Of a DNA stretch of 64,000 bases, positions 1-64,000 are shown in pieces; positions within the stretch are counted from its first letter, which is position 1; each line of letters starts with the position of its first letter. Source of the DNA: Verrucomicrobiales bacterium (lineage in GTDB: Bacteria; Verrucomicrobiota; Verrucomicrobiia; Verrucomicrobiales; DEV007); NCBI GenBank assembly GCA_016795505.1, contig JAEUHH010000028.1:1-64000 (forward strand), given 5' to 3'. The translations under genes were made by a program, and so were the position numbers. The notes under the pieces were generated by a model that saw only the letters and a program-made list of their open reading frames with translations, was not told the origin of the DNA and searched no databases.

Positions 1-140
1 ATCTTGGATCTTGGATCTTGGATCTTGGATCTTGGATCTTGGATCTTGGATCTTGGATCTTGGATCTTGGATCTTGGATCTTGGATCTTGGATCTTGGAT
101 CTTGGATCTTGGATCTTGGATCTTGGATCTTGGATCTTGG
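1..140. repeat. Tandem heptanucleotide repeat (ATCTTGG, 20 units)
   Basis: Twenty uninterrupted copies of the 7-bp unit ATCTTGG run from the first base to position 140, so the array probably continues beyond the window. Because seven is not a multiple of three, all frames stay open and spell a repeating LDLGSWI-type peptide. That explains apparent ORFs through it, and I see no sign they are translated. No mismatch is visible between units, which suggests recent slippage or active homogenisation. Confidence 0.97.
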
Positions 141-200
141 AAGGGGGCGGCTACCTCATTTATCTGTCAACTTTTCACTTGGCTCTTTTGACTTCTTTCA

Positions 201-776
201 TCAGTCGATGTCTTTCCCCAGTCTTCCGACCATTGCCCTGACCTCGAGCCCGATCCAGGCCACTCCATTGGCAGCGGCAAGGAGCAACCAACCGATCGAG
301 ACAGCACGCAGCCAGGGGCCGGAGCCAGGCTGGAGCGCGAATATCAGACAAACGCCGGTTAGCAGGCCGAGAAAGAGCCTGCCGCAGAAATGCCCCGAGG
401 GCTCCGCGAGTTTCCGCACACCGGCCAGTCGCAGCAGGCCATCGATCGCCGATGCCGCGAAGATGAGCGCGTGGATGCCGGCGAAAAAGCCCGGCACCGT
501 GAGCGCCGCCACCGCGAGCCAGCCGCCGACCGTCTCCGGGCTCAACCAGCGGACCCACAGCCCCGCCACCAACCCCGATACCGTGAGCGTGACCAGCCAG
601 GCCAGCGCGACGGTCTCCCCACGATCCTGACCCGGCCGGTTCGACCACCACCGCGGCAGTCCGTCGTCCGGGGGTCGTCCCACGCCCAGCGCTTCCCGGA
701 CAGATGCCAGCAACCGCCCGAGGGAGGTGACAGCACGGTCGGCCGGTCGGATCTGGCGTTCGAGCGAGGGAATCAT
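201..776 (-). CDS. Small integral membrane protein, unknown function
   Basis: This 191-residue protein starts at an ATG (774-776). The first ~55 residues are polar and probably cytoplasmic. About four hydrophobic segments follow, beginning near residues 57 (VALAWLVTLTVSGLVAGLW), 85, 130 and 158. No catalytic motif or named family is recognised. It lies 120 bp downstream of the lipid A acyltransferase gene on the same strand and could share its transcript. The hydrophobic pattern argues for a real gene, because the opposite-strand frames give only Arg/Pro-rich translations. Function is unknown; an envelope role is only a guess from the neighbour. Confidence 0.6.
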   Translation of the reverse strand: MIPSLERQIRPADRAVTSLGRLLASVREALGVGRPPDDGLPRWWSNRPGQDRGETVALAWLVTLTVSGLVAGLWVRWLSPETVGGWLAVAALTVPGFFAGIHALIFAASAIDGLLRLAGVRKLAEPSGHFCGRLFLGLLTGVCLIFALQPGSGPWLRAVSIGWLLLAAANGVAWIGLEVRAMVGRLGKDID

Positions 777-896
777 GGGGGTTTTCCGAAGGATGTCAGC
801 CTATGGGATACACGGATCGGCCCGGAATGAAAAGGAATCGATGGGCCGGGCGGGCTGACCGAGTCGAAACCGACAGCCCCACCCCGCCGGAGCCAG

Positions 897-1889
897 TCAC
901 GGCTTTGAGGCGCCGTTTTCCTCCCAAAAAACCGGCTCGAATACGAACCACTGCTCCCAGTGCTCGCGGATCACCGGCAGCAGGACTTCCTGCGCCCAAT
1001 GCGTCGCCGCCCGGACGATGGCCGCCTCCCGGTCGCGCGACTCGGCCCGACAGTAAAAAGGCGGCAGCTCCACGATGCGATAGCGCCGCCAACCGACCCG
1101 GATCGCAAACAGCGGGTGAATCGGCGCACCCGTCGCCAGGGCCAGCACGAAGGGCCCCTTGGGCAGACGCATCCGCACCGGCCTCGCGGGATCGCCCGAC
1201 GGCGACACCAGCACCTCCAGCGGACGGATGTCGTAGAGCACCCGGTCTCCCTGGATTGCCACCAGTTCGCCGCGCTGGATCGCCTGCACCAGCGTGATGC
1301 CGAGCAGGTGATCGCCCCGGTTGTACAGCACGGCGAGGTCTTCCCGCCCCTGCGCCGCCAGTTCCCGCTCCATCCAGGCCTGCGTCTCCGGATGCCGCTC
1401 TGGCGCCCGCACCGCATTGAGCCGGCGACCGAACTGACCGGCAAAAAGAGTCGCCGCCACATCATAGTTTCCCATGTGCGCCGTCAGGATGATGCCGCCG
1501 GGCCGAACCGCCGCGTCGCCCGTGTTTCCGGCTGGGGCCGCCACCCGATCCGGCCGGTCGGGCACGACGATCTCCCAATCGATCACCGATTCCCCCAGCC
1601 GCGAGCGCGAGCCGTCCGCCACCGAAAACGCGAAATTCCACACCACCCGGTAGGCATCGAGCCAGAGCCGCACCCGCCCGCGATCCGGGAACAAGACCGC
1701 CAGATTGGCCATCAATCCCCGCCGAACCGGTCCACCGATGAGGAATAGCAACCCCGAGTAAAACGCGATGTAGAGCGGCTCCAGATACGGCGGACAAACC
1801 GTCGCTCCCCAGTGCTGGAATTTGAGCGTCAGATCCCCGTAGGCGCTGAAGCGCCGCAGCCAGCCGCGGGGTGGTGAGGGCTCGGACAT
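897..1889 (-). CDS. Lipid A biosynthesis acyltransferase (LpxL/HtrB family)
   Basis: Proteins of this family transfer a secondary acyl chain onto the lipid A precursor at the inner face of the cytoplasmic membrane. The 330-residue product carries the family HX4D catalytic motif as HMGNYD (residues 138-143). It also has a hydrophobic N-terminal segment (about 40-60) and a later GDR sequence inside VAIQGDRVLYD, as in LPLAT acyltransferases. I chose the ATG at 1887-1889 (MSEPSPPRGW). The frame stays open for 22 more codons upstream, but those residues look unlike the family. Length is close to the usual 300-330 residues. It is divergent from the Gfo/Idh/MocA gene across a 208-bp gap. Which LpxL, LpxM or LpxP activity it has cannot be told from sequence. 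Confidence 0.85.
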   Translation of the reverse strand: MSEPSPPRGWLRRFSAYGDLTLKFQHWGATVCPPYLEPLYIAFYSGLLFLIGGPVRRGLMANLAVLFPDRGRVRLWLDAYRVVWNFAFSVADGSRSRLGESVIDWEIVVPDRPDRVAAPAGNTGDAAVRPGGIILTAHMGNYDVAATLFAGQFGRRLNAVRAPERHPETQAWMERELAAQGREDLAVLYNRGDHLLGITLVQAIQRGELVAIQGDRVLYDIRPLEVLVSPSGDPARPVRMRLPKGPFVLALATGAPIHPLFAIRVGWRRYRIVELPPFYCRAESRDREAAIVRAATHWAQEVLLPVIREHWEQWFVFEPVFWEENGASKP

Positions 1890-2097
1890 CGGTCGTAGGG
1901 TCGGTCGGGATCGGTTCGGCGGGTGATGGGCCGCCCTGCGCACTGGGACAGCCACCCCGGCCCGGTTTCAAGCAGGGAGAGTCGGTCGGGAGCGGATTTC
2001 GCGGGTTCGGCGGGCGGGGTTTCCGGGCGAAGGGGGGGCCTCCGGGGTGCCAAAAAAAGGCTCGCCTTTCCGATCGGCTTGGGATTGCATCGGGAGC

Positions 2098-3420
2098 ATG
2101 CAACCTGTCCCGCCCCCAACTGATCCCGGCTGGTCCCGCCGTCATTTCGTGCGCCTCGGCGCCGCCACGGCGGCCTGGCATGCCGCCATCCCCAGAGCCG
2201 TTCATGCCGCCCCCGATCAGCGCATCCGACTCGGCCTGATCGGCTGTGGCGGTCGTGGCACCGGTGCCGCCGTGCAGGCCATGGCCGCCGGTGATGAGGT
2301 GCGCCTGACCGCCGTCTGCGATGTCGAGCGCGCCACCGCCGAGCAGGCCGTCGCTTTGGCCGCGAAACAGAAGCCGATGCAGGTCGAAGTCCCGGCGGAT
2401 CGCATTTTTTCCGGCTTCGAGGACTACAAGACGGTGATCGCCGAGTCCGACGTCGTCATTCTGGCGACGTCGCCGGGTTTCAGGCCCCTGCATTTTGAAG
2501 AAGCGGTGCGACAGGGCAAGCATGTCTTCATGGAAAAGCCGGTCGCCACCGATGTCGCCGGCATCCAGCGCGTCCTCGCCGCGGCCAAGGTCGCCAAGGA
2601 GAAGAATCTGAAGGTCGCCGTCGGCCTGCAGCGCCGCCACGAGCCGACTTACTCCGATTTTGTGAAACGCATTCAGGATGGTGCCCTCGGCGAGGTGAAA
2701 TACCTGCGTGCCTTTTGGAACGGCTCCTCCCGGCCCGGCAAGGAGCGCTCCGAAGACGAGTCGGAGCTGCGCTACCAGATCCGGAACTGGTACTACTTCA
2801 CCTGGCTGTCCGGCGACCACATCGTGGAGCAGCACGTGCACAATCTCGACGTGGCCAACTGGATCATGGGCGCCCACCCGGTCCGCGCCCAGGGCATGGG
2901 CGGCCGCGAGGTGCGCAACCTGCCCATCAATGGCCAGATCTACGACCACCACTTCGTCGAGTACGAGTACGCCAATGGCGTCCGCCTGTGGAGCCAGTGC
3001 CGGCAAATCCCCGGGTGCTGGCGCAGCGTCAGCGAGCATGTCACGGGCACGGCGGGCGAGGCGCATCTGGAGGCGAGGCGCTTCGAGATCACGGGGCCGA
3101 ATGCCCACACCAAGGGACTGCGAACCGGCGAGAATGGCCACCAACTGGAGCATTTCCCCTTTTTCGAGGCCATCCGCCAGGACCTGCCCTACGCCGAGGC
3201 CGAACACGGTGCCGAGGCGACCATGACCGGCATCCTCGGACGGATGTCGAACTACTCCGGTCAGCCCGTGACCTGGGACGAGGCCATGGCCAGCGGCCAA
3301 AAACTGGTGCCGGACAGCTTCGCTGATTTCCAATCCGAGCCGCCCCTGCGGCCCGATGGCGACGGACGCTACCCGGTCGCCGTGCCGGGAGTCTCCAAGC
3401 CCTACGAAGTGTGGTATTGA
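2098..3420 (+). CDS. Gfo/Idh/MocA family oxidoreductase with Tat signal
   Basis: This is a 440-residue NAD(P)-dependent dehydrogenase-like protein of the Gfo/Idh/MocA family, which usually acts on sugars or polyols. Residues 13-38 form a twin-arginine signal (SRRHFVRLGAATAA), so it is probably exported folded. A Rossmann fold follows (GLIGCGGRGTG), then the family EKP motif (HVFMEKPVATD) that carries the catalytic-site lysine, and a C-terminal alpha/beta substrate domain. The ATG at 2098 places the Tat motif near the N terminus; the open frame extends to 2047 with implausible residues. Large sets of exported paralogues of this kind are typical of Planctomycetes and Verrucomicrobia. The glycosylase gene begins 9 bp after its stop codon. 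The substrate is unknown. Confidence 0.88.
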   Translation: MQPVPPPTDPGWSRRHFVRLGAATAAWHAAIPRAVHAAPDQRIRLGLIGCGGRGTGAAVQAMAAGDEVRLTAVCDVERATAEQAVALAAKQKPMQVEVPADRIFSGFEDYKTVIAESDVVILATSPGFRPLHFEEAVRQGKHVFMEKPVATDVAGIQRVLAAAKVAKEKNLKVAVGLQRRHEPTYSDFVKRIQDGALGEVKYLRAFWNGSSRPGKERSEDESELRYQIRNWYYFTWLSGDHIVEQHVHNLDVANWIMGAHPVRAQGMGGREVRNLPINGQIYDHHFVEYEYANGVRLWSQCRQIPGCWRSVSEHVTGTAGEAHLEARRFEITGPNAHTKGLRTGENGHQLEHFPFFEAIRQDLPYAEAEHGAEATMTGILGRMSNYSGQPVTWDEAMASGQKLVPDSFADFQSEPPLRPDGDGRYPVAVPGVSKPYEVWY

Positions 3421-3429
3421 TTCCGGACC

Positions 3430-4242
3430 ATGCCGGAACTCGCCGAAGTCGAATACTACCGCAAAGAGTGGAATCCCGGGATCGGTCATCCGGTCCGGCG
3501 GGTGGACCTGCATCCGGGTGCCCGCCTGTTCCGCGAGACCAGCACCGACCTGATCCGCCGCCGACTGCCGGGCAGCGTGCTGGAGGAAAGCCGCACCCAT
3601 GGCAAGAACCTGCTGTTCCGTTTCTCCGGCGGCGCCTGGCTGGGCGGCCACCTGGGCATGACGGGTGAACTGCGCACCGAGCCCCCCGGCTACCAACCGG
3701 GGAAGCACGACCATCTGGTGCTGCACACCGACGCCGGCGCGCTCGTGTTCACCGATCCGCGAATGTTCGGCCGGGTGCGATTCGAGCTTTCACCCGGAGA
3801 GCCGCCCGAGTGGTGGCGGCAACTCCCGCCGGAGGTCCTGAGTGACGGCTTTTCCGCTGCGCGAGTCACGGATTTCCTGCGCCGGCATCGGCGGACGCCG
3901 GTGAAGACCGCCCTGCTCGACCAGACGATCTTTCCCGGCATCGGCAACTGGATGGCGGATGAGATCTGCTGGCGTCTGCGGTGGCATCCCGCCCGTCCCT
4001 GCGGCAGCCTCGACGCCGGCGAGGCTGGCGAATTGAGAAAATCCGTGCGGCAGGTGGCCCGCGACGCCCTGCGGGTCATCGGCGACGGCTGGCAGGAGCC
4101 GCCAGACACCTGGCTGTTCAACCACCGATGGGACCGCGATCACCGCTGCCCCCGCCGCGGCTGCGGAGCGCTGCTCATCCGGCAGGATCTGCGGGGCCGG
4201 ACGACTTGCTGGTGCCCCGCCTGCCAGATGCCGGCGGAGTGA
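3430..4242 (+). CDS. Fpg/Nei family DNA glycosylase
   Basis: This is a bifunctional base-excision repair glycosylase/AP lyase of the formamidopyrimidine-DNA glycosylase family, 270 residues long as usual. It begins MPELAEVE. The Pro2 nucleophile and Glu3 are present, but residue 5 is Ala where most members have Pro (MPELPEVE). The conserved lysine of the HGKN element is present near residue 60. The C-terminal zinc finger is intact: Cys240, Cys245, Cys262 and Cys265 (C-x4-C-x16-C-x2-C). A FPGIGNWMADEICW segment matches the helix-two-turn-helix. It follows the oxidoreductase gene by 9 bp and is probably co-transcribed, though functionally unrelated. Whether it prefers 8-oxoguanine (Fpg) or oxidised pyrimidines (Nei) is unclear, so no gene symbol is given. 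Confidence 0.9.
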   Translation: MPELAEVEYYRKEWNPGIGHPVRRVDLHPGARLFRETSTDLIRRRLPGSVLEESRTHGKNLLFRFSGGAWLGGHLGMTGELRTEPPGYQPGKHDHLVLHTDAGALVFTDPRMFGRVRFELSPGEPPEWWRQLPPEVLSDGFSAARVTDFLRRHRRTPVKTALLDQTIFPGIGNWMADEICWRLRWHPARPCGSLDAGEAGELRKSVRQVARDALRVIGDGWQEPPDTWLFNHRWDRDHRCPRRGCGALLIRQDLRGRTTCWCPACQMPAE

Positions 4243-4285
4243 AGCGGCGGCGACCGCCTTTGTCCCAAATTCCCGCGAAAGTCGC

Positions 4286-4314
4286 TTGAGGGACACGCGG
4301 AAATCCGGTAAAAG
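4286..4314 (+). promoter_or_regulatory. Candidate promoter giving a near-leaderless DUF4870 mRNA
   Basis: TTGAGG (4286-4291) and TAAAAG (4309-4314) are separated by 17 bp, and each matches four of six sigma-70 consensus bases. A start about 7 bp beyond the -10 would fall at or beside the ATG at 4321, giving a leaderless or nearly leaderless transcript. The match is moderate and unsupported by data. Confidence 0.35.
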
Positions 4315-4320
4315 GGTCCC

Positions 4321-4758
4321 ATGTCCGACGATCCCGTTCCCACCCCGCCGCCGATGGACGATGACTCCTTCGGAACCCCAGTGCCGCCGCCCATGATCGA
4401 TGCCGGTGGCCTCCCCGTTCCGGGCATGGGAAAACTCTCGGAAAAGGATGACAGGACCTTCGGCATGCTGGCCCACCTGCTCGGGCTTTTCACCGGCTTT
4501 GTCGGACCGCTGGTGATCTGGCTCATCAAAAAGGACGAAAGCCCCTTCGTGGACGATCAGGGCAAGGAGGCGCTCAATTTCCAGATCTGCATGACGATCG
4601 GTATCGTGGTGTCCTATTTCGCCATGGCTCTTTTCATCGGCTGTCTCACCCTCCCCGCCCTGTTGATTGCCAATCTGGTGCTTACCATCATGGCAACCGT
4701 GAAGGCGAACGAGGGGGTCACCTACCGGTACCCGGTCAATATTCGTCTGATCAAGTAA
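4321..4758 (+). CDS. DUF4870 domain membrane protein
   Basis: The 145-residue protein has an acidic, proline-rich N-terminal tail of ~40 residues, followed by a DUF4870 (Tic20-like) domain. Recognisable family features are the DDRTFGMLAHLLG start, the first hydrophobic helix, a KKDESPFVDDQGKEALNFQ loop, two more hydrophobic helices and a YRYPVNIRLIK tail. These proteins are small membrane proteins found in most bacterial phyla and have no established function. It lies between the glycosylase and the helicase with short gaps of 78 and 31 bp. A promoter-like sequence sits directly upstream. Confidence 0.88.
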   Translation: MSDDPVPTPPPMDDDSFGTPVPPPMIDAGGLPVPGMGKLSEKDDRTFGMLAHLLGLFTGFVGPLVIWLIKKDESPFVDDQGKEALNFQICMTIGIVVSYFAMALFIGCLTLPALLIANLVLTIMATVKANEGVTYRYPVNIRLIK

Positions 4759-4789
4759 CGGTGGTAATTGCCCCGATTTTCGTCTCTCC

Positions 4790-6793
4790 ATGCCTCCCTC
4801 ATCGGCCCTGAAGGGCCTGAATCCCGCCCAACGCGAGGCCGCCGCCCAGATTCGCGGCCCCGTCCTGATCCTCGCCGGCGCCGGCACGGGCAAGACGCGC
4901 GTCATTACCACGCGCATCAGCCACATGGTCGGGTCCGGCATCCCCGCGCGCGAGATCCTCGCGGTGACCTTCACCAACAAGGCCGCCACCGAGATGCGCG
5001 AGCGCGTCTCCACGATGGTGCCGAAGGCCGCCGCCAAGGATCTGACCATCTCGACTTTCCACTCGCTCTGCGTGCGCATCCTGCGGTCCTGCATCGACAA
5101 GCTGGGCTACAAAAAGAACTTCACCATCTACACGCAGTCGGACCAACTCGGCCTGATCCGCAAGATCATCGTCCGCAAGGCCGGCAAGGAGGAGAATCTC
5201 GACGCCAAGAACGCCCAGATGATGATCAGCACGGCGAAAAACAAGGGCCGGCCCATCGCCGACAGCGAGGATGCCCTGATCGCCGACGTTTTCCGCGCCT
5301 ACCAGCAGGAACTCAAGCAGCTGAATGCCGTCGACTTCGACGATCTGCTGCTGCTCGCCGTCCGTGCCCTCGAGGAGCACCCCGACGCCCGCGCTTTTTG
5401 GCAGAGCCGGTTCCGCTACCTCATGGTGGATGAGTTCCAGGACACCAACTCGCTGCAGATGAACCTGCTCCGTCTGCTCAGCGGGCCTGAGAAAAATGTC
5501 TGCGTCGTCGGCGACGACGACCAGAGCATCTACGGCTGGCGCGGTGCGGAGATCTCGAACATCCTCGATTTCGAGCGCTTTTTCCCCAACCCCAAGGTGG
5601 TCAAGCTGGAGGAAAACTACCGTTCCACCAACATCATCCTGAAACTGGCCAACAGCCTGATCCGCCACAACCGCCACCGGCGCGAGAAGACACTGTGGAG
5701 CTCGAAGGGCGAGGGCGAGACCGTGCGCGTGATCGCCATGCCCGACGCCGAGACCGAGGCCGAGATGGTCGTCAACGAGATCGTCGACGCCCGTCGGCTG
5801 GAGAACCGGAAATGGGAGGACTTCGCCATCCTTTTCCGCATGAACACCCAGTCGCGCATTTTCGAGGAGGCGCTGCGCCGCTCCGAGGTGCCCTACAAGG
5901 TGATCGGCGGCCAGAGCTTCTACGAGCGCCGCGAGGTGAAGGACCTGCTCGCCTACCTGTGCCTGTTTCTCAATCCCGACGACGACATCAGCCTGCTGCG
6001 CGCCATCTCCAGCCCACCCCGCGGCATCGGCGCCGGGACCGTGGAGGCCGCCACGCAGTTCAGCATCGAGCACCAGATCAGCATCCACGAGGCGCTCCAG
6101 CATCCCGGCTATCTGGACAGCCTTTCCACCAAGGCCCGCGGGGCGGTGGAGCGGTTTGTGGAATTCGTCGCCCGCTATCACGATCCCGCATCGACCGACT
6201 CGACCAACTATGCCCTCCTGACCGAGGAGTTGATCAAGGAGCTGGACTACAACGACTACCTGAGGCGCACCTGCAAGGACGAGAACGAGACCGACAATCG
6301 CCAGCGCAACGTGCGCGAGATGATCGAGGGCATGTACGGCGCCCTCGCCCGGGGCAAGCGCGGCCTGCGCGCCTACCTCGACAGCGTGGCCCTGATGCAG
6401 GACCGCGACGACGACGACAAGGAGCAGGGCTGGGGCGTGTCGCTGATCACCATGCACGCCGCCAAGGGCCTGGAGTTTCCCGTCTGCAACATTGTGGGTG
6501 TGGAGGAAGGCGTGCTCCCTCACTCGCGTTCCGTTCAGGAAGGCACCCGCGACGAGGAGCGCCGACTGCTCTATGTCGGCATCACCCGCGCCCAGGAGCG
6601 GCTCACCCTGACCTGGTGCCGCGCCCGCAAGCGCTACGGCGACCGCATGCCGTGCGTGCAGAGTTCGTTTTTCAAGGAAATGGACCCCGCCCACCTCGAG
6701 ATCCTCAACTACGAGGACCTCGCCGGCCGCCAGGCCACCGAGGAGGTGGCGGAGGACTACTTTGCCCGCATCAAGGCCCTGCTGGCGGGTTGA
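4790..6793 (+). CDS. UvrD/Rep family superfamily I DNA helicase
   Basis: This is an ATP-dependent 3'-5' DNA helicase of 667 residues, close to E. coli Rep in length and shorter than UvrD/PcrA. The SF1A motifs are in order: Walker A GAGTGKTR (30-37), motif Ia FTNKAATEM, motif [10 protein letters not shown], motif [16 protein letters not shown], motif IV region, motif [11 protein letters not shown] and motif [12 protein letters not shown]. The usual C-terminal extension that binds partners in UvrD/PcrA is short here. Expected roles are replication restart, repair or removal of proteins from DNA in the cytoplasm. Calling it Rep, PcrA or UvrD would need phylogeny. The next gene begins 28 bp downstream. 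Confidence 0.95.
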
Positions 6794-6821
6794 TCCGCCC
6801 CATTCACCCCTACCGAATATC

Positions 6822-8075
6822 ATGAACCGCCGCCACCTGCTCGCCGCATCGATCGCCGCCGCCCTGCCCACCCATGCCGCCGACCGGCCACGCCGCATCC
6901 TGCTGCGTTCCTCGTGGCAGACCGTGAACATCGGGGACATCGCCCACACCCCCGGCGTGCTGAGGCTGCTGGAGGAGCACCTGCCCGGCGTCGAGGTGCG
7001 CCTGTGGCCCAGCAAGGTGGACAACGGCGTTGCCGAGATCCTCCGCGCCCGCTTTCCCCGCGTCACCATCGTCCAGGGTGCCGATGCGCTGAAGGCCGCC
7101 TTTGCCGAGTGCGACTTCCTCCTGCACGGCTCCGGCCCGTCCCTGGTGGCGGAAAAGGACGTGGTGCGCTGGCGTGACGAGACCGGCAAGCCGTACGGCG
7201 TCTACGGCATTACCCTGCCGCCGAAAAGCTCAACCGCCACGAAAGCAGCGCCCGAGGAGGTGATGCAGCGCACCGTCTCGGTGCTCAGCGGTGCCCGGTT
7301 TGTCTATTTCCGCGATTCGGTCTCACTTCAGGTGGCCAAAGACCGCGGCTGCACCAGCCCCATCCTCGAGTTCGGACCCGACGGCGCCTTTGCCTGCGAT
7401 CTCCGCGACGATGCGGCTGCGACGGCCTTCCTCCAGCAACACGGGCTGGAGGACGGGAAATTCCTCTGCTGCATTCCCCGGCTCCGCTACACGCCCTACT
7501 GGACGATCGCGGAAAAGAAGGCCGCCTTCGACGAGGTGAAGCATGCCCGCAACGAGCAGATGAAGGCCCGCGACTGCGCCCCGCTCCTGGAGGCCATCAT
7601 TGCCGTCACCCGGGAGACGCCGATGAAAGTGCTGCTCTGTCCCGAGGACCAGACCCAGATGCAGGTCGGCAAGGAGAACCTCCTCGACAAACTGCCCGAC
7701 GATGTGCGCGCCAAAGTCGTGTGGCGCGACCGCTACTGGCTCACTGGCGAGGCGGTGAGCACCTACGTGCGGTCCGCCGGGCTTTTCGGACATGAGATGC
7801 ACAGCCCCATCATGTGCATCGGCCACGGCATTCCCGCCATCGTGTGCCGCTGGGCCGAGCAGACTTCGAAGGGCCTGATGTGGCGCGACATCGGCCTCGG
7901 CGACTGGCTTTTTGACCTGGACAACGAAGCCGACCTGCCCAAAGTGGCTCCCGCCGTCCTCGCCCTTGCCAAAGACCCGGCCGCCGCCAGGGCCAAAGCC
8001 GCCATCGGCCGGGCCAATGTCGAGAAACGCCAGCGCGAGACGATGGCCGTGGTGCGGGAGACGGTCGGCGCCTGA
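6822..8075 (+). CDS. Polysaccharide pyruvyl transferase family protein with signal-like N terminus
   Basis: The 417-residue protein resembles the polysaccharide pyruvyl transferase family (CsaB/WcaK type), which adds ketal-linked pyruvate to cell-surface sugars. The N-terminal [19 protein letters not shown] segment, the LHGSGPSL element and the late [18 protein letters not shown] segment correspond to the family's NxGD, central Gly-rich and nucleotide-binding C-terminal regions. The start ATG at 6822 is followed by an RR-containing hydrophobic leader ([19 protein letters not shown]) that looks like a Sec or Tat signal. That is unusual, because known family members act in the cytosol. It follows the helicase by 28 bp. 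The exact acceptor is unknown, and the protein may have diverged from transferase activity. Confidence 0.75.
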
Positions 8076-8092
8076 TCCGCCTGGCTCCGGAT

Positions 8093-8140
8093 TCCGATCG
8101 AACAGGGTCTCATCTCCGATCCAACAGGGTCTGTGCGGAA
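8093..8140. repeat. Dispersed ACAGGGT repeat, copy 1 (direct-pair form)
   Basis: Two copies of ATC(G/C)AACAGGGTCT lie in the same orientation, flanked by TTCCGAT on the left and GCGGAA on the right. It sits in the 106-bp gap between the convergent pyruvyl-transferase-like and mgtE genes. Confidence 0.8.
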
Positions 8141-8181
8141 CGCGGCGGGTCCGGTAAGGACGTTTCGCGCCCTATTCCGGC

Positions 8182-9393
8182 TCACGGCACCAGCAGCGCC
8201 GCCAGACCGAGAAACGTGCCCATGCTGATCACGTCCGTGGCCGTGGTCAGGAAAATGCCGGAGGCCGTGGCCGGGTCGGCGCCGAATTTTCTCAGGATCA
8301 AGGGAATCAGGGCGCCGCTCACGCCGCTGACGACGCAGCTGGTCACCATCGCGATCCAGACGACCAGGCCAAGGGTCAGGGCGTGTGGCATGTCGTTCAT
8401 CCGGGCATAGATCCACATGCCCGCGCCCGCCGAGATGCCGACCAGAGCCCCATTCAGCAGTCCCAGCAACCCTTCCTTGGCGATCAGGCGCCCCTCCTGG
8501 CCGCGGGCCAGATCGCCGAGTGTCATCCCGCGCAGCGCCACGGCGAGGGCCTGCGATCCGGTGTTCCCGGACTGGCCGGCCAGCACGGGCAGGAAGGCCG
8601 CCAGCACGAGGATGCGGTCCAGCGTCTCCTGGAAATAGCCGACCACTGCCGCGGCCACAAAGCAGGTCAGCAGGTTGAGTTGAAGCCACGGATGGCGCGA
8701 CCGCAGGCTGCGCAGGACCGGCGTCGCCAGCCGTTCGCCTTCCTCGACACCGACCATCTGACCGGCCTGGGCGCTGATCTCGATGGCGCGCGCCTCGAAC
8801 AGGGTCTGACCACGCACCAGGCCTATCAACCGGCCGTCCTCGTCGCAGACCGGATAGACCGGGTAGTGGCGGTGCACCACCCGCTTCATGGCCTCGGTGA
8901 GTTCCAGATCGGGGTCCAGGGAAAACGGCTCGCGCAGCATCACGTCGGACAGCGGCGATTCGGGCCGGGCCAGCATCAGATCGCGCATCACCAGCAGGCC
9001 CAGCAGCCTGCCCTCCTCGGAGGTGACGTAGCCGTAGGTGATGAACGCGCTTTTCGCCAGCCCGCGGAGGGCTTCGATCGTGTCGGCCACCGTGTCATCG
9101 GGCCTGAACACGGCTGGCGGCGGCTCCATCAGCCAGCCCACGCTGTCCTCGGGGTGCTCCCGGTTGCTGATCCATTGCCGCGCCTGGGCGGGATCGGCTG
9201 AGGCGATCACGGCAGCCCGCGGTGCCTCCTCCATCTCTTCCAGCACCCGCTGGGCGATCAGGGGATTGAGTTCCTGCAACACGCGGGCGCCTTCGGCACC
9301 GGATTCCAGTTCCAGCAGATCGGCGGCCGCCTCCGCGTCGCGGTGGGAAACGGCGGAGACAAGGGACTCGGTGTCGGGATCGGGTTGGCTCAT
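8182..9393 (-). CDS. mgtE: MgtE family magnesium transporter
   Basis: This is a Mg2+-gated magnesium channel/transporter of the cytoplasmic membrane. The 403-residue protein has the family order. A helical N domain (about 1-125) contains LLELESGAEGARVLQELNP. Two CBS domains follow (about 130-255, including FITYGYVTSEEGRLLGLL and HYPVYPVCDEDGRLIGLV). The C-terminal part is a five-helix membrane domain with the QSGNTGSQALA signature at the start of the pore region. It is somewhat shorter than the usual ~450 residues, mainly at the N-terminal domain. It ends convergently with the gene on its left across the dispersed repeat. No magnesium-sensing RNA leader was recognised upstream in the 48-bp gap. 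Confidence 0.93.
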   Translation of the reverse strand: MSQPDPDTESLVSAVSHRDAEAAADLLELESGAEGARVLQELNPLIAQRVLEEMEEAPRAAVIASADPAQARQWISNREHPEDSVGWLMEPPPAVFRPDDTVADTIEALRGLAKSAFITYGYVTSEEGRLLGLLVMRDLMLARPESPLSDVMLREPFSLDPDLELTEAMKRVVHRHYPVYPVCDEDGRLIGLVRGQTLFEARAIEISAQAGQMVGVEEGERLATPVLRSLRSRHPWLQLNLLTCFVAAAVVGYFQETLDRILVLAAFLPVLAGQSGNTGSQALAVALRGMTLGDLARGQEGRLIAKEGLLGLLNGALVGISAGAGMWIYARMNDMPHALTLGLVVWIAMVTSCVVSGVSGALIPLILRKFGADPATASGIFLTTATDVISMGTFLGLAALLVP

Positions 9394-9441
9394 GCGGACG
9401 ATCGGAAAGATACGCAGACGGCACGCCGTCAGACAGATCCC

Positions 9442-10815
9442 TCACACGAATTTCCCGGGATTCAAAATCCCTTTCGGATCGAGCGCCCGTTTCAGCGCCC
9501 GGTGGACCTCCTGCCCGACCGGCGACACCGCGTCGGGATACCAGCGCTTTTTCGCCAGCCCGATGCCATGCTCGCCGGTGATCGCGCCGCCGACGCTGAG
9601 CACCCAGTGGAACAGGCGGTCCAGCGCGGCATCGGCCCGCTCCCGCGCTGCGGGATCGTCGTGGTAGTCCGGCACCATCAGATTGGTGTGGATGTTTCCG
9701 TCGCCCGCATGACCGAAGCAGGCCACATCGATACCCGTCTCTTCCTGGAGTTGTCGGGCGAAGGTGACCAACTCCACCAGCTTCGACCGCGGCACCACGA
9801 TGTCTTCGTTCAGCTTGATCAAGCCCGTCGCCCGCAGCGAATAGGAAAAATCGCGCCGCAACTGCCAGATCGCCTCGCAGGCCGTCTCGTCCGGCGCTTC
9901 CTCGACCGACAGGGTGCCCAGCGAGGTGAGAAATCGGCGCAGCGCGGCGAGTTCGCCCGCGACAGACTCGGCCCGGCCGTCGATCTCGACGATGAGGTGG
10001 GCATTGCCATCCGGCAGGGCTTCCGCGCCGAGGTAGTTGCGGGCCGCCTGGAGGGTGAAGCCGTCGGTGATCTCCAGCGCCGATGGTTGCCAGCGCGAGT
10101 TGAGAATCGCCTGCACCGCGCTCGCCGCGTCGGCAAAGGTCGCGAAGGTCGCCGTGAGCATGGCCCGCGCCTCCGGATGGGGAATGAGCCGCAGTGTCGC
10201 CTGCGTCACCACCCCTAGCAGTCCCTCGGAGCCGACGAAGGTCCCGATCAGGTCAAAGCCGGTCTTGTTCTTGTGGCAGCGTCCGCCCGTGACCAGCACC
10301 TCGCCATTGGCCAGCACCACCTCGAGCCCGAGCACGTAGTGCCGCGTCACCCCGTATTTCAGGCAGCGCGGACCCCCGGCATTGGCCGCGATGTTGCCGC
10401 CGATGGAGCATTCCTTCAGGCTGGCCGGGTCGGGCGGGTAATACCAGCCTTTTTCCCGCACCGCCTGCTGCAGATCATCGAGGATCACGCCCGGCTCGAC
10501 CACGGCCACTCCGTCGGCTGGATTGATTTCGACTATGCGATCCATCCCGCGCACCGAGAGCACGATGCCGCCGCGCACCGGCACCGCGCCGCCCACATAG
10601 CCGACTCCGGCGCCGCGGGTGGTCACGGGAATGCCGTGTTCGTGGGCGTGGCGCAGCGTTTTCACCACATCATCCCGATGCCGGGCCAGCACGACCACCT
10701 CCGGCGGCGCCGAGGCGTGCCATTTGTCGATACTGTGGGTCGCAAGCACGTCCGGCGCGGCGGACACGCGGTCCGGGCCGAGCAGGGTGGTCAGGTCGGT
10801 AAAGAGGTCAGCCAT
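9442..10815 (-). CDS. FAD-linked 2-hydroxyacid dehydrogenase (GlcD/D-lactate dehydrogenase type)
   Basis: The 457-residue flavoprotein belongs to the FAD-binding type 4 oxidoreductases, which oxidise glycolate, D-lactate or other 2-hydroxyacids. The FAD-binding PCMH domain spans about residues 35-215, with VTTRGAGVGYVGGAVP and the GGNIAANAGGPRCLKYG loop. The C-terminal FAD-oxidase domain includes CFGHAGDGNIHTNLM and GAITGEHGIGLAKKRW, both diagnostic of GlcD-like enzymes. The ATG at 10813-10815 starts 25 bp inside the end of the diacylglycerol kinase gene, so the two are probably translationally coupled. GlcE and GlcF partners are not adjacent. Glycolate versus D-lactate cannot be decided from sequence. 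Confidence 0.9.
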   Translation of the reverse strand: MADLFTDLTTLLGPDRVSAAPDVLATHSIDKWHASAPPEVVVLARHRDDVVKTLRHAHEHGIPVTTRGAGVGYVGGAVPVRGGIVLSVRGMDRIVEINPADGVAVVEPGVILDDLQQAVREKGWYYPPDPASLKECSIGGNIAANAGGPRCLKYGVTRHYVLGLEVVLANGEVLVTGGRCHKNKTGFDLIGTFVGSEGLLGVVTQATLRLIPHPEARAMLTATFATFADAASAVQAILNSRWQPSALEITDGFTLQAARNYLGAEALPDGNAHLIVEIDGRAESVAGELAALRRFLTSLGTLSVEEAPDETACEAIWQLRRDFSYSLRATGLIKLNEDIVVPRSKLVELVTFARQLQEETGIDVACFGHAGDGNIHTNLMVPDYHDDPAARERADAALDRLFHWVLSVGGAITGEHGIGLAKKRWYPDAVSPVGQEVHRALKRALDPKGILNPGKFV

Positions 10816-11162
10816 GACAGGATTCTGGGAAAGAAGATGATAAATCCGATGGCCGCCGCCGCAATCGCCGTCAGCAGGACGGCTCCAGCCGCGCAGTCCT
10901 TGGCCCGTCCCACCAGCGGATGCCGGTCCGGATGCACCGCATCGGCCAGCGACTCCAGCGCCGTGTTGAAAGCCTCCGCCGCCAGCACCGCCCCGATGGC
11001 GGCGACCACCGCCAGCCATTCCAGCCGGCTGATCCCGAAAAACAGACCGGCCCCGATCACCGCAATCGCTGCCGTCAATTGAATGCGGGCGCTGGTCTGC
11101 GTCCGCAGCACGAACCCCGCGCCGCGGATCGCACAGACGAGATTCCGGCGTAGCCAAAGCAT
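10791..11162 (-). CDS. Diacylglycerol kinase family protein (DgkA-like)
   Basis: The 123-residue protein is the size of prokaryotic integral-membrane diacylglycerol/undecaprenol kinases. Three hydrophobic helices are visible (about 27-45, 46-66 and 92-117), with the family signature EAFNTALESLADAVHPDRHP (62-81) and the RAKDCAAGAVLLTA segment. These enzymes recycle diacylglycerol, or phosphorylate undecaprenol in Gram-positive relatives, using Mg-ATP at the cytoplasmic membrane. Its 3' end overlaps the FAD dehydrogenase start by 25 bp. It is divergent from the ABC-importer cluster across a 315-bp gap. Confidence 0.9.
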   Translation of the reverse strand: MLWLRRNLVCAIRGAGFVLRTQTSARIQLTAAIAVIGAGLFFGISRLEWLAVVAAIGAVLAAEAFNTALESLADAVHPDRHPLVGRAKDCAAGAVLLTAIAAAAIGFIIFFPRILSWLTSLPT

Positions 11163-11477
11163 GCCGCGACAGTCGATGCAAAGCGCGCCCCTGTCCTTGG
11201 AAAATCCACTTCGCGGGGTCGGTGGCGAGGCCTTCCGATCGTGCCCGCTCGAATCGAAAGGCGGCTGATTATTACCTCCGACAGGGATTGGTAGGACTCT
11301 ATAAAATGGTGAAAGTCAATGTTTTAAGGCCATTTCATGCGGAGGGGTTCCGGTGCGGTCGGGGTTTCGCCGGAGCGGCGGGATTTTCTGGCATGGCGCA
11401 TGCTCAGGAGAGTGAGAGCCAGCGAGTCGGACTCTCTGCCCGCTGCTCCGAAACCTGAAATCAACTCCGAGTATCCC
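11163..11477. other. Intergenic region between dgkA-like gene and importer cluster
   Basis: This 315-bp divergent gap probably holds the promoter of the importer cluster. An A/T-rich -10-like TATAAA occurs at 11300-11305 with no convincing -35 at the right distance. A GAGAGT/ACTCTC inverted repeat with a 17-nt loop lies about 50-75 bp before the start codon. I looked for guanidine-class (ykkC-type) riboswitch signatures because of the importer type and did not recognise any. Confidence 0.5.
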
Positions 11478-12494
11478 ATGAAAGCCAACCGTCTCGCCCT
11501 GCCCAAACGCCTTTCCCGAGCCGTCCCGGCCGCGATGGCCGCGCTCGCCCTCCTCACGTCCGCGGTCCGCGCGGAGCCACTCAAGATCGCCTACAACGAC
11601 TGGCCCGGCTGGGTGCCGTGGGAGATCGCCATCAAGAAGGGCTGGTTCAAGGAAGCCGGCGTCGAGGTGGACTTCCAGTGGATCGACTACGTGAAGTCCA
11701 TGGAGACCTACTCCACCGGCGCGCTGGACGGCGTCCACATGACCAATGGCGACGCCCTCGTCACCGGTGCCACCGGCAAGCCGGCTGTGGCCATCCTCAT
11801 CAACGACTATTCCAACGGCAACGACATGTTCATCGCCGCGCCCGGCATCGAGTCGGTCAAGGATATGAAAGGCAAGAAAGTCGGTGTCGAGCAGGGCTTC
11901 GTCAGCCATCTGCTGGTGCTGAAAGCCCTCGAAGCCAACGGCATGACCGAGGCTGACGTGGAGATCGTCAACACGCCCAACGGTGAGACACCCCAGGTGC
12001 TCAAGTCGGGAGGTGTCAGCGCCATCGCCGCCTGGCAGCCCAGCTCGGGCCAGGCGCTGAAGCTGGTCGATGGGTCCAAGACCCTTTTCACCTCAGCCGA
12101 CGCGCCGGGCATCATCTACGACATCCTTTATGTGGCTCCGGAAAGTCTGGAGAAACGGCGCGACGACTGGAAGAAGGTCGTGAAAGTCTGGTATCGCATC
12201 GTCGAATTCCTCAAGAACGAGGACAATCTCGACGAGGCTCTCGAAATCATGGCCGCGCGGGTGAATCTCACGCCCGATGAGTATGAGCCTCTGCTGAAGG
12301 GCACCTACATCCTGAACATCGAAGAGGCTCTGGAGCGTTGGAAAGAGGGCGAGGGTCTCGATTCCGTCTACGGATCGTCCAAAGTGGTCGATGCCTTCAA
12401 TGTGAAATACGAGGTCTACGAAAAGCCCGAGCCCATCGCGAAATACTTCGATTCCTCCCTGACGAAAGAGGTCGCCGAGGAACTCAAAAAGTGA
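11478..12494 (+). CDS. ABC transporter substrate-binding protein (urea-carboxylase-region type)
   Basis: The 338-residue periplasmic binding protein belongs to the NMT1/TauA-like class. Its sequence features ([36 protein letters not shown] and [13 protein letters not shown]) closely resemble the subtype I recall being described near urea/guanidine carboxylase genes. Residues 1-~32 form a Sec signal peptide (basic start, then [15 protein letters not shown]). The ATG at 11478 is favoured because it starts that signal; the longer frame from 11337 does not. The permease gene begins 33 bp after the stop codon. No urea or guanidine carboxylase is present nearby, so the ligand is open: the family suggests a small nitrogen or sulfonate compound. 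Confidence is high for fold and class and low for substrate. Confidence 0.88.
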
Positions 12495-12527
12495 CGCCCT
12501 TCCGGCGACTTCCCGCCGCCTCCGCCG

Positions 12528-13985
12528 ATGGCCTCAGATCCCCAGCCGGCTTCGCGCCGCTCCGCCGCGCCGGCAAACCGCATTCCGTGGTTTGCCGTGC
12601 GGCGGGATCTCGGACCGCGGCGGAATTCCCTGCTTTCTGCCCTGTCCTTCATCCTGCCGGTTGCGGTTTGGTGTCTGGTCAGTTATTGCCCGTTCATCTG
12701 GCATCCCGATATCCGGCTTCAGATCGCCGCCAACCGGGAGGGTGTGAACACCGTGTTCCTGCCCGGTGACCGCGTCAGCAAGGCTTACTTCCCCGAGTAT
12801 CAAGCCGCGATCCGGAAGATGAACGAAGGCGCGCAAGCCAAACGCGCCGCCGGGGAGGCGAATTCGGCCCGGGAAAACAAAAAGCTGCTCCGTCAGATCG
12901 TACCGGTCGCCGTCGCCAACGGCTGGATGGCTCCCGAGCAGGAAAAGGACGACGCCATCATCTACGGGCTCTGGCTCGATCTGGCTGCCGGGAGAAAGGT
13001 GTCCACCCGGCCCATTCTGACGGAGGAAAACCTCGCCATCGCGCGGGAAAATGCCGCCATCCTGCTGGCCGCGTCGGAGACCTACGATGCGTCCACGTTT
13101 CCGACGGCGCCCTTTTCCCAGCTCATCCCGCAGGGCGTGGCGGCCAATCCCGATTACCTGCCCGCCCCGCACGAGGTCCTCGTGATGGGCTGGCGGGAAT
13201 TCACAATGCCTGCCGAATCGAATCAGCCGGCCATGACCGACCGGCTGGTGCATTCGGTGAAGATCGTCTTCGGCGGCTTTCTCATCGCCTGTCTCTTTGG
13301 CATCCCGCTGGGCGTCCTTTGCGGGACCTATCAGGTCTTCGCCCGGCTCTGTGAGCCTTTCATCGATTTCTTCCGCTACATGCCGGCGCCGGCCTTCAGC
13401 ACGCTGCTGGTGGCGCTGTTTGCCGCCAACGATGCGCCGAAAGTCGCCCTCGTCGTCATCGGCACCCTGTTTCAGATGGTCCTCGTCATCGCCAAGACGA
13501 CCCGCCTGCTCGACGTATCGCTGCTGGAGGCCGCCCAGACGCTCGGCGCCTCGCAGCGCCAGTTGGTGACCCGCGTGGTCATCCCCGGCATCCTGCCAAA
13601 TCTCTACAACGACCTCCGCATCCTGCTCGGCTGGGCCTGGACCTGGCTGGTCATCGCCGAGCTGATCGGGGTCAAAAGCGGACTCACCGAACTCATCGAG
13701 ACCCAGGGCCGGTGGCGGAATTTCGACCGTGTCTTTCCGGTCATCATCCTCATCGGCCTGCTCGGGTTCTTCACCGACCAGATCCTCGCCCGCTTCCATC
13801 GCATTCTGTTCCCCTACGCCGAGGAGAACCAGAATCGTAAGCCCGGCCTGCTCGGCCGGCTGGTGGCCTGGTTCATCGCGTCCGCGTCGGACCGTCTCGC
13901 TCCCACTTGGAACGCCGCCGCCTGCGGCCCCCTGCCGGGCCTGAAGGCGTCCTCGCGGACTTCGACCGAGGATGCTCCCGCCTGA
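12528..13985 (+). CDS. ABC transporter permease with large extra-membrane insertion
   Basis: The 485-residue permease is much longer than the ~250-residue TauC/SsuC type. One helix (about 33-60) is followed by a ~190-residue hydrophilic region, probably periplasmic. The BPD_transp_1 domain (about 240-455) comes next, with several helices. The EAA loop that contacts the ATPase is clear ([15 protein letters not shown], then [15 protein letters not shown]). The same two-part architecture, as far as I recall, is seen in permeases next to urea/guanidine-carboxylase-type binding proteins. The gene lies 33 bp after the binding protein and 11 bp before the ATPase. The role of the inserted region is unknown; substrate delivery is a guess. 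Confidence 0.88.
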
Positions 13986-13996
13986 TAAGACCCGCC

Positions 13997-14905
13997 ATGA
14001 GCGCCGCCGCCACCCCACTCACCCTGCCCGACTACCGGCAACAGGCACCCGCTGTCGCCGAGCGTTTCGCAGCCCTGAAACGCCGTCCGGTTGTGCTCGA
14101 GGTCAAGGATCTGGGTAAGACCTTCGACGCTCACGAAGGCACTGTCACCGCCCTGCAGGGGTTGAGCTTTTCGGTCCATCGCCGCGAGTTCATGTGCGTG
14201 ATCGGCCAGTCCGGTTGCGGCAAATCGACCCTGATCCGCATCCTCTCCGGCCTGGAGCACCCCACCTCGGGCGAACTGTTGCTCGACGGCCGACCGGTCC
14301 ACGGCCCCGGGCTGGACCGGGGAATGGTTTTCCAGAGCTACACCCTGTTCCCGTGGCTGACGGTGAAGGAGAACGTCCTCTTCGGACCGCGGATGGCGGG
14401 ACGCAAGGGCTCCGCGGTCGAGAGCGAGGCCCGCCAGTGGATCGAGATGGTCGGACTCTCCGACTTTGAGAATGCCTACCCGTATCAGCTTTCCGGCGGC
14501 ATGAAACAGCGCGTCGCCATCGCCCGCGCCCTGGCCAACCAGCCCCGCATCCTGCTCATGGACGAGCCCTTTGGTGCTCTCGATGCCCAGACCCGCGCCC
14601 AGATGCAGGAGTATCTGCTCCAGATCTGGAAGAACATCGACATTACCATTCTGTTCATCACCCACGATCTCGACGAGGCCGTCTTCCTCGCCGACCGCAT
14701 CCTCGTGCTCAAGGCCCGGCCGGGTCGCATCGACGAGATCATCGAGGTGCCGGTGCCGCGTCCCCGCCATCTTGATCAAGCCGTCCAGCCCGAGTTCCTC
14801 GCCACCAAGCACCGCATCAGCGAACTCATCCATCCACGGGATCAGCGCCACGGGGAGCTACTGTCCATACCGCGCCTCACCGCCGTGGGCGACACCATCG
14901 AGTGA
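13997..14905 (+). CDS. ABC transporter ATP-binding protein (TauB/SsuB-like)
   Basis: This is the 302-residue cytoplasmic ATPase of the importer. Walker A is GQSGCGKST (70-78), with a Q-loop in [11 protein letters not shown], the signature [15 protein letters not shown], Walker [13 protein letters not shown] and the H-loop [10 protein letters not shown]. The ATG at 13997 is chosen because it lies 11 bp after the permease stop. About 30 N-terminal residues precede the canonical domain, and the C-terminal tail is ~45 residues longer than minimal TauB proteins. It completes the three-gene importer and is followed at 24 bp by the creatininase-family gene, which links uptake to metabolism. Confidence 0.93.
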
Positions 14906-14929
14906 CCGGGTGCCGCCTTCCCAAGCTTC

Positions 14930-15727
14930 ATGACTATCTCCCCGGACGCGCCGCTGTTCCTCGATCGCCTGAGCTGGCGCCAGATCGCCGATTTGCAGGA
15001 TCAGGGAAATCGCATGCTCCTGCTGCCGACCGGTGCCACCGAGCAGCACGGCCCGCATCTTCCGGTGAACACCGACACCGTGATCGCCGCGAGCCTCGCC
15101 GCTGCCGCCTCGGCCGCCACGGGCATTCCCGTCCTGCCGGCTCTGGCCTTTACCGTCTCCGCCGGTCACACGGGGAAATGGCCCGGCACCTTCTCGCTGC
15201 GGCACGAGACCTTCATCCACGCCATCAACGACCTCGGCGACTGGATGGCCGCGACGGGCTGGGACCGTCTCCTGATCGTCAATGCCCATTTCGGCAACGA
15301 TGCCGTGCTCCGGGTCGCCGTCGACCAGTTGCGGCTCAGGCATCTGGGTACGCTGCAGGTCGGTATGGTGAACACCTTCCTGCTGACGCCGTCGATCCGG
15401 GACCAGTTCTTTGCCGATGCCGACGACCTGCACGCCAACCGCGCCGAGACCGACCTGATGCTCCATCTCGCGCCCGACACCGTGGACATGGCCGCCGTCG
15501 AGGACGATCCCGACCGCACCGCCGGCACCGTGCTGTCGCATCCCGTGTCGCAGACCAGCCTCAACGGCGTCACCGGTCGGCCCAGCGAGGGCGATGCCGC
15601 CCGGGGCGCGGCCCTGTTTGCCGAAATGGCCGCCGCCTTGGCGGAAAAGGCCGCCACCGCCAGACATGAGCAGCCGCCGCTGGCTCCGGAGCTTTGGCGG
15701 GATTGCTCCCGGCTGCCGCGGATCTGA
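14930..15727 (+). CDS. Creatininase family amidohydrolase
   Basis: The 265-residue protein belongs to the creatininase family of binuclear-metal cyclic amide hydrolases, whose members act on creatinine, formamidopyrimidines or peptide tags. The N-terminal metal motif is clear: GATEQHGPHLPVNTDT, giving Glu38, His40 and Asp49 as ligands. The second motif, usually NGHGGN, is NAHFGN here (His120 kept, both neighbouring Gly changed). The late element reads HANRAETDLML (Glu173), resembling the family's HAGExETS. It lies between the importer ATPase (24 bp) and the glutamine-synthetase-like gene, from which it is separated by the dispersed repeat. A hydrolytic step on an imported cyclic or amide compound is inferred, with the actual substrate unknown. 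Confidence 0.87.
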   Translation: MTISPDAPLFLDRLSWRQIADLQDQGNRMLLLPTGATEQHGPHLPVNTDTVIAASLAAAASAATGIPVLPALAFTVSAGHTGKWPGTFSLRHETFIHAINDLGDWMAATGWDRLLIVNAHFGNDAVLRVAVDQLRLRHLGTLQVGMVNTFLLTPSIRDQFFADADDLHANRAETDLMLHLAPDTVDMAAVEDDPDRTAGTVLSHPVSQTSLNGVTGRPSEGDAARGAALFAEMAAALAEKAATARHEQPPLAPELWRDCSRLPRI

Positions 15728-15770
15728 TCCAACCCTGTCTCATCTCCGATCCAACCCTGTTTGTCCGAAA
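15725..15770. repeat. Dispersed ACAGGGT repeat, copy 2 (direct-pair form, reverse orientation)
   Basis: Two same-orientation copies of GATCCAACCCTGT, the reverse complement of the core, fill the 46-bp gap inside the operon. They end 3 bp before the glutamine-synthetase-like ATG, occupying the place where a ribosome-binding site would be. The first base pairs overlap the stop codon of the creatininase-family gene. Confidence 0.82.
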
Positions 15771-15773
15771 ATC

Positions 15774-17201
15774 ATGAATACGAACGAAGCCAAGCCCGAT
15801 TTTGCCGTGCCTCCCGGATTCCGCCCCGACGAGGCGAAACTCGCCGCCGTCGCGTCCCGCATCGAGAACGAGGGAATCCGTTACCTGTTGTCCACCTACG
15901 TCGATGTCCACGGCGCGCCGAAGGCGAAGGTGAATCCCGCCGCCGCCCTGAAAAAGATGGCCTATGGCTCCGAGCTGTTCACCGTGGGCGCCATGGAGGG
16001 CATGGGACTGGTCGGTCCGCAGGAGGACGAGTGCGCCGCCGTGCCGGATCTCGACACGATGATCGTGTGCCCGTGGGACAAGCGCTATGCCTACTTTTTC
16101 GGCGACCTCTACTACCACGGCGAGCCCTATCCGAACGACAGCCGCCAGATCCTGAAGCGGCAAATGGACCGGGCCCGCAGTGCCGGCCTCACCTTCAACC
16201 TAGGCGTCGAGCCGGAATTTTACGTGTTCCGGATCGATCCCGAGACCGGCGCCCGTCGCGGTCTCGCCACCCACCGCTACCGGGGCATCTGTCCGGCTTA
16301 TGATGTGCATCAGGCGCTCGGGGCGATGGATTTCCTCGAGCCCTACAGCCAGTATCTCCAGGAGTTGGGCTGGGGACTGTATTCCTTCGACCAGGAGGGT
16401 GGCCACAGCCAGTTCGAGTTCGACTGCGACTACTCCGATGCGTTGACGATGTCAGACCGGCTCGTCTTCATGCGGCTCATGGCCAAGCAGGTGGCCGAGT
16501 CGATCGGCTGCATCGCGAGTTTTCTGCCGAAGCCTTTTGCCGGCGACTTCCGGTCCGGCTGCCATTTCAACATGTCCCTGATGGACAACGCCACGGGGCA
16601 GAATGCCTTCGCGCCCGAGCCGGGGGGGAATCCCTTCATCGAAAAATACGGCATTCCCCTGTCAAAGACCGCCTATCACTTTGCCGCCGGCCTCCTGAAG
16701 CACGCCGCGGCGCTGACAGCCGTCACCTCGCCCACCTACAACAGCTATCAGGGCTTCATCGCCCAGGGCGAGATGCTCGACGTGAGCTGGGCACCGGTTC
16801 TGATCGCCTACGGGCGCAACAACCGGTCGGCCGTGCTGAGGATGCCGCTGAACCGCTACTGCCTTGAGAACCGCGCGCCCGACATGAGTGTGAATCCCTA
16901 TCTCGCGGCCGCGTTCCATTTGGCCGCCGGACTCGAGGGCATTGAGCAGGAACTCGATCCCGGCGAGCCGCTCAATGCCAACCTCTACCAGATGAACAAG
17001 CGGCAGATCCGCCAGAGCGGCATCGAATTTCTGCCCGCCACGCTGTGCCACGCCATTGAGGCATTCGACGCCGACGAACTGGCCGGCGAGGTCTTTGGCG
17101 AGATGAAGGACATCTACATTCGCCAAAAGACGAGCGAGTGGGAGCGCGACTTCTACACCATTCACGACGACCAGCTCGATCGCATGCTCACCTTCCTGTG
17201 A
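15774..17201 (+). CDS. Type III glutamine synthetase / gamma-glutamylmethylamide synthetase-like ligase
   Basis: The 475-residue ligase belongs to the group usually annotated as type III glutamate-ammonia ligase (GlnT). That group also contains gamma-glutamylmethylamide synthetase (GmaS) of methylamine utilisers. Visible features are a beta-grasp N domain with TYVDVHGAPKAKVNP, the metal-binding EPEFYVF, GGHSQFEF, SGCHFNMSL, the nucleotide/glutamate segment IAYGRNNRSAVLRMP and ENRAPDMSVNPYLAAA. The ATG at 15774 is chosen; upstream codons lie in the repeat and the previous gene. It probably joins glutamate to ammonia or to a primary amine released by the pathway. Genes for N-methylglutamate synthase or dehydrogenase are absent here. 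Ammonia versus alkylamine substrate is undecided. Confidence 0.88.
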   Translation: MNTNEAKPDFAVPPGFRPDEAKLAAVASRIENEGIRYLLSTYVDVHGAPKAKVNPAAALKKMAYGSELFTVGAMEGMGLVGPQEDECAAVPDLDTMIVCPWDKRYAYFFGDLYYHGEPYPNDSRQILKRQMDRARSAGLTFNLGVEPEFYVFRIDPETGARRGLATHRYRGICPAYDVHQALGAMDFLEPYSQYLQELGWGLYSFDQEGGHSQFEFDCDYSDALTMSDRLVFMRLMAKQVAESIGCIASFLPKPFAGDFRSGCHFNMSLMDNATGQNAFAPEPGGNPFIEKYGIPLSKTAYHFAAGLLKHAAALTAVTSPTYNSYQGFIAQGEMLDVSWAPVLIAYGRNNRSAVLRMPLNRYCLENRAPDMSVNPYLAAAFHLAAGLEGIEQELDPGEPLNANLYQMNKRQIRQSGIEFLPATLCHAIEAFDADELAGEVFGEMKDIYIRQKTSEWERDFYTIHDDQLDRMLTFL

Positions 17202-17205
17202 TCCG

Positions 17206-17781
17206 ATGTCCACCGTCCACGATCCCGCCGCCTTTCCCCTGTTGGAGCCGGAGACGGCGCCCGCTGCCTCGGTGCCGTTGCTGGAGGAGGTGATCGCCGA
17301 TTTCGGCATGATTCCGAATTTGGAGCGCGTTCTCGCGGCCGCCCCGCCGGTTCTGGAGGGCTACGTGCGCCTGTGGTCCCTGTTTGAACAGACCTCCCTC
17401 TCGCCGATCGAGCGTCAGGTGGTCTATCAGACGGCCAATGTCGAGAACCACTGCACCTATTGCGTGCCCTGGCACACGCTGCTGAGCCGGAAAGCCGGCA
17501 TGAGTCCCGAGGCGATCGCCGCGCTCCGCGAGGCGTCGCCCATCGACGATGCGAGACTGGAGGCACTCCGGCTTTTCACCCGCGATCTCATCCTCCACCG
17601 TGGACATCCGCCGGAGGCGTCGTGGCAGGCCTTTCTTGCCGCCGGCTACGGGCCCGTGGCAGCCATGGAAGTGGTGCTCGGCCTCGCCACCAAGACCATC
17701 AGCAACTACGTCAACGGTCTGGCGCACACCCCTCTGGACAAGGAGGTGAAATCTCTGGTGTGGGATGGTGAATCGCGGTGA
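17206..17781 (+). CDS. Carboxymuconolactone decarboxylase/AhpD-family protein
   Basis: The 191-residue protein has the AhpD-like CMD fold. The redox-type active site is Glu80, Cys83, Cys86 and His90 (VENHCTYCVPWH), the arrangement of thiol-dependent peroxidase members rather than of true decarboxylases, which lack the Cys pair. The start codon is 4 bp after the glutamine-synthetase-like stop, so translation is probably coupled. In an oxygenase-containing pathway it might remove peroxide or act as a small thiol oxidoreductase, but this is inference. A 342-bp gap follows before the Rieske gene. Confidence 0.85.
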   Translation: MSTVHDPAAFPLLEPETAPAASVPLLEEVIADFGMIPNLERVLAAAPPVLEGYVRLWSLFEQTSLSPIERQVVYQTANVENHCTYCVPWHTLLSRKAGMSPEAIAALREASPIDDARLEALRLFTRDLILHRGHPPEASWQAFLAAGYGPVAAMEVVLGLATKTISNYVNGLAHTPLDKEVKSLVWDGESR

Positions 17782-18123
17782 AGGCGGAGGTCACGCGCCT
17801 GTTTCGGCCACATTCGTGCGCGCTTCGCTCAGAATGTTGCAGCCCGTGGCACGGGACCGGCTTTGTCTGACAATCACGATGCCATGATGAGCCCTATGTC
17901 CCATAACCACGGAGTGGAACCTTCGAAGGATTCGGCCCTGGACCGGGATCTTCGCTCGGAACTCTGGGCGCTCGGCATCACCCTGTGCTGCTTTGTGTTT
18001 CTGGGCTGCTGAGGCCGGGTCTTCCGATCTCCCTCCCGTCCGGTTACCCGTTCGCCGCCGCTCCGGACGCGGAGATTTGCCGTTTTCCGGCGGTGGCGAG
18101 CCTGTTTCCAATTTATTTTCGTC
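17782..18123. other. 342-bp gap within the catabolic cluster
   Basis: This gap splits the cluster and may contain a terminator or a second promoter. A short hairpin CCCGT-GGC-ACGGG lies near 17840, and a TTGTC/GACAA inverted repeat with one central base lies near 17865. Neither is followed by a T-run. A 42-codon ORF (17884-18012) occupies the centre. No good sigma-70 pair was found before the Rieske gene. Confidence 0.5.
17884..18012 (+). CDS. Possible 42-residue tail-anchored small protein
   Basis: The ORF begins ATGATG and has a charged N-terminal part followed by a hydrophobic C terminus (LWALGITLCCFVFLGC), so it would be a single-pass or tail-anchored peptide. It fills the middle of a gap in an otherwise tight gene cluster on the same strand. 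No ribosome-binding site is seen and it resembles no family I know. It may be chance; the hydrophobic end and its position are the only support. Confidence 0.3.
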   Translation: MMSPMSHNHGVEPSKDSALDRDLRSELWALGITLCCFVFLGC

Positions 18124-19506
18124 ATGACACCAGTTTCCGAACCCGAGATCCGCCGTGCCTGCGCCGTGCCGACGGATCCGATCCAGTATTCCCACCGCTC
18201 CGGCACCCGGAGCGCCCAACCGGAGCTGCCGGTTGACCAACTCCTCGCCGAGATCGAGAGGATCGCGGCGCTGCCTCTGGAGGACAGCGTGACCCTGCCG
18301 GCGCAGGCCTATACTTCGCATGCCTTTTTCGACTGGGAGGTCGAAAATGTCTTCCGCAAGGAGTGGCTGTGCCTCGCCCATGTGTCGCAGGTCCCCGCGA
18401 TCGGCGATTTCCTCAATGTGGACATTCTCGGCGAGTCGCTGCTCGTGATCCGCGACAAGAGCAACGTCGTGCGGGTGCTCTCGCGCGTCTGCCCGCACCG
18501 CGGGATGGACATCATGCCGCCCGGCTTTGGCTATGACGGGCATTCCCCCGCCGAGGTCCGCGATGGCGTTTCGGGTTGTGGCCATACCCGACTGCTGCTG
18601 TGCCCGTATCACTCGTGGACTTTCGAACTGGATGGCCGGCTCAAGGCCTGCGCCGAGATGCAGGAAGCCCGCGGTTTCAATCGCGACGAGTGGGGTCTGT
18701 CCACCTATCGCTGCGAGGTCTGGCAGGGTTTCGTTTTCGTGAATCTCGATGGAGACGCACCCCACACGGTCGCGGAGCAATATGCCGGCCTCGGCGCGCA
18801 TCTGGACAAGTGGAACCTCGCCGACATGGAAGTGGTCTTCGCCCGCGAGTGGGACTGCCCGTTCAACTGGAAGGTGCTCACCGAGAACTTCATGGAGTCC
18901 TACCACCACGCCGGCGCCCACAGCCAGACTCTCCAGCCGATGATGCCGGCCCGTGACACGTGGACGGAGCGGGAAAAGTCGCATTACATCCGCTGTCATC
19001 TGCCGCTGAAGCCGGCCCTGCGCGACCAGATCGCCGCCTGCGAGGCCCGGGGCGAGCGCTGGGACACCTTCCCGCCGATCCCGACAGTCACGGGTGAGGA
19101 TCGCTACGAGTGGGGCCTGTTCCTCGGGTATCCGAGCTTCAAATTCCTCGTCACCGCCGACTGCGCCATCTGGTACCGGACCCAGCCGCTCGGGCCGGAC
19201 CGGTTGAAACTGCTCACGACGATGCTGGTGCCGAAATCGACGGTGAAACACCCGGACTTCGACGCCATGCTGGAGAAAGGCTCCGCGCAGTCCGTCGCCT
19301 TCCACCTTGAAGATATGGAGGTGTGCATGGCGGTGCAACGGGGCTACTACTCGTCGGGCTACCAGCGCGGGCGGCTGAGCCATTTGGAAATGCCGATCTG
19401 GCTGATCCAGCGTTACCTCGCCGCGCGGGCGCGGGGCACCTGGCCCGGCCTGGATCGCGAGCCCGCCGCCTCCCAGCGGCCGGAAAAGGAGGGTGCCGCG
19501 GCATGA
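18124..19506 (+). CDS. Rieske non-haem iron oxygenase, alpha subunit
   Basis: The 460-residue oxygenase component has a Rieske [2Fe-2S] domain and a C-terminal mononuclear-iron domain. Cluster ligands are Cys123, His125, Cys160 and His163. The spacing between the two halves is 34 residues where 15-17 is usual, so there is an insertion of about 17 residues (GHSPAEVRDGVSG region). The iron site is ENFMESYHHAGAH with His261 and His266; the later LEDMEV region would supply the acidic ligand. Relatives demethylate or hydroxylate quaternary amines or aromatic rings using electrons from a reductase. No reductase or ferredoxin gene is present in the window. Its stop overlaps the SDR start (ATGA). Confidence 0.92.
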   Translation: MTPVSEPEIRRACAVPTDPIQYSHRSGTRSAQPELPVDQLLAEIERIAALPLEDSVTLPAQAYTSHAFFDWEVENVFRKEWLCLAHVSQVPAIGDFLNVDILGESLLVIRDKSNVVRVLSRVCPHRGMDIMPPGFGYDGHSPAEVRDGVSGCGHTRLLLCPYHSWTFELDGRLKACAEMQEARGFNRDEWGLSTYRCEVWQGFVFVNLDGDAPHTVAEQYAGLGAHLDKWNLADMEVVFAREWDCPFNWKVLTENFMESYHHAGAHSQTLQPMMPARDTWTEREKSHYIRCHLPLKPALRDQIAACEARGERWDTFPPIPTVTGEDRYEWGLFLGYPSFKFLVTADCAIWYRTQPLGPDRLKLLTTMLVPKSTVKHPDFDAMLEKGSAQSVAFHLEDMEVCMAVQRGYYSSGYQRGRLSHLEMPIWLIQRYLAARARGTWPGLDREPAASQRPEKEGAAA

Positions 19507-20303
19507 ACTCCCGGCCCGGCCCGCACTTCAGCCTCGCCGGCCGGGTGGCGGTCGTCACCGGCGGCGCCTCCGGCATCGGCCGGGCCATCGTGGATCGTTT
19601 TGTTGCCGCCGGGGCGTCGGTGTCGGTGCTCGACCGGCGCCCCGGCGGCTTCGCCCACCGGGAGGTCGCCTGTGTGGAGGCCGATGTGTCGGACGAGGCC
19701 GCGGTGGCGTCCGCCCTGGAGTCGATCCGCGATCTTTACGGGCGGCTCGACATCGTGGTGAACAACGCCGGCATCCAGCCGCTTGGCGTCGGCTTTGATG
19801 AGCTGACCGGGGATCTGCTCGACCGCACCTTCGCTGTGAACGTGAAAGGTGTGGCTTACGGCATCAAGCATGCCGGCCGCCTGATGGAACTTGGCGGACG
19901 AATCGTGAACACCGGCTCCTTCGTCGGCCTGACCGGCATCCCGGGCGGCGCGGCCTACGCGACCTCGAAAGCGGCGGTGGTCCACCTGACCCGTCTCGCG
20001 GCGATCGAGTTCGCCTCGCGGGGCATCACCGTGAATTGCGTCTGCCCCGGCACCATCCGCACGCCGGCGGTCACGGAGATCCCCGACAATCCCGAGATTC
20101 CCTTCGCCGAGCAGCGCACGCCGCTGGGCCGGTTGGGCGAGCCGGAGGAAATCGCCGCGGCGTTTCACTTTCTCGCGTCACCCGAGGCCTCCTACATCAC
20201 CGGGGCCATCCTCAGCGTCGATGGAGGCATCGGGGCGGGGTGGGAACGCTACGACACCGTGCCGCCGGCCAACGTGGTCGACGGCGGCTGGAAGGACGAT
20301 TGA
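19503..20303 (+). CDS. Short-chain dehydrogenase/reductase (SDR)
   Basis: The 266-residue classical SDR has the cofactor motif TGGASGIG (19-26), the structural NNAG (87-90), and the catalytic Ser139, Tyr152 and Lys156 (YATSK). The C-terminal SVDGG element is present. The residue after the second strand is Asp (LDRR), which favours NAD(H) over NADP(H). Its ATG overlaps the Rieske stop codon by 4 bases, and the deacetylase gene begins 12 bp after its stop. It probably oxidises an alcohol or reduces a carbonyl produced in the pathway. The substrate is not predictable. Confidence 0.92.
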   Translation: MNSRPGPHFSLAGRVAVVTGGASGIGRAIVDRFVAAGASVSVLDRRPGGFAHREVACVEADVSDEAAVASALESIRDLYGRLDIVVNNAGIQPLGVGFDELTGDLLDRTFAVNVKGVAYGIKHAGRLMELGGRIVNTGSFVGLTGIPGGAAYATSKAAVVHLTRLAAIEFASRGITVNCVCPGTIRTPAVTEIPDNPEIPFAEQRTPLGRLGEPEEIAAAFHFLASPEASYITGAILSVDGGIGAGWERYDTVPPANVVDGGWKDD

Positions 20304-20315
20304 ACCGCGACCCTC

Positions 20316-21203
20316 ATGGACCTGGACCACTTTGCCACCGCCCGTCCCTACGCCCCGGAGCCCCGCTTTCTCTGGCCGGGTGGGAAACGCTGTGCGGTGA
20401 TGCTGTGTTTCGACGTCGATGGCGAGACCACCGCGCTCTCCGATGATCTTGCGCTCGAGGTACGGCTCACGACGATGTCCCAGTGCGCCTACGGCCCGCG
20501 CGTCGGCGTGCCGCGCCTGTTGGGACTGCTGGAGCACCTGGCGGTGCCGGCGACGTTTTTCATCCCGTCATGGATCGTGGAGCGGCATCCCCGCATGACG
20601 GCGGCGGTCCGCGAAGCTGGTCATGAGATCGGGGCACACGGCCATCTCCATGAGAAGCTCGCCACCCTGTCGCCGGAGGAGGAAGCCGCCGTGCTCGATC
20701 GCTCCATCGACATCCTGACGCGCCACCTCGGCCACGCGCCGGCCGGCTATCGGGCGCCGTGGTTCGAGATCAATCCCGGCACCGCCGACCTGCTGGTGAG
20801 TCGTGGCTTCGTTTACAACGCCAGTATGATGAGCGACGACGTGCCATTTATCCATCCCAACGGGCTTGTGGAGATCCCCGGCCAGTGGATGCTGGAGGAC
20901 TGGGAGCAGTTCGCCTTCAATGCCGACCCGGCCTGGGGCGCGGTGCCCGAGGATTGTGACAAGGTCTTCCGGCTCTGGTGGCGGGAGTTCGAGGCGATGC
21001 GCCTCTTCGGCTGCTGTTTTGTGCTCACCCTGCATCCGTGGCTCAGTGGCCGGCCCTCGCGGGTGCAGTTGCTGGAGCGGCTCCTGTCCGGGATCCTCGC
21101 CACCGGGGACGCGTGGATCGCGACCGGTTCGGAGATCGCCCGCTGGGTCACGGAAAACCCGGCAGCGCGCCGAGAAATCGACTTCGACGCCCTGCCCGCA
21201 TGA
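20316..21203 (+). CDS. NodB-homology deacetylase (PuuE/PgdA-like)
   Basis: The 295-residue protein belongs to the polysaccharide deacetylase (CE4/NodB) superfamily. Motif 1 is FDVDGE (Asp33, Asp35) and motif 2 is GAHGHLH with the HxxxH zinc pair His108 and His112. The RAPW motif 3 and a late LTLHPWLSGRPSR match the branch that includes the allantoinase-like PuuE and Helicobacter PgdA. That branch can hydrolyse small cyclic amides instead of polysaccharides. No signal peptide is present, so it acts in the cytosol, which fits a small-molecule substrate. Its TGA overlaps the ATG of the next gene. Confidence 0.88.
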   Translation: MDLDHFATARPYAPEPRFLWPGGKRCAVMLCFDVDGETTALSDDLALEVRLTTMSQCAYGPRVGVPRLLGLLEHLAVPATFFIPSWIVERHPRMTAAVREAGHEIGAHGHLHEKLATLSPEEEAAVLDRSIDILTRHLGHAPAGYRAPWFEINPGTADLLVSRGFVYNASMMSDDVPFIHPNGLVEIPGQWMLEDWEQFAFNADPAWGAVPEDCDKVFRLWWREFEAMRLFGCCFVLTLHPWLSGRPSRVQLLERLLSGILATGDAWIATGSEIARWVTENPAARREIDFDALPA

Positions 21204-21886
21204 TACCGCCCTGCATCACCATCCCGGCGGGCCGCTACTGGCGGGGCGGCAGTCCCGGCGACAAGTTTGTCGGGCGCACCGAGTTGCCGCGGATCGAGGT
21301 GGTGTTCGAGCGACCCTTCAAGATGTCCATCTGCCCCATCACCGTCGGCGACTGGCAGGCCTGGAAACGCAACGGGCGAGGAGATTGCAATCCCGACCTG
21401 CCGGTCACCCGCATCTCCTGGCACGATGCGGTGGCCTACTGCGACTGGCTCACCCGGAGCAGTGGCAAAACCTGGCGCCTGCCGACCGAGTCCGAATGGG
21501 AGTACGCCTGCCGCGCCGGCACGGAGACGCCCTTCCACACCGGAGACAGCATCGACATCGCCGGGGCGAATTTCTACTACGCCGAGGACGGCCGCCGGGT
21601 CGGTCCCGGAGAGCTGCTGCCCGTGGGCTGCTATGAGCCGAATGCCTTCGGCCTGCACGACATGCACGGGAATGTCTGCGAATGGACTTCGGACCGCTGG
21701 CGGGTGCACTACGGTCCCCGGGCGCCGGAGGATCCCGGAAGGCGGGTGATTCGCGGTGGCGGCTGGGATTACCTGCCCCGCCTGCTGCGCAGCTCGTGGC
21801 GCGATGCCCTGCCGCCTGAGACGAAGCGAGACAACCTGGGCTTCCGAGTGGTGACGGAATGCCGCTGCGCCGCGAAATCGGTATGA
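21200..21886 (+). CDS. SUMF1/FGE-fold domain protein lacking the catalytic cysteines
   Basis: The 228-residue protein has the formylglycine-generating-enzyme (SUMF1) fold: PAGRYWRGG at the start, PVTRISWHDAVAYCDWL, WRLPTESEWEYACRAG, FGLHDMHGNVCEWTSD, VIRGGGWDYLPRLLRSSWR and NLGFRVV. In true FGE the region after RGGSW carries the active-site cysteines. Here it reads RGGGWDYLPR with none, so sulfatase maturation is unlikely. No signal peptide is present. The start ATG at 21200 overlaps the deacetylase stop (ATGA), and its own stop overlaps the following start. A non-FGE oxidoreductase or accessory role in the pathway is possible, but the activity is unknown. Confidence 0.85.
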   Translation: MIPPCITIPAGRYWRGGSPGDKFVGRTELPRIEVVFERPFKMSICPITVGDWQAWKRNGRGDCNPDLPVTRISWHDAVAYCDWLTRSSGKTWRLPTESEWEYACRAGTETPFHTGDSIDIAGANFYYAEDGRRVGPGELLPVGCYEPNAFGLHDMHGNVCEWTSDRWRVHYGPRAPEDPGRRVIRGGGWDYLPRLLRSSWRDALPPETKRDNLGFRVVTECRCAAKSV

Positions 21887-22722
21887 AACTGCTGATCTAC
21901 AAACCACTCTGGGGTCATGTCGGCGACCTCGCCGAGGCGATCGAACAGGCCTGCGCGGCCGGTTTTGACGGGATCGAAGGCCCTGCGCCGGCCGACGTCG
22001 GCGGGCGGGCCGATTTCGCCTCCGCTCTCGCCGGTGCCGGACTCGGATACCTCGCCGAAGTCACCACCGGCGGTGGCTACGTGCCCGATCCGGCGGCGAC
22101 GCCGACGCAGCATCTCGACGACCTGCGACGCGGCATCGAGCGGAGCCTGCCGCTCGCGCCGCGGTTCATCAACACGCAGGCGGGCCTGGATGCGTGGGAT
22201 TTTGCCACCCTGGTCTCGTTTTTCGAAGGCGTTGTGGCGTTGGAAGCAGAGTTCGGGATTCCCATCTCGGTGGAAACCCACCGCAGCCGGCCGACCTTTC
22301 ATCCCTGGATCACCCGCGACCTGATCCGCGCCGTGCCGGGCCTGCGTCTGACCTGCGACTTCAGCCACTGGTGCTGCGTGACCGAGCGGCTGGTGATGGA
22401 CGATGATCCGGCGCTGCTGGCCGAGTTCGGGGCGCGCTGTCACCACATTCATGCCCGGGTCGGCTACGACCAGGGGCCGCAGGTGCCCGATCCCCGCGCC
22501 CCGGAGTACGCGACCGCCGTGAGCCGGCACCGCGCGTGGTGGACGGCGATCTGGCGAAGCCGGCTGGAGGCCGGGTGCGAGGCCGTGACCTGCACGCCGG
22601 AGTTCGGCCCGGATGGCTATCTCCATCTGGAGCCCTTCACGGGTCGGCCGATGGCCGACCTTTGGGAGGTGAATGCCTGGATGGGCGCCCGGCTGCGGGA
22701 GTGGTTTGACGATTTCCGATGA
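21883..22722 (+). CDS. Sugar phosphate isomerase/epimerase-like TIM-barrel protein
   Basis: The 279-residue protein looks like an AP-endonuclease-2/xylose-isomerase-like TIM barrel. Conserved acidic and histidine positions fall in ISVETHRSRPTFH, LTCDFSHWC, CHHIHARVGYDQGPQVPDP and CTPEFGPDGY, the usual metal-site strands. The ATG at 21883 overlaps the preceding stop (ATGA); an in-frame ATG at 21859 is less likely. It is the last gene of the cluster. Its stop codon lies inside the dispersed palindromic repeat that closes the transcription unit. Such proteins isomerise or cleave sugars, hydroxypyruvate or inosose-type compounds; the substrate here is unknown. Confidence 0.8.
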   Translation: MKLLIYKPLWGHVGDLAEAIEQACAAGFDGIEGPAPADVGGRADFASALAGAGLGYLAEVTTGGGYVPDPAATPTQHLDDLRRGIERSLPLAPRFINTQAGLDAWDFATLVSFFEGVVALEAEFGIPISVETHRSRPTFHPWITRDLIRAVPGLRLTCDFSHWCCVTERLVMDDDPALLAEFGARCHHIHARVGYDQGPQVPDPRAPEYATAVSRHRAWWTAIWRSRLEAGCEAVTCTPEFGPDGYLHLEPFTGRPMADLWEVNAWMGARLREWFDDFR

Positions 22723-22762
22723 GACAGGGTTGGATCGGAGAGGCAACCCTGTTTCATCGGAA
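22714..22762. repeat. Dispersed ACAGGGT repeat, copy 3 (hairpin form; likely bidirectional terminator)
   Basis: The left arm TTCCGATGAGACAGGGTTG pairs with the right arm CAACCCTGTTTCATCGGAA over 19 bp with one mismatch, leaving an 11-nt loop. It lies between convergent genes and includes the stop codon of the left one. A transcription-terminating or RNA 3'-end-protecting role is plausible, but there is no long T-run. Confidence 0.85.
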
Positions 22763-22774
22763 AGCCGGCGTTTC

Positions 22775-24364
22775 TCAGTGCGGCTCGGCTTCCTCGGCGC
22801 CGTGGCCGGTGTGGGCGCGCACTTTCATCTCGGGGAATTTCGCTTCGGCACTGTGCTCGCGGGTGACCAGCGAGCCGATCCAGGCGGCCAGCAGGCCCAG
22901 CGGAATGCTGGCGATGCCGGGATTCTGCAGGGGGAAGATCGGATTTTCCTTCATTCCAGTCGGGCCGATGAGGATGAAGACGATGCTCGACACGAGGCCC
23001 ACGCCGAGGCCGCAGATGGCGCCGGTGGTGGTGAAACGCTTCCAGAAGACCGACATCAGGATCACGGGCAGGTTGGCCGAGGCGGCGACGGCAAAGGCCA
23101 GACCCACGAGGAAGGCGACGTTGATCGACGGTCCGAGCAGGATGGCGATGGCGATGGAGGCGGCGCCGACGACGAACGCGGTGATGCGCGCGACGCGGAC
23201 TTCCTCACCCGGCCGGTGCTCCTTGCCGTGGTGGATGACGTTGGTGAAGAAGTCGTGGGCGAACGAGGTAGAGGCGCTGATGGTGAGTCCCGCCACGACG
23301 GCGAGAATGGTGGCGAAGGCCACCGCCGAGATGAAGGCGAAGAAGATGTCGCCGGCCAGGGTCTTGGCCAGCAAAGGGGCGCTCATGTTCGGATTGGCGG
23401 CCACAGCCTCCTGGGGCAGCAGCGCAGCGGCGCCGAAGCCGAAGAAGGTGGTCATGATGTAGAACAGGCCGATGATGATCATGGCCCAGATCACGGAGAC
23501 GCGGGCGGTCTTGGCATCGGGCACGGTGTAGAAGCGGATCAGGATGTGCGGCAGGCCGGCGGTGCCCAGCACGAGAGCCAGACCGAGGGAGATCTGGTCG
23601 AGCGGGTCCTTGAACTTCATCCCGGGGGTCAGGAAATTCACAATCGTCTCCTGGCCGTCCTTGGTCTGCTTGATCGCGGAGATGGAGTCGAAAAACTGGG
23701 TGAAGCTGAAGCCGAACTCCTTCATCACGAGGATGCTGAGGAACAGGCTGCCGCTCATCAGCAGCACGGCCTTGATGATCTGCACCCAGGTGGTGGCCAG
23801 CATGCCGCCGAACACGACATAGACGATCATGAGCGCGCCGACACCGATGACGGCGGTGTTGAATCCGATGCCGGGGAGCAGTTCCTTCACCAACACTCCG
23901 GCGCCGACCATCTGGGCGATCATGTAGAAGACGGAGACGCAGAGCGTGCTGAGCGAGGCCATGGCGCGCACCGGCCTTTCCCGCAGCCGATAGGCGAGCA
24001 CGTCGGCCATGGTGTATTTGCCGAGGTTGCGCAGTGGCTCGGCCACGACGAGCAGCACGGTAAGGTAGGCGACGAGGAAGCCGACGGAATACATGAAGCC
24101 GTCGTATCCGCTGGTGGCGATCATGCCCGCGATGCCGAGGAAGGAGGCGGCGCTCATGTAGTCGCCGGCGACGGCGAGGCCATTCTGCCAGCCGGTGATG
24201 CGGCGGCCGGCAGCGAAGTAGGCGCTGGCGCCGCTGGATTTCCGCGCCGACCACCAAGTGATGAGCAGGGTGGCGGCGACGAAGGCCAGGAACATGATGA
24301 GCGCGGCCGGGCTCTGCTTCACGGGCGCGGCTTCGGCGAGGAGGAGGGGTAGGGTGGACGGCAT
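22775..24364 (-). CDS. Sodium/solute symporter, ActP-like (cation acetate symporter)
   Basis: The 529-residue protein is a sodium:solute symporter family (SSS) member most like acetate/monocarboxylate permease ActP. About 13 hydrophobic segments are visible, with the family region SAYFAAGRRITGWQNGLAVAGDYMSAASFLG near the N terminus and GTAGLPHILIRFYTVPDA in the middle. It follows the DUF485 gene at 45 bp on the same strand, the usual yjcH-actP arrangement. It therefore probably takes up acetate or another short carboxylate. It converges with the catabolic cluster across repeat copy 3. Confidence 0.92.
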   Translation of the reverse strand: MPSTLPLLLAEAAPVKQSPAALIMFLAFVAATLLITWWSARKSSGASAYFAAGRRITGWQNGLAVAGDYMSAASFLGIAGMIATSGYDGFMYSVGFLVAYLTVLLVVAEPLRNLGKYTMADVLAYRLRERPVRAMASLSTLCVSVFYMIAQMVGAGVLVKELLPGIGFNTAVIGVGALMIVYVVFGGMLATTWVQIIKAVLLMSGSLFLSILVMKEFGFSFTQFFDSISAIKQTKDGQETIVNFLTPGMKFKDPLDQISLGLALVLGTAGLPHILIRFYTVPDAKTARVSVIWAMIIIGLFYIMTTFFGFGAAALLPQEAVAANPNMSAPLLAKTLAGDIFFAFISAVAFATILAVVAGLTISASTSFAHDFFTNVIHHGKEHRPGEEVRVARITAFVVGAASIAIAILLGPSINVAFLVGLAFAVAASANLPVILMSVFWKRFTTTGAICGLGVGLVSSIVFILIGPTGMKENPIFPLQNPGIASIPLGLLAAWIGSLVTREHSAEAKFPEMKVRAHTGHGAEEAEPH

Positions 24365-24409
24365 GACCAGGGTCTGAGGCTGAAGGAGATGAAGACGGAG
24401 GGGCGGCGA

Positions 24410-24751
24410 TCAGGCGTGTTCGTCGAGGATGGCGGCTGACTGCTTGTCAAAGCGGTTGGCGGCCCGGACGTAGACCCAGGCGACGATCCAGGACATGAAG
24501 AACTGGGACAGGGCGAACCAGTAGGCGAAGTTCGCGGGACCGATCTTCTTTTTGGCCAGATCCGGGAAATAGCCCACGATGACGATGAGGGCGAAGTAAT
24601 AGACGAGGAAAAAGATGCTGGCGGGCACGATGAAGCGGGCCTTGTCGGTCAGCAGTTTTTCAAACTCGGGCCGGTGGGCGACTTTCTCCCAAACTTGGGC
24701 TTGGGCGTCGAGTTCGGCGTCAGAGAGGGGCTTTTTTTCCGGATCACTCAT
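24410..24751 (-). CDS. DUF485 membrane protein (YjcH-like)
   Basis: The 113-residue protein has a polar N-terminal ~40 residues (including VAHRPEFEKLLTDKARFIVP, typical of DUF485) and two hydrophobic helices (about 47-67 and 82-100). DUF485 proteins are encoded beside ActP-type symporters, as here, and may be small accessory subunits. I prefer the ATG at 24749-24751. A GTG four codons upstream (24763) is also in frame. It is upstream of the symporter gene on the same strand. Confidence 0.88.
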   Translation of the reverse strand: MSDPEKKPLSDAELDAQAQVWEKVAHRPEFEKLLTDKARFIVPASIFFLVYYFALIVIVGYFPDLAKKKIGPANFAYWFALSQFFMSWIVAWVYVRAANRFDKQSAAILDEHA

Positions 24752-24819
24752 GGGCTCGGACACTAGGGAGCCGGGGACGGAATGGCAAGCCCGGATTTGG
24801 GCGAGACCGGGGAGCCTTT

Positions 24820-26247
24820 TCAGGCCAGGATGTCCCGCACGACGCGTCCGTGCACATCGGTGAGCCGGTAGTCGCGTCCCTGGAAGCGGTAGGTGAGGCG
24901 TTCGTGATCGAAACCAAGCTGGTGGAGCAGGGTGGCGTTGAGGTCGTGCACGTGGACGGGGTCGCGGACGATGTTGAAGCAGAAGTCATCCGTTTCGCCA
25001 TACTGGAGGCCGGGCCGGATGCCTCCGCCGGCGAGCCACAGGGTGAAACAGCGGCCGTGGTGGTCGCGGCCGTGGTTGGTCGGCTCGAGCTTGCCCTGCG
25101 AGTAGGTGGTGCGGCCGAACTCACCGCCCCAGACAACGAGGGTCTCATCAAGGAGGCCGCGTTGCTTGAGATCCTCCAGCAACGCGGCAGCGGGCTGGTC
25201 GACATCGCGGCATTGCAGTCGCAGGTCGCTGGGTAGATTGTAATGCTGGTCCCAGCCGCGGTGGTAGAGCTGGATGAAACGCACGCCCCGCTCGGCCATG
25301 CGACGGGCGAGGAGGCAGTTCGCAGCGAAGGTGCCAGGCTGGGAGGCGCCGGGGCCGTAGGACTCGAGAGTGGCGGGGCTTTCGCCGCGGAGATCGGTCA
25401 GTCCGGGCACGCTGGCCTGCATGCGGAAGGCCATCTCGTATTGGGCGATGCGGGTGGCGATCTCGGGGTCGCCGTGGGCATCGAGCTGGCGGCGGTTCAG
25501 CGCGGCGAGCACGTCGAGCTGGTCGCGACGGGTGGCGCGGTCGATGCCCTCCGGGTTCGAGAGGTAGAGCACGGGATCGCCGCTGGAGCGCAGGGAGACG
25601 CCCTGATGATTCGACGGGAGAAAGCCGGAACCCCAGAGCCGGGCATAGAGGGGATCGGCCGGGCGGGCGGCGCTGCCACGCGAGACCATGACGACGAAGC
25701 TGGGCAGGTCCCGACTTTCGCTGCCGAGCCCGTAGCTGAGCCACGCGCCGAAGCTGGGTCGTCCGGGCTGCTGGTGGCCGGTCTGGAGATAGGTCACGGC
25801 CGGGTCGTGATTGATCGCCTCGGTGTGCATGGAGCGGATCACGCAGAGTTCGTCGATTTTCCGGGCGGTGTGGGGCAGCAGCTCGCTGACCCAGGCGCCG
25901 GAGCGGCCGTGGCGGGCGAAGCGGAACAGCGAGGCGGTGACGGGCTTCGAGGACTGGCCGCTCGTCATGCCGGTGAGCCGCTGGTCACCGACGACGGAGG
26001 TGGGGATTTCCTTCCCATGCCATTTCGCCAGGTCCGGCTTGTGGTCGAAGAGATCGAGCTGCGACGGTCCGCCGTGCATGAAGAGGTAGATGATGCGCTT
26101 CGCCCGGGGCGCGAGGTGCGGGAGCGAAAGGAGCGTCTCCCCGGCGGCGCGGGCCGGGTCTGGAGCCGACAGGGAGGCGAGGGCCATGGAGCCGAGGCTC
26201 AGGCCGGTGCCGCGGAGGAACTGGCGTCGGGACGGGTCGGCACTCAT
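24820..26247 (-). CDS. DUF1501 domain protein with Tat signal
   Basis: The 475-residue protein has a twin-arginine leader ([20 protein letters not shown]) and a DUF1501 domain related to alkaline-phosphatase-superfamily sulfatases. Typical segments are [45 protein letters not shown]-like text, [35 protein letters not shown] and [21 protein letters not shown]. The family is abundant in Planctomycetes and Verrucomicrobia and is nearly always paired with a DUF1549/DUF1553 protein. Here its start overlaps that partner's stop (ATGA, 26244-26247). The biochemical role is not established; breakdown of complex organic matter is commonly suspected. Confidence 0.93.
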
Positions 26248-29129
26248 CGTTTCGAGATCGTTTCGTCGAGGTTCAGGATGGTGTGGGCGACGAGGGGCCA
26301 GGAATCGTGGCGCTGGCGGAGGCCCTCGAGGAGCCGGCGCTCCTCCGCATCGGGCAGCCGACCGGTCGCGGCGCGAAACATCCAGCCGAGGCGGTCCTGC
26401 CGGCCGGTGGACCGCTCCGCAAAGGCCTCGGCGGCGAGGAGGAAGGTCTCGTCATTGAGCAGAAGCAGCGCCTGCAGCGGGGTGCTGGTGCGGGCGCGGC
26501 GGGCGGTACACTTTTCCCGAGTGGGGCCGTCGAAGGTGAGGAGGAGTGGATGGGGCGACTGGCGTTTGACGTAGGTATAGAGGCTGCGGCGCCAGAGACC
26601 GTCGCCGGTGTCGGGCACGTAGGAGTCCTCCCCATTGTAGCTGACCGCTTCCCAGAGGCCGGGCGGCTGGAAGGGTTTTACACTGGGACCGCCGAGCTTC
26701 GGCACCAGCAGTCCGGACAGGGCGAGGGCCTGGTCGCGCAGGGTTTCGGCGGACAAACGGCCGCCCGGTCCGCGGGCGAGCCAGCGGTTCCCGGGGTCAC
26801 CGGGATGGATGTGCCGCGAGGACTGGCGGTAGGCGCGCGAGAGGACGATGGAGCGAAGCAGTGCCTTCACATCCCAGCCGTCGGCGCGGAATCCGGCGGC
26901 GAGCCGGTCGAGCAGCTCGGGGTGGGTCGGGGCTTCGCCCTGCGATCCGAAGTCGTTCGGCGTGCGCACGAGACCCTCGCCGAAGCACTGCGCCCAGAGC
27001 CGGTTGACCGCGACGCGGGCGGTGAGGGGATTTTCCGGCGCGAAGAGCCAGCGGGCGAAGCCGAGCCGGTTCGGTGGCAGGTCGGCGGACCATGGAGCGA
27101 TCGCCACGGGGACGCCGGGCTGGACGCGCTCGCCGGGCTGGTCATACTGGCCGCGCTCGAGGACGTGGGCGGGGCGCGGCTCCTTCATTTCTTCCATCAC
27201 CAGCGTGACGGGCACCCGGTCGCGCAGCGTCCGCGCGGCCTCGCGGGCGTCGAGCAACTCGCGCCGGGCCTGCCGGGCCGATGGATCGCCGTGGCGGTCG
27301 AGGAAAAAATCGAGGAGCCGGTCCGAGTCAGTGGCGGCGCGCTTTTCCGGCGGGGTTTCGAGAATGCCGCGCAGCCGCTCGCCCTGAGACCACCCGGCGA
27401 TCGCGGCCGGGTCGAGCGCCTCGGGGAGGAAGCGCACCTCGTCGATGAGCCCGTAGTAGCCGAGACCCGCGTCGCGCCGGCCGATGCGGATCGGCTCGGA
27501 GGTGGCCAGGCTGCCGTCGAGCGTGTCGCGCCGCACTTCCAATGTCGTCGGCTTTCCGTCGAAAAAGACCTGGAGTCCACCGGCCCGTCGCGAGCCGTCG
27601 TAGCGGACGGCGATGTGATGCCATGCTCGCGAGCCGAGCGCCTCGACCGTGGCGACCTCGATGGCGCTCGCGCCCCAGCGATGCACCAGATTCACCTGGA
27701 GCCGGCCCTTTTGCCAGATCAGCTCCAGTCCGCGGCGGTTTCCTTCGGGCTCGATGAGGGAAAGCGGGCAGCCCAGCGAGCCCTCGGCGTGCAGCCAGAG
27801 GCCGATGGTCCACGGGCGGTCGGGGTCGAAACCCGCTGAGGGCCGCTCCACGTGCCGCGTCGCATCGAATTCCGCCGCCTCGCCGCGCACCCCGGCGGCG
27901 TAAGCGAAGGCCGTTCCCGACACCGAGGTTCCCACACCGAGCTGGGACGCTCCGAGCGGCAGATGGATGACGGCATCGGCGGGCAGCGGGGGCAGATCAG
28001 CAGGAGAGCGGCTTTCCCAGTCGGCGAGGGCCGTTTTGACCGCCGCATGGACCGGCTGCCAGGCCTGCTCCGCCGTGCTCAGCCGGCTTTCGGCCGCGGA
28101 GAGGGCCGCCTCTTGCTCCGGACCGGGCACGGCGAGGACGGGCGGCGGATTGTCGGCCCGGATCAGGCCCTGCTCGGGCACGTTGTTGAAAAAGGAAAAG
28201 AGCTGGTAGAACTCGCGCTGCGAGATGGGGTCGTACTTGTGGTCATGACATTGGGCGCAGCCCGCGGTGAGTCCCAGCCAGGTCGTCAGGGTCGTATCCA
28301 CGCGGTCGACGACATATTCGACGCGGAACTCCTCGTCGATGGCGCCGCTCTCGTTGTTCGCCATGTGATTGCGGTTGAAGCCGGTGGCGATGCGCTGGCT
28401 CAGTGTCGCCCCGGGCAGCAGGTCGCCGGCGAGTTGCACGATGCTGAAGCGGTCGAAGGGCATGTTGGCATTGCCGGCCTCGATCACCCAGTCGCGCCAG
28501 AGCCACATCTGCCGTGGCTTGTCGCCAAAATAGCCGTTGGTGTCCGCATAGCGCGCGAGATCGAGCCAGGCTACCGCGAGGTGCTCGCCAAAATGCGGCG
28601 AGGCGAGCAGCGATTCGACGGCGGCCTCGTAGGGCTGGTCGAGCAGGGCTTCGGACGGCGGCAAGCCCGTGAGGTCGAGGGCGGCGCGGCGGATCAGGGT
28701 TGCCTCCGCGGCCGGGGGAGCCAGGGACAGGCCGCGGTCCTGTAACGAGGCCTCGACGAGCGAGTCGATCTCCGCCGGCTTCATGTCGCCCGCGACCGCG
28801 GGAAGAGGCTCGAAGGCCCAGTGCTTTTGGTAGGCCGCCCCGGCGTCGATCCAGCGCCGCAGCGTGTCCACCTGAGCCGTGGTCAGGCGCGGCTTGTGCG
28901 AGGACGGCGGCGGCATGACCTCGTCGGCGTCGGTGGTGGTGACGCGGCGGATCACTTCCGCCAGATCCGCCCCGGCCACATCGAGCCGCAGGTCGCCTTT
29001 CCGCCCTTTTGCATCGGGACCGTGGCAGGCGAAGCAGTTTTCCGACAGGATCGGCCGGATGTCCCGATTGAACTCCTGCGCCCCGCAGCACAGCGGCAGC
29101 CAACAGAGGCAGAGGAGGAAAAGGCGCAT
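26244..29129 (-). CDS. Planctomycete-type cytochrome C / LamG / DUF1549-DUF1553 protein
   Basis: The 961-residue exported protein has a signal peptide ([16 protein letters not shown]) and one haem c site Cys32-x-x-Cys35-His36 in the planctomycete cytochrome C domain ([14 protein letters not shown]). DUF1549 follows ([31 protein letters not shown]-like region). A central LamG-like domain (about 390-590, with [14 protein letters not shown] and [14 protein letters not shown]) comes next. DUF1553 is C-terminal ([33 protein letters not shown]). It is the first gene of the two-gene operon with the DUF1501 protein. The domain set suggests an envelope-located redox or carbohydrate-binding role, not yet defined. 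Confidence 0.94.
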
Positions 29130-29147
29130 CAGGCGTCCATTATCGCC

Positions 29148-30521
29148 TCAGATGCCCGACGCGAGGAGTTCCTTCATCGCGTCCGTCAGCACAGCCTCGA
29201 CCGCCGGACCCACCCGCGACACGTGGTCGCCGACTTCGTAGCCGCCCTGGGTGTAGGCGATCGCGGTCCCGATGTAGCTGGGCGCATTGTCGCCGTAAGC
29301 GGCCATGGCAACGAACTCGTCCGGACGCATCGCCTGCGCGGCGAGTTGATACTCGACGAACAACTCGGCCGGCAGGTGCAGGATGTTGGCGGAGCCGAGC
29401 CGCAGCCGGCCGACCGGGATCGTGCCCCCGGCGGCCATGCGACGGATGAAAACAAGGTCGCGGGCGGCGAAGGCGCGCTGGGCGAAGGGCTTCGCGTCGT
29501 CGGCCAGCACCGCGAGCAGCCGGGGCTCGCCATCGGGATGCCGCACCGGCAGGGCGACGGGCCGGGCGCGCCAGTCGACTTCGGCAGCGCTCAGCGGCAC
29601 CTTTTTCTGCGTCTCCCAGGCCGACTGCATGCCGCGCGCGACCCGACTGGCGAGGACGGCTCGGTTCGCGGGATCTCCGTCGTTGTACTTGCCGGCCGTG
29701 ATATTGCCGCCGGCACCATTGAAATGGATGAAACGCACGCCAGGAAACGCCGCATCCATCAGCGCCCGTGCCCCGCCGATGAAATCCCAGTTCACTCCAC
29801 CCCGGCCGTAATAGCTCATCGGATGGGTCGCATAGTAGGTCAGAGCCGCCAGGGGCGTTCCGTCCTGCCAGAAACTCACCAACCGCACCTTTGGATCGAT
29901 CGTGCCCTCCGGCGCGGTGGCTGCCTGCGGATGTTTCGAGGCGCTCATGCGGGAGAAGGCCACCCTACCATCCGGACCGAGGACGCGGCGGTTGGAGGCG
30001 ACCTTCTCGACGGTGCCGGTGCCAAAGCCAGCGTGGGTGACGGGCCGCGCCTCGCCCAGGCTGGCGCGGGCGGCATCGGCGATCGCCTGAAAGACGCGCC
30101 GGTCGAGCGCTTCGTTGGAAAATCGCCCGCCCAAGCCATGGGCGGCGAGGAGCTGCTCGGTGTCGAGGTCGCTGCCCGGCGCGTCGTGCTGATGGACGGT
30201 GTGGACGGCGACGCGATCATCGGTGGTGCCCACGGCCTGCGCGATGGCTTTGCGGATGCCGAGGTGGCTTTGATTCGCCAGCGCGACCCAGTCCATCGCG
30301 CACAGCACGATGGGATCCCCGGCGCCGAGAATGACGATCCCGCGCGCCAACAGCGGTGTGAGGATCTCTTTGGACGGCGGGACATTCCCGTGGCACAGCG
30401 GAGACCCGAGCGGCGGCGTGATGTCGACTTCGAAGGTCGCGATGCGCAGCCCGTCCTCCGCGGCGCGGAGCGGCAGCCAGGGAGCGGCGAGGAGGGCCCG
30501 GGAAAAGCGGCGGCGTTTCAT
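29148..30521 (-). CDS. Secreted neutral/alkaline ceramidase-like protein
   Basis: The 457-residue protein has a short basic/hydrophobic leader (MKRRRFSRALLAAPWLPLRAAE). The following ATFEVDITPPLGSPLCHGN, VHTVHQHDAPGSDLD, YYATHPMSYYGRGGVNWDF and HFNGAGGNITAGKYNDGDP segments match the neutral/alkaline non-lysosomal ceramidase N-terminal domain in order, including its histidines. Many Planctomycetes and Verrucomicrobia encode such proteins without known ceramide metabolism, so the true substrate is uncertain. The ATG at 30519-30521 is chosen because it begins the leader; the frame upstream runs into the dispersed repeat. It lies 18 bp upstream of the cytochrome/DUF1553 gene on the same strand and probably shares its operon. 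Confidence 0.75.
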   Translation of the reverse strand: MKRRRFSRALLAAPWLPLRAAEDGLRIATFEVDITPPLGSPLCHGNVPPSKEILTPLLARGIVILGAGDPIVLCAMDWVALANQSHLGIRKAIAQAVGTTDDRVAVHTVHQHDAPGSDLDTEQLLAAHGLGGRFSNEALDRRVFQAIADAARASLGEARPVTHAGFGTGTVEKVASNRRVLGPDGRVAFSRMSASKHPQAATAPEGTIDPKVRLVSFWQDGTPLAALTYYATHPMSYYGRGGVNWDFIGGARALMDAAFPGVRFIHFNGAGGNITAGKYNDGDPANRAVLASRVARGMQSAWETQKKVPLSAAEVDWRARPVALPVRHPDGEPRLLAVLADDAKPFAQRAFAARDLVFIRRMAAGGTIPVGRLRLGSANILHLPAELFVEYQLAAQAMRPDEFVAMAAYGDNAPSYIGTAIAYTQGGYEVGDHVSRVGPAVEAVLTDAMKELLASGI

Positions 30522-30557
30522 AACGGGTCGGCTGGGAAGCGTTTCGGGTGGGTGGTC

Positions 30558-30606
30558 TTTCCGATGAAACAGGGTATGATCGGCGATGCTACCCTGTTTG
30601 ATCGGA
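30558..30606. repeat. Dispersed ACAGGGT repeat, copy 4 (hairpin form)
   Basis: TCCGATGAAACAGGGTA and TACCCTGTTTGATCGGA form an almost perfect 17-bp stem with a 13-nt loop. It lies in the 129-bp gap between the pyruvate carboxylase stop and the ceramidase-like start, both on the minus strand, so it could end the first transcript. Confidence 0.85.
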
Positions 30607-30650
30607 TTTGGCCAGACCCGAAACACTCCCGGACCGGTGCCGGTCGTGCC

Positions 30651-33600
30651 TCACGGCTCCAGCCGCATCAGCAGATCGTCGGTCTCGACGGCTTCGCCGG
30701 TGCGCACGATGACCTCGGTCACCACGGCGTCCTGGGCGGCGGAGATGGTGGTGAGCATCTTCATGGCCTCGAGGGTGACGAGCGGGTCGCCGGCTTTGAC
30801 GCGGTGACCGACTCCGACGGCGACCTCGGTGACCATGCCGGGCATGGGAGCGACGGCCTGGAGCGGGTCCTTGGCATCGCCCTTGCGGCGGGTGACGGCA
30901 TTTTTCGGCGCGCGGGCCTGATCAATGACCTGGGACTCGCGCGGCATGCCGTTGAGTTCGTAAAACACGGTGCGGCGGCCGGCGGCGTCGGGTTCGTTGA
31001 TACCGATGAGCTTGATGAAGAGGATCTTGCCGGGCTGGATCTCGATGGAGACCTCCTCGCCCACCTGGAGGCCGTAGAAAAAGGCCGTCGTGGGCAGGCC
31101 GGTGAGGCGGTCGTAGGTGGAGAGGAATTTCTGGAAGTCGGCGAACACCTGCGGATACATCAGGTGGCTGTAAAGGTCGTCTTCGCTGGCCACGCGGCCC
31201 AGCTTTTCGGACAACTCGGCGCGGACGGACTCGAGGTCGACCGGCTCGGCCAGTTCGCCGGGGCGTTGGGTGGTCGGCTGGCGGTTGCCGAGCACGGCCT
31301 TCTGCACGTCGATGGGCCAGCCGCCGTCGGGCTGGCCGAGACCGCCGGCGAGCATGTCGATGACCGATTCGGGGAAATCGACGGAGCCGGGCTTGAGGCC
31401 GGGCACGTCGGCGGGCGCGATGCCGCGGGTGATGAGGAACATGCACATGTCGCCGACCACCTTGGAGCTGGGCGTGACCTTGATGATGTCCCCGAAGAGC
31501 TGGTTCACCTCGGCGTAGGTGCGGGCGATCTCGGGCCAGCGATGGCCGAGGCCCATGGCGTTGGCCTGCTCCTTGAGATTGGTGAACTGGCCGCCGGGCA
31601 TCTCGTGCTCGTAAACTTCGGCGCTGCCGGCCCGCGGACTGGTGTCGAAGGGCTTGTAGAAGGCCAGCACTTCGTCCCAGTAGTCGGACATCTCGTTGAG
31701 GGCGCGCAGGTCGAGGCCAGGATCGCGCTCGTGCCCGTCCAGGGCGGCCACGACGGAGTTCAGGTTCGGCTGGCTGGTCGAGCCGGACATGGAGGCGATG
31801 GCCAGGTCGACGATGTCGACGCCGGCGTCGCAGGCCTGGAGCACGGAGGCGGCATTGATGCCCGAGCTGTCATGGGTATGGAAGTGGATGGGCAGGTCGG
31901 TCTCGTCGCGCAGGGCTTTGACCAGCTTCGCCGCGGCGGCGGGACGGCACAGGCCGGCCATATCCTTGATGGCGATGAGGTGGGCGCCCATCTTTTCCAG
32001 CTCGCGCACCTTTTTCACATAGTATTCGAGCGAATACTTGTCCCGGCGGGGATCGGTGATGTTGCCGGTGTAGCAGATGGCGGCCTCGCAGAGGGCGTAG
32101 GGCTGGTCGCGCACCGCCTCCATTGCCACCCGCATGTTGGGCAGGTAGTTGAGGGAATCGAAGATGCGGAAGATGTCCATGCCCGAGTCGGCGGCGTGCT
32201 TCACGAAGCCGGCCACGACGTTGTCGGGATAGTTCGAGTAGCCGACCGCGTTGGAGCCGCGGAAGAGCATCTGGAAGAGGATGTTGGGAATCTTTTCCCG
32301 CAGCAGCCGCAGCCGCTCCCAGGGGCACTCGCGGAGGAAGCGCATCGCGGTGTCGAAGGTGGCGCCACCCCACATCTCGAGGCTGAAGAGATTTGGCGTC
32401 CGCTGGGCGATGGCGTCGGCCACGTTCAGCATGTCGGCGGTGCGCATCCGGGTCGCCAGCAGCGACTGGTGGGCGTCGCGCATGGTGGTGTCGGTGATGA
32501 GCAATTGCTTCTGGTCGCGGATCCAGCGGGCGAATTTTTCCGGGCCCAGTTCACGGAGCTTGTCGCGGGTGCCGGCGGGCTTGTCACCGCGCAGGTCGAA
32601 GTGCGGGGCGCGGGCGGGCGGCAGGATCTCGGGCAGCCGGTAGCCTTTGGCCGTCGGGTTGCCGTTCACCGTCATGTCGCTGAGGTAGGCGAGCAGCTTG
32701 GTGGCCCGGTCGCGGCGGGGCTTGAACTTGAAGAGGCTCGGCTCGGTGTCGATCAGCCGCGTCGTGGCCATGCCGCTGCGGAAGATGGGGTGCTGGACGA
32801 CGTTTTCCAAGAAGGGGATGTTCGTCTTGACCCCGCGGATGCGGAACTCGCGCAGGGCGCGGTGGGTGCGCTGGAGGGCGATGTCGAAAGTCGGTCCCGA
32901 GGCCGTCAGCTTCACGAGCATCGAGTCGTAGTAGGGCGTGATGACCGCGCCCGCGTCTCCCGCGCCGGCATCGAGCCGGATGCCGAAGCCGGCGGCCGAG
33001 CGGTAGTTGAGGATCTTGCCGTAGTCGGGCGAGAAATTCCTCTCCGGGTCCTCGGTGGTGATGCGGCACTGCACGGCGTAGCCATTCCTCGGGATGAGGT
33101 GCTGGGCGGGGATGGCCACCTCGGGGCCGTGGAGATCGTGGCCCTGGGCGATGAGGATCTGCGAGCGGACCAGGTCGATGCCGGTGATGACCTCCGTCAC
33201 GGTGTGCTCCACCTGGATGCGGGGGTTCATCTCGATGAAATACCACTCGTTGCGGTCGAGATCGTAGAGGAACTCGACGGTGCCGGCATTGTTGTAGCCG
33301 ATCTCCCGGCCGATGCGCACGGAGGCGGCGCACAGTTCGGTGCGGATGGCCTCGTCCAGTTCGACGGAGGGCGCGATCTCGATCACTTTCTGGTGGCGGC
33401 GCTGCACGGAGCAATCGCGCTCGTGGAGGTGGACGACGTGGCCGTGCTGGTCGCCCAGCACTTGGACTTCGATATGCTTGGCCCGGCCGACGAAGCGCTC
33501 CAGGAAGACTTCGGGATTGCCGAAGGCCTTTTCCGCCTCCGATTGGGCCTCGGCGAGTTTGGCGGCGAGGTCGCCTTCCTTTTCCACCACCCGCATGCCG

Positions 33601-34130
33601 CGTCCGCCGCCGCCGTGGGCGGCCTTGATGATGAGGGGAAAGCCGATCTCCCGGGCGATGGCCATGGCCTCCTGCGGGTCCGAGACTGGTTCCTCGGTGC
33701 CGGGCAGGGTGGGGACGTTGATTTTTTTTGCCAGGGCGCGGGCGGCGACCTTGTCCCCCATGGAGGAGAGGATCTCCGGGCTGGGGCCGATGAAGGTGAT
33801 ACCCGCCTCGGCGCAGGCTCGGGCAAAGGCGGCGTTTTCCGAGAGGAATCCGTAGCCGGGGTGGATCAGGGAGACGCCCTTGTCCTTGGCGAGCCGCACG
33901 ATGCCCTCGATGTCGAGGTAGGCGCCCACGGGGCCCTTTTCCTTGCGCAGCAGATAGGCTTCGTCGGCCTTGAAACGGTGGCGCGAGTAGCGGTCCTCCT
34001 CGGCATAGATCGCGACGGTGCGCAGGCCCAGCTCGGTGGCGGCGCGGAAGACGCGGATGGCGATTTCACCGCGGTTCACGACCATCAGTTTGGTCTGGGC
34101 GGCAGAGGATTGGGGATCGTGGTCGGGCAT
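30651..34130 (-). CDS. pyc: Pyruvate carboxylase
   Basis: This single-chain, biotin-dependent enzyme makes oxaloacetate from pyruvate, bicarbonate and ATP in the cytoplasm to refill the TCA cycle. At 1159 residues it matches the family (~1150). The biotin carboxylase domain comes first (VNRGEIAIRVFRAA, GGGGRGMRVV, FIEMNPRIQVEHTVTE). The carboxyltransferase domain follows (TTMRDAHQSLLATRMRT, FSLEMWGGATFD, HFHTHDSSGINA), then the PYC tetramerisation region. The biotinyl domain is last, with EAMKM and the biotinylated Lys1124, 35 residues from the end. The ATG at 34128-34130 is preferred; an ATG at 34163 would add 11 residues. Neither has a clear ribosome-binding site. Confidence 0.96.
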   Translation of the reverse strand: MPDHDPQSSAAQTKLMVVNRGEIAIRVFRAATELGLRTVAIYAEEDRYSRHRFKADEAYLLRKEKGPVGAYLDIEGIVRLAKDKGVSLIHPGYGFLSENAAFARACAEAGITFIGPSPEILSSMGDKVAARALAKKINVPTLPGTEEPVSDPQEAMAIAREIGFPLIIKAAHGGGGRGMRVVEKEGDLAAKLAEAQSEAEKAFGNPEVFLERFVGRAKHIEVQVLGDQHGHVVHLHERDCSVQRRHQKVIEIAPSVELDEAIRTELCAASVRIGREIGYNNAGTVEFLYDLDRNEWYFIEMNPRIQVEHTVTEVITGIDLVRSQILIAQGHDLHGPEVAIPAQHLIPRNGYAVQCRITTEDPERNFSPDYGKILNYRSAAGFGIRLDAGAGDAGAVITPYYDSMLVKLTASGPTFDIALQRTHRALREFRIRGVKTNIPFLENVVQHPIFRSGMATTRLIDTEPSLFKFKPRRDRATKLLAYLSDMTVNGNPTAKGYRLPEILPPARAPHFDLRGDKPAGTRDKLRELGPEKFARWIRDQKQLLITDTTMRDAHQSLLATRMRTADMLNVADAIAQRTPNLFSLEMWGGATFDTAMRFLRECPWERLRLLREKIPNILFQMLFRGSNAVGYSNYPDNVVAGFVKHAADSGMDIFRIFDSLNYLPNMRVAMEAVRDQPYALCEAAICYTGNITDPRRDKYSLEYYVKKVRELEKMGAHLIAIKDMAGLCRPAAAAKLVKALRDETDLPIHFHTHDSSGINAASVLQACDAGVDIVDLAIASMSGSTSQPNLNSVVAALDGHERDPGLDLRALNEMSDYWDEVLAFYKPFDTSPRAGSAEVYEHEMPGGQFTNLKEQANAMGLGHRWPEIARTYAEVNQLFGDIIKVTPSSKVVGDMCMFLITRGIAPADVPGLKPGSVDFPESVIDMLAGGLGQPDGGWPIDVQKAVLGNRQPTTQRPGELAEPVDLESVRAELSEKLGRVASEDDLYSHLMYPQVFADFQKFLSTYDRLTGLPTTAFFYGLQVGEEVSIEIQPGKILFIKLIGINEPDAAGRRTVFYELNGMPRESQVIDQARAPKNAVTRRKGDAKDPLQAVAPMPGMVTEVAVGVGHRVKAGDPLVTLEAMKMLTTISAAQDAVVTEVIVRTGEAVETDDLLMRLEP

Positions 34131-34262
34131 GGGGGGCGGAATATAAACGCGGTTTGGCTCCATCCAAGGCGGAAGTGGCCGCGAGCGGGTTTTGTGCCAA
34201 AGGCTGCGGATTGCCTCGTCGCGGGCGGCGGATTCGCGGCTGGCGGGGCAGCCGGGATCGAC

Positions 34263-35663
34263 TCAACCGCCGAAAACGACGCGACAGATCGTCACGGCGA
34301 CGAGGAGGCCGGTGGCATCGGCACAGAGGCCGGCGGCGAGGGCATGGCGGGTGCGGCGGATGCCGACGCTGCCAAAGTAGACTGCCAGGACGTAGAAGGT
34401 GGTCTCGGTGGAGCCGTACATGGTGGCGGCGGCGTACTTTTTCCAGACCTCGAGCGACTCGTGGGTGAGCAGGTCGGCCAGTACGCCCTGACTGCCGGAG
34501 CCACTGAGCGGTCGCATCAGGGCCATGGGCAGCAACTCGGCGGGGAAGCGGATCAGGTCCAGCACGGGCGTGAGCAGGCTCTGCATCAGGGGCAACGCGC
34601 CGGAGTAGCGCATCGCGGCGAGGGCGGTGAGCATGGCGACGAGGAAGGGCATGATGCGCAGCACGACCTGAAAGCCCTCGCGGGCGCCCTCGACGAACTC
34701 CTCATACACCTTCAGCCCCCGCACGGCGGCGAGGACGGTGAAAAACACGAGCATGAAGGGGATGGCGGCGACGGAGAGGGCTTTGAGAAGCACCAGAAAG
34801 CCCGAGGGCTGGCCGGGGTCGGCTTTTTCGGTGGAAGCGGCCGGGGCATCGAGTTGCTGCACCGCCTCGGTGAGGCCGAGGACGTTCTGGAGCGCGGTCC
34901 GCTGGGCGGGAAAGCATTCCAGATAGACAGTGCCGATGAAGACCGCTGCCACGGCGCCGAGGGCGATCCAACCGCCGCGGCGAATGGGCCGGAGGGTGCC
35001 ATTTTCCGACTCAGGGGCGGCGCTGCCGGCCGTCTCGGGCTCGGTGGAGTCGGCTGCGGGCGGCGGGGCATCGGGAATGCGGAAAAGAGGGAGGCGCTGA
35101 AAGAATTTCGACGCGGCGATGCCGACGATCTGGGCACACCCGGCGGCGACGAGGGTGGTGCCGACGATGGCGTAGGGATTGGCCAGGCCGCGCGCGGCGA
35201 GGAGGCCGATGGCCGTGGCGGGAATCAGGGTGATGGCGCTGGTATTGATGGCGAGGAAGGTGCACATCGCATTCGACGCCGTCCCGGGATGGGGATTGAG
35301 TTCGTCGAGGTGCTTCATGGCCTTCAGGCCGAGGGGCGTGGCGGCGTTCCCGAGGCCGAGGAGGTTGGCGGCCATGTTCATGATCATGGCGCCCATGGCG
35401 GGGTGTTCGGCAGGCACATCGGGGAAAAGCCGACTCATGACGGGGCGGATGAGGCGCGACAGCACGTCGATGGCGCCGGATTTTTCGGCCAGCCGCATGA
35501 TGCCGAGGAAAAGCATGAGGATGCCGGCGAGGGGCAGGGCGATGGACATGACGCCGGCTTCGACCTGCGAGAGGATGCCATTGACCACCTGGCTCATCCG
35601 GCCCATGAGGGCGGCGACGGCGACTCCGATGAGGATGAGGGCGAGCCAGATATAGTTCAGCAT
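34263..35663 (-). CDS. Nucleoside-recognition (Gate) domain membrane protein, SpmA-SpmB fusion
   Basis: The 466-residue membrane protein fuses two Gate domains. The N-terminal half resembles SpmA (NYIWLALILIGVAVAALMGR, NMAANLLGLGNAATPLGLKAM, TFLAINTSAITLIPATAIGL). The C-terminal half resembles SpmB (YEEFVEGAREGFQVVLRIMPFLVAMLTALAAMR, LSGSGSQGVLADLLT, STETTFYVLAVYFGSVG). A ~90-residue hydrophilic Glu/Pro-rich linker separates them. In Bacillus, SpmA and SpmB are separate spore-maturation proteins; fused forms occur in many non-sporulating Gram-negatives, where the transported or sensed compound is unknown. The ATG at 35661-35663 starts the first hydrophobic helix. It is 73 bp downstream of the DUF167 gene on the same strand. 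Confidence 0.88.
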   Translation of the reverse strand: MLNYIWLALILIGVAVAALMGRMSQVVNGILSQVEAGVMSIALPLAGILMLFLGIMRLAEKSGAIDVLSRLIRPVMSRLFPDVPAEHPAMGAMIMNMAANLLGLGNAATPLGLKAMKHLDELNPHPGTASNAMCTFLAINTSAITLIPATAIGLLAARGLANPYAIVGTTLVAAGCAQIVGIAASKFFQRLPLFRIPDAPPPAADSTEPETAGSAAPESENGTLRPIRRGGWIALGAVAAVFIGTVYLECFPAQRTALQNVLGLTEAVQQLDAPAASTEKADPGQPSGFLVLLKALSVAAIPFMLVFFTVLAAVRGLKVYEEFVEGAREGFQVVLRIMPFLVAMLTALAAMRYSGALPLMQSLLTPVLDLIRFPAELLPMALMRPLSGSGSQGVLADLLTHESLEVWKKYAAATMYGSTETTFYVLAVYFGSVGIRRTRHALAAGLCADATGLLVAVTICRVVFGG

Positions 35664-35736
35664 GGGCGACGGCGGTGAGTCTCCCCACGGAGATAGGGGG
35701 CTCCGGGGCCGATGGCAATGCGAAAATGCGCTACGG

Positions 35737-36033
35737 TCACTCGCGGTCGCCGCTGGCGGGTTTTTGGAACCAGACGCGCAGGGCCGCCTCGTCCAAGCCA
35801 TCGATCTCGACCAGTTTCAGCCGGTCTTTCGTGCCCCGCACGATGCGGATGGCGCGTTTCGGCACGCCGAAGGCATCGGCGAGACAGGCGGTGAGGGCTT
35901 CATTGGCTTTGCCATCCACGGGTGGGGCCTGGAGGCGGATGGCGAGGGCCGTTTCCCCGTCGGCGACCGCAACCGGCCCGAGCAGGGCGGTCTGGCGGGC
36001 GTTGGGGACGACTTTGACCAGAAAGCGGGCCAT
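35737..36033 (-). CDS. DUF167 family protein (YggU-like)
   Basis: The 98-residue cytosolic protein matches DUF167/YggU. It has the N-terminal strand LVKVVPNARQTAL, the conserved IRLQAPPVDGKANEAL motif, and the C-terminal RIVRGTKDRLKLVEIDGL. Family members are small alpha/beta proteins of unknown role, often encoded near yggT or PLP-homeostasis genes, which are not seen here. It precedes the SpmA-SpmB fusion gene by 73 bp and follows two tiny ORFs on the same strand. It might therefore be included in the transcript controlled by the riboswitch upstream, although the spacing (over 500 bp) makes this uncertain. Confidence 0.9.
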   Translation of the reverse strand: MARFLVKVVPNARQTALLGPVAVADGETALAIRLQAPPVDGKANEALTACLADAFGVPKRAIRIVRGTKDRLKLVEIDGLDEAALRVWFQKPASGDRE

Positions 36034-36042
36034 GGGGGGGAA

Positions 36043-36192
36043 TCACCGGGCCGGTCCTTTACCACCGAGCGCGTGTTCGCGGTAGCGGCGTTGCATGGCG
36101 GGCGGCCAGAGGTGGAAATTGGCGGGCAGGGGCGGCGATGCCGCGGGTGGGAGAAAGGCGGCGGCAAGCGAAAGCGCGGGGAGCGGGCTCAT
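36043..36192 (-). CDS. Possible 49-residue protein downstream of the riboswitch
   Basis: The ATG at 36190-36192 opens a 49-codon ORF. It has an Ala/Leu/Pro-rich hydrophobic N-terminal stretch (LPALSLAAAFLPPAASPPLP), then FHLWPPAMQRRYREHALGG. It begins 28 bp after the stop of the 85-residue protein and ends 10 bp before the DUF167 start, on the same strand, which is operon-like spacing. No family is recognised. The aromatic/basic second half is more protein-like than random GC-rich ORFs, but coding status is uncertain. Confidence 0.4.
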   Translation of the reverse strand: MSPLPALSLAAAFLPPAASPPLPANFHLWPPAMQRRYREHALGGKGPAR

Positions 36193-36219
36193 GGTGGCTT
36201 GACTGGAGGGAGGGGGGAA

Positions 36220-36477
36220 TCAAATGGCCGCGAGCAGGGTGTCGCGGCGCCGGCGGGCGAGTTCGAGGTCGCGGGTCTTCAGCGAGACCCGGATGCGCTC
36301 GGCCGTGTAGTCCGGCTTGTGGAGGGTGAAATGGCACCACCAGGTGCCGCGGTTGTTCCACAGGTGATGGTTCGGGTTGCCATCGTCCACGCGGACGGCG
36401 AGGTGGCCCGGCACGGCGCGTCGGCGTTCCGGCGCAGTGGTGTCGGCGGTCTGGGCGAGGATGTCTTCGTAGCTCAT
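36220..36477 (-). CDS. 85-residue protein resembling an integrase arm-binding domain
   Basis: The first ~30 residues are polar. The rest (NRGTWWCHFTLHKPDYTAER, then RIRVSLKTRDLELARRRRDT) has the pattern of three beta strands and a basic helix. That pattern is seen in the N-terminal arm-type DNA-binding domain of tyrosine recombinases. No catalytic recombinase domain follows, so it is a stand-alone module. It is the first sizeable ORF after a SAM-like riboswitch and its terminator (about 100 bp from the T-run). It is followed by a 49-codon ORF and DUF167. No Shine-Dalgarno is visible. Function is unknown; DNA binding is inferred from pattern only. Confidence 0.6.
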   Translation of the reverse strand: MSYEDILAQTADTTAPERRRAVPGHLAVRVDDGNPNHHLWNNRGTWWCHFTLHKPDYTAERIRVSLKTRDLELARRRRDTLLAAI

Positions 36478-36576
36478 GTCGTGATGCAGTTAGGTTTTGT
36501 GTGGGCTCCGGGCGGGCCGGGGCTTCTTCTGGTTTAACCACATCAGGATGTCTGTCTGTCGGAGGGGATCTCCCTG

Positions 36577-36620
36577 AAAAAACAAAACGCCGTCTCTCTC
36601 GGCATCGGGAGGGACGGCGT
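36577..36620 (-). terminator. Intrinsic terminator after the riboswitch
   Basis: On the minus strand ACGCCGTC (36620-36613) pairs perfectly with GACGGCGT (36594-36587), and a T-rich run TTTTGTTTTTT (36587-36577) follows at once. It lies about 70 nt after the aptamer's last paired base. That fits either the expression platform of a transcriptional riboswitch or the end of a short RNA. Confidence 0.88.
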
Positions 36621-36688
36621 GGCGATATTTTCGGGGGGACTCGCTCCGCTGGAGAATTTCTGTTCGGGCCGCGTTGCCGCTGCCCGCA

Positions 36689-36802
36689 CATCGGAGACTG
36701 ACGGTCTGTTGGGGTCCGTCAGCATCCAAGGCACCTTGGCTTCTCCATCGCCAGGTTGCCGGATCCTGCCCGCCTTTCGACTGGCAGGATCGCTCCTGAT
36801 GC
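36689..36802 (-). ncRNA. SAM-I/IV clan-like riboswitch aptamer
   Basis: Read on the minus strand, a 114-nt element has the SAM-clan order. P1 is weak, CATC (36801-36798) with GATG (36692-36689). P2 is GATCCTGCC/GGCAGGATC (36791-36783 with 36770-36762). The conserved CGGCAACC follows. P3 is TGGC/GCCA (36753-36750 with 36740-36737), then AGGTGCC. P4 is CTGACGG/CCGTCAG (36722-36716 with 36704-36698). The P2 loop AAGGC (36776-36772) can pair perfectly with GCCTT (36732-36728) in J3/4, the expected pseudoknot. The straight P2 without a K-turn resembles SAM-IV, whereas a P4 resembles SAM-I. S-adenosylmethionine as ligand is inferred from these features. Confidence 0.78.
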
Positions 36803-36809
36803 TGGTGAG

Positions 36810-36837
36810 AAAATAATGAGTCCGCGGCCGTGTGCAA
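36810..36837 (-). promoter_or_regulatory. Candidate promoter of the riboswitch transcript
   Basis: On the minus strand TTGCAC (36837-36832) and TATTTT (36815-36810) are 16 bp apart. The -35 matches three and the -10 matches four of six sigma-70 bases. Transcription would begin about 36803, right at the first paired base of the aptamer, which supports the assignment. Confidence 0.5.
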
Positions 36838-36901
36838 GCGCGGTTTTTGTTGCCGCTCTGTCATACGGTGATGCCGCGGGCGCCGACGGTGACCCCACTC
36901 C

Positions 36902-37831
36902 TCACTCCTCCCGCAAGCCATCCACGATCTTGCCCAGTTCGATGGCCGCCGCCCATGGGGCCGTGGCTTCCAGGCGGGCGGCGCGGGATTTCCACTCCGC
37001 AGGACTGATGCGATGGGGATCCGTGGAGGCGATCACGGCGAGATTGCCGGTGCCCGCCACGGCGAATTCATAGACCGATGGGAAGACCTCCCGGATCGAT
37101 GCCAGATCCGCCGGTGTGGTGGTCTCCCAGTCGATCAGATTGAAGACCACCAAGCCGCCGGGCTCGTTGAGCCGCGCCCGGATCTCGCGGAGGAAATCGG
37201 CCGTTTTGAGGCGTTGGGCTTTTTCCTGCAAGCCGGGATCGCCCTCGGCCGGAGGGCGCAGGAAGGCATCCATGTAGATGGCGTCGTACTTCGGTCCGTC
37301 GGTCTGGCGCAGATAGACAAAGGCATCCGCGGTATGAATCGTGGACCGCGGCCCGTTGCGGGTCCCAAAATACTCGGCCGCGATGGCGACCACCGCGGGA
37401 TCGATCTCGACGGCATCGACCTGGATCTCCGGCATCGTGGCATTGAGGAAGCGCACCATGCCGCCGCCGCCCAAGCCGACGATCAGGACGCGCGACTGCT
37501 GCTCCCGGAGCAAAAAAGAGCTGAAGACCGCCCGGCTGTAACGCAGCTCAAGTCGCTCGGGCGCCTGGAGATTGATCCGCGACTGGAGCAGTTCCGAGCC
37601 GTCCGATTCGACAAAAAGCAGGCTGCGCAGCAGACCGCGGTCGCGCACCCGGATGTGGGCATAGTCGGACACCGTCTCGTGGATGATCTTCCCGTGCAGC
37701 CGGTCGGCCTCGGTCGCGCGCTGCCACGCCGGCAGCCGGGTGACGAGCAGGACATTGCCGGCGAGCAGGATCGCCGCGGCAATGAGGGCTGGCAGGGCTT
37801 TTTTCACGGGCTCGGACAGTCCGCTTTTCAC
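36902..37831 (-). CDS. Spermidine synthase-like methyltransferase-fold protein, membrane-anchored
   Basis: The 309-residue protein has one N-terminal hydrophobic segment (ALPALIAAAILLAGNVLLVT). A spermidine-synthase-like Rossmann domain follows, with the glycine-rich motif VLIVGLGGGGMVRF, an acidic VEIDPAVVAIA strand end, and DAFVYLRQTDGPKYDAIYMDAFL. Soluble spermidine synthases have no membrane anchor, so this belongs to the membrane-associated relatives, whose substrate is unproven. Its start overlaps the stop of the 704-residue relative by 4 bases (37828-37831), so the two are co-translated and may work together. The SAM-like riboswitch lies downstream of it, not upstream. Confidence 0.82.
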   Translation of the reverse strand: MKSGLSEPVKKALPALIAAAILLAGNVLLVTRLPAWQRATEADRLHGKIIHETVSDYAHIRVRDRGLLRSLLFVESDGSELLQSRINLQAPERLELRYSRAVFSSFLLREQQSRVLIVGLGGGGMVRFLNATMPEIQVDAVEIDPAVVAIAAEYFGTRNGPRSTIHTADAFVYLRQTDGPKYDAIYMDAFLRPPAEGDPGLQEKAQRLKTADFLREIRARLNEPGGLVVFNLIDWETTTPADLASIREVFPSVYEFAVAGTGNLAVIASTDPHRISPAEWKSRAARLEATAPWAAAIELGKIVDGLREE

Positions 37832-39942
37832 TCGGAAAAGACTTGCAGCAGATTGCTGTAGTCATCCGTCCACAGGATGGGTTGGGGACCCTCGGTCCAC
37901 GCCGTGACGAGGCTGGCCTTTCGCAGGTGATTCAACATCGATTGATTGTCCGTCACCAGCACCCAGTCGGAGACATAGTTCAGCTCTTCCTCCTCGGCGG
38001 AGACGGAAACCAGCGCCGCATCGCGGCCGATCTCGGCGGCCAGCACCCGCACCACATCGGTCAGTTCCAGATAGCGGTTCGTCACATGGACCGCCAGCAC
38101 GCCGCCGGGCGCCAGATGCTTCTCATAAAGCTGGAATGCCTCGCGGGTGAGCAGGTGGATCGGGATCGAGTCCCCGCTGAAGGCATCCACCACCAGCAAA
38201 TCGAACTGCTGGGGCTCCCCGCGCTCCAGCTCCCGCTCCAGGCTGATGCGCGCGTCGCCGATGACCACCGTCTCCTTTCCGGCACAGTCCGAAAGGTAGG
38301 AGAAATGCCGGCGGGCCATGTCCTCGACCTGCGGATTGATCTCATAGAACCGCACCCGGTCGCCTTCCATCGCATGGGCCGCCATGGTGCCGACCCCGAG
38401 CCCGATCACGCCGATATGCACTGGTCTTGGCGCCTCTGCCGGCTTGTCATCTGCAGTGCGCCTGTTGGGATGATAACGGAGCGCCTGAGCCACACCCGAG
38501 CTGTCGCCGTAGTAGGTCGTCGCGGACAGTCGCAGCGAATCATCCTCGTATTGCGCCCCGTGGATGATGCGGCCGTGGTAGAGCGAACGGTAGCCCATGC
38601 CATTCGAGTCGGCATTCTCACCGATCCGCAGCACGCCATAGAAGCCGCGACTGGCATCGATGACCCCGCTGGCGTGGTCCTTGATGTGTAAGGTGAGGGA
38701 ATGCGTCAGGACGACAGCTCCGGCCAGCCAGACCACCAGCAGCGGCACGGTGACGGCCTTGGGCCAGCGGGGCTGAAAGATCTGGGCGATCAGACCCACC
38801 AGGCCGAGCGCGGCGGTGGCGATCAGAGCGGTGTGCAGCTCGAAAAATCCGGTGAACAGACGCGGCGCACCGACGCTGACGAACAAGCCGCCGATCACAC
38901 CGCCCAAGGCCACCGAAAGGTAAAATCCGGTCAGATATTTCGGCGCGGGACGTCGGCGGACCAGTTCCCCGTGGCTGACCATGCAGCAGGCAAACATCGC
39001 CGTCGCATAGATGACCACCTGCCACACCATGGGGAGATCTCCGTCGGACAACTCGTGGTGCAACAGGTAGAGCACGCCGCCCACCGAGCCCATCGCCAGA
39101 GGCATCCAGAAAGGGCGGAAGTACCAGCGATCGTGGTCGAAGGCGATGATGAACGTGATCAGATACAGGCTCAGCGGCAGGATCCAGAGAAACGGCACCA
39201 CTGCCACGTCCTGACAGATCTGGTTCGTCATCGCGAGCAGCATGGCGCAGCCGGTGGCCGATGCCGCGACCCAGAAAATCCGGTCGCCCCACGACGGAGC
39301 CGGGGCGGGAGCCGCCGTTTCGGCCACCCCATCGGACCGCCCGCTCTGACCGGCCGAGCGCAGCAGCATCAGCCCGCAGGCCGCCGCACCGAGGAAATAC
39401 ACCCCGTAGCCCGCCGACCACATCCACGATTGCTCCCGCAGACCCAGCGCCGGCTCGATGAGGAAGGGATAGCACAACAGGCCGAGCAGGGAACCCACGT
39501 TCGACATCGCATAGAGCCGATAGGGCGAGTGACCATTCCTCGCCAGTCCGGCCTCGCTGAACCAGTGCTGCAACAGCGGCCCCGAGGCCGAGATCAGGAT
39601 GTAGGGCAGGCCGACCGTGGCCGCGATCAGCACCACGATGCCTTTCACCGGGTCGGCACCGCCCTCCGGCTTCAGCGATTCCGCAGGGATGATCGGCAGC
39701 GTCAGGAGCGACAGCGCCAGCAGGGCGAGGTGCAGCGATACCTGCCCCTTTCGGCTCAGCTTCGTCGCAATGACATGCGCGTAAGTGTAGCCCGCCAGCA
39801 ATCCGGCCTGAAAGCACAGCATGCAGGTCGTCCACACCGCCGGACTGCCGCCGAACCACGGCAGGATGTGGCGCGCGGCGATGGGCTGCACCAGAAAAAG
39901 CAGAAACGCACTGGTAAAGACGGCAAAGAGAAAGGCGGGCAT
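37828..39942 (-). CDS. Fused multi-pass membrane/spermidine synthase-like protein
   Basis: The 704-residue protein has about ten to twelve hydrophobic helices in the first ~430 residues, starting FLFAVFTSAFLLFLVQPIAARHILPWFGGSPAVWTTCMLCFQ. This is the signature of the 'fused MFS/spermidine synthase' group. The C-terminal domain (about 470-690) resembles spermidine synthase, with VIGLGVGTMAAHAM, FYEINPQVEDMARRHF and DLLVVDAFSGDSIPIHLLT. The group is common in environmental Gram-negatives and its reaction is not established. It is the first gene of a two-gene operon with the smaller homologue. It is divergent from the beta-helix gene over 135 bp. Confidence 0.9.
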   Translation of the reverse strand: MPAFLFAVFTSAFLLFLVQPIAARHILPWFGGSPAVWTTCMLCFQAGLLAGYTYAHVIATKLSRKGQVSLHLALLALSLLTLPIIPAESLKPEGGADPVKGIVVLIAATVGLPYILISASGPLLQHWFSEAGLARNGHSPYRLYAMSNVGSLLGLLCYPFLIEPALGLREQSWMWSAGYGVYFLGAAACGLMLLRSAGQSGRSDGVAETAAPAPAPSWGDRIFWVAASATGCAMLLAMTNQICQDVAVVPFLWILPLSLYLITFIIAFDHDRWYFRPFWMPLAMGSVGGVLYLLHHELSDGDLPMVWQVVIYATAMFACCMVSHGELVRRRPAPKYLTGFYLSVALGGVIGGLFVSVGAPRLFTGFFELHTALIATAALGLVGLIAQIFQPRWPKAVTVPLLVVWLAGAVVLTHSLTLHIKDHASGVIDASRGFYGVLRIGENADSNGMGYRSLYHGRIIHGAQYEDDSLRLSATTYYGDSSGVAQALRYHPNRRTADDKPAEAPRPVHIGVIGLGVGTMAAHAMEGDRVRFYEINPQVEDMARRHFSYLSDCAGKETVVIGDARISLERELERGEPQQFDLLVVDAFSGDSIPIHLLTREAFQLYEKHLAPGGVLAVHVTNRYLELTDVVRVLAAEIGRDAALVSVSAEEEELNYVSDWVLVTDNQSMLNHLRKASLVTAWTEGPQPILWTDDYSNLLQVFSE

Positions 39943-40077
39943 CGCGCGATGCTAGCCGATAATCCGCCCGACGGGAGAAAAATCCGCCGCCACCCGCTGG
40001 CTTGTTTCCGCCGCCCCGGTCCCGCTCCGGAGATCGGGCCTTGCCTGCCGGCTTGGCGTGCGATCTGGTGCCCGCTG

Positions 40078-42162
40078 ATGCGATCGCGACTCCTTTTTCC
40101 CCTCCTCGCGGGCCTGATCGGCTCCCTGTCTGCTGCCGGGGCGGCTCCCCACCTGTATTGGTCCGCCGAGCCGGTGCTGCCCGGCGAGGCGGCGATGCTG
40201 CAGGGGGCCGGTTTCGACACCGTGAGCCGGATCGAACTGCGCGCCGACGGAAAAACCGTGGAGGTCCCTGTGCTCGACGCCAACGAGCGGTCGCTGCGCT
40301 TCGTCATTCCCGCCGATTGGCCAGCCGGCGCTGTCACCTGTCGCATCGAGACGGCCACGGGCCATCTGGAACACCAGCTCAATGCCCCGCAGCCCTGGTG
40401 GCATCAGGCCGATGGCGGACGCGCCGCCTCGCCGGGTGGCTGGGTGCGGATCTGCGGCAGGGGTCTCGACTTTGGTGGCCAGGCCCGCCTCACCCTGCGC
40501 CAGGGAGATCAAACCTGGGCCCTGCCCATCGACGAGCCGACGCCCTGGTCCCTCCACGCCCGCCTTCCCGCGACGATGGCGCCCGGAACCTATGACATGT
40601 GGGTTCACAACGGCTCCGCCGAAGCCAAAGCCGGCGACCTGACCGTCGCCGCGTCCGATCGGCCGTGGATGAAGACCGTCATCGACTTTGCCGGCGTGCC
40701 GGACGACGATGGCGACGACAGCGACGCCCTCACCCGGGCTCTCGCGGATGTCGCCGCCCGCGGAGGCGGCGTGGTGCGGTTCCCCCGCGGCCGGTTCCGC
40801 CTCAGCGGTGGTTTTTCCCTGCCCCCGCGGATCGTCCTGAGCGGGGCCGGCGCGGCGCTGACTCATCTGGTTTGGGCCGACACCGCAACGCCGCCCGAGG
40901 CTTTTCTGAGCAGCCAAACCGGAGAGCTGGCCATCGAAGACCTCAGCCTGTACGCGCACCACTATCGCAAGGGCCTCGTCGTCCGCGCGCCCAAAGACGC
41001 CCCGCCGGCCCGCGAGGTCCGGATCAGCCGCGTGCAGGCCCGATTCACCGCCCTCAGCGTGAAAGGCCTCGATCCCGCGACCGTGCAGTCGAGGCTCGAC
41101 TCCCTGCGCGACGGCGCCGTCTTCGAGATTTTCGCCGACGACGTGCAGATCGTCGACTGCGACCTGGCGTGGACGAAAAACGTCGGCTTTTCCGCCCAGG
41201 GCAACGATCTCTACTGTGTCGGCAACCGCGCCCATGCCGATGAAGCCGGATGGTGTCCCGTCGGCGGCGGTCGCCGGGCCATCGTCGAGCGCAATGCATT
41301 CACCGGCGTGACCACCGGCATCACCCGCGGCGCCGAGGTTTACTTTGCCCGCAACCGGGTGTCCCACCAGTATCACGGCTTTCGCGAAGGGTTCACCACC
41401 GATGGCGCCTACGGTGGTCCCGGACAGTTGAGCGAACCGGTCGTCGCGGGGGCCGTCATCACCCACGCCGGAGCCAGCCCGCGCACCGACCCTGCGTCCA
41501 TCCCCGCCGTCGTCCGCGTCATTGATGGCCCCGGAGCCGGCCAGTGGCGGGAGGTGAAAGCCTTCGAGCCGAAGCGCCTCGTCATGGACCGCCCCTTCGA
41601 CGTGCCGGTGGGCGAGGGCTCGCGCTTCTACGTTTCAAATGCGATGATGCGGCACATCCTGTTTGAGAATGACTGGTCGGATACCGGTATCGCCGCTCAA
41701 TTCTACGGTGGTGCACTCGATTGCATCATGGCCGGCAACCGCAGCGCCCGCAGCGGCGGCTTCCGCGCCTGGGGTAACGAGACCGCCTGGTATGTCCAGA
41801 TGCTCGGCAACGAGATCACCGAAGGCTACGGCACCGCCGGTCCCGAGGCGAACGGCGGCCACTCCGCGCTGCATCTGGTGGGGCCGTATCTGACCCGCAA
41901 CGAGCCGCGCTTCACCGGCACCACCGTGCGGGGCGCCGTGATGCGTCGCAACGAACTCCACAACCACGCCACCATCACCCTGCGCGGCGCCATCCACGAT
42001 GCCCTGATCGAGAACAACGTCCTGCGGCACAGCCCCAAAGGTACCGTCGGCGATCTCTGGCAGCGCCAGAGCGGCATCCTGCTCCTCGGCAACCGGTTCG
42101 AGGATGTCACCACGCCCCACGAGCCGGAGGAGGCCGGCTATCGGAAAATCGACCGCCCCTGA
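40078..42162 (+). CDS. Secreted right-handed beta-helix protein (pectate-lyase-3-like)
   Basis: The 694-residue exported protein has a signal peptide (MRSRLLFPLLAGLIGSLSAAGAA). An N-terminal ~190-residue beta-sandwich-like part (VLPGEAAMLQGAGFDTVSRIEL) is followed by a pectate-lyase-3/GH55-type start (DDGDDSDALTRALADVAARG, then VRFPRGRFRLSGG). The rest is beta-helix-like sequence rich in short repeats (IVERNAFTGV, FENDWSDTG, NEITEG, LIENNVLRHS). Proteins like this bind or cleave polysaccharides in the periplasm or outside the cell. No specific catalytic triad could be assigned. It is followed after 10 bp by repeat copy 5. Confidence 0.82.
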   Translation: MRSRLLFPLLAGLIGSLSAAGAAPHLYWSAEPVLPGEAAMLQGAGFDTVSRIELRADGKTVEVPVLDANERSLRFVIPADWPAGAVTCRIETATGHLEHQLNAPQPWWHQADGGRAASPGGWVRICGRGLDFGGQARLTLRQGDQTWALPIDEPTPWSLHARLPATMAPGTYDMWVHNGSAEAKAGDLTVAASDRPWMKTVIDFAGVPDDDGDDSDALTRALADVAARGGGVVRFPRGRFRLSGGFSLPPRIVLSGAGAALTHLVWADTATPPEAFLSSQTGELAIEDLSLYAHHYRKGLVVRAPKDAPPAREVRISRVQARFTALSVKGLDPATVQSRLDSLRDGAVFEIFADDVQIVDCDLAWTKNVGFSAQGNDLYCVGNRAHADEAGWCPVGGGRRAIVERNAFTGVTTGITRGAEVYFARNRVSHQYHGFREGFTTDGAYGGPGQLSEPVVAGAVITHAGASPRTDPASIPAVVRVIDGPGAGQWREVKAFEPKRLVMDRPFDVPVGEGSRFYVSNAMMRHILFENDWSDTGIAAQFYGGALDCIMAGNRSARSGGFRAWGNETAWYVQMLGNEITEGYGTAGPEANGGHSALHLVGPYLTRNEPRFTGTTVRGAVMRRNELHNHATITLRGAIHDALIENNVLRHSPKGTVGDLWQRQSGILLLGNRFEDVTTPHEPEEAGYRKIDRP

Positions 42163-42172
42163 GACGCGATGA

Positions 42173-42199
42173 TTCCGATCAGACCCTGTTGGATCGGAA
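42173..42199. repeat. Dispersed ACAGGGT repeat, copy 5 (short single-core form)
   Basis: The edges TTCCGATC and GATCGGAA are perfect inverted repeats of 8 bp around a single ACCCTGTT core. It looks like a half-size version of the other copies and lies 10 bp after the beta-helix gene. Confidence 0.75.
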
Positions 42200-42391
42200 C
42201 CTCGGCCAAAGCTTTCCCAGTTCAGACCGAGCTGCGTTTCCGGGAACCCGATTGCCATGGCGCACATTTCCGATCATTCGCACCCGATCCGCGGGTGTCG
42301 CCGATCTGATTGTCTGTCTGGCTGGTCCGCGCGGAAGAGGCGGCCGTCTCCATTTTCCGCTCTCGTTTTTTTTCGATTCGTCGTTTCTGTG

Positions 42392-42418
42392 GTTGCCATT
42401 TTCGGAAATGGTGGCAAC
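42392..42418. other. Stem-loop in intergenic region
   Basis: GTTGC-CATTT with loop TCGG and AAATG-(GTG)-GCAAC forms about ten pairs with a 3-nt bulge. No T-run follows on either strand, so it is not a standard intrinsic terminator. Role unknown. Confidence 0.55.
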
Positions 42419-42618
42419 GGGAAGTGGTTCACTTTTTATTTGTTCCGCTTCTCACCTTTCTCCGATCCCATGACTGCGACACCTTCCAGTTTCCTTTTGG
42501 TGATCCGGGGAGCGCTCGGGTGACACTTTCGGTGTTTCGGCGGTGCCGGGCTCGGGGTGTCTCCTGTTGACGACTCCCCTCCCGGCCTTCGTTTTCCGCA
42601 TGGCCCAGTGACCTACTG

Positions 42619-45252
42619 GTGATCCGCGCTGCCGCGTTCGTGCAGGCGTGCCTTCGAATCCGGGCTGCGTGCGGTTTTTCTGACTTCTCCTGTTTTTCTT
42701 TTTTTGTTGTGAATGCGACTCCTGTTTCTCCGATCCGAAGCGGCAAACAGCTTCGGACCTTGTGTGTGCGCCCGTTGCGCTCGGTCAAGGGCACGACGGA
42801 AAGTTTGCGATTTCGACCGGTGGCTGGCGTGGCAGATCTTCCTGGTGCGTGCCGCGACCGGGCGGCTCGGCTTTGGTCGGCCTGGAATGGCCTGGCCAAG
42901 CCCAACCGCGACCAGCGGCAGGCTTTGGCGGATCTGCTGGTGGTGCTCGGCTGGTCAACTGGTCTGGAATTCCGCACCGTGTCGTCGTGCCATCAGATGA
43001 CCGGCGACTGGCGGGAGTATCTGGGAGACCGGGTCTGGGTGCGCAACAGTTTGTGCCGCCTCGCCAAGGGGGTTGGATGGCGCGAGGTGGTGAATCGGCT
43101 GGTCGATGAGGGTTTGCCTGAGTTCGCCTGTCTGCTTGACACGGAGCCGGGTCGGGCTGATTTCCCGGACCTCTTTTGTGCCGTGCGGCTCGGCCTCAGG
43201 GAGATGGCTTTCGACGATCCACTGGCAGAACCCTCCAGCGAGGGTTTGATCGCGCGCACTCTGTTGCGAAGGGCGGGGGATCGCTACTCGCTGGCGACGG
43301 TGGAGTCGAGGTTGAAGGGAGACTGGTTGTCGGCGCATCTGGTCGCCGCAACTCCGGACGCGACGGCGGCGCTGTGCTGGCTGGATCTGGCGGAAGCGGT
43401 GGAGGTGGACAAACGCCTCCGCTTCGTGCGCTGCTTGATCGGCTCGGGGGCGGCGCGCCAGATGGTGAATGGTGATCTGGGGCCGGTGGTGGCGGCATGG
43501 AGCCAGCTGCCGGGCCGCTCATTGGACTCGGGGCTCGCATTTTTCTGCATGGGCGTGGCGAGGGGTTTCGATGCGTGCGCGCTACTCGCTGGGATGCGCC
43601 TGGTGGAAACGAATCTCGAACTGGAAAAACGACCGCCTCGCGATCGGTTTCCGGCGGACCGTTTCCGCGCCATCCGGGTGCGTCTGTTTTCCACAGATCG
43701 CCGGGGGCAGCCGTGGCTGATGCGCCAAGTCTGGATGGCATGGCAGCGGCAACCGGGCTTTTCGGCCGAACTCGAAGCGCTGCCTCTGCCACGGATGACG
43801 AACCGCCAACTGCTGGCGACGGTGAGGGAACTGGCGTCCGCGGCGATTTGTGGAGGCCGCTGCTGGCGGCGCACCGTGGAGCGGATTGACGAAATCGTGG
43901 AGCACCTCCTGCCGCTGGGCGAGGAGGCCGCTGACGATCTCGGCCGCTGGCTGTATGGCTTCCTGCACTGGCCCGAGGCGGAAAACTGGCCTGAGTTGTG
44001 GGACTTGGCTCTCGATCTCGGAGAACGGCACCGACGACTGGGCATCGAATTCGACTGGGCGCTGCGTCGTTTCTGGCTCGAGGCGGTCAAATGCCTAGCC
44101 GACTCCGGTGTTGCCGCCCTGCGGGAGCTGCCGGACTCGGCCTTTCGCCAATGCGCGAAGGCGCTCCGGTCAAACTACCGCGCGGAGGTGATCGTGGAAG
44201 CCTTCGAATCGGCGTCCGCAGAGCTGGCGTGCCACCTGTCTGCCATGTTGCGACACCACGGCGCGACGTTGTTCGACACCTTGCAACTGGTCGGTCTGAC
44301 GCGGGAGGATCAGCGGAAGCGAATCATGGAGCGCTATCGCGAGCACCCCGCCTATGACGCGGATCCATCGCGCCTGTCGCCGGGCGATGCGGTGACGCTG
44401 GCGGATGCCCTGGCGGGTGGGGAGAACAGTCCGGTACCGTCCCGTCTTCGGGAGCATCTGTCGGGTGGACGGGTGCAGTCCGCCGTGGTGGTGGAGCGTG
44501 ATCTCGCGGCCCTGACGAAGGCTTTCGACAGACTGCGTCTCCGGGCGTTGCAAACAGAGGTGACGCGGGAGCTTATTCACAGCAATGTCCACAGACGCAC
44601 CCAACCGACCTGGCACACATTGGGCATGGCCAACCGGGTGGGGGAAAATCGCCGGCCGTTGCGTCGCTTCCTGAGCCAGTATCTGAGGGAGACCGATCCG
44701 CGCCGCTACATCGAGGAGCATCCCCGAAATCGAAGATGGCTGGCTGACATACGCAGTCGGACGCTGGGAGCTTCCCGCGTCTGGGAGCAGGGCTTCCGGC
44801 TTTCGGCGGTGGTGAGGGGCCATGGCGTGGTGACTCTGGCTTTCGAAACCGATCCCGAGGAAATCTTGAAAATGGGCACCTACGCCGGAAGCTGTCTGTC
44901 TCTGGGTGGCTGCAACGCCCATTCGGCGGTATCCACGATGCTCGACGCAAACAAGCGCGTCATCTATGCGCGGGATGCGAGAGATCGGGTGGTGGCGAGG
45001 CAGTTGGTGGTCATCTCAAAGTCTTGGGAACTGTTGTGCTTTCACGTTTACCAATCGGGTGAGAATGGGTGCATGACGGAACTCTTCCATGAGTTTGACC
45101 GTCGTTTGGCGGCGCGACTGGCTCTGCCCATCTACCGCGACTCGGAGGGCGATTCCAGCTACCAGGTGGAAACGCTGATCTGTCGGCACTGGTACGATGA
45201 TGGGGCAGTCGATGTGCCGGATCAGCCATTACGCGTTCGAATCGGCGGATAG
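42619..45252 (+). CDS. Large orphan protein of unknown function
   Basis: An 877-codon frame opens at GTG 42619, but the first ~90 residues look like non-coding sequence. Convincing protein begins around residue 93 (AKPNRDQRQALADLLVVLGW). No in-frame ATG occurs before residue ~129, so the true start is uncertain. Most of the protein is helical, Leu/Ala/Arg-rich and has no recognised motif. Residues ~752-845 form the most distinctive block: MGTYAGSCLSLGGCNAHSA (Cys pair C-x6-C), then VIYARDARDRVVARQLVVIS and CMTELFHEFDRRLAARL. That reads like a conserved domain. It has no signal peptide and no clear operon partners, lying between a 456-bp gap and convergent gcvP. I cannot assign a family. Confidence 0.7.
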   Translation: MIRAAAFVQACLRIRAACGFSDFSCFSFFVVNATPVSPIRSGKQLRTLCVRPLRSVKGTTESLRFRPVAGVADLPGACRDRAARLWSAWNGLAKPNRDQRQALADLLVVLGWSTGLEFRTVSSCHQMTGDWREYLGDRVWVRNSLCRLAKGVGWREVVNRLVDEGLPEFACLLDTEPGRADFPDLFCAVRLGLREMAFDDPLAEPSSEGLIARTLLRRAGDRYSLATVESRLKGDWLSAHLVAATPDATAALCWLDLAEAVEVDKRLRFVRCLIGSGAARQMVNGDLGPVVAAWSQLPGRSLDSGLAFFCMGVARGFDACALLAGMRLVETNLELEKRPPRDRFPADRFRAIRVRLFSTDRRGQPWLMRQVWMAWQRQPGFSAELEALPLPRMTNRQLLATVRELASAAICGGRCWRRTVERIDEIVEHLLPLGEEAADDLGRWLYGFLHWPEAENWPELWDLALDLGERHRRLGIEFDWALRRFWLEAVKCLADSGVAALRELPDSAFRQCAKALRSNYRAEVIVEAFESASAELACHLSAMLRHHGATLFDTLQLVGLTREDQRKRIMERYREHPAYDADPSRLSPGDAVTLADALAGGENSPVPSRLREHLSGGRVQSAVVVERDLAALTKAFDRLRLRALQTEVTRELIHSNVHRRTQPTWHTLGMANRVGENRRPLRRFLSQYLRETDPRRYIEEHPRNRRWLADIRSRTLGASRVWEQGFRLSAVVRGHGVVTLAFETDPEEILKMGTYAGSCLSLGGCNAHSAVSTMLDANKRVIYARDARDRVVARQLVVISKSWELLCFHVYQSGENGCMTELFHEFDRRLAARLALPIYRDSEGDSSYQVETLICRHWYDDGAVDVPDQPLRVRIGG

Positions 45253-45389
45253 TCCGGGAATGAGATACCGGAACGCATCGGGGAACCATTCCAAAGGCAT
45301 TGTCCGTCGGCCCTTTGCCGATAAATACCGGGAGACGTCTCAATGGAATGTGCTCAGCTGCCTCCGAAGACGACTTTCGGTTGAACTGA

Positions 45390-48230
45390 TCAGGCTTCCC
45401 CTATGGTGCCATAGGCCTCCATGCCCTCGCAGGTGCAGACGAGGTGGCGGTCGCCCCAGACATTGTCGATGCGGCTGACGGGCGGCCAGTATTTGGCACC
45501 GGGTTCGCGGAGACGGGCCACGGGGTAGGCGGCCTGCTCTCGGCTGTAGGGTCGATCCCAGGTGGCGGAGAGCAGGGTCTCGGCGGGGTGCGGGGCGTGT
45601 TTCAGCACGTTGTTGACGGGATCGGCTTCGCCGCGGATGACGGCCTGGATTTCTCCATGGATGGCGATCATGGCCTCGCAGAAGCGGTCGAGTTCGGCGG
45701 GCGATTCGCTCTCGGTCGGCTCGATCATGAGGGTGCCGGGCACGGGCCAGGACATGGTGGGGGCGTGGAAGCCATAGTCCATGAGGCGCTTGGCGACGTC
45801 CTCGACCTCGATGCCGCTCGCCTGTTTGAGGGGGCGGAGGTCGAGGATGCACTCGTGGGCGACGAGGCCATTTTTCCCCCGATAGAGCACGGGGAAGTAG
45901 GGGTGGAGCCGGTGGGCGATGTAGTTGGCGTTGAGGATGGCGATCTGGGTGGCACGGGTCAGGCCGGAGCCGCCCATCATGGCGATATACATCCAGGAAA
46001 TGGGCAGGATGCTGGCGCTGCCGAGCGGGGCGGCGGAGACCGCCTCGGGCAGGTGGGGCACGAGATGGGCGGCGACGCCGATGGGGCCCACGCCGGGTCC
46101 GCCACCGCCATGGGGGATGCAGAACGTCTTGTGCAGGTTCATGTGGCACACGTCGGCACCGAGTTCGCCGGGGCGGGCGAGGCCGACGAGGGCATTGAGG
46201 TTGGCTCCGTCGAGATAGACCTGCCCGCCGTGCTGGTGGACGATGGCGCAGATGTCCCTGACCGATTCTTCGAAGACGCCGTGGGTCGAGGGATAGGTGA
46301 TCATGAGCGCGCCGAGGCGGTCGGCGTGCTGGGCGGCCTTGTCGCGGATGTCGGTGACGTCGATGTTTCCCTGCTCGTCGCAGCGGACGGGCACGACGGT
46401 GAAGCCGGCCATGACGGCGCTGGCGGGATTGGTGCCGTGGGCGGAGGTGGGGATGAGGCAGACGGTGCGGTCGAGGTCGCCACGGGAGCGGTGGTAGTGC
46501 CGGATGGCCAGGAGGCCGGCATACTCGCCCTGAGATCCGGCATTGGGCTGGAGGCTGACGGCGGCAAAGCCGGTGATCTCGGCCAGCCAGCGCTGGAGCT
46601 GGTCGGCCAGGGTGGCGTAACCGCCCTCGCCGGGGACGGGGGCAAAGGGGTGCACGCCGTTGATGGCACGCCAACTGATGGGGATCATCTCGGCGGTGGC
46701 ATTGAGCTTCATGGTGCAGGAGCCCAGGGGGATCATGCTCCAGTTCAGCGCGACATCGCGGCCCTCGAGCCGGCGCAGGTAGCGCAGCATCTCGGTCTCG
46801 GTGTGATAGCGGTGGAAAACCGGATGGGTGAGGAAGGGCGACTGGCGTCTCAGGGAGTCGGGCAGACGGTCGCCGTCGGGCTCCGCCGCGGGGGTGGGAT
46901 TGCCGGTAAAGGCACCGACCAGGGCGGCGACGGTCTCAGGACCACAGGTCTCGTCGAGCGAGATGCCGAGCCGGTCGTCGTGGTCGGTGCGCAGGGCGAA
47001 GCCGGCGAGGCGCACCCGGTCGAGGATGGCGGAGCGTCGCACGGCGGGGACGGCCACGGTGACGGTGTCGAAGCCGTGCTGATTGAGAATGGCAAAGCCG
47101 GCGGCGGTCAATCCATCGGCGAGCTGCCGGCTCAGGGCGGCGATGCGACGCGCGATGGCGCGGAGTCCGTCGGGTCCGTGATAGACCGCGTACATCGAGG
47201 CGATGACGGCGAGCAGGACCTGGGCAGTGCAGATGTTCGAGGTGGCTTTTTCCCGACGGATGTGTTGCTCGCGGGTCTGGAGGGAGAGACGCAGGGCGGG
47301 CCGGCCGTCGGCATCGTGGGAGACGCCGATGAGTCGTCCGGGCAGGCGGCGTTTCAAATCATCGGTGCAGGCCATGTAGGCGGCATGGGGGCCGCCACCG
47401 CCGAGTGGCACGCCGAAGCGCTGGGTGGAGCCGATGGCGATGTCGGCACCACACTCGCCCGGCGGTTTCAGCAGGGTGAGGGCGAGGGGATCGGCGGCGA
47501 CGATGGCGAGCGCGCCGGCAGCATGGATGGCGGCGATGAGCGGCTCGAGATCGGGGATATGGCCCTCGGTGCCGGGATAGCTCAGCAGGACGCCGATCCA
47601 GGCATCGGGTTCATTGGAAAAGGGATGGGTGGTAGGATCGCCGGTGATCAGCTCGATGCCGAGGGGTTCGGCCCGGGTGCGCAGCACGGCGAGGGTCTGC
47701 GGGTGGCACTGGTCCGAGGCGAAGAAACGCAGTCCCTTTGGCCGGGCTCCGGCGCACAGGGCCATGGCCTCGGCGGCAGCGGTGCCCTCGTCGAGCAGGG
47801 AGGCATTCGCCACGGGCAGGCCGGTGAGGTCGCAGATGAGGGTCTGGTAATTGAGCAGGGCTTCGAGCCGGCCTTGGGCTATCTCGGCCTGGTAGGGGGT
47901 GTAGGCGGTGTACCAGCCGGGATTTTCAAGGATGTTCCGCAGGATGACGGGCGGCGTAATGGTGCCGTGGTAACCCAGGCCGATGAGGGGCTGGATACGG
48001 GTGGAGACGGAGGCGAAGATGGCGGCGAGGTCGGCGAGGGCCTCGGACTCGGTGCGGGGTTCGCCAATATCCAGCGGGCGGCTCGTCCGGATGCTGGACG
48101 GCACGGCGGCGTCGATTAGCGCCTCGACCGAATCGTAACCGATGGCGGAGGCGAGGGCATCGGCTTCCCGGTCCGTGGGGCCGAGGTGCCGCGGCGCGAA
48201 AGCGTGGGGAGCGTCACCCGACATGCCCAC
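45390..48230 (-). CDS. gcvP: Glycine dehydrogenase (decarboxylating), P protein of the glycine cleavage system
   Basis: This is the PLP enzyme that decarboxylates glycine and passes the aminomethyl group to lipoyl-GcvH. At 946 residues it is the fused single-chain form. The N-terminal half contains [40 protein letters not shown]-type sequence. The C-terminal half carries the PLP-lysine motif [16 protein letters not shown]. Its start lies inside the end of gcvH. The GTG at 48228-48230 is preferred because GGAGG lies 6 nt upstream of it, while the ATG at 48224 would be 12 nt away. That gives a 17-bp overlap with gcvH and likely translational coupling. No gcvT is adjacent. Confidence 0.96.
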
Positions 48231-48597
48231 GATACGCCTCCGCGTTCATGAGGGACTCGATCTCGGCGGGATCACTGAGGCGGATGCGAAACATCCAACC
48301 GGCGCCATAGGGATCGGTATTCACGGCCCCCGGGTCCTCGGTCAGCGCCTCATTCACCGCGACGATCTCGCCGCTGGCGGGGCTGTAGATGTCGTTGGCG
48401 GCCTTGACTGACTCGATGACGGCGATGGCCTCGCCTTTGGCCACGGTGCGGCCCACGGCGGGCAACTCGAGGTAGACGACATCGGTCAGCTCTGCCTGCG
48501 CGTGGTCGGACACCCCCACCGCCGCGGCGCTGGGATCGGCGGGATCGATCCACTCGTGGGAATCGGAATAGTGGAGATGGTCGGGTATCTGGCTCAT
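48214..48597 (-). CDS. gcvH: Glycine cleavage system H protein
   Basis: This 127-residue lipoyl carrier shuttles the aminomethyl intermediate between the P, T and L proteins. The lipoylation site is Lys65 in [13 protein letters not shown], and the N-terminal HYSDSHEWI and C-terminal [16 protein letters not shown] are typical. The ATG at 48595-48597 ([10 protein letters not shown]) is chosen; the frame upstream is not conserved-looking. It overlaps gcvP by 17 bp on the same strand. A gcvT gene is not next to it in this window. Confidence 0.96.
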
Positions 48598-48697
48598 CGG
48601 TCTGCGGCCCACTTTTCGGCAAAAACCCTGCCGGCGGCAACCGAAATTCCTCCGCCATGACACGGCGGCACTCCAGACCCAGGTCCGGGCGGCGGCT

Positions 48698-49861
48698 TTA
48701 CCCGGCGGCGGTCACGCCACCGGGCAGGGCCTGCGGGGCATCGAGTGCGACCGGGGCCTTCCGGGCAAACCGTCTCCAGAGCCACCACGCCCAGAAGGGC
48801 AGATTGACGAGGAAAATCCAGTCGAGCTTCTCAACATGATAGAAGTAAAGACCGAACATGATGTCATTCAGGTAGTGGAAGCTGATGAACATGAGGCCAA
48901 ATACCAGCCAAGTAAGCCGGTTGTAGAGGGCGAGGAAGGCGATGACCTGCAGGCCTACGCCGCAGCCGAGGAGGAGGCGGGTCCAGTTTTTGTGTTCCAG
49001 CATGAAGTTCGCCAGCGGCGGCATCTGTTCGGGAGCCCATTCCTCCTCGAGATTGTTGTAGTAGTTCTGCCGGTGGGTTTTCACCACCTGGACGCCGATG
49101 TAGTGGCTGTTGAGGAACCACTGGCCGCCGGATTTGAACTGTTTGATCACGCCGGGGATCATGTAGCTGGCGATGATCATGAGCTGGGAGTAACGGATGA
49201 GGACATCCCACCAGGTGCGGCCGTGCCGGGTCATGGCGCTGGCGGGCTTCAGGCCCATGGCCTCGCGCGGGTTCTTCCAGAGCGCCCACAGGCTGACCAC
49301 GGTTTGGGCGAGGAGGATCAGCGAGACCATCTGGAAGCCGTGATGGATGTAGCCCTGGGAATTGTAGAGCGTGCGGCTCCCCAACAGGACGAAGCACAGG
49401 ATCGGCAGGGCCACGGGCAGCCCAAAGCCGGAGATGTAGAGCGCGAGGCAGGGCAACACGATCCACGGGAGGATTTCGACAAAGCGGTCGTCATGGAAAA
49501 AGGTCAGGTCGACGAATTTCGCGATGCCGTCGGGCTGCGGCTGGGCGTCGAAGGGGATCTTGGCTTCGGATTGGGGAAGCAGGTCGGAGATCGGCGGCAG
49601 CGGGGGGCGCAGCATGCGGTTGCTCTCCTTGTTTCCCACGATGGCGGCGAGGGAGTCGCCGGGAACGATGGCTTCGGCGATCTTCAGGCCATGGTTGGAA
49701 AACGGCTCGCCGAGCGGCATGCACTGGAAGAGCACGTAGGCGTAGAGCACCCGCATGAAGACGATCTCGAAGCGATGAAAACGCGGGATGCCGAACTGGG
49801 CGGCGATGTGGCGCCAGCGGGGGCTGGAGAAGCGGGATTGGAGGGCGGACAGGATCGACAT
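48698..49861 (-). CDS. HTTM-like multi-pass membrane protein
   Basis: The 387-residue membrane protein has about seven to eight hydrophobic segments. A long hydrophilic region lies between the first (FEIVFMRVLYAYVLFQCMPLG) and the rest. The layout resembles HTTM/vitamin-K-dependent-carboxylase-like bacterial membrane proteins (IRYSQLMIIASYMIPGVIKQFKSGGQWFLN, WTRLLLGCGVGLQVIAFLAL, HYLNDIMFGLYFYHVEKLDW). The family match is by pattern only. The ATG at 49859-49861 starts a plausible cytosolic N terminus. It follows the 172-residue membrane protein gene by 55 bp on the same strand, and such pairs often function together. Function is unknown. Confidence 0.72.
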   Translation of the reverse strand: MSILSALQSRFSSPRWRHIAAQFGIPRFHRFEIVFMRVLYAYVLFQCMPLGEPFSNHGLKIAEAIVPGDSLAAIVGNKESNRMLRPPLPPISDLLPQSEAKIPFDAQPQPDGIAKFVDLTFFHDDRFVEILPWIVLPCLALYISGFGLPVALPILCFVLLGSRTLYNSQGYIHHGFQMVSLILLAQTVVSLWALWKNPREAMGLKPASAMTRHGRTWWDVLIRYSQLMIIASYMIPGVIKQFKSGGQWFLNSHYIGVQVVKTHRQNYYNNLEEEWAPEQMPPLANFMLEHKNWTRLLLGCGVGLQVIAFLALYNRLTWLVFGLMFISFHYLNDIMFGLYFYHVEKLDWIFLVNLPFWAWWLWRRFARKAPVALDAPQALPGGVTAAG

Positions 49862-49916
49862 GGCTGAACAGGATGGGGAAAAATGGGGATGAGGTCGGAT
49901 GCCGGACGGGAGGCTC

Positions 49917-50435
49917 TCAGGATGAAACGGGCAGCGCGCCGGCGGGCAGGGTGGCGACGATCTCGGGGGTTTCGCTGAAGCCCTTCTCGTTGTCATAAAC
50001 GATCCACACCTCCACCAGGGCGGCGGTGCCGGGAAGATCCTTTTTCTTTTTGATGGCCTGTTCTTTGAGGTAAGCCAGCAGGCGACGGCCCACTTCGGCG
50101 CGCTCTGCTGGGGTCAGGTCGGAATCGGACTTGCCGAGTGATTTGGCATGATCCTTGGCCCAGCTTTTATACATCTTCTTCACTTTCGGGGCGGTCACAC
50201 CGGTCAGGGCATTGATCGGGAGAGGCTCCGGTTCGCCCTTGTCATTGAGGCTGGCCACGAAGAAGTAGTTTTCGCTGTTGTTCGGGTCGCTGTACATGGG
50301 GAAGTGGGACAGCGGGAAGAAATCCTCCACCCAGATCGACAGGGCGACGATGAGGGGCACGGCAAAAAAGGAGTGACGCAGGAAGATCCAGCCGGCGAGG
50401 CTGAGGAAGGTGAGCAGGGCAAAAAGGATGTCCAT
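49917..50435 (-). CDS. Membrane-anchored hypothetical protein paired with HTTM-like gene
   Basis: The 172-residue protein has two adjacent N-terminal hydrophobic segments (MDILFALLTFLSLAGWIFL and FFAVPLIVALSIWV). A soluble ~125-residue domain follows (HFPMYSDPNNSENYFFVASLNDKG, a Lys-rich middle, VEVWIVYDNEKGFSETPEIVATLP). The soluble part probably faces the periplasm. It is encoded 55 bp upstream of the HTTM-like protein on the same strand, suggesting a two-gene unit. No family is recognised. Confidence 0.7.
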   Translation of the reverse strand: MDILFALLTFLSLAGWIFLRHSFFAVPLIVALSIWVEDFFPLSHFPMYSDPNNSENYFFVASLNDKGEPEPLPINALTGVTAPKVKKMYKSWAKDHAKSLGKSDSDLTPAERAEVGRRLLAYLKEQAIKKKKDLPGTAALVEVWIVYDNEKGFSETPEIVATLPAGALPVSS

Positions 50436-50564
50436 GGATCGGGTGTGCGATGACGTTTCGGGCCGACCAAAAGCCCACCCGATGCACCCGAAAAGCGGTT
50501 TTCACCCGACGGCATCGGATTTGCCAATAGGCGAGCAATCCGCGCCAAAATCGGCACAATCAGC

Positions 50565-50578
50565 GGCCCGATCGGGCC
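50565..50578. repeat. Perfect 14-bp palindrome GGCCCGATCGGGCC
   Basis: A perfect palindrome lies 33 bp beyond the rph stop codon, in the gap before the 172-residue protein gene. It could be an operator-like site or part of an rph 3' structure. No T-run follows. Confidence 0.5.
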
Positions 50579-50610
50579 ATGAAGCAGGCCCGGAGGGCGT
50601 GGGTCGCGAA

Positions 50611-51342
50611 TCAGGCAAATGCCGCGATGGCCTCCCGCTGGAGGCGGGCGATCTCGGTGATGCCCGCCTTGCTCAGGGCCAGCATTTCGAGCATTTGGGC
50701 CTCCGAGAAGGTTGCCTCCTCGCCGGAACCCTGCATCTCGATGAGGTCGAGATCGTCGGTCATGACATAATTGAAGTCCACCGAAGCGTCCCGGTCTTCG
50801 GGGTAGTTCAGGTCGAGGCAGCAGACATCCTCATAGATACCGGCGGAAACGGCGGCGGCCAGTTGGCGTAGCGGCGACTGCTTGAGTTCGCCTTTGGCGA
50901 TCATTCGCTGGAACGCAATGCCAGCGGCTACGGTAGCGCCCGTAATGGAGGCGGTCCGAGTGCCCCCGTCGGCACGGAGTACGTCGCAATCCACCCACAT
51001 GGTCCGCTGGCCGAGTGCCTTCAGATCGACGACGGCCCGGAGTGACCGGCCAATGAGGCGCTGAATCTCCGAACTCCGGCCATCGAGCTTGCCGCGGGCG
51101 ATGTCCCGCTGCTTCCGCTCCAGGGTGGAGTAGGGAAGCATGTTGTATTCGGCCGTGAGCCAGCCACCCGGGACATCCTGCTGGATCATCCATCGCGGCA
51201 CGCCGGGCTCGATCATCACGGCGCAGATGACCTGAGTGTCGCCAAACGAGACCAGCACTGAACCGCTGGCATTGCGGGCAATATCGGGCTGGAAGGAAAT
51301 GGGGCGAAGTTCGCCCGGCTGGCGTCCGTCAGGTCTGTCCAT
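50611..51342 (-). CDS. rph: Ribonuclease PH
   Basis: This is a phosphorolytic 3'-5' exoribonuclease that trims tRNA precursors in the cytoplasm. The 243-residue protein matches the family length. It has RPISFQPDIARNASGSVLVSFGDTQVICAV at the start, GWLTAEYNMLPYSTLERKQRD and RSSEIQRLIGRSLRAVVDL. The phosphate-binding region DCDVLRADGGTRTASITGA and LNYPEDRDASVDFNYVMT complete the set. The ATG at 51340-51342 gives the expected length; an upstream in-frame start at 51381 is less likely. It is divergent from lpxK over 179 bp. Confidence 0.95.
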   Translation of the reverse strand: MDRPDGRQPGELRPISFQPDIARNASGSVLVSFGDTQVICAVMIEPGVPRWMIQQDVPGGWLTAEYNMLPYSTLERKQRDIARGKLDGRSSEIQRLIGRSLRAVVDLKALGQRTMWVDCDVLRADGGTRTASITGATVAAGIAFQRMIAKGELKQSPLRQLAAAVSAGIYEDVCCLDLNYPEDRDASVDFNYVMTDDLDLIEMQGSGEEATFSEAQMLEMLALSKAGITEIARLQREAIAAFA

Positions 51343-51521
51343 GGCTGTGGGTGATGGTTCCGAATCCAGAGGCAATTGCAAGCGTTTCCCATCTGGAGCC
51401 GGGGAAAAAATCAGCGCGCCGAACGGCTTTCCAACCGGCCGGACTGGGTCTAGATTCCCCGCCCCCCTGACCGCTGCGGCGGGTCTGTCACTCTCTCCTC
51501 ACCCAACAAAACGGTTTTCGC

Positions 51522-52712
51522 ATGCGGGAATGGCTGGAAAGCTTTGAGCAATTCGCGATCGACGTGATCCTCGATCGTCGCACCGGCAAGCGTGCGGCGG
51601 TGTTTCGCTTTTTCCTCGGCATCCTGTCCAAAGTGTACGGATGGTTGGTGGATTTTCGTCTGTGGCTCTACCGGAACCGCATCCTGCGCGAGCGGAATCT
51701 CGGCTGTCTCGTCGTCAGCATCGGCAATCTGACCGTCGGTGGCACGGGCAAGACGCCCGTGGTCGAAAAATTCGCCCGCTCCCTCCAGGATGGCGGCCGG
51801 CGGGTTGCCATTCTCAGCCGCGGCTACAAGTCGGTCAAAAAGCCGCTCCTCCAGCGGATCATCGGCAAGATCCAGGGAAAGAACGAAATCAATCCGCCCC
51901 GGGTCGTCAGCGATGGCCGACAACTGCTGCTCGACTCCCGCACCGCTGGCGACGAACCCTACATGCTCGCCGCGAACCTGAAGGACATCCCGGTCGTGGT
52001 GGACAAGGACCGGGTGAAAAGTGGAAAGCACGCCATTTCCGAACTCAATTGCGACACGCTGCTGCTGGATGACGGTCTCCAGTATTTGAAGCTGCGCCAC
52101 CGGCTCGACATCGTTCTGGTGGACCGCTGGCAGCCCTTCGGCACCGAGAAACTGCTGCCGCGGGGCACCCTGCGGGAACCGGCGAAAAACCTGAAGCGCG
52201 CCAGCTACATCTTCATCACCAAGTGCAATGGCGAACCGAACGATGAGCTGAAGGAGCGCATCCGGAAGTACAACCGCACCGCGGAGATCATCGAGTGCGA
52301 GCACCGTCCGCTCCACCTCCAGCACATCGAGAGCCGCGAGACCCTGCCTTTGTCGGAGTTGCAAAACAAGCGGGTGGGGACCATCAGCGCCATCGCCGTG
52401 CCGGAAAGCTTCGAGCAGGGCATTCGCAAGCTGGGCGCAAACCTCGTCGCGACCAAGCGATTTCTGGATCACCACCGGTTCACCGAGCAGGAGATCCTGA
52501 CCTTCATCAACTGCTGCGTGGAGAGCGAAGTGGACATGATCGTGACGACGGAAAAGGATTCGGTGCGCTTCCCGCGACTGGGTCGGCTCGATGTGCCGAT
52601 CTATTTCCTCCGCGTCGAGATCGGCATCCTGAGCAACGAAGAAAGCTTCGACGAGTGCGTGAACCGCATCTGCCAGCCGAGGCCCATTGTGCCGGCGCGG
52701 CGCTTTTTTTAG
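51522..52712 (+). CDS. lpxK: Tetraacyldisaccharide 4'-kinase
   Basis: This is the lipid A pathway kinase that phosphorylates the 4' position of tetraacyldisaccharide 1-phosphate at the inner membrane. The 396-residue protein has an N-terminal membrane-associated helix, then the P-loop [20 protein letters not shown] (GGTGKT at 73-78). [18 protein letters not shown] and the [22 protein letters not shown] segment follow. It is somewhat longer than E. coli LpxK (328 residues), mainly at the N terminus. It is convergent with the phosphoesterase gene, overlapping by 4 bp at the stop codons, and divergent from rph. Confidence 0.93.
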
Positions 52713-53410
52713 TCGCACCACTCGAAGACCCGGCCCGGCCCGCAGACCCACTGTCGGCAGGGTGCGGCCGGGTCGCTGCCCGTCCACCGTCCGCCGCCCG
52801 CCCATGGGGAAAACGCCGGCAGAATCCACCTGACCCGGCCGGGCCGCGGCTCCTGCACCAGGCTGGGCAGACGCAGACGCAGTCCGGCGCCATCCGAGGC
52901 GGATACAGATGGGTGCCAGTGACCGATGACCTCCGCCACCGCCTGGTCCGGGATCACCGGATCCTGATGGCCATGATGGAAAAAGTGGCCCTCAGCGGTC
53001 AGATGGCTCTCCACGAGGGAAAATCGACGCCGGATCTCGCCGCGATCGTGATTGCCTGCCACCAGTATGAGCCGGTCACAGCTCGCCTGCACCGAATCCA
53101 GCCATTCGCAGGCATCGCTACCGGACAACGTGCTGTCCACGATATCCCCCACCAGGATCACCGTCTCCGGTCGATGATCAGCCAACAGGGCGGCGAATCT
53201 TTCCTCGATCGACTGCCGTCCCCAGAGCGGGAAAAGGCCTCCGGCCGCCCGGCGGGCCACCTCGTAGCCAAAATGCACATCCGCCACCGCCAACCACCCT
53301 GCGCGGCGGTGGACGAGGGCGAGCCGGGCATCCAGCCACAAGTCGCTCGCGACTTCGACCTGTGCGGGGGACTCCGGGGTGGTGGTTGATTTTTCCCCCG
53401 CATCGACCAT
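52709..53410 (-). CDS. PdeM-like metallophosphoesterase
   Basis: The 233-residue protein has the calcineurin-like phosphoesterase motifs of the 'ligase-associated DNA damage response' PdeM group: VADVHFGYEVARR, GDIVDS, AGNHDRGEI and HGHQDP, with GHWHPS near the end. The ATG at 53408-53410 is chosen; a GTG at 53455 would add 15 residues. The partner DNA ligase, helicase and exonuclease genes of that repair operon are not in this window, so a link to DNA repair is by family only. Its stop codon overlaps that of lpxK by 4 bp. Confidence 0.85.
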   Translation of the reverse strand: MVDAGEKSTTTPESPAQVEVASDLWLDARLALVHRRAGWLAVADVHFGYEVARRAAGGLFPLWGRQSIEERFAALLADHRPETVILVGDIVDSTLSGSDACEWLDSVQASCDRLILVAGNHDRGEIRRRFSLVESHLTAEGHFFHHGHQDPVIPDQAVAEVIGHWHPSVSASDGAGLRLRLPSLVQEPRPGRVRWILPAFSPWAGGGRWTGSDPAAPCRQWVCGPGRVFEWCD

Positions 53411-53490
53411 TCTAAGCGCTCCCCGCGCCAGGGTGCCGGCTTTGTTCTTTCGCACTGTCGCCCTCCGTTTGATTTCACCCGACTCATCCC

Positions 53491-54996
53491 ATGACCGAAG
53501 ACCTGTCGCAAGCCCCGGCCGATCCCACCCCGGCCGATGGACAAGAGCTCAGCACCCTGCTAGCCCATCGACGGCAAAAACTGGACCGTCTGCGCGAGCT
53601 TGGCGTCGATCCCTTCGGTGGCAAATACGAAACCACCCACGATCCCGGGCCGCTGCGCGATGAAGTCTTCGCCGAGGGGCTGCACGTTCGCGTGGCCGGA
53701 CGCATCACCGCGATGCGGGACATGGGCAAGACGAACTTCATCGACCTCAGTGATCTGACCGGCCGCATTCAGGCATTTGTGAACCAGAAGGAGCTGGGTG
53801 ACGAGGCGTGGGAGATCTACAAGCAGCTCGACATCGGCGACTGGCTCGGAGTGGAGGGCGAAACCTTTCTTACCAAGACCGGCGAGCCATCCGTGAAGGC
53901 GAAGCGGATCACGGTTCTCTCGAAATCGCTGCGCCCCCTCGCGGACAAGTGGCACGGCGTTCAGGATCCGCAGATCAAGTACCGGCAGCGGTACCTCGAT
54001 CTCGTCGCCAACGAGCGGAGCCGCGACTTTTTCCGGAAGCGTATCGCCATGGTTGCCGAGATCCGGCGGTTCCTCCAGGATCGGGGCTTTCTCGAAGTCG
54101 AGACACCGATGTTGCAGGATGTGCCCGGTGGCGCCGCCGCCCGGCCCTTCCAGACGCATCACAATGCCCTCGGCATGGACATGTACCTGCGGATTGCTCC
54201 GGAGCTCTATCTGAAGCGTCTGATGGTCGGCGGTTTCACCCGGGTATTCGAACTGAACCGCAATTTCCGCAACGAGGGCATCAGCCGACGGCACAATCCC
54301 GAGTTCACCATGCTCGAGGCCTACTGGGCCTACGCCGACTTCGAACAAATGGCTCAACTCGTCGAGGAGCTCGTCTGCCATCTGGCGGAGAAATACTGCG
54401 GCGGCCTCCTCATCGAACATCGCAACGAGGACGGCGATCTCACGAAAACCATCAATCTCTCCCGCCCCTGGCGGCGGGCTCCCTACCGCGAGCTGATTCG
54501 CAGCGTGGCCGGAGATGACTGGTTTGCCCTCAGTCCCGCCGAAAGGCGTGCCCGGTGCGGCGAACTTGGCGTGGAGATCTCCCCCGAGATGGAGGACTAC
54601 GAAGTCACCCAGCAGGTTTTCGAGAAACTCGTCGAGGAAAAGTCGATCGACCCGATCTTCGTCACCCATGTGCCGAAGGAACTCGTCCCGCTCGCCCGAC
54701 AAAATGCGGCGGACGATTCCTTGGTCGATGTCTATGAGCTGATCATCAACGGCGCCGAAATCTCTCCGGGCTACTCCGAACTGAACGACCCCGATGTCCA
54801 GCGGGAGCGCTTGGAACATCAGGCCGGTGGCGAGACGCAGAAAGTGGACGAGGATTTCCTCCTCGCGCTCGAATACGGCATGCCCAGCGCCGGAGGCATC
54901 GGCATTGGCATCGACCGGCTGATCATGATGCTCACCGGCGCCGAGACGATCCGCGACATCGTGCTCTTTCCCCAGCTGAAGCGCCGCGACGGGTAA
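53491..54996 (+). CDS. lysS: Lysyl-tRNA synthetase, class II
   Basis: This enzyme charges tRNA-Lys. The 501-residue protein has an N-terminal OB-fold anticodon-binding domain (VRVAGRITAMRDMGKTNFIDL) and a class II catalytic core. Motif 2 is FRNEGISRRHNPEFTMLEAY, and motif 3 is GGIGIGIDRLIMMLTG near the C terminus. The ATG at 53491 gives the normal length and no long N-terminal extension. It is divergent from the PdeM-like gene (80 bp) and convergent with the aminotransferase gene (30 bp). Confidence 0.97.
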   Translation: MTEDLSQAPADPTPADGQELSTLLAHRRQKLDRLRELGVDPFGGKYETTHDPGPLRDEVFAEGLHVRVAGRITAMRDMGKTNFIDLSDLTGRIQAFVNQKELGDEAWEIYKQLDIGDWLGVEGETFLTKTGEPSVKAKRITVLSKSLRPLADKWHGVQDPQIKYRQRYLDLVANERSRDFFRKRIAMVAEIRRFLQDRGFLEVETPMLQDVPGGAAARPFQTHHNALGMDMYLRIAPELYLKRLMVGGFTRVFELNRNFRNEGISRRHNPEFTMLEAYWAYADFEQMAQLVEELVCHLAEKYCGGLLIEHRNEDGDLTKTINLSRPWRRAPYRELIRSVAGDDWFALSPAERRARCGELGVEISPEMEDYEVTQQVFEKLVEEKSIDPIFVTHVPKELVPLARQNAADDSLVDVYELIINGAEISPGYSELNDPDVQRERLEHQAGGETQKVDEDFLLALEYGMPSAGGIGIGIDRLIMMLTGAETIRDIVLFPQLKRRDG

Positions 54997-55026
54997 GTAA
55001 GGTCCCGCCGGCGTGGCGTGCCGGAT

Positions 55027-55983
55027 TCAGAAAGGCAGTGGCTCACCCTCGGAAGCGGTGAGTTCGGCAAAAAGCGTCTGGAGATGGGTCGTTACCGGCC
55101 CTGTCGTGCCGCTGCCGATCTGGCGTCCATCCACTTCCACCACCGGCGTTAGCTCTCCCATCGTTCCCGTGGTGAAGGATTCATCAGCGGTGTACAACTC
55201 GGTCAGGGACAGGTTGCGCTCCAGAATCGGCAGTTGATGGCGCCGGCACAAGTCGATGACTACCCGCCGGGTGATTCCGGGCAGGCAACTGTCCGCGTGG
55301 GGAGTGAGGACCTGCCCGTTCCGCACCAGAAAGAGATTGGTGGCATTCGTCTCCGAGAGGAAGCCGTTCATGTCCAGCATCACCGCATCATCCACCCCGG
55401 CCAGATTGGCTTGAATTTTGGCGAGGATGTTGTTCAGCAGGTTGTTGTGGTGGATCTTCGAGTCCAGAAACTGCGGGCCGTTCCGGCGGATGGCGGAGGT
55501 GATGAGCCGGATGCCGCGGGCGTTGTCATAGACCGGCGCTTTCCACTCCGCCAGGACGATGAGGGTGCAGCCGGACTGGTTGTTGGCCGGCGACATGCCC
55601 GAGGTGACCTTCTCGCCCCGCGTCAGCGTGAGCCGGATGTGCGACTGGTCGCGCATCCCATTGGCTTGGAGAGTCTCGAAGATCGCTCGTTTCACATACT
55701 CCCGACTGGGAGGATGGGCGAACGCGAGCGCCTTGGCCGAAGCAAACATCCGGTCCAGGTGGGCATCCAGTTGAAAGATCTTCCCGTCGTAAATCCGCAG
55801 GCCCTCCCATACCGCATCGCCACCCTGAACCACCGAGTCAAAAACCGACACCCGGGCCTCATTCCGCGGCCAGAGCCGGTCACCGACCCAGATGTGGATG
55901 GATTCGTTGCGGCTGTCCGGCAGGACTGGGGCTGGCGAAAAACCGGGGGAGGGAGTGGAGTTGGCGGTTTGGCGCTTTTGCAT
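55027..55983 (-). CDS. Class IV PLP-dependent aminotransferase (IlvE/D-amino acid aminotransferase-like)
   Basis: The 318-residue enzyme has the fold-type IV layout. VFDSVVQGGDAVWEGLRIYDGKIFQLDAHLDRMFASA comes first. The PLP lysine Lys176 follows in FLDSKIHHNNLLNNILAKI, then FLSETNATNLFLV and DESFTTGTMGELTPVVEVDG. These are shared by branched-chain and D-amino acid aminotransferases, so the donor is undecided. The ATG at 55981-55983 avoids an extra 36 residues of unlike sequence. Its start is 8 bp after the stop of the pseudopilin-like gene on the same strand. It marks the left edge of the lower-GC patch. Confidence 0.88.
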   Translation of the reverse strand: MQKRQTANSTPSPGFSPAPVLPDSRNESIHIWVGDRLWPRNEARVSVFDSVVQGGDAVWEGLRIYDGKIFQLDAHLDRMFASAKALAFAHPPSREYVKRAIFETLQANGMRDQSHIRLTLTRGEKVTSGMSPANNQSGCTLIVLAEWKAPVYDNARGIRLITSAIRRNGPQFLDSKIHHNNLLNNILAKIQANLAGVDDAVMLDMNGFLSETNATNLFLVRNGQVLTPHADSCLPGITRRVVIDLCRRHQLPILERNLSLTELYTADESFTTGTMGELTPVVEVDGRQIGSGTTGPVTTHLQTLFAELTASEGEPLPF

Positions 55984-55991
55984 TTCTTGTG

Positions 55992-56507
55992 CTAGCGCTC
56001 TCCCCAAGGAGCTTGTGAAGTAGTAATGGACCCATCCTGCATCATGACGTGGGCTCCTTTCCCATGGAAATCCCCTCTTTCCGTTAGCCATGGCTGATTC
56101 CAGCGAAAGGGAGTGTACTGATGGCTGTTGAACTCTGCTGGAATGTACGAGGAATAGGCCCCAAGATTGGATTTTCCCTTTTCCCAGTTTACCTCATCGC
56201 TCGCACACAACCACACGTCTGGAGCGATTCCGTAGGGTTCTATCTGGCGAATCCACCATTTGAAATAATCTTCTTCCTCCCACTTCTCCGATCCTGGCGG
56301 CAATTGAGGCCAGTGATTGTTTTCCAGTACGAATTGATTGAGGCCTCCGAAGATAGACTTCATGTTGCCGATGCACTTGGCTTTTTCGGCCCTTCGCTTT
56401 AGACCTTTAACTGTTGGGAAAGCCAAGCTCGCCAAGATTGCCACCACCGCTATGGTGACAATCAATTCCATGGCCGTAAAAGCCGTTTGGCGCCTGTCTG
56501 GGAACAC
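55992..56507 (-). CDS. Type IV pseudopilin-like protein
   Basis: The 171-residue protein begins with a class III signal: RRQTA, then FTAMELIVTIAVVAILASLA, which has the essential Glu at mature position 5. The residue before the cleavage site is Ala instead of the usual Gly. The C-terminal AHVMMQDGSI resembles the short Asp-Gly element at the end of Planctomycete/Verrucomicrobial pseudopilin-like proteins. Start is probably GTG at 56505-56507 (TTG at 56510 also possible); no ATG lies before the signal. It is encoded 46 bp after the secreted-protein gene on the same strand. Local GC is clearly lower than in neighbouring genes. Confidence 0.82.
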   Translation of the reverse strand: MFPDRRQTAFTAMELIVTIAVVAILASLAFPTVKGLKRRAEKAKCIGNMKSIFGGLNQFVLENNHWPQLPPGSEKWEEEDYFKWWIRQIEPYGIAPDVWLCASDEVNWEKGKSNLGAYSSYIPAEFNSHQYTPFRWNQPWLTERGDFHGKGAHVMMQDGSITTSQAPWGER

Positions 56508-56553
56508 CAATTCAGAAATATCGGCTTAAAATCGGGTGGGAATTAAATAAAGG

Positions 56554-57330
56554 TTACCTTACCTGAGTGGATACTTGGGTTCCTATTACTCTCATTCCCA
56601 CATGGTGCCCCTGACGAACGAAGTTATTTGTAGCACTGCCAACCGCAACTGGAATAGGTCCGATGACAGACGGGGGAAGCGCACCCGCTCCCGGAATGCC
56701 CAACTGCACAATCACGATATCAACGGGAGATTCACCCAAGAAGGCGATTGTCCCATAGCCATGAAATTTTTTCATCGGATGCGAGGTGTCAAGCTTGGCT
56801 TTAAAAGTGGAGTTGGCGACGCTTTTGCGAGTCGGAATCGCCGCAGCCGAACCCAAACCACTGGTAATGTTCAAGGAGCTCGTGGAACCCGGCCTCAGGT
56901 TGACACCATTCAATGGCGTGTTGCCTCCATCCAACCCGCTATCGGTGGCGTTCCCGGTCACCATAATCTGCTTGAGGTGAGAGTTCACCAAGCCAAAGCA
57001 GCGCCCATAGTAGATCAATCCCCGATACCAAATGACATGAGATGATGCCGCTCCGGACAATCCGCCAAACTGAACATTGCTGGTGACTCCACTGCCACCT
57101 CCCCCAAAAAGGCCACCTCCCCCACCAAGCGCCGCTCCACCTGGGTTCTCGTTGAAGACGGACCAACGATACATGGCCGTGCCATCGGTCATCGTCCCGA
57201 TTGCTTCGTAAACTCCATCGTCCCCGTTAGCTTGGTAACTTTCATTTCCCCAAGGCCCTCCCACCCAAGCCTGCACCTGCATGGAGGGCACGAGGACCAG
57301 TGCCGAAAAAATTCCGATGATCTGTTTCAT
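56554..57330 (-). CDS. Secreted hypothetical protein (Gly/Ser-rich)
   Basis: The 258-residue protein has a signal peptide (MKQIIGIFSALVLVPSMQVQA) and a mature part rich in Gly, Ser, Thr and Asn. A glycine-rich stretch lies at about 70-85 (GGAALGGGGGLFGGGGSG). No enzyme motif is visible. It looks like a beta-rich surface or periplasmic protein, and its C terminus has no anchor. It precedes the pseudopilin-like gene by 46 bp on the same strand, so the two may be exported and function together. Codon use and base composition differ from the surrounding genes (lower GC), hinting at transfer or different selection. Confidence 0.65.
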   Translation of the reverse strand: MKQIIGIFSALVLVPSMQVQAWVGGPWGNESYQANGDDGVYEAIGTMTDGTAMYRWSVFNENPGGAALGGGGGLFGGGGSGVTSNVQFGGLSGAASSHVIWYRGLIYYGRCFGLVNSHLKQIMVTGNATDSGLDGGNTPLNGVNLRPGSTSSLNITSGLGSAAAIPTRKSVANSTFKAKLDTSHPMKKFHGYGTIAFLGESPVDIVIVQLGIPGAGALPPSVIGPIPVAVGSATNNFVRQGHHVGMRVIGTQVSTQVR

Positions 57331-57472
57331 GGCGTTATCGTGTTGAACCTGTTTCGTCGTTCGTGAACCCTCATTTGAGCCTTTTCGGTTTTCGGAAGCA
57401 AGCTTTTTTTGCGTTTTTTCAGGAAATCGACTCGGAATCCCGCGAATTTTTTGCCCGGAACGCCGGAGGGGC

Positions 57473-58912
57473 TCAAAAGTCGCGCTCCTCCAGGAGGTTG
57501 GAGGCCACGAAAATCGGGGCGTCAAAGTCGTCGAAGTCGTTGTATTGACGCATGGTGGCCAGGGCTTTGCGCAGGGGGTGCTGGTCGAGCGGGGTGAGTT
57601 TCAGGCTCACGGTGCTGCCTTCCTTCCAGCCAGCGATCCGGGTGGTGGCGGGCTTTTTGCCGTCATTGTGCGCGGTCCAGTGGAGCACGTAGACCTGATA
57701 GGGCTTTTGCGGGTTTTTGCCGGAGGCTGCGGTGGTCAGGGTGACCCCTTTGAGCCGTTTGAGGACTTCATCGGGATTTTCGAGCTCGTATTTGAAGACC
57801 GAAAACGCGTCGGTGTAGGCCATCGTCTTGGGATCCTCGATCCGCGACTTGGCCAGGAGCTTGAGTTTCATGGCGCAGCCGGAGGGCTGGCGGATCTGGG
57901 TCAGCGAATCGAGCAGCGATCCAGGCACAGGGCTGGGCTTGGCATCGGCAGGTTTCCGCATTGGGGATGATCGGCGCGTCTCTATGCCGCGCATCCGATC
58001 AAGGGTCCAAGCGGCCGCCTGACTGGCCCAGGCGCGGGCGGCGGCCGGTCCGGGGTGTTCCCCATCGCCGGCGGAGTCGTTGGGCATGGGGCAGGCTGCA
58101 CGGCTGTCAAAAAGGCAGTCGGCTCCCTGTTTCGCGGAAATTCCCGCCAATGCCGCGGCAAGGGTCCGAGCGGCCCTTTTCTGATAATCGTCAGATTTCA
58201 CGTCGTCACGGGCATCGGGTGGCCCAATCCACAGCACCTTGGCCCCGCGGGCGGATGCCTGATCGACGCTCTGGCGCACGAGATCGGAGATCTGGACGGT
58301 GGCCTCCTTGGCCAAGTCGAGTTCAAAGTTAGTCCCGGCTTGGAAAATGAAGACGTCGGGGTCGTAGGTCTCCACGTACTGCGTCACCGTGCGGGGCGGC
58401 ATGGAAACCTGGCTCCATTGTCCAGCCTCTTCCGGATTCGAAGCGGGGGCAAAAATCCGGGTGAGAACCGGGGAGTCCCACAGACCGCTCCAGTAATACG
58501 GGCTGCCGTTTTTGACGGCGTGGTAGATGACTTCGTGGCCGCCGAGGAGCAGTTGCTTCTGAAATTCTGCCCCGAACTCGGTGTGCCCCTGGGAGTCGCC
58601 GAGAATGAAGATGCGCTTCTGGCGTCCGGCTTTCTTCGGCGGAGCTTTTTGATCCGAGTCGCCCGATTTCGCGGCGACGGGTGCTGAGCTTTTCCCATTT
58701 CCCGGCTCCCGCTTTCCGGAGTCCGATCCGGCGGCTTCGCTCTCTTGCGGCGGGGTTTTACGGCGCGGAAACAGGGCCGCCAGTGGGCTCAGAAGGCCCT
58801 GGTCGCCTGCTGAGGCCTTGTTTCGGCTCGTGCGGGTCGCATTTTGGGCGTCGGAGAGACTGGGACAGGCGAGGAGAAGGAGAGCGGTGAGCGACAAGGC
58901 CCGGAAGTTCAC
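57473..58912 (-). CDS. SGNH/GDSL-type hydrolase, exported
   Basis: The 479-residue protein starts best at GTG 58910-58912. That start begins a signal peptide (NFRALSLTALLLLACPSL) with a possible weak lipobox LLAC (Cys16). A low-complexity ~80-residue linker rich in Lys/Ser/Pro follows. The SGNH domain then has GDSQGHTEFG (nucleophile Ser106), QAGTNFEL as the Gly/Asn block and DGEHPG as the catalytic Asp-x-x-His. A separate ~150-residue C-terminal domain of unknown type includes VYVLHWTAHNDGKKPATTR. Such hydrolases deacylate polysaccharides or peptidoglycan. A promoter-like sequence lies at 59031-59058. Confidence 0.8.
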   Translation of the reverse strand: MNFRALSLTALLLLACPSLSDAQNATRTSRNKASAGDQGLLSPLAALFPRRKTPPQESEAAGSDSGKREPGNGKSSAPVAAKSGDSDQKAPPKKAGRQKRIFILGDSQGHTEFGAEFQKQLLLGGHEVIYHAVKNGSPYYWSGLWDSPVLTRIFAPASNPEEAGQWSQVSMPPRTVTQYVETYDPDVFIFQAGTNFELDLAKEATVQISDLVRQSVDQASARGAKVLWIGPPDARDDVKSDDYQKRAARTLAAALAGISAKQGADCLFDSRAACPMPNDSAGDGEHPGPAAARAWASQAAAWTLDRMRGIETRRSSPMRKPADAKPSPVPGSLLDSLTQIRQPSGCAMKLKLLAKSRIEDPKTMAYTDAFSVFKYELENPDEVLKRLKGVTLTTAASGKNPQKPYQVYVLHWTAHNDGKKPATTRIAGWKEGSTVSLKLTPLDQHPLRKALATMRQYNDFDDFDAPIFVASNLLEERDF

Positions 58913-59030
58913 GTAAGTGCTGGTCGGAAGGGTGTTGGGGGTGCGGGGAGGCGGGGTTTTTCGAAGCCAGTGATGCGCTGAAGGAGGCGGCCCGCCAAGT
59001 GGCATAGCCGATGCGTCTGGCTTGCGTTCT

Positions 59031-59058
59031 TGGATAGAGGATTCCGAAACGGAGTCAA
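59031..59058 (-). promoter_or_regulatory. Candidate promoter of the SGNH hydrolase gene
   Basis: On the minus strand TTGACT (59058-59053, five of six consensus bases) is followed after 16 bp by TATCCA (59036-59031, three of six). The start site would be near 59024, giving a leader of about 110 nt to the GTG. Confidence 0.45.
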
Positions 59059-59137
59059 GACAATCGCATCGAAACCCGCGCGATTTTTCGAGAAAACGTC
59101 CGGCCGCGCGCGTGCGATGGGACCCGGTTGGCCCGGC

Positions 59138-59182
59138 GATCAAACAGGGTTGCTCTGGAGCAGAGACAGGGTCTGATCGGAA
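59138..59182. repeat. Dispersed ACAGGGT repeat, copy 6 (direct-pair form)
   Basis: Two same-orientation ACAGGGT cores (ATCAAACAGGGTTG and AGAGACAGGGTCTG) are bounded on the right by ATCGGAA. It begins 1 bp after the rfbB stop codon side of the gap, between rfbB and the SGNH hydrolase gene, both on the minus strand. Confidence 0.8.
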
Positions 59183-59183
59183 A

Positions 59184-60266
59184 TCAGGCGTCGGCTCCGA
59201 GGCGTTGCCCCTGGTAGGTGCCTTGCTGGATGCTCTCGATCCAGGCGTCGTTGTCGAAATACCACTGCACGGTTTTCTTGAAGCCGGTCTCCCAGGTTTC
59301 CTTGGGCTGCCAGCCGAGTTCGCGCTCGATCTTTTCGCAGTTGATCGCGTAGCGTCGGTCGTGGCCGGGCCGGTCGGTGACGTAGGTGATGAGGTCGTCG
59401 GCGAGGCGGGTTTCCCCCTCGGGCAGGCAGTCGTTGACCAGTTCGATGAGCTTGCGCACGACGTCGATGTTCTTCAATTCATTCCGCCCGCCGATGTTAT
59501 AGACTTCGCCGGGAGTGCCCCGCAGCAGGGCCAGGGTCAGACCGCGGCAATGGTCGTCGACGTAGAGCCAGTCGCGCACGTTGGAACCGTCTCCGTAGAC
59601 GGGCAGTTTCTCGCCGCGGCGGGCCTTGGCGATCATGAGGGGGATGAGTTTTTCCGGGAACTGCCGCGGACCGTAATTGTTCGAGCAGTTGGTGGTGACG
59701 ACGGGGAGGTGGAAGGTGTGGAAGTAGGCCCGCGCGAGGTGGTCGCTGCCGGCTTTGCTGGCGGAATAGGGGCTGTTCGGCGCGTAGGGCGTGGTTTCCG
59801 AAAAGGCGGGATCGTCGGGCTCGAGGGAGCCATAGACTTCGTCGGTGGAGACGTGGAGAAAGCGGAATCCGTCCCCTGTGCCGGCGGCCTGGCGCTTTTT
59901 GTGGTGATTTCGCGCGGCATGGAGCATCTGGAAGGTGCCGACGAAATTGGTGAGGATGAATTGCTCGGGGGCATCGATGGACCGGTCCACGTGGGACTCG
60001 GCGGCGAGGTGCATGACGGCATCGAAATCGTGCTCGGCGTAAAGCTTTTCGAGCAGGGCGGCGTCGCAGATGTCACCCTGGACAAAAAGGTGCCGGGGAT
60101 CGCCGGCGAGCGCGGCGAGATTCTCGGGATTGCCGGCGTAGGTGAGCTTGTCGAGATTGACGACGCGCTCGATGGAGACGCCGAGTTCGTCCGCGGCAGG
60201 CCCGAGGAGGTAGTGGACGAGATTGGAGCCGATGAAGCCGGCTCCGCCGGTGACGAGAATGCGCAT
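59184..60266 (-). CDS. rfbB: dTDP-glucose 4,6-dehydratase
   Basis: This is the second enzyme of dTDP-L-rhamnose synthesis, an NAD-dependent extended SDR. The 360-residue protein has the cofactor motif TGGAGFIGSN near the N terminus. It also carries HLAAESHVDRSI, the active-site STDEVYGSLE, the YSASKAGSDH Tyr-Lys pair, and NCSNNYGPRQFPEKLIPLMI, all typical of RfbB. It lies 73 bp downstream of the rhamnose reductase gene on the same strand. rfbA and rfbC are not in the window. Confidence 0.96.
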   Translation of the reverse strand: MRILVTGGAGFIGSNLVHYLLGPAADELGVSIERVVNLDKLTYAGNPENLAALAGDPRHLFVQGDICDAALLEKLYAEHDFDAVMHLAAESHVDRSIDAPEQFILTNFVGTFQMLHAARNHHKKRQAAGTGDGFRFLHVSTDEVYGSLEPDDPAFSETTPYAPNSPYSASKAGSDHLARAYFHTFHLPVVTTNCSNNYGPRQFPEKLIPLMIAKARRGEKLPVYGDGSNVRDWLYVDDHCRGLTLALLRGTPGEVYNIGGRNELKNIDVVRKLIELVNDCLPEGETRLADDLITYVTDRPGHDRRYAINCEKIERELGWQPKETWETGFKKTVQWYFDNDAWIESIQQGTYQGQRLGADA

Positions 60267-60339
60267 GGCGACAGTTTGCTGAGGTGAAAAGGTGTGTTCC
60301 GGGCCGCCAAGATAGCCGGGGCGGGTGGCGGCTCAACCG

Positions 60340-61239
60340 CTAAACGCGCAAAAACCGGGGGGCGACATGGTCTGCGATGTAGCGGCGCAGGGGCACGCGC
60401 CAGTCGGGCAGGGTGCGACCGGTCAGGGACTCGTAGCGGGCGGTGGAGAGCACGGTCTGCCGGGGCCGCAGGGCGCGTTTGCCGAAAAGTTCGTCCATCG
60501 ACATGGGCTCGACGGTGCGGGCACGGACTTCGACGCCGCATTCGATGGCGCAATCGACGCAATACTGCGCCCACTCCTGCCAGGTGCAGCTGCCCGCATT
60601 GCAGAGGTGGAGGAGGCCACTGGCGCGCGCGTCGAAGAGCAGGGGCTCGAGTGCGGCGGCCATGTCTCCGGTGTAGGAGGGGCAGCCGACCCGGTCGCTG
60701 ACGACGTGGAGCCGTTCGTTCTTCACTGCCAGCTCGACGGCCCAGTCGGGGGTGGCGAGGGCTTTGCCGGGTCCGTAGAGCCAGGTGAGGCGGACGACGA
60801 GATGGTGGTCGGAGGCAGCCAGGGTGGCCTCCTCGCCCTCGGCTTTGGACTGGCCGTAAACGCTGAGGGGATTGATGGGGTCGTCCTCGGTGTAGGGGGC
60901 GTTTTTTTCGCCATCGAAGACGTAATCGGTGCTGAAATTGATGAGTCGGATACCCCGTCCGGCGCACCAGCGGGCGATCGCGCCGGGAGCGATGACGTTG
61001 AGCTGGTCGGCTTCGTCCGGATGGAGCTCGCAGTGGTCGACGTTGGTATTCCCGGCGGCGAGTAGGACGAGGTCGGCCGGCAAAGGATCCAGGGCCTCGC
61101 GCAGCCGGCGCTCTGACCAGGCGAGGTCGAGGTCGTAGCGGGTCAGCGGGATGACATCGTATCGGGGCTGGCAGGTCTCCAGCAAGGCGCGGCCGAGTCG
61201 GCCGTTGGATCCGATGATGACGACGTGAGGGCGGCTCAT
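60340..61239 (-). CDS. rfbD: dTDP-4-dehydrorhamnose reductase
   Basis: This is the last step of dTDP-L-rhamnose synthesis. The 299-residue SDR has the cofactor motif IIGSNGRLGRALL, LLAAGNTNVDHCE, INFSTDYVFDGEKNAPYTEDD, and the catalytic YGQSKAEGE. A C-terminal region (LRPRQTVLSTARYESLTGRTLPDWR) matches the RmlD end. It is upstream of rfbB on the same strand, so both probably serve O-antigen or exopolysaccharide synthesis. Length is normal. Confidence 0.93.
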   Translation of the reverse strand: MSRPHVVIIGSNGRLGRALLETCQPRYDVIPLTRYDLDLAWSERRLREALDPLPADLVLLAAGNTNVDHCELHPDEADQLNVIAPGAIARWCAGRGIRLINFSTDYVFDGEKNAPYTEDDPINPLSVYGQSKAEGEEATLAASDHHLVVRLTWLYGPGKALATPDWAVELAVKNERLHVVSDRVGCPSYTGDMAAALEPLLFDARASGLLHLCNAGSCTWQEWAQYCVDCAIECGVEVRARTVEPMSMDELFGKRALRPRQTVLSTARYESLTGRTLPDWRVPLRRYIADHVAPRFLRV

Positions 61240-61315
61240 GAGACGGGGACGGGCGCCCCGGGGACGCGCAAAGTGCCCGGACTGGGCGGAGCTGACAAGT
61301 CAAATCGGCCCGCGA

Positions 61316-62794
61316 TCAATATCGCCGCCAGAGAGAGGGCAGGAAGAGCACGAGGATGGCGTAGAATTCCAGCCGACCGATTGCCATGACGAGGCTCAAC
61401 AGCAAGAGGGATCCGGAGTGGAGGCCGGAGAAGTTGTCCGTGGGCCCGAGCTGGCCCATACCGGGGCCGACGTTGAAAAGGGTGGCGAGGACGGCCCCGA
61501 AGGCGCTGGTGAGGTCCAGATGGGGCTCCATCAAGGCCACGAGGAGGGCCGTGACGCCACAGGTGCAAAAGGCGAAGGAAATGAAGATCATGGTCTGGAG
61601 CCGCACGCTTTCGTCTGGCGCGGCCCCGTTGAGACGCAGGCGGAAGACCTGATTGGGGCGGAAGGATTTCACCAATTCCTGGAGGGAAATCTTGGTGAAG
61701 AGGATGATGCGGTTCATCTTCACCCCGCCGGCCGTGGACCCCGCGCAGCCTCCCACCGCCATCAACCCGAGCACGAGGAGCCGGGAAAAAGTGGGCCACT
61801 GGTCGTAGTCCTCGGTGGCAAATCCCGTGGTGGTGCTGATGGAAACGACGGTGAAAAAAGCCTGGCGCACCCCGGAGAGGAAGCTGGTGTCCTCGTGCGT
61901 GAGGTGCAAGTTGAGACCAATGGCGCCACAGACCGCTGCGAGGAAGATCAGGTAGTAGCGGGCCTCCTCCTCGGCGCGCAGACGGCTCCAACGGCCCGTG
62001 AAGAGGAAGATGTAGAGCATGAAACTCACGCCGCCGAAAAACATGAAGGCGGTGAGCCACATCTCCATGGTCAGGCTGCTCCAGTGGGCGAGGCTTTTGT
62101 TTTCTGTACTGAAGCCGCCCGTGGAGATCGTGGTCATGGCGTGATTGATGGCCTCGTAGGGTGTCATGCCCAGCCACCACAGGCCGACCGCACAGAGGGC
62201 GGAGAGACCCAGATAGACGAGCAACAGCTTCTTGGCCACATCGCGGATGCGCACGGCGGCGGCGTCCGAAATGTTGAGGCTCGACTCGTGCTGCATCAGG
62301 GAGCGGCTGCCGACGCCGAGGAAGGACAGCACGGCCACGAACAGCACGACGATGCCGACGCCGCCGAGCCATTGTGTCACCGAGCGCCAGAGCAGCAGGC
62401 TGCGGGGCCAGGGGTCGAGGTCGGAAATCACCGACGATCCGGTGGTGGTAAAGCCGGACATCGACTCAAAGTAAGCGCCGGCAAAAGACAGGCGCGGCTC
62501 GCCGAGCAGGTAGGGCAGCGCGCCGGCCAGGGCGGACAGCAGCCAGCCGACTCCGACGATGACCATGGCCTCGCGACGCAAGACCTCATTACCCGTGCCG
62601 CGACCGGCGATCATGCCGCTGATGCCGACGAACAGGGTGATGCCGGTGGACCAACCCAGAGCCTCCAGGCCGGCTCGACCCGACTCGGGCGACGCCTGCA
62701 TCTCGTAAAAGGCAAAGCCGGCACAAGCGGCCATGCTGAGGCCGATGAGGCAGAGCAACACGCCGAGGATTTTGGCAATGAGGCGGAAATTCAT
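61316..62794 (-). CDS. trkH: Potassium uptake protein TrkH family
   Basis: This is the membrane channel subunit of the Trk potassium uptake system. The 492-residue protein has the expected ~10-12 helices and four pore loops with selectivity-filter glycines: SMSGFTTTGSSVISD, MTTISTGGFSTENKS, STTTGFATEDYDQW and TLFNVGPGMGQLG. The strongly conserved RSVTQWLGGVGIVVL segment is present. It is encoded 16 bp after the trkA stop on the same strand, so the regulatory subunit and channel are co-expressed. Confidence 0.95.
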   Translation of the reverse strand: MNFRLIAKILGVLLCLIGLSMAACAGFAFYEMQASPESGRAGLEALGWSTGITLFVGISGMIAGRGTGNEVLRREAMVIVGVGWLLSALAGALPYLLGEPRLSFAGAYFESMSGFTTTGSSVISDLDPWPRSLLLWRSVTQWLGGVGIVVLFVAVLSFLGVGSRSLMQHESSLNISDAAAVRIRDVAKKLLLVYLGLSALCAVGLWWLGMTPYEAINHAMTTISTGGFSTENKSLAHWSSLTMEMWLTAFMFFGGVSFMLYIFLFTGRWSRLRAEEEARYYLIFLAAVCGAIGLNLHLTHEDTSFLSGVRQAFFTVVSISTTTGFATEDYDQWPTFSRLLVLGLMAVGGCAGSTAGGVKMNRIILFTKISLQELVKSFRPNQVFRLRLNGAAPDESVRLQTMIFISFAFCTCGVTALLVALMEPHLDLTSAFGAVLATLFNVGPGMGQLGPTDNFSGLHSGSLLLLSLVMAIGRLEFYAILVLFLPSLWRRY

Positions 62795-62810
62795 GGCAGG
62801 CGCGGAGAGA

Positions 62811-64000
62811 TCAGCCCCCCACCAGTTTCAGGAAGGCTTTCTTCGCCTTTGGCGAGACCAGTGCGTAGAGGTGGTCACCGGCGGCAATCTCATCCTCCGC
62901 GGCCGGCGCCACGGCGCGGATGCCGTGGAGCAGGGCCATGAGCACGCAATTGTCCGGCCATTTCACCTCGCGCACCTTTTTGCCGGCGGCGGCGGAGCCT
63001 TCCTGGACCGCGGCCTCGATCAGCTCGCCGGCATGCAACCGCCGCACCAGGTGGAAGCGATCCGAGGTGACGAAACGCATCAGGTCGCGCCGGGTGGCCT
63101 CGCGCGGGCTCACCGCGGCCCGGATGCCGAGCCGCTCGCCGAAGCGGGTCATGGCATCGGCGTAGTCGGCACGGTGAATCAGGGTGAGGCAGTTTTTCGT
63201 GCCGAGACTCTGCGCCTGGATGCAGGTCATCACGTTGTCCTCGTCCACCTCCGTCACGGCGATGAAAAAATCGGCCTGGCCCACATTTTCCTCCTTCAAC
63301 TCGGCCAGCGAAGTGGCATCGGCATTCAGCACCGTGGCATTGGCGAGCGACTCCGTGAGGTATTCGCAGCGTCCCGGGTCGGTCTCGAAGATACGCACCC
63401 GGCTGTTCCAGCTCTCCATGCTCTGGGCGAGGGAAAAGCCATACTCGCCACCTCCAAAGATGACCACGTTGGTCTCCGGCTCGCGTCCGCCACCTGGGGA
63501 TTGGAGCTTCCAGGCCACCTCATGCAGCCGGTTCGGGTCGCCGAAAAGAGTCACCACATCGCCCGGCTCCAGACGATCCTCGGCTCCCGGGATGATCGAC
63601 TCCTCGCCACGCAGGATGGCGCCGACCCGGACGCGGGGGGGAAACTCGATCTCACGCAGCGGCCGGCCGGTGAGACCGCTGTCGCGGGCGATTTTCACCT
63701 GCTGCAGTTCGATGTGGCCGCGCGCGATCTCCTCGACAAAAAGCGAGTGAGGATTGCGGACGAATTTCGCCAGTTCGATGGCTGCGAGACGCTCCGAGCT
63801 GAAGAGGTAATCGATCCCGAAATGGGAGCGGAAATCGAAGAGGAATTCCTCGCGCTGCAGCCCGGGATGCACCCGGCAGATCACCTGGGCGGCCCCGAGC
63901 GCTTTCGCCATCGAGCAGGACACGAGATTGATGTTGTTGTTGCTCGTCAGGGCCATGAACAGCCCGCACTCGGCCACGCCGGCTTCCAGCAGGGTGTTCA
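62811..64000 (-). CDS. trkA: Trk potassium uptake regulatory protein TrkA (5' end outside window)
   Basis: TrkA is the cytoplasmic NAD(H)-binding subunit that gates TrkH. The window holds about 396 codons; the frame runs off the edge at NTLLEAGVAECGLFMALTSNN, in the first RCK/TrkA-N domain. The first TrkA-C domain (VKIARDSGLTGRPLREIEFP) follows. The second TrkA-N domain has the dinucleotide motif VVIFGGGEYGFSLAQ, an acidic IFETDPGRCEYL and VLNADATSLAELKEE. A final TrkA-C domain (HLYALVSPKAKKAFLKLVGG) ends the protein. The full protein is expected to be ~450-460 residues. It is immediately upstream of trkH (16 bp). Confidence 0.94.
   Translation of the reverse strand, partial: NTLLEAGVAECGLFMALTSNNNINLVSCSMAKALGAAQVICRVHPGLQREEFLFDFRSHFGIDYLFSSERLAAIELAKFVRNPHSLFVEEIARGHIELQQVKIARDSGLTGRPLREIEFPPRVRVGAILRGEESIIPGAEDRLEPGDVVTLFGDPNRLHEVAWKLQSPGGGREPETNVVIFGGGEYGFSLAQSMESWNSRVRIFETDPGRCEYLTESLANATVLNADATSLAELKEENVGQADFFIAVTEVDEDNVMTCIQAQSLGTKNCLTLIHRADYADAMTRFGERLGIRAAVSPREATRRDLMRFVTSDRFHLVRRLHAGELIEAAVQEGSAAAGKKVREVKWPDNCVLMALLHGIRAVAPAAEDEIAAGDHLYALVSPKAKKAFLKLVGG

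Follow-up and report, generated by a model that had tools for sequence, protein, structure and literature searches.

A SAM-I/IV riboswitch with a proposed tandem expression platform, linked to an orphan small protein in Verrucomicrobiota

A riboswitch of the SAM-I/IV class lies on the minus strand of the window (the whole stretch of 64,000 nucleotides of Verrucomicrobiales DNA analysed here). It is judged, with a probability of about 0.85, to control in cis the expression of the small gene ORF1 together with that of ORF2; a further step, at about even odds, is that the product of ORF1 is a regulator active under low SAM. The best-known targets of SAM riboswitches are the enzymes of methionine and SAM synthesis. 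The class of the present RNA is already known; what is new is its tie, throughout the phylum, to an orphan small protein, together with a tandem expression platform. No paper linking small proteins of Verrucomicrobiota with SAM riboswitches was found in the literature, as covered chiefly by freely readable main texts. A preliminary description of this DNA had recognised the outline of the riboswitch, but with the wrong boundaries and one spurious pseudoknot.

Extent, structure and class of the aptamer

The core segments of the SAM clan are present on the minus strand (CATCAGGAG, CGGCAACC and AAGGTGCC), and the best Rfam match there is to RF01725 (SAM-I-IV) at positions 36807-36695, with 36.4 bits and an E value of 3.8e-4 for the region at permissive settings, or 8.5e-4 across the whole 6.5 Mb genome, in which it is the single copy. 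This score is under the RF01725 gathering cut-off of 41.1, and the default Rfam comparison found no model at gathering score anywhere in the window. Nothing in the genome matched the RF00162 (SAM-I) model at E<=5. The SAM-clan element proposed in the preliminary description is nevertheless borne out, both by the RF01725 match and by covariation in an alignment of 30 RF01725 homologues from genomes of the DEV007 family, from which a covariance model of our own, R1, was built. The resulting features are as follows.

36649..36805, minus strand: SAM-I/IV aptamer, full extent, 157 nt (RF01725 match, R1 model and covariation)
36798..36802, minus strand: P1 5' strand GCATC, which is also the switching strand, together with J1/2 AGGAG (36797-36793)
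36761..36793, minus strand: P2, straight and without an internal loop; continuous, with double changes in the alignment
36730..36760, minus strand: P3, with the loop GGAGAA (36746-36741) supplying one strand of pseudoknot PK-2
36693..36727, minus strand: P4, with G-C/A-U exchanges at its base in homologues
36688..36692, minus strand: P1 3' strand GATGT (homologue alignment and structure count)
36665..36686, minus strand: P5, with double changes at 4/5 pairs and 94.7% of cells paired
36651..36656, minus strand: PK-2 3' side TTCTCC, with 95.6% of cells paired and one double change

Over the 30 sequences the whole structure has 93.4% of its cells paired and 17 pairs changed on both sides, a level of covariation reached by none of 500 shuffles, every slid version of the structure being far worse. 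In P4, alignment columns 94-96 with 133-135, two of the three pairs show double changes; the complementarity between the P3 loop GGAGAA and the tail TTCTCC likewise includes one double change; P1 is near-constant. The ligand-binding core (P1/J1-2, CGGCAACC and AAGGTGC) is invariant or almost so. R1 scores the window copy, which lies within its own training set, at 123.9 bits. On the 3' side of P3 the homologues have first the variable helix P4, then the P1 3' strand CGATGTGC, and after it the hairpin P5 and the tail GAACAG..TTCTCC, which is conserved. The segment of the window that Rfam assigns to the P1 3' strand is really the 5' arm of P4 (GGATGC); this assignment is rejected, since homologues show the P1 3' strand to be the downstream GATGT. 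The 114-nt element originally delineated ends at this same P4 arm and is thus too short. The pairing of AAGGC in the P2 loop with GCCTT in J3/4, at first taken for a pseudoknot (it would be PK-1), is attributable to chance: the GCCTT segment is nearly invariant in homologues, but the P2 loop of relatives is mostly GAAA-like and lacks the complementarity even within the genus, and no conserved P2-loop complement to J3/4 is seen across the 30 aligned homologues.

According to a cryo-EM study of SAM-IV, the SAM-I/IV class possesses P4 and an undivided P2 and lacks PK-1, with P5 and PK-2 common to SAM-I/IV and SAM-IV (PMC6890682), and a variant without the P2 internal loop had been reported by Weinberg in 2010 (PMC2864571). 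The window RNA has precisely this make-up, namely the core, a straight P2, P4, and P5 with PK-2, and no PK-1. With SAM-I (RF00162) it shares the core and P4; in the alignment it lacks the kink-turn in P2 and the P2-loop pseudoknot PK-1 of that class, and has P5 and PK-2 besides. With SAM-IV (RF00634) it shares P5 and PK-2, whereas SAM-IV has a split P2 with PK-1 and no P4 (PMC6890682), and in the window P2 is continuous and P4 present. Both the straight P2 and the P4 noted earlier are thus confirmed in the alignment, with double changes; the combination defines the SAM-I/IV class itself, however, so that the description of the RNA as an unusual variant is not supported. By these comparisons the minus-strand element is a genuine SAM-I/IV aptamer of standard layout, like known members (RF01725) in its core, straight P2, P3, P4, P5 and pseudoknot between P3 loop and 3' tail, and in having no P2-loop pseudoknot. 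It differs from them in two extra nucleotides between P1 and P5 (GATG-TG-CGG), in a J1/2 that in these RNAs is mostly AGGA, in its tandem terminator and start-codon hairpin with repeated anti-P1 copies, and in that the genes it appears to control are those of orphan small proteins. The J1/2 change, a G in the window where the Rfam consensus has A (AGGAG for AAGAG), is one common difference in the core.

The two small genes and the nature of the ORF1 product

Downstream of the aptamer lie two short reading frames:

36220..36477, minus strand: ORF1, 85 aa, small integrase-arm-like (DUF6538-like) protein (linkage, dN/dS and profile matches)
36043..36192, minus strand: ORF2, 49 aa, LPxNFxxWPxxMxRRY protein (motif found after ORF1 in relatives)

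Copies of RF01725 occur in 42 of the 75 genomes of the DEV007 family, in 15 of them above gathering score. Of the 46 RF01725 loci retrieved from other members of the family, 41 have an ORF1 homologue as the gene immediately downstream. The exceptions are L051, L067 and three loci (L032, L033 and L039; G013:C81, G007:C54 and G021:C242) where the SAM-I/IV copies (44-61 bits) extend over the start codon of a gene whose product is a membrane protein with DUF2637 and a DeoR-type HTH, a target different from ORF1. Counted by genome, RNA and ORF1 are present together in 41, the RNA by itself in one (a genome 53% complete) and ORF1 by itself in none. The ORF2 motif follows ORF1 at 38 of 42 family loci; the pattern used to find it has a single occurrence in 462,275 aa translated from minus-strand frames, and hardly any beyond the family. 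The dN/dS of ORF1 is mostly 0.04-0.23 (one pair gives 0.75 and one is saturated), and 0.12-0.16 against copies from the same genus. Linkage to the RNA and dN/dS together rule out ORF1 as a chance reading frame, the substitution pattern shows it to be under selection as a protein, and on this comparative evidence both tiny frames are genes. The order first described, in which DUF167 follows the 85-aa and 49-aa frames, is indeed present in the window; DUF167 and the Gate protein follow in just one other locus, from the same genus, and are therefore not part of the unit. Two long plus-strand frames, at 35662-36537 (291 codons) and 28821-35678 (2285 codons), overlap the minus-strand genes and resemble the shadow frames of high-GC DNA.

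DUF6538 and Arm-DNA-bind_3 are domains found at the N-terminus of tyrosine integrases. A weak DUF6538 match is seen in 49 of 51 ORF1 members (best E 2.9e-6), the window ORF1 scoring 16 bits against a Pfam cut-off of 27, and four of the 51 match Arm-DNA-bind_3. Among the members tested against Pfam and NCBIfam there was no assignment above cut-off. An AlphaFold model of ORF1 has a beta-beta-beta-alpha core, in which residues 41-80 reach a block-mean confidence of 84-91, and an N-terminus of poor prediction quality; this predicted succession of three strands and a helix resembles that of the integrase arm domains. Foldseek and VIA-align gave no confident match with ORF1 among the matches listed (best E 0.45, best Z 4.2), from which solved arm domains were absent. 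In contrast to tyrosine integrases, ORF1 proteins stand alone, at about 70-110 aa, and the 85-aa ORF1 contains neither the catalytic domain nor any other Pfam domain. These profile matches suggest a distant relationship to DUF6538, short of membership. The most likely role for ORF1, to which we would give about even odds, is that of a DNA- or RNA-binding regulator.

No target for such a regulator is evident, since metK lies elsewhere and has its own promoter element. The metK promoters of the family carry a conserved element, without an Rfam match, beside an apparent divergent ArsR-like frame, and the idea that ORF1 regulates metK finds no support. The metK upstream element at L229-L254 resembles TATCAACnnATCAAGATTTGTAAATA and adjoins the divergent frame resembling an ArsR-family regulator. 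The C-terminus of ORF1 is AA in 21 of 42 proteins outside the window's family and in 1 of 42 inside it, and is possibly a degradation signal.

Distribution across the phylum and the probable ligand

R1 was searched against genomes of the order (289) and of the phylum (388). Of 48 further loci that were examined, all except one outside the window's family, 42 have a same-strand ORF1 homologue, nearly all within a few hundred bases (at L189 it is 1.7 kb from the RNA), although R1 was trained on ORF1-linked copies and the linkage in other families is biased upward as a result. At the remaining six a contig end cuts in or other genes are present. The named contigs overlap with the searched genomes, so that the two sets are not independent. 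A strict scan misses copies: with the filters off, a clear SAM-I/IV RNA was found upstream of ORF1 at 10 of 20 loci in genomes that had no R1 match. No SAM-I/IV RNA was found upstream of the ORF1 homologues of Akkermansia, Haloferula and Roseibacillus. The search for the RNA together with the 85-residue frame in other Verrucomicrobiota, proposed at the outset, thus shows the pairing to recur across the phylum. In two loci (L197 and L203) a single SAM-I/IV RNA, its P1 strand altered to ACATCGCGAG, is followed by two ORF1 copies in tandem. A second branch of ORF1 without a riboswitch (L106-L158, from Akkermansia, Haloferula, Roseibacillus and Rubritalea) is marked by the sequence LALRVNxDNPNHHLWNNRGVWWCHLTVHKPD..., and in Akkermansia the gene comes after an apparent rpmB.

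A search of the phylum with RF01725, which is independent of R1, gives a fuller picture. In other classes the RNA precedes metK, O-acetylhomoserine sulfhydrylase, a family of about 150 aa termed 'NWA', and other genes, the enzymes being named by eye. The 'NWA' family, which has an 'RNWAxC' motif (L255, L261, L263, L265 and L269), gave no Pfam match in the one member scanned, and profile comparison does not support it as a relative of ORF1. Some SAM-I/IV RNAs (L266, L273 and L077) lie near apparent N-formylglutamate amidohydrolases, again identified by eye.

The order RNA, ORF1, metK at three loci (L173, L195 and L199), taken with the location of metK on another contig in the window's genome, raises the alternative that ORF1 has an accessory role in the metabolism of SAM or methionine, such as that of a MetK partner, and was left under the riboswitch when metK moved out of a riboswitch-ORF1-metK operon; the switch itself would act in cis just the same. 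We regard this as unlikely, though worth keeping in mind, given that ORF1 resembles the DNA-binding arm domains of integrases and is mostly found alone or with ORF2, the metK-linked loci forming a small minority.

That the ligand is SAM would be expected from the class of the RNA and is supported by the relatives that stand ahead of metK and O-acetylhomoserine sulfhydrylase. The J1/2 difference, and target genes in the window that are not known metabolic genes, might instead point to an aptamer that has drifted to some other ligand such as S-adenosylhomocysteine. Such drift seems improbable, however, when the same RNA family precedes those two enzymes and when the copies preceding metK at L274 and L276 themselves have AGGA in J1/2.

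Competing pairings and a proposed tandem expression platform

The elements that flank the aptamer and lead to ORF1 are:

36810..36837, minus strand: promoter-like pair TTGCAC-N16-TATTTT (sequence and homologous loci)
36577..36620, minus strand: intrinsic terminator, -20.6 kcal/mol, z -5.6, whose hairpin contains anti-P1 copy 1, TCCCGATGCC (36610-36601)
36539..36549, minus strand: anti-P1 copy 2, ATCCTGATGTG, whose complementarity to the P1 5' strand gives a duplex of -14.4 kcal/mol
36482..36545, minus strand: start-codon hairpin, TGATGTGGTT (36545-36536) with AACTGCATCA (36491-36482), -20.1 kcal/mol, z -2.8

The promoter-like pair had been noticed earlier, and the sequence stands as described: a similar TTGNNN-N16-19-NANNNT occurs in the corresponding stretch of 58 of 84 homologous loci, but a scan with the generic consensus found no sigma-70 site in the region. 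The strong terminator likewise accords with the preliminary description. Between aptamer and ORF1 an intrinsic terminator was detected at 29 of 83 loci, the window included, and not at the other 54; comparable terminators arose in 0 of 415 shuffled leaders, and 26 of the 29 hold an anti-P1 motif (CTGATG-like) in their hairpin.

A leader motif, (T)CCTGATGCG, recurs in nearly every locus and is complementary to the P1 5' strand with J1/2 (GCATCAGGAG). The duplex between P1 strand and leader beats dinucleotide shuffles (p<=0.05) at 72 of 84 loci, with a mean z of -3.3; the best duplex of the window in this test, formed with copy 1, which carries one mismatch, is borderline (p 0.06). The anti-P1 arm also pairs with a second arm near the ATG (typically GCATC), the end of which falls, in most loci, anywhere from 2 nt inside the start codon to 6 nt ahead of it; in the window the start-codon hairpin ends 4 nt ahead of the ORF1 ATG, and most loci have an equivalent placement. 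Differences in the P1 strand tend to be matched in the leader, positions 1, 6 and 7 showing A-U, C-G and G-C replacements, and P1 strands score 12.8 with their own leaders as against 9.9 with those of other loci, several loci not fitting. Conservation and compensating changes thus support a competition between P1 and anti-P1.

Two further readings fare badly against this arrangement. The preliminary description had offered a choice between a small protein under SAM control and a free-standing small RNA that responds to SAM. The former is strongly supported, both by the linkage of the genes and by a conserved platform extending as far as the start codon of ORF1. The latter, in which the RNA would stop at the terminator and the frames downstream would be there by accident, could appeal to the strong terminator after the window aptamer, but is very hard to reconcile with the presence of ORF1 next to 41 of 46 copies in the family, a hairpin conserved beside its ATG, and the 54 of 83 loci without a detected terminator. 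An ON switch, in which SAM turns ORF1 on, has no observation in its favour and is equally implausible, as formation of P1 would release the anti-P1 strand for terminator and start-codon hairpin, in keeping with the usual OFF logic.

Anti-P1 copies that compete with P1 are usual in that logic. With the CCTGATG of anti-P1 in the start-codon hairpin and, at 29 of 83 loci, in the terminator as well, SAM should shut off ORF1, a direction for which the argument is by analogy with established riboswitches. At low SAM, the P1 5' strand together with J1/2 would pair with the downstream anti-P1 copies (CCTGATG type), blocking the terminator and exposing the start codon of ORF1, so that both ORF1 and ORF2 would be expressed. 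Binding of SAM would keep P1 inside the aptamer and release the anti-P1 copies to fold into the terminator and the hairpin just ahead of the ORF1 ATG, stopping both transcription and translation. The two pairings of the P1 5' strand are mutually exclusive. ORF1 itself is proposed to be a stand-alone nucleic-acid-binding regulator of integrase-arm-like fold, active at low SAM. It is tempting, if still speculative, to go further and see in the SAM-I/IV riboswitch the SAM sensor of a stand-alone integrase-arm-like transcription factor, with ORF2 as its partner in one family, in a cascade that sets a low-SAM programme in trans and is governed by a tandem transcription-plus-translation platform with repeated anti-P1.

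With the same anti-P1 sequence reused in terminator and start-codon hairpin, this is a clear example of two expression platforms served by a single aptamer. The ORF1 family is tied to one class of SAM riboswitch through much of the phylum, and this linkage is the first functional clue to the family, whose role thereby becomes directly testable. The recurrent pairing of RNA and ORF1 in Verrucomicrobiota suggests an unstudied regulator under the control of SAM.
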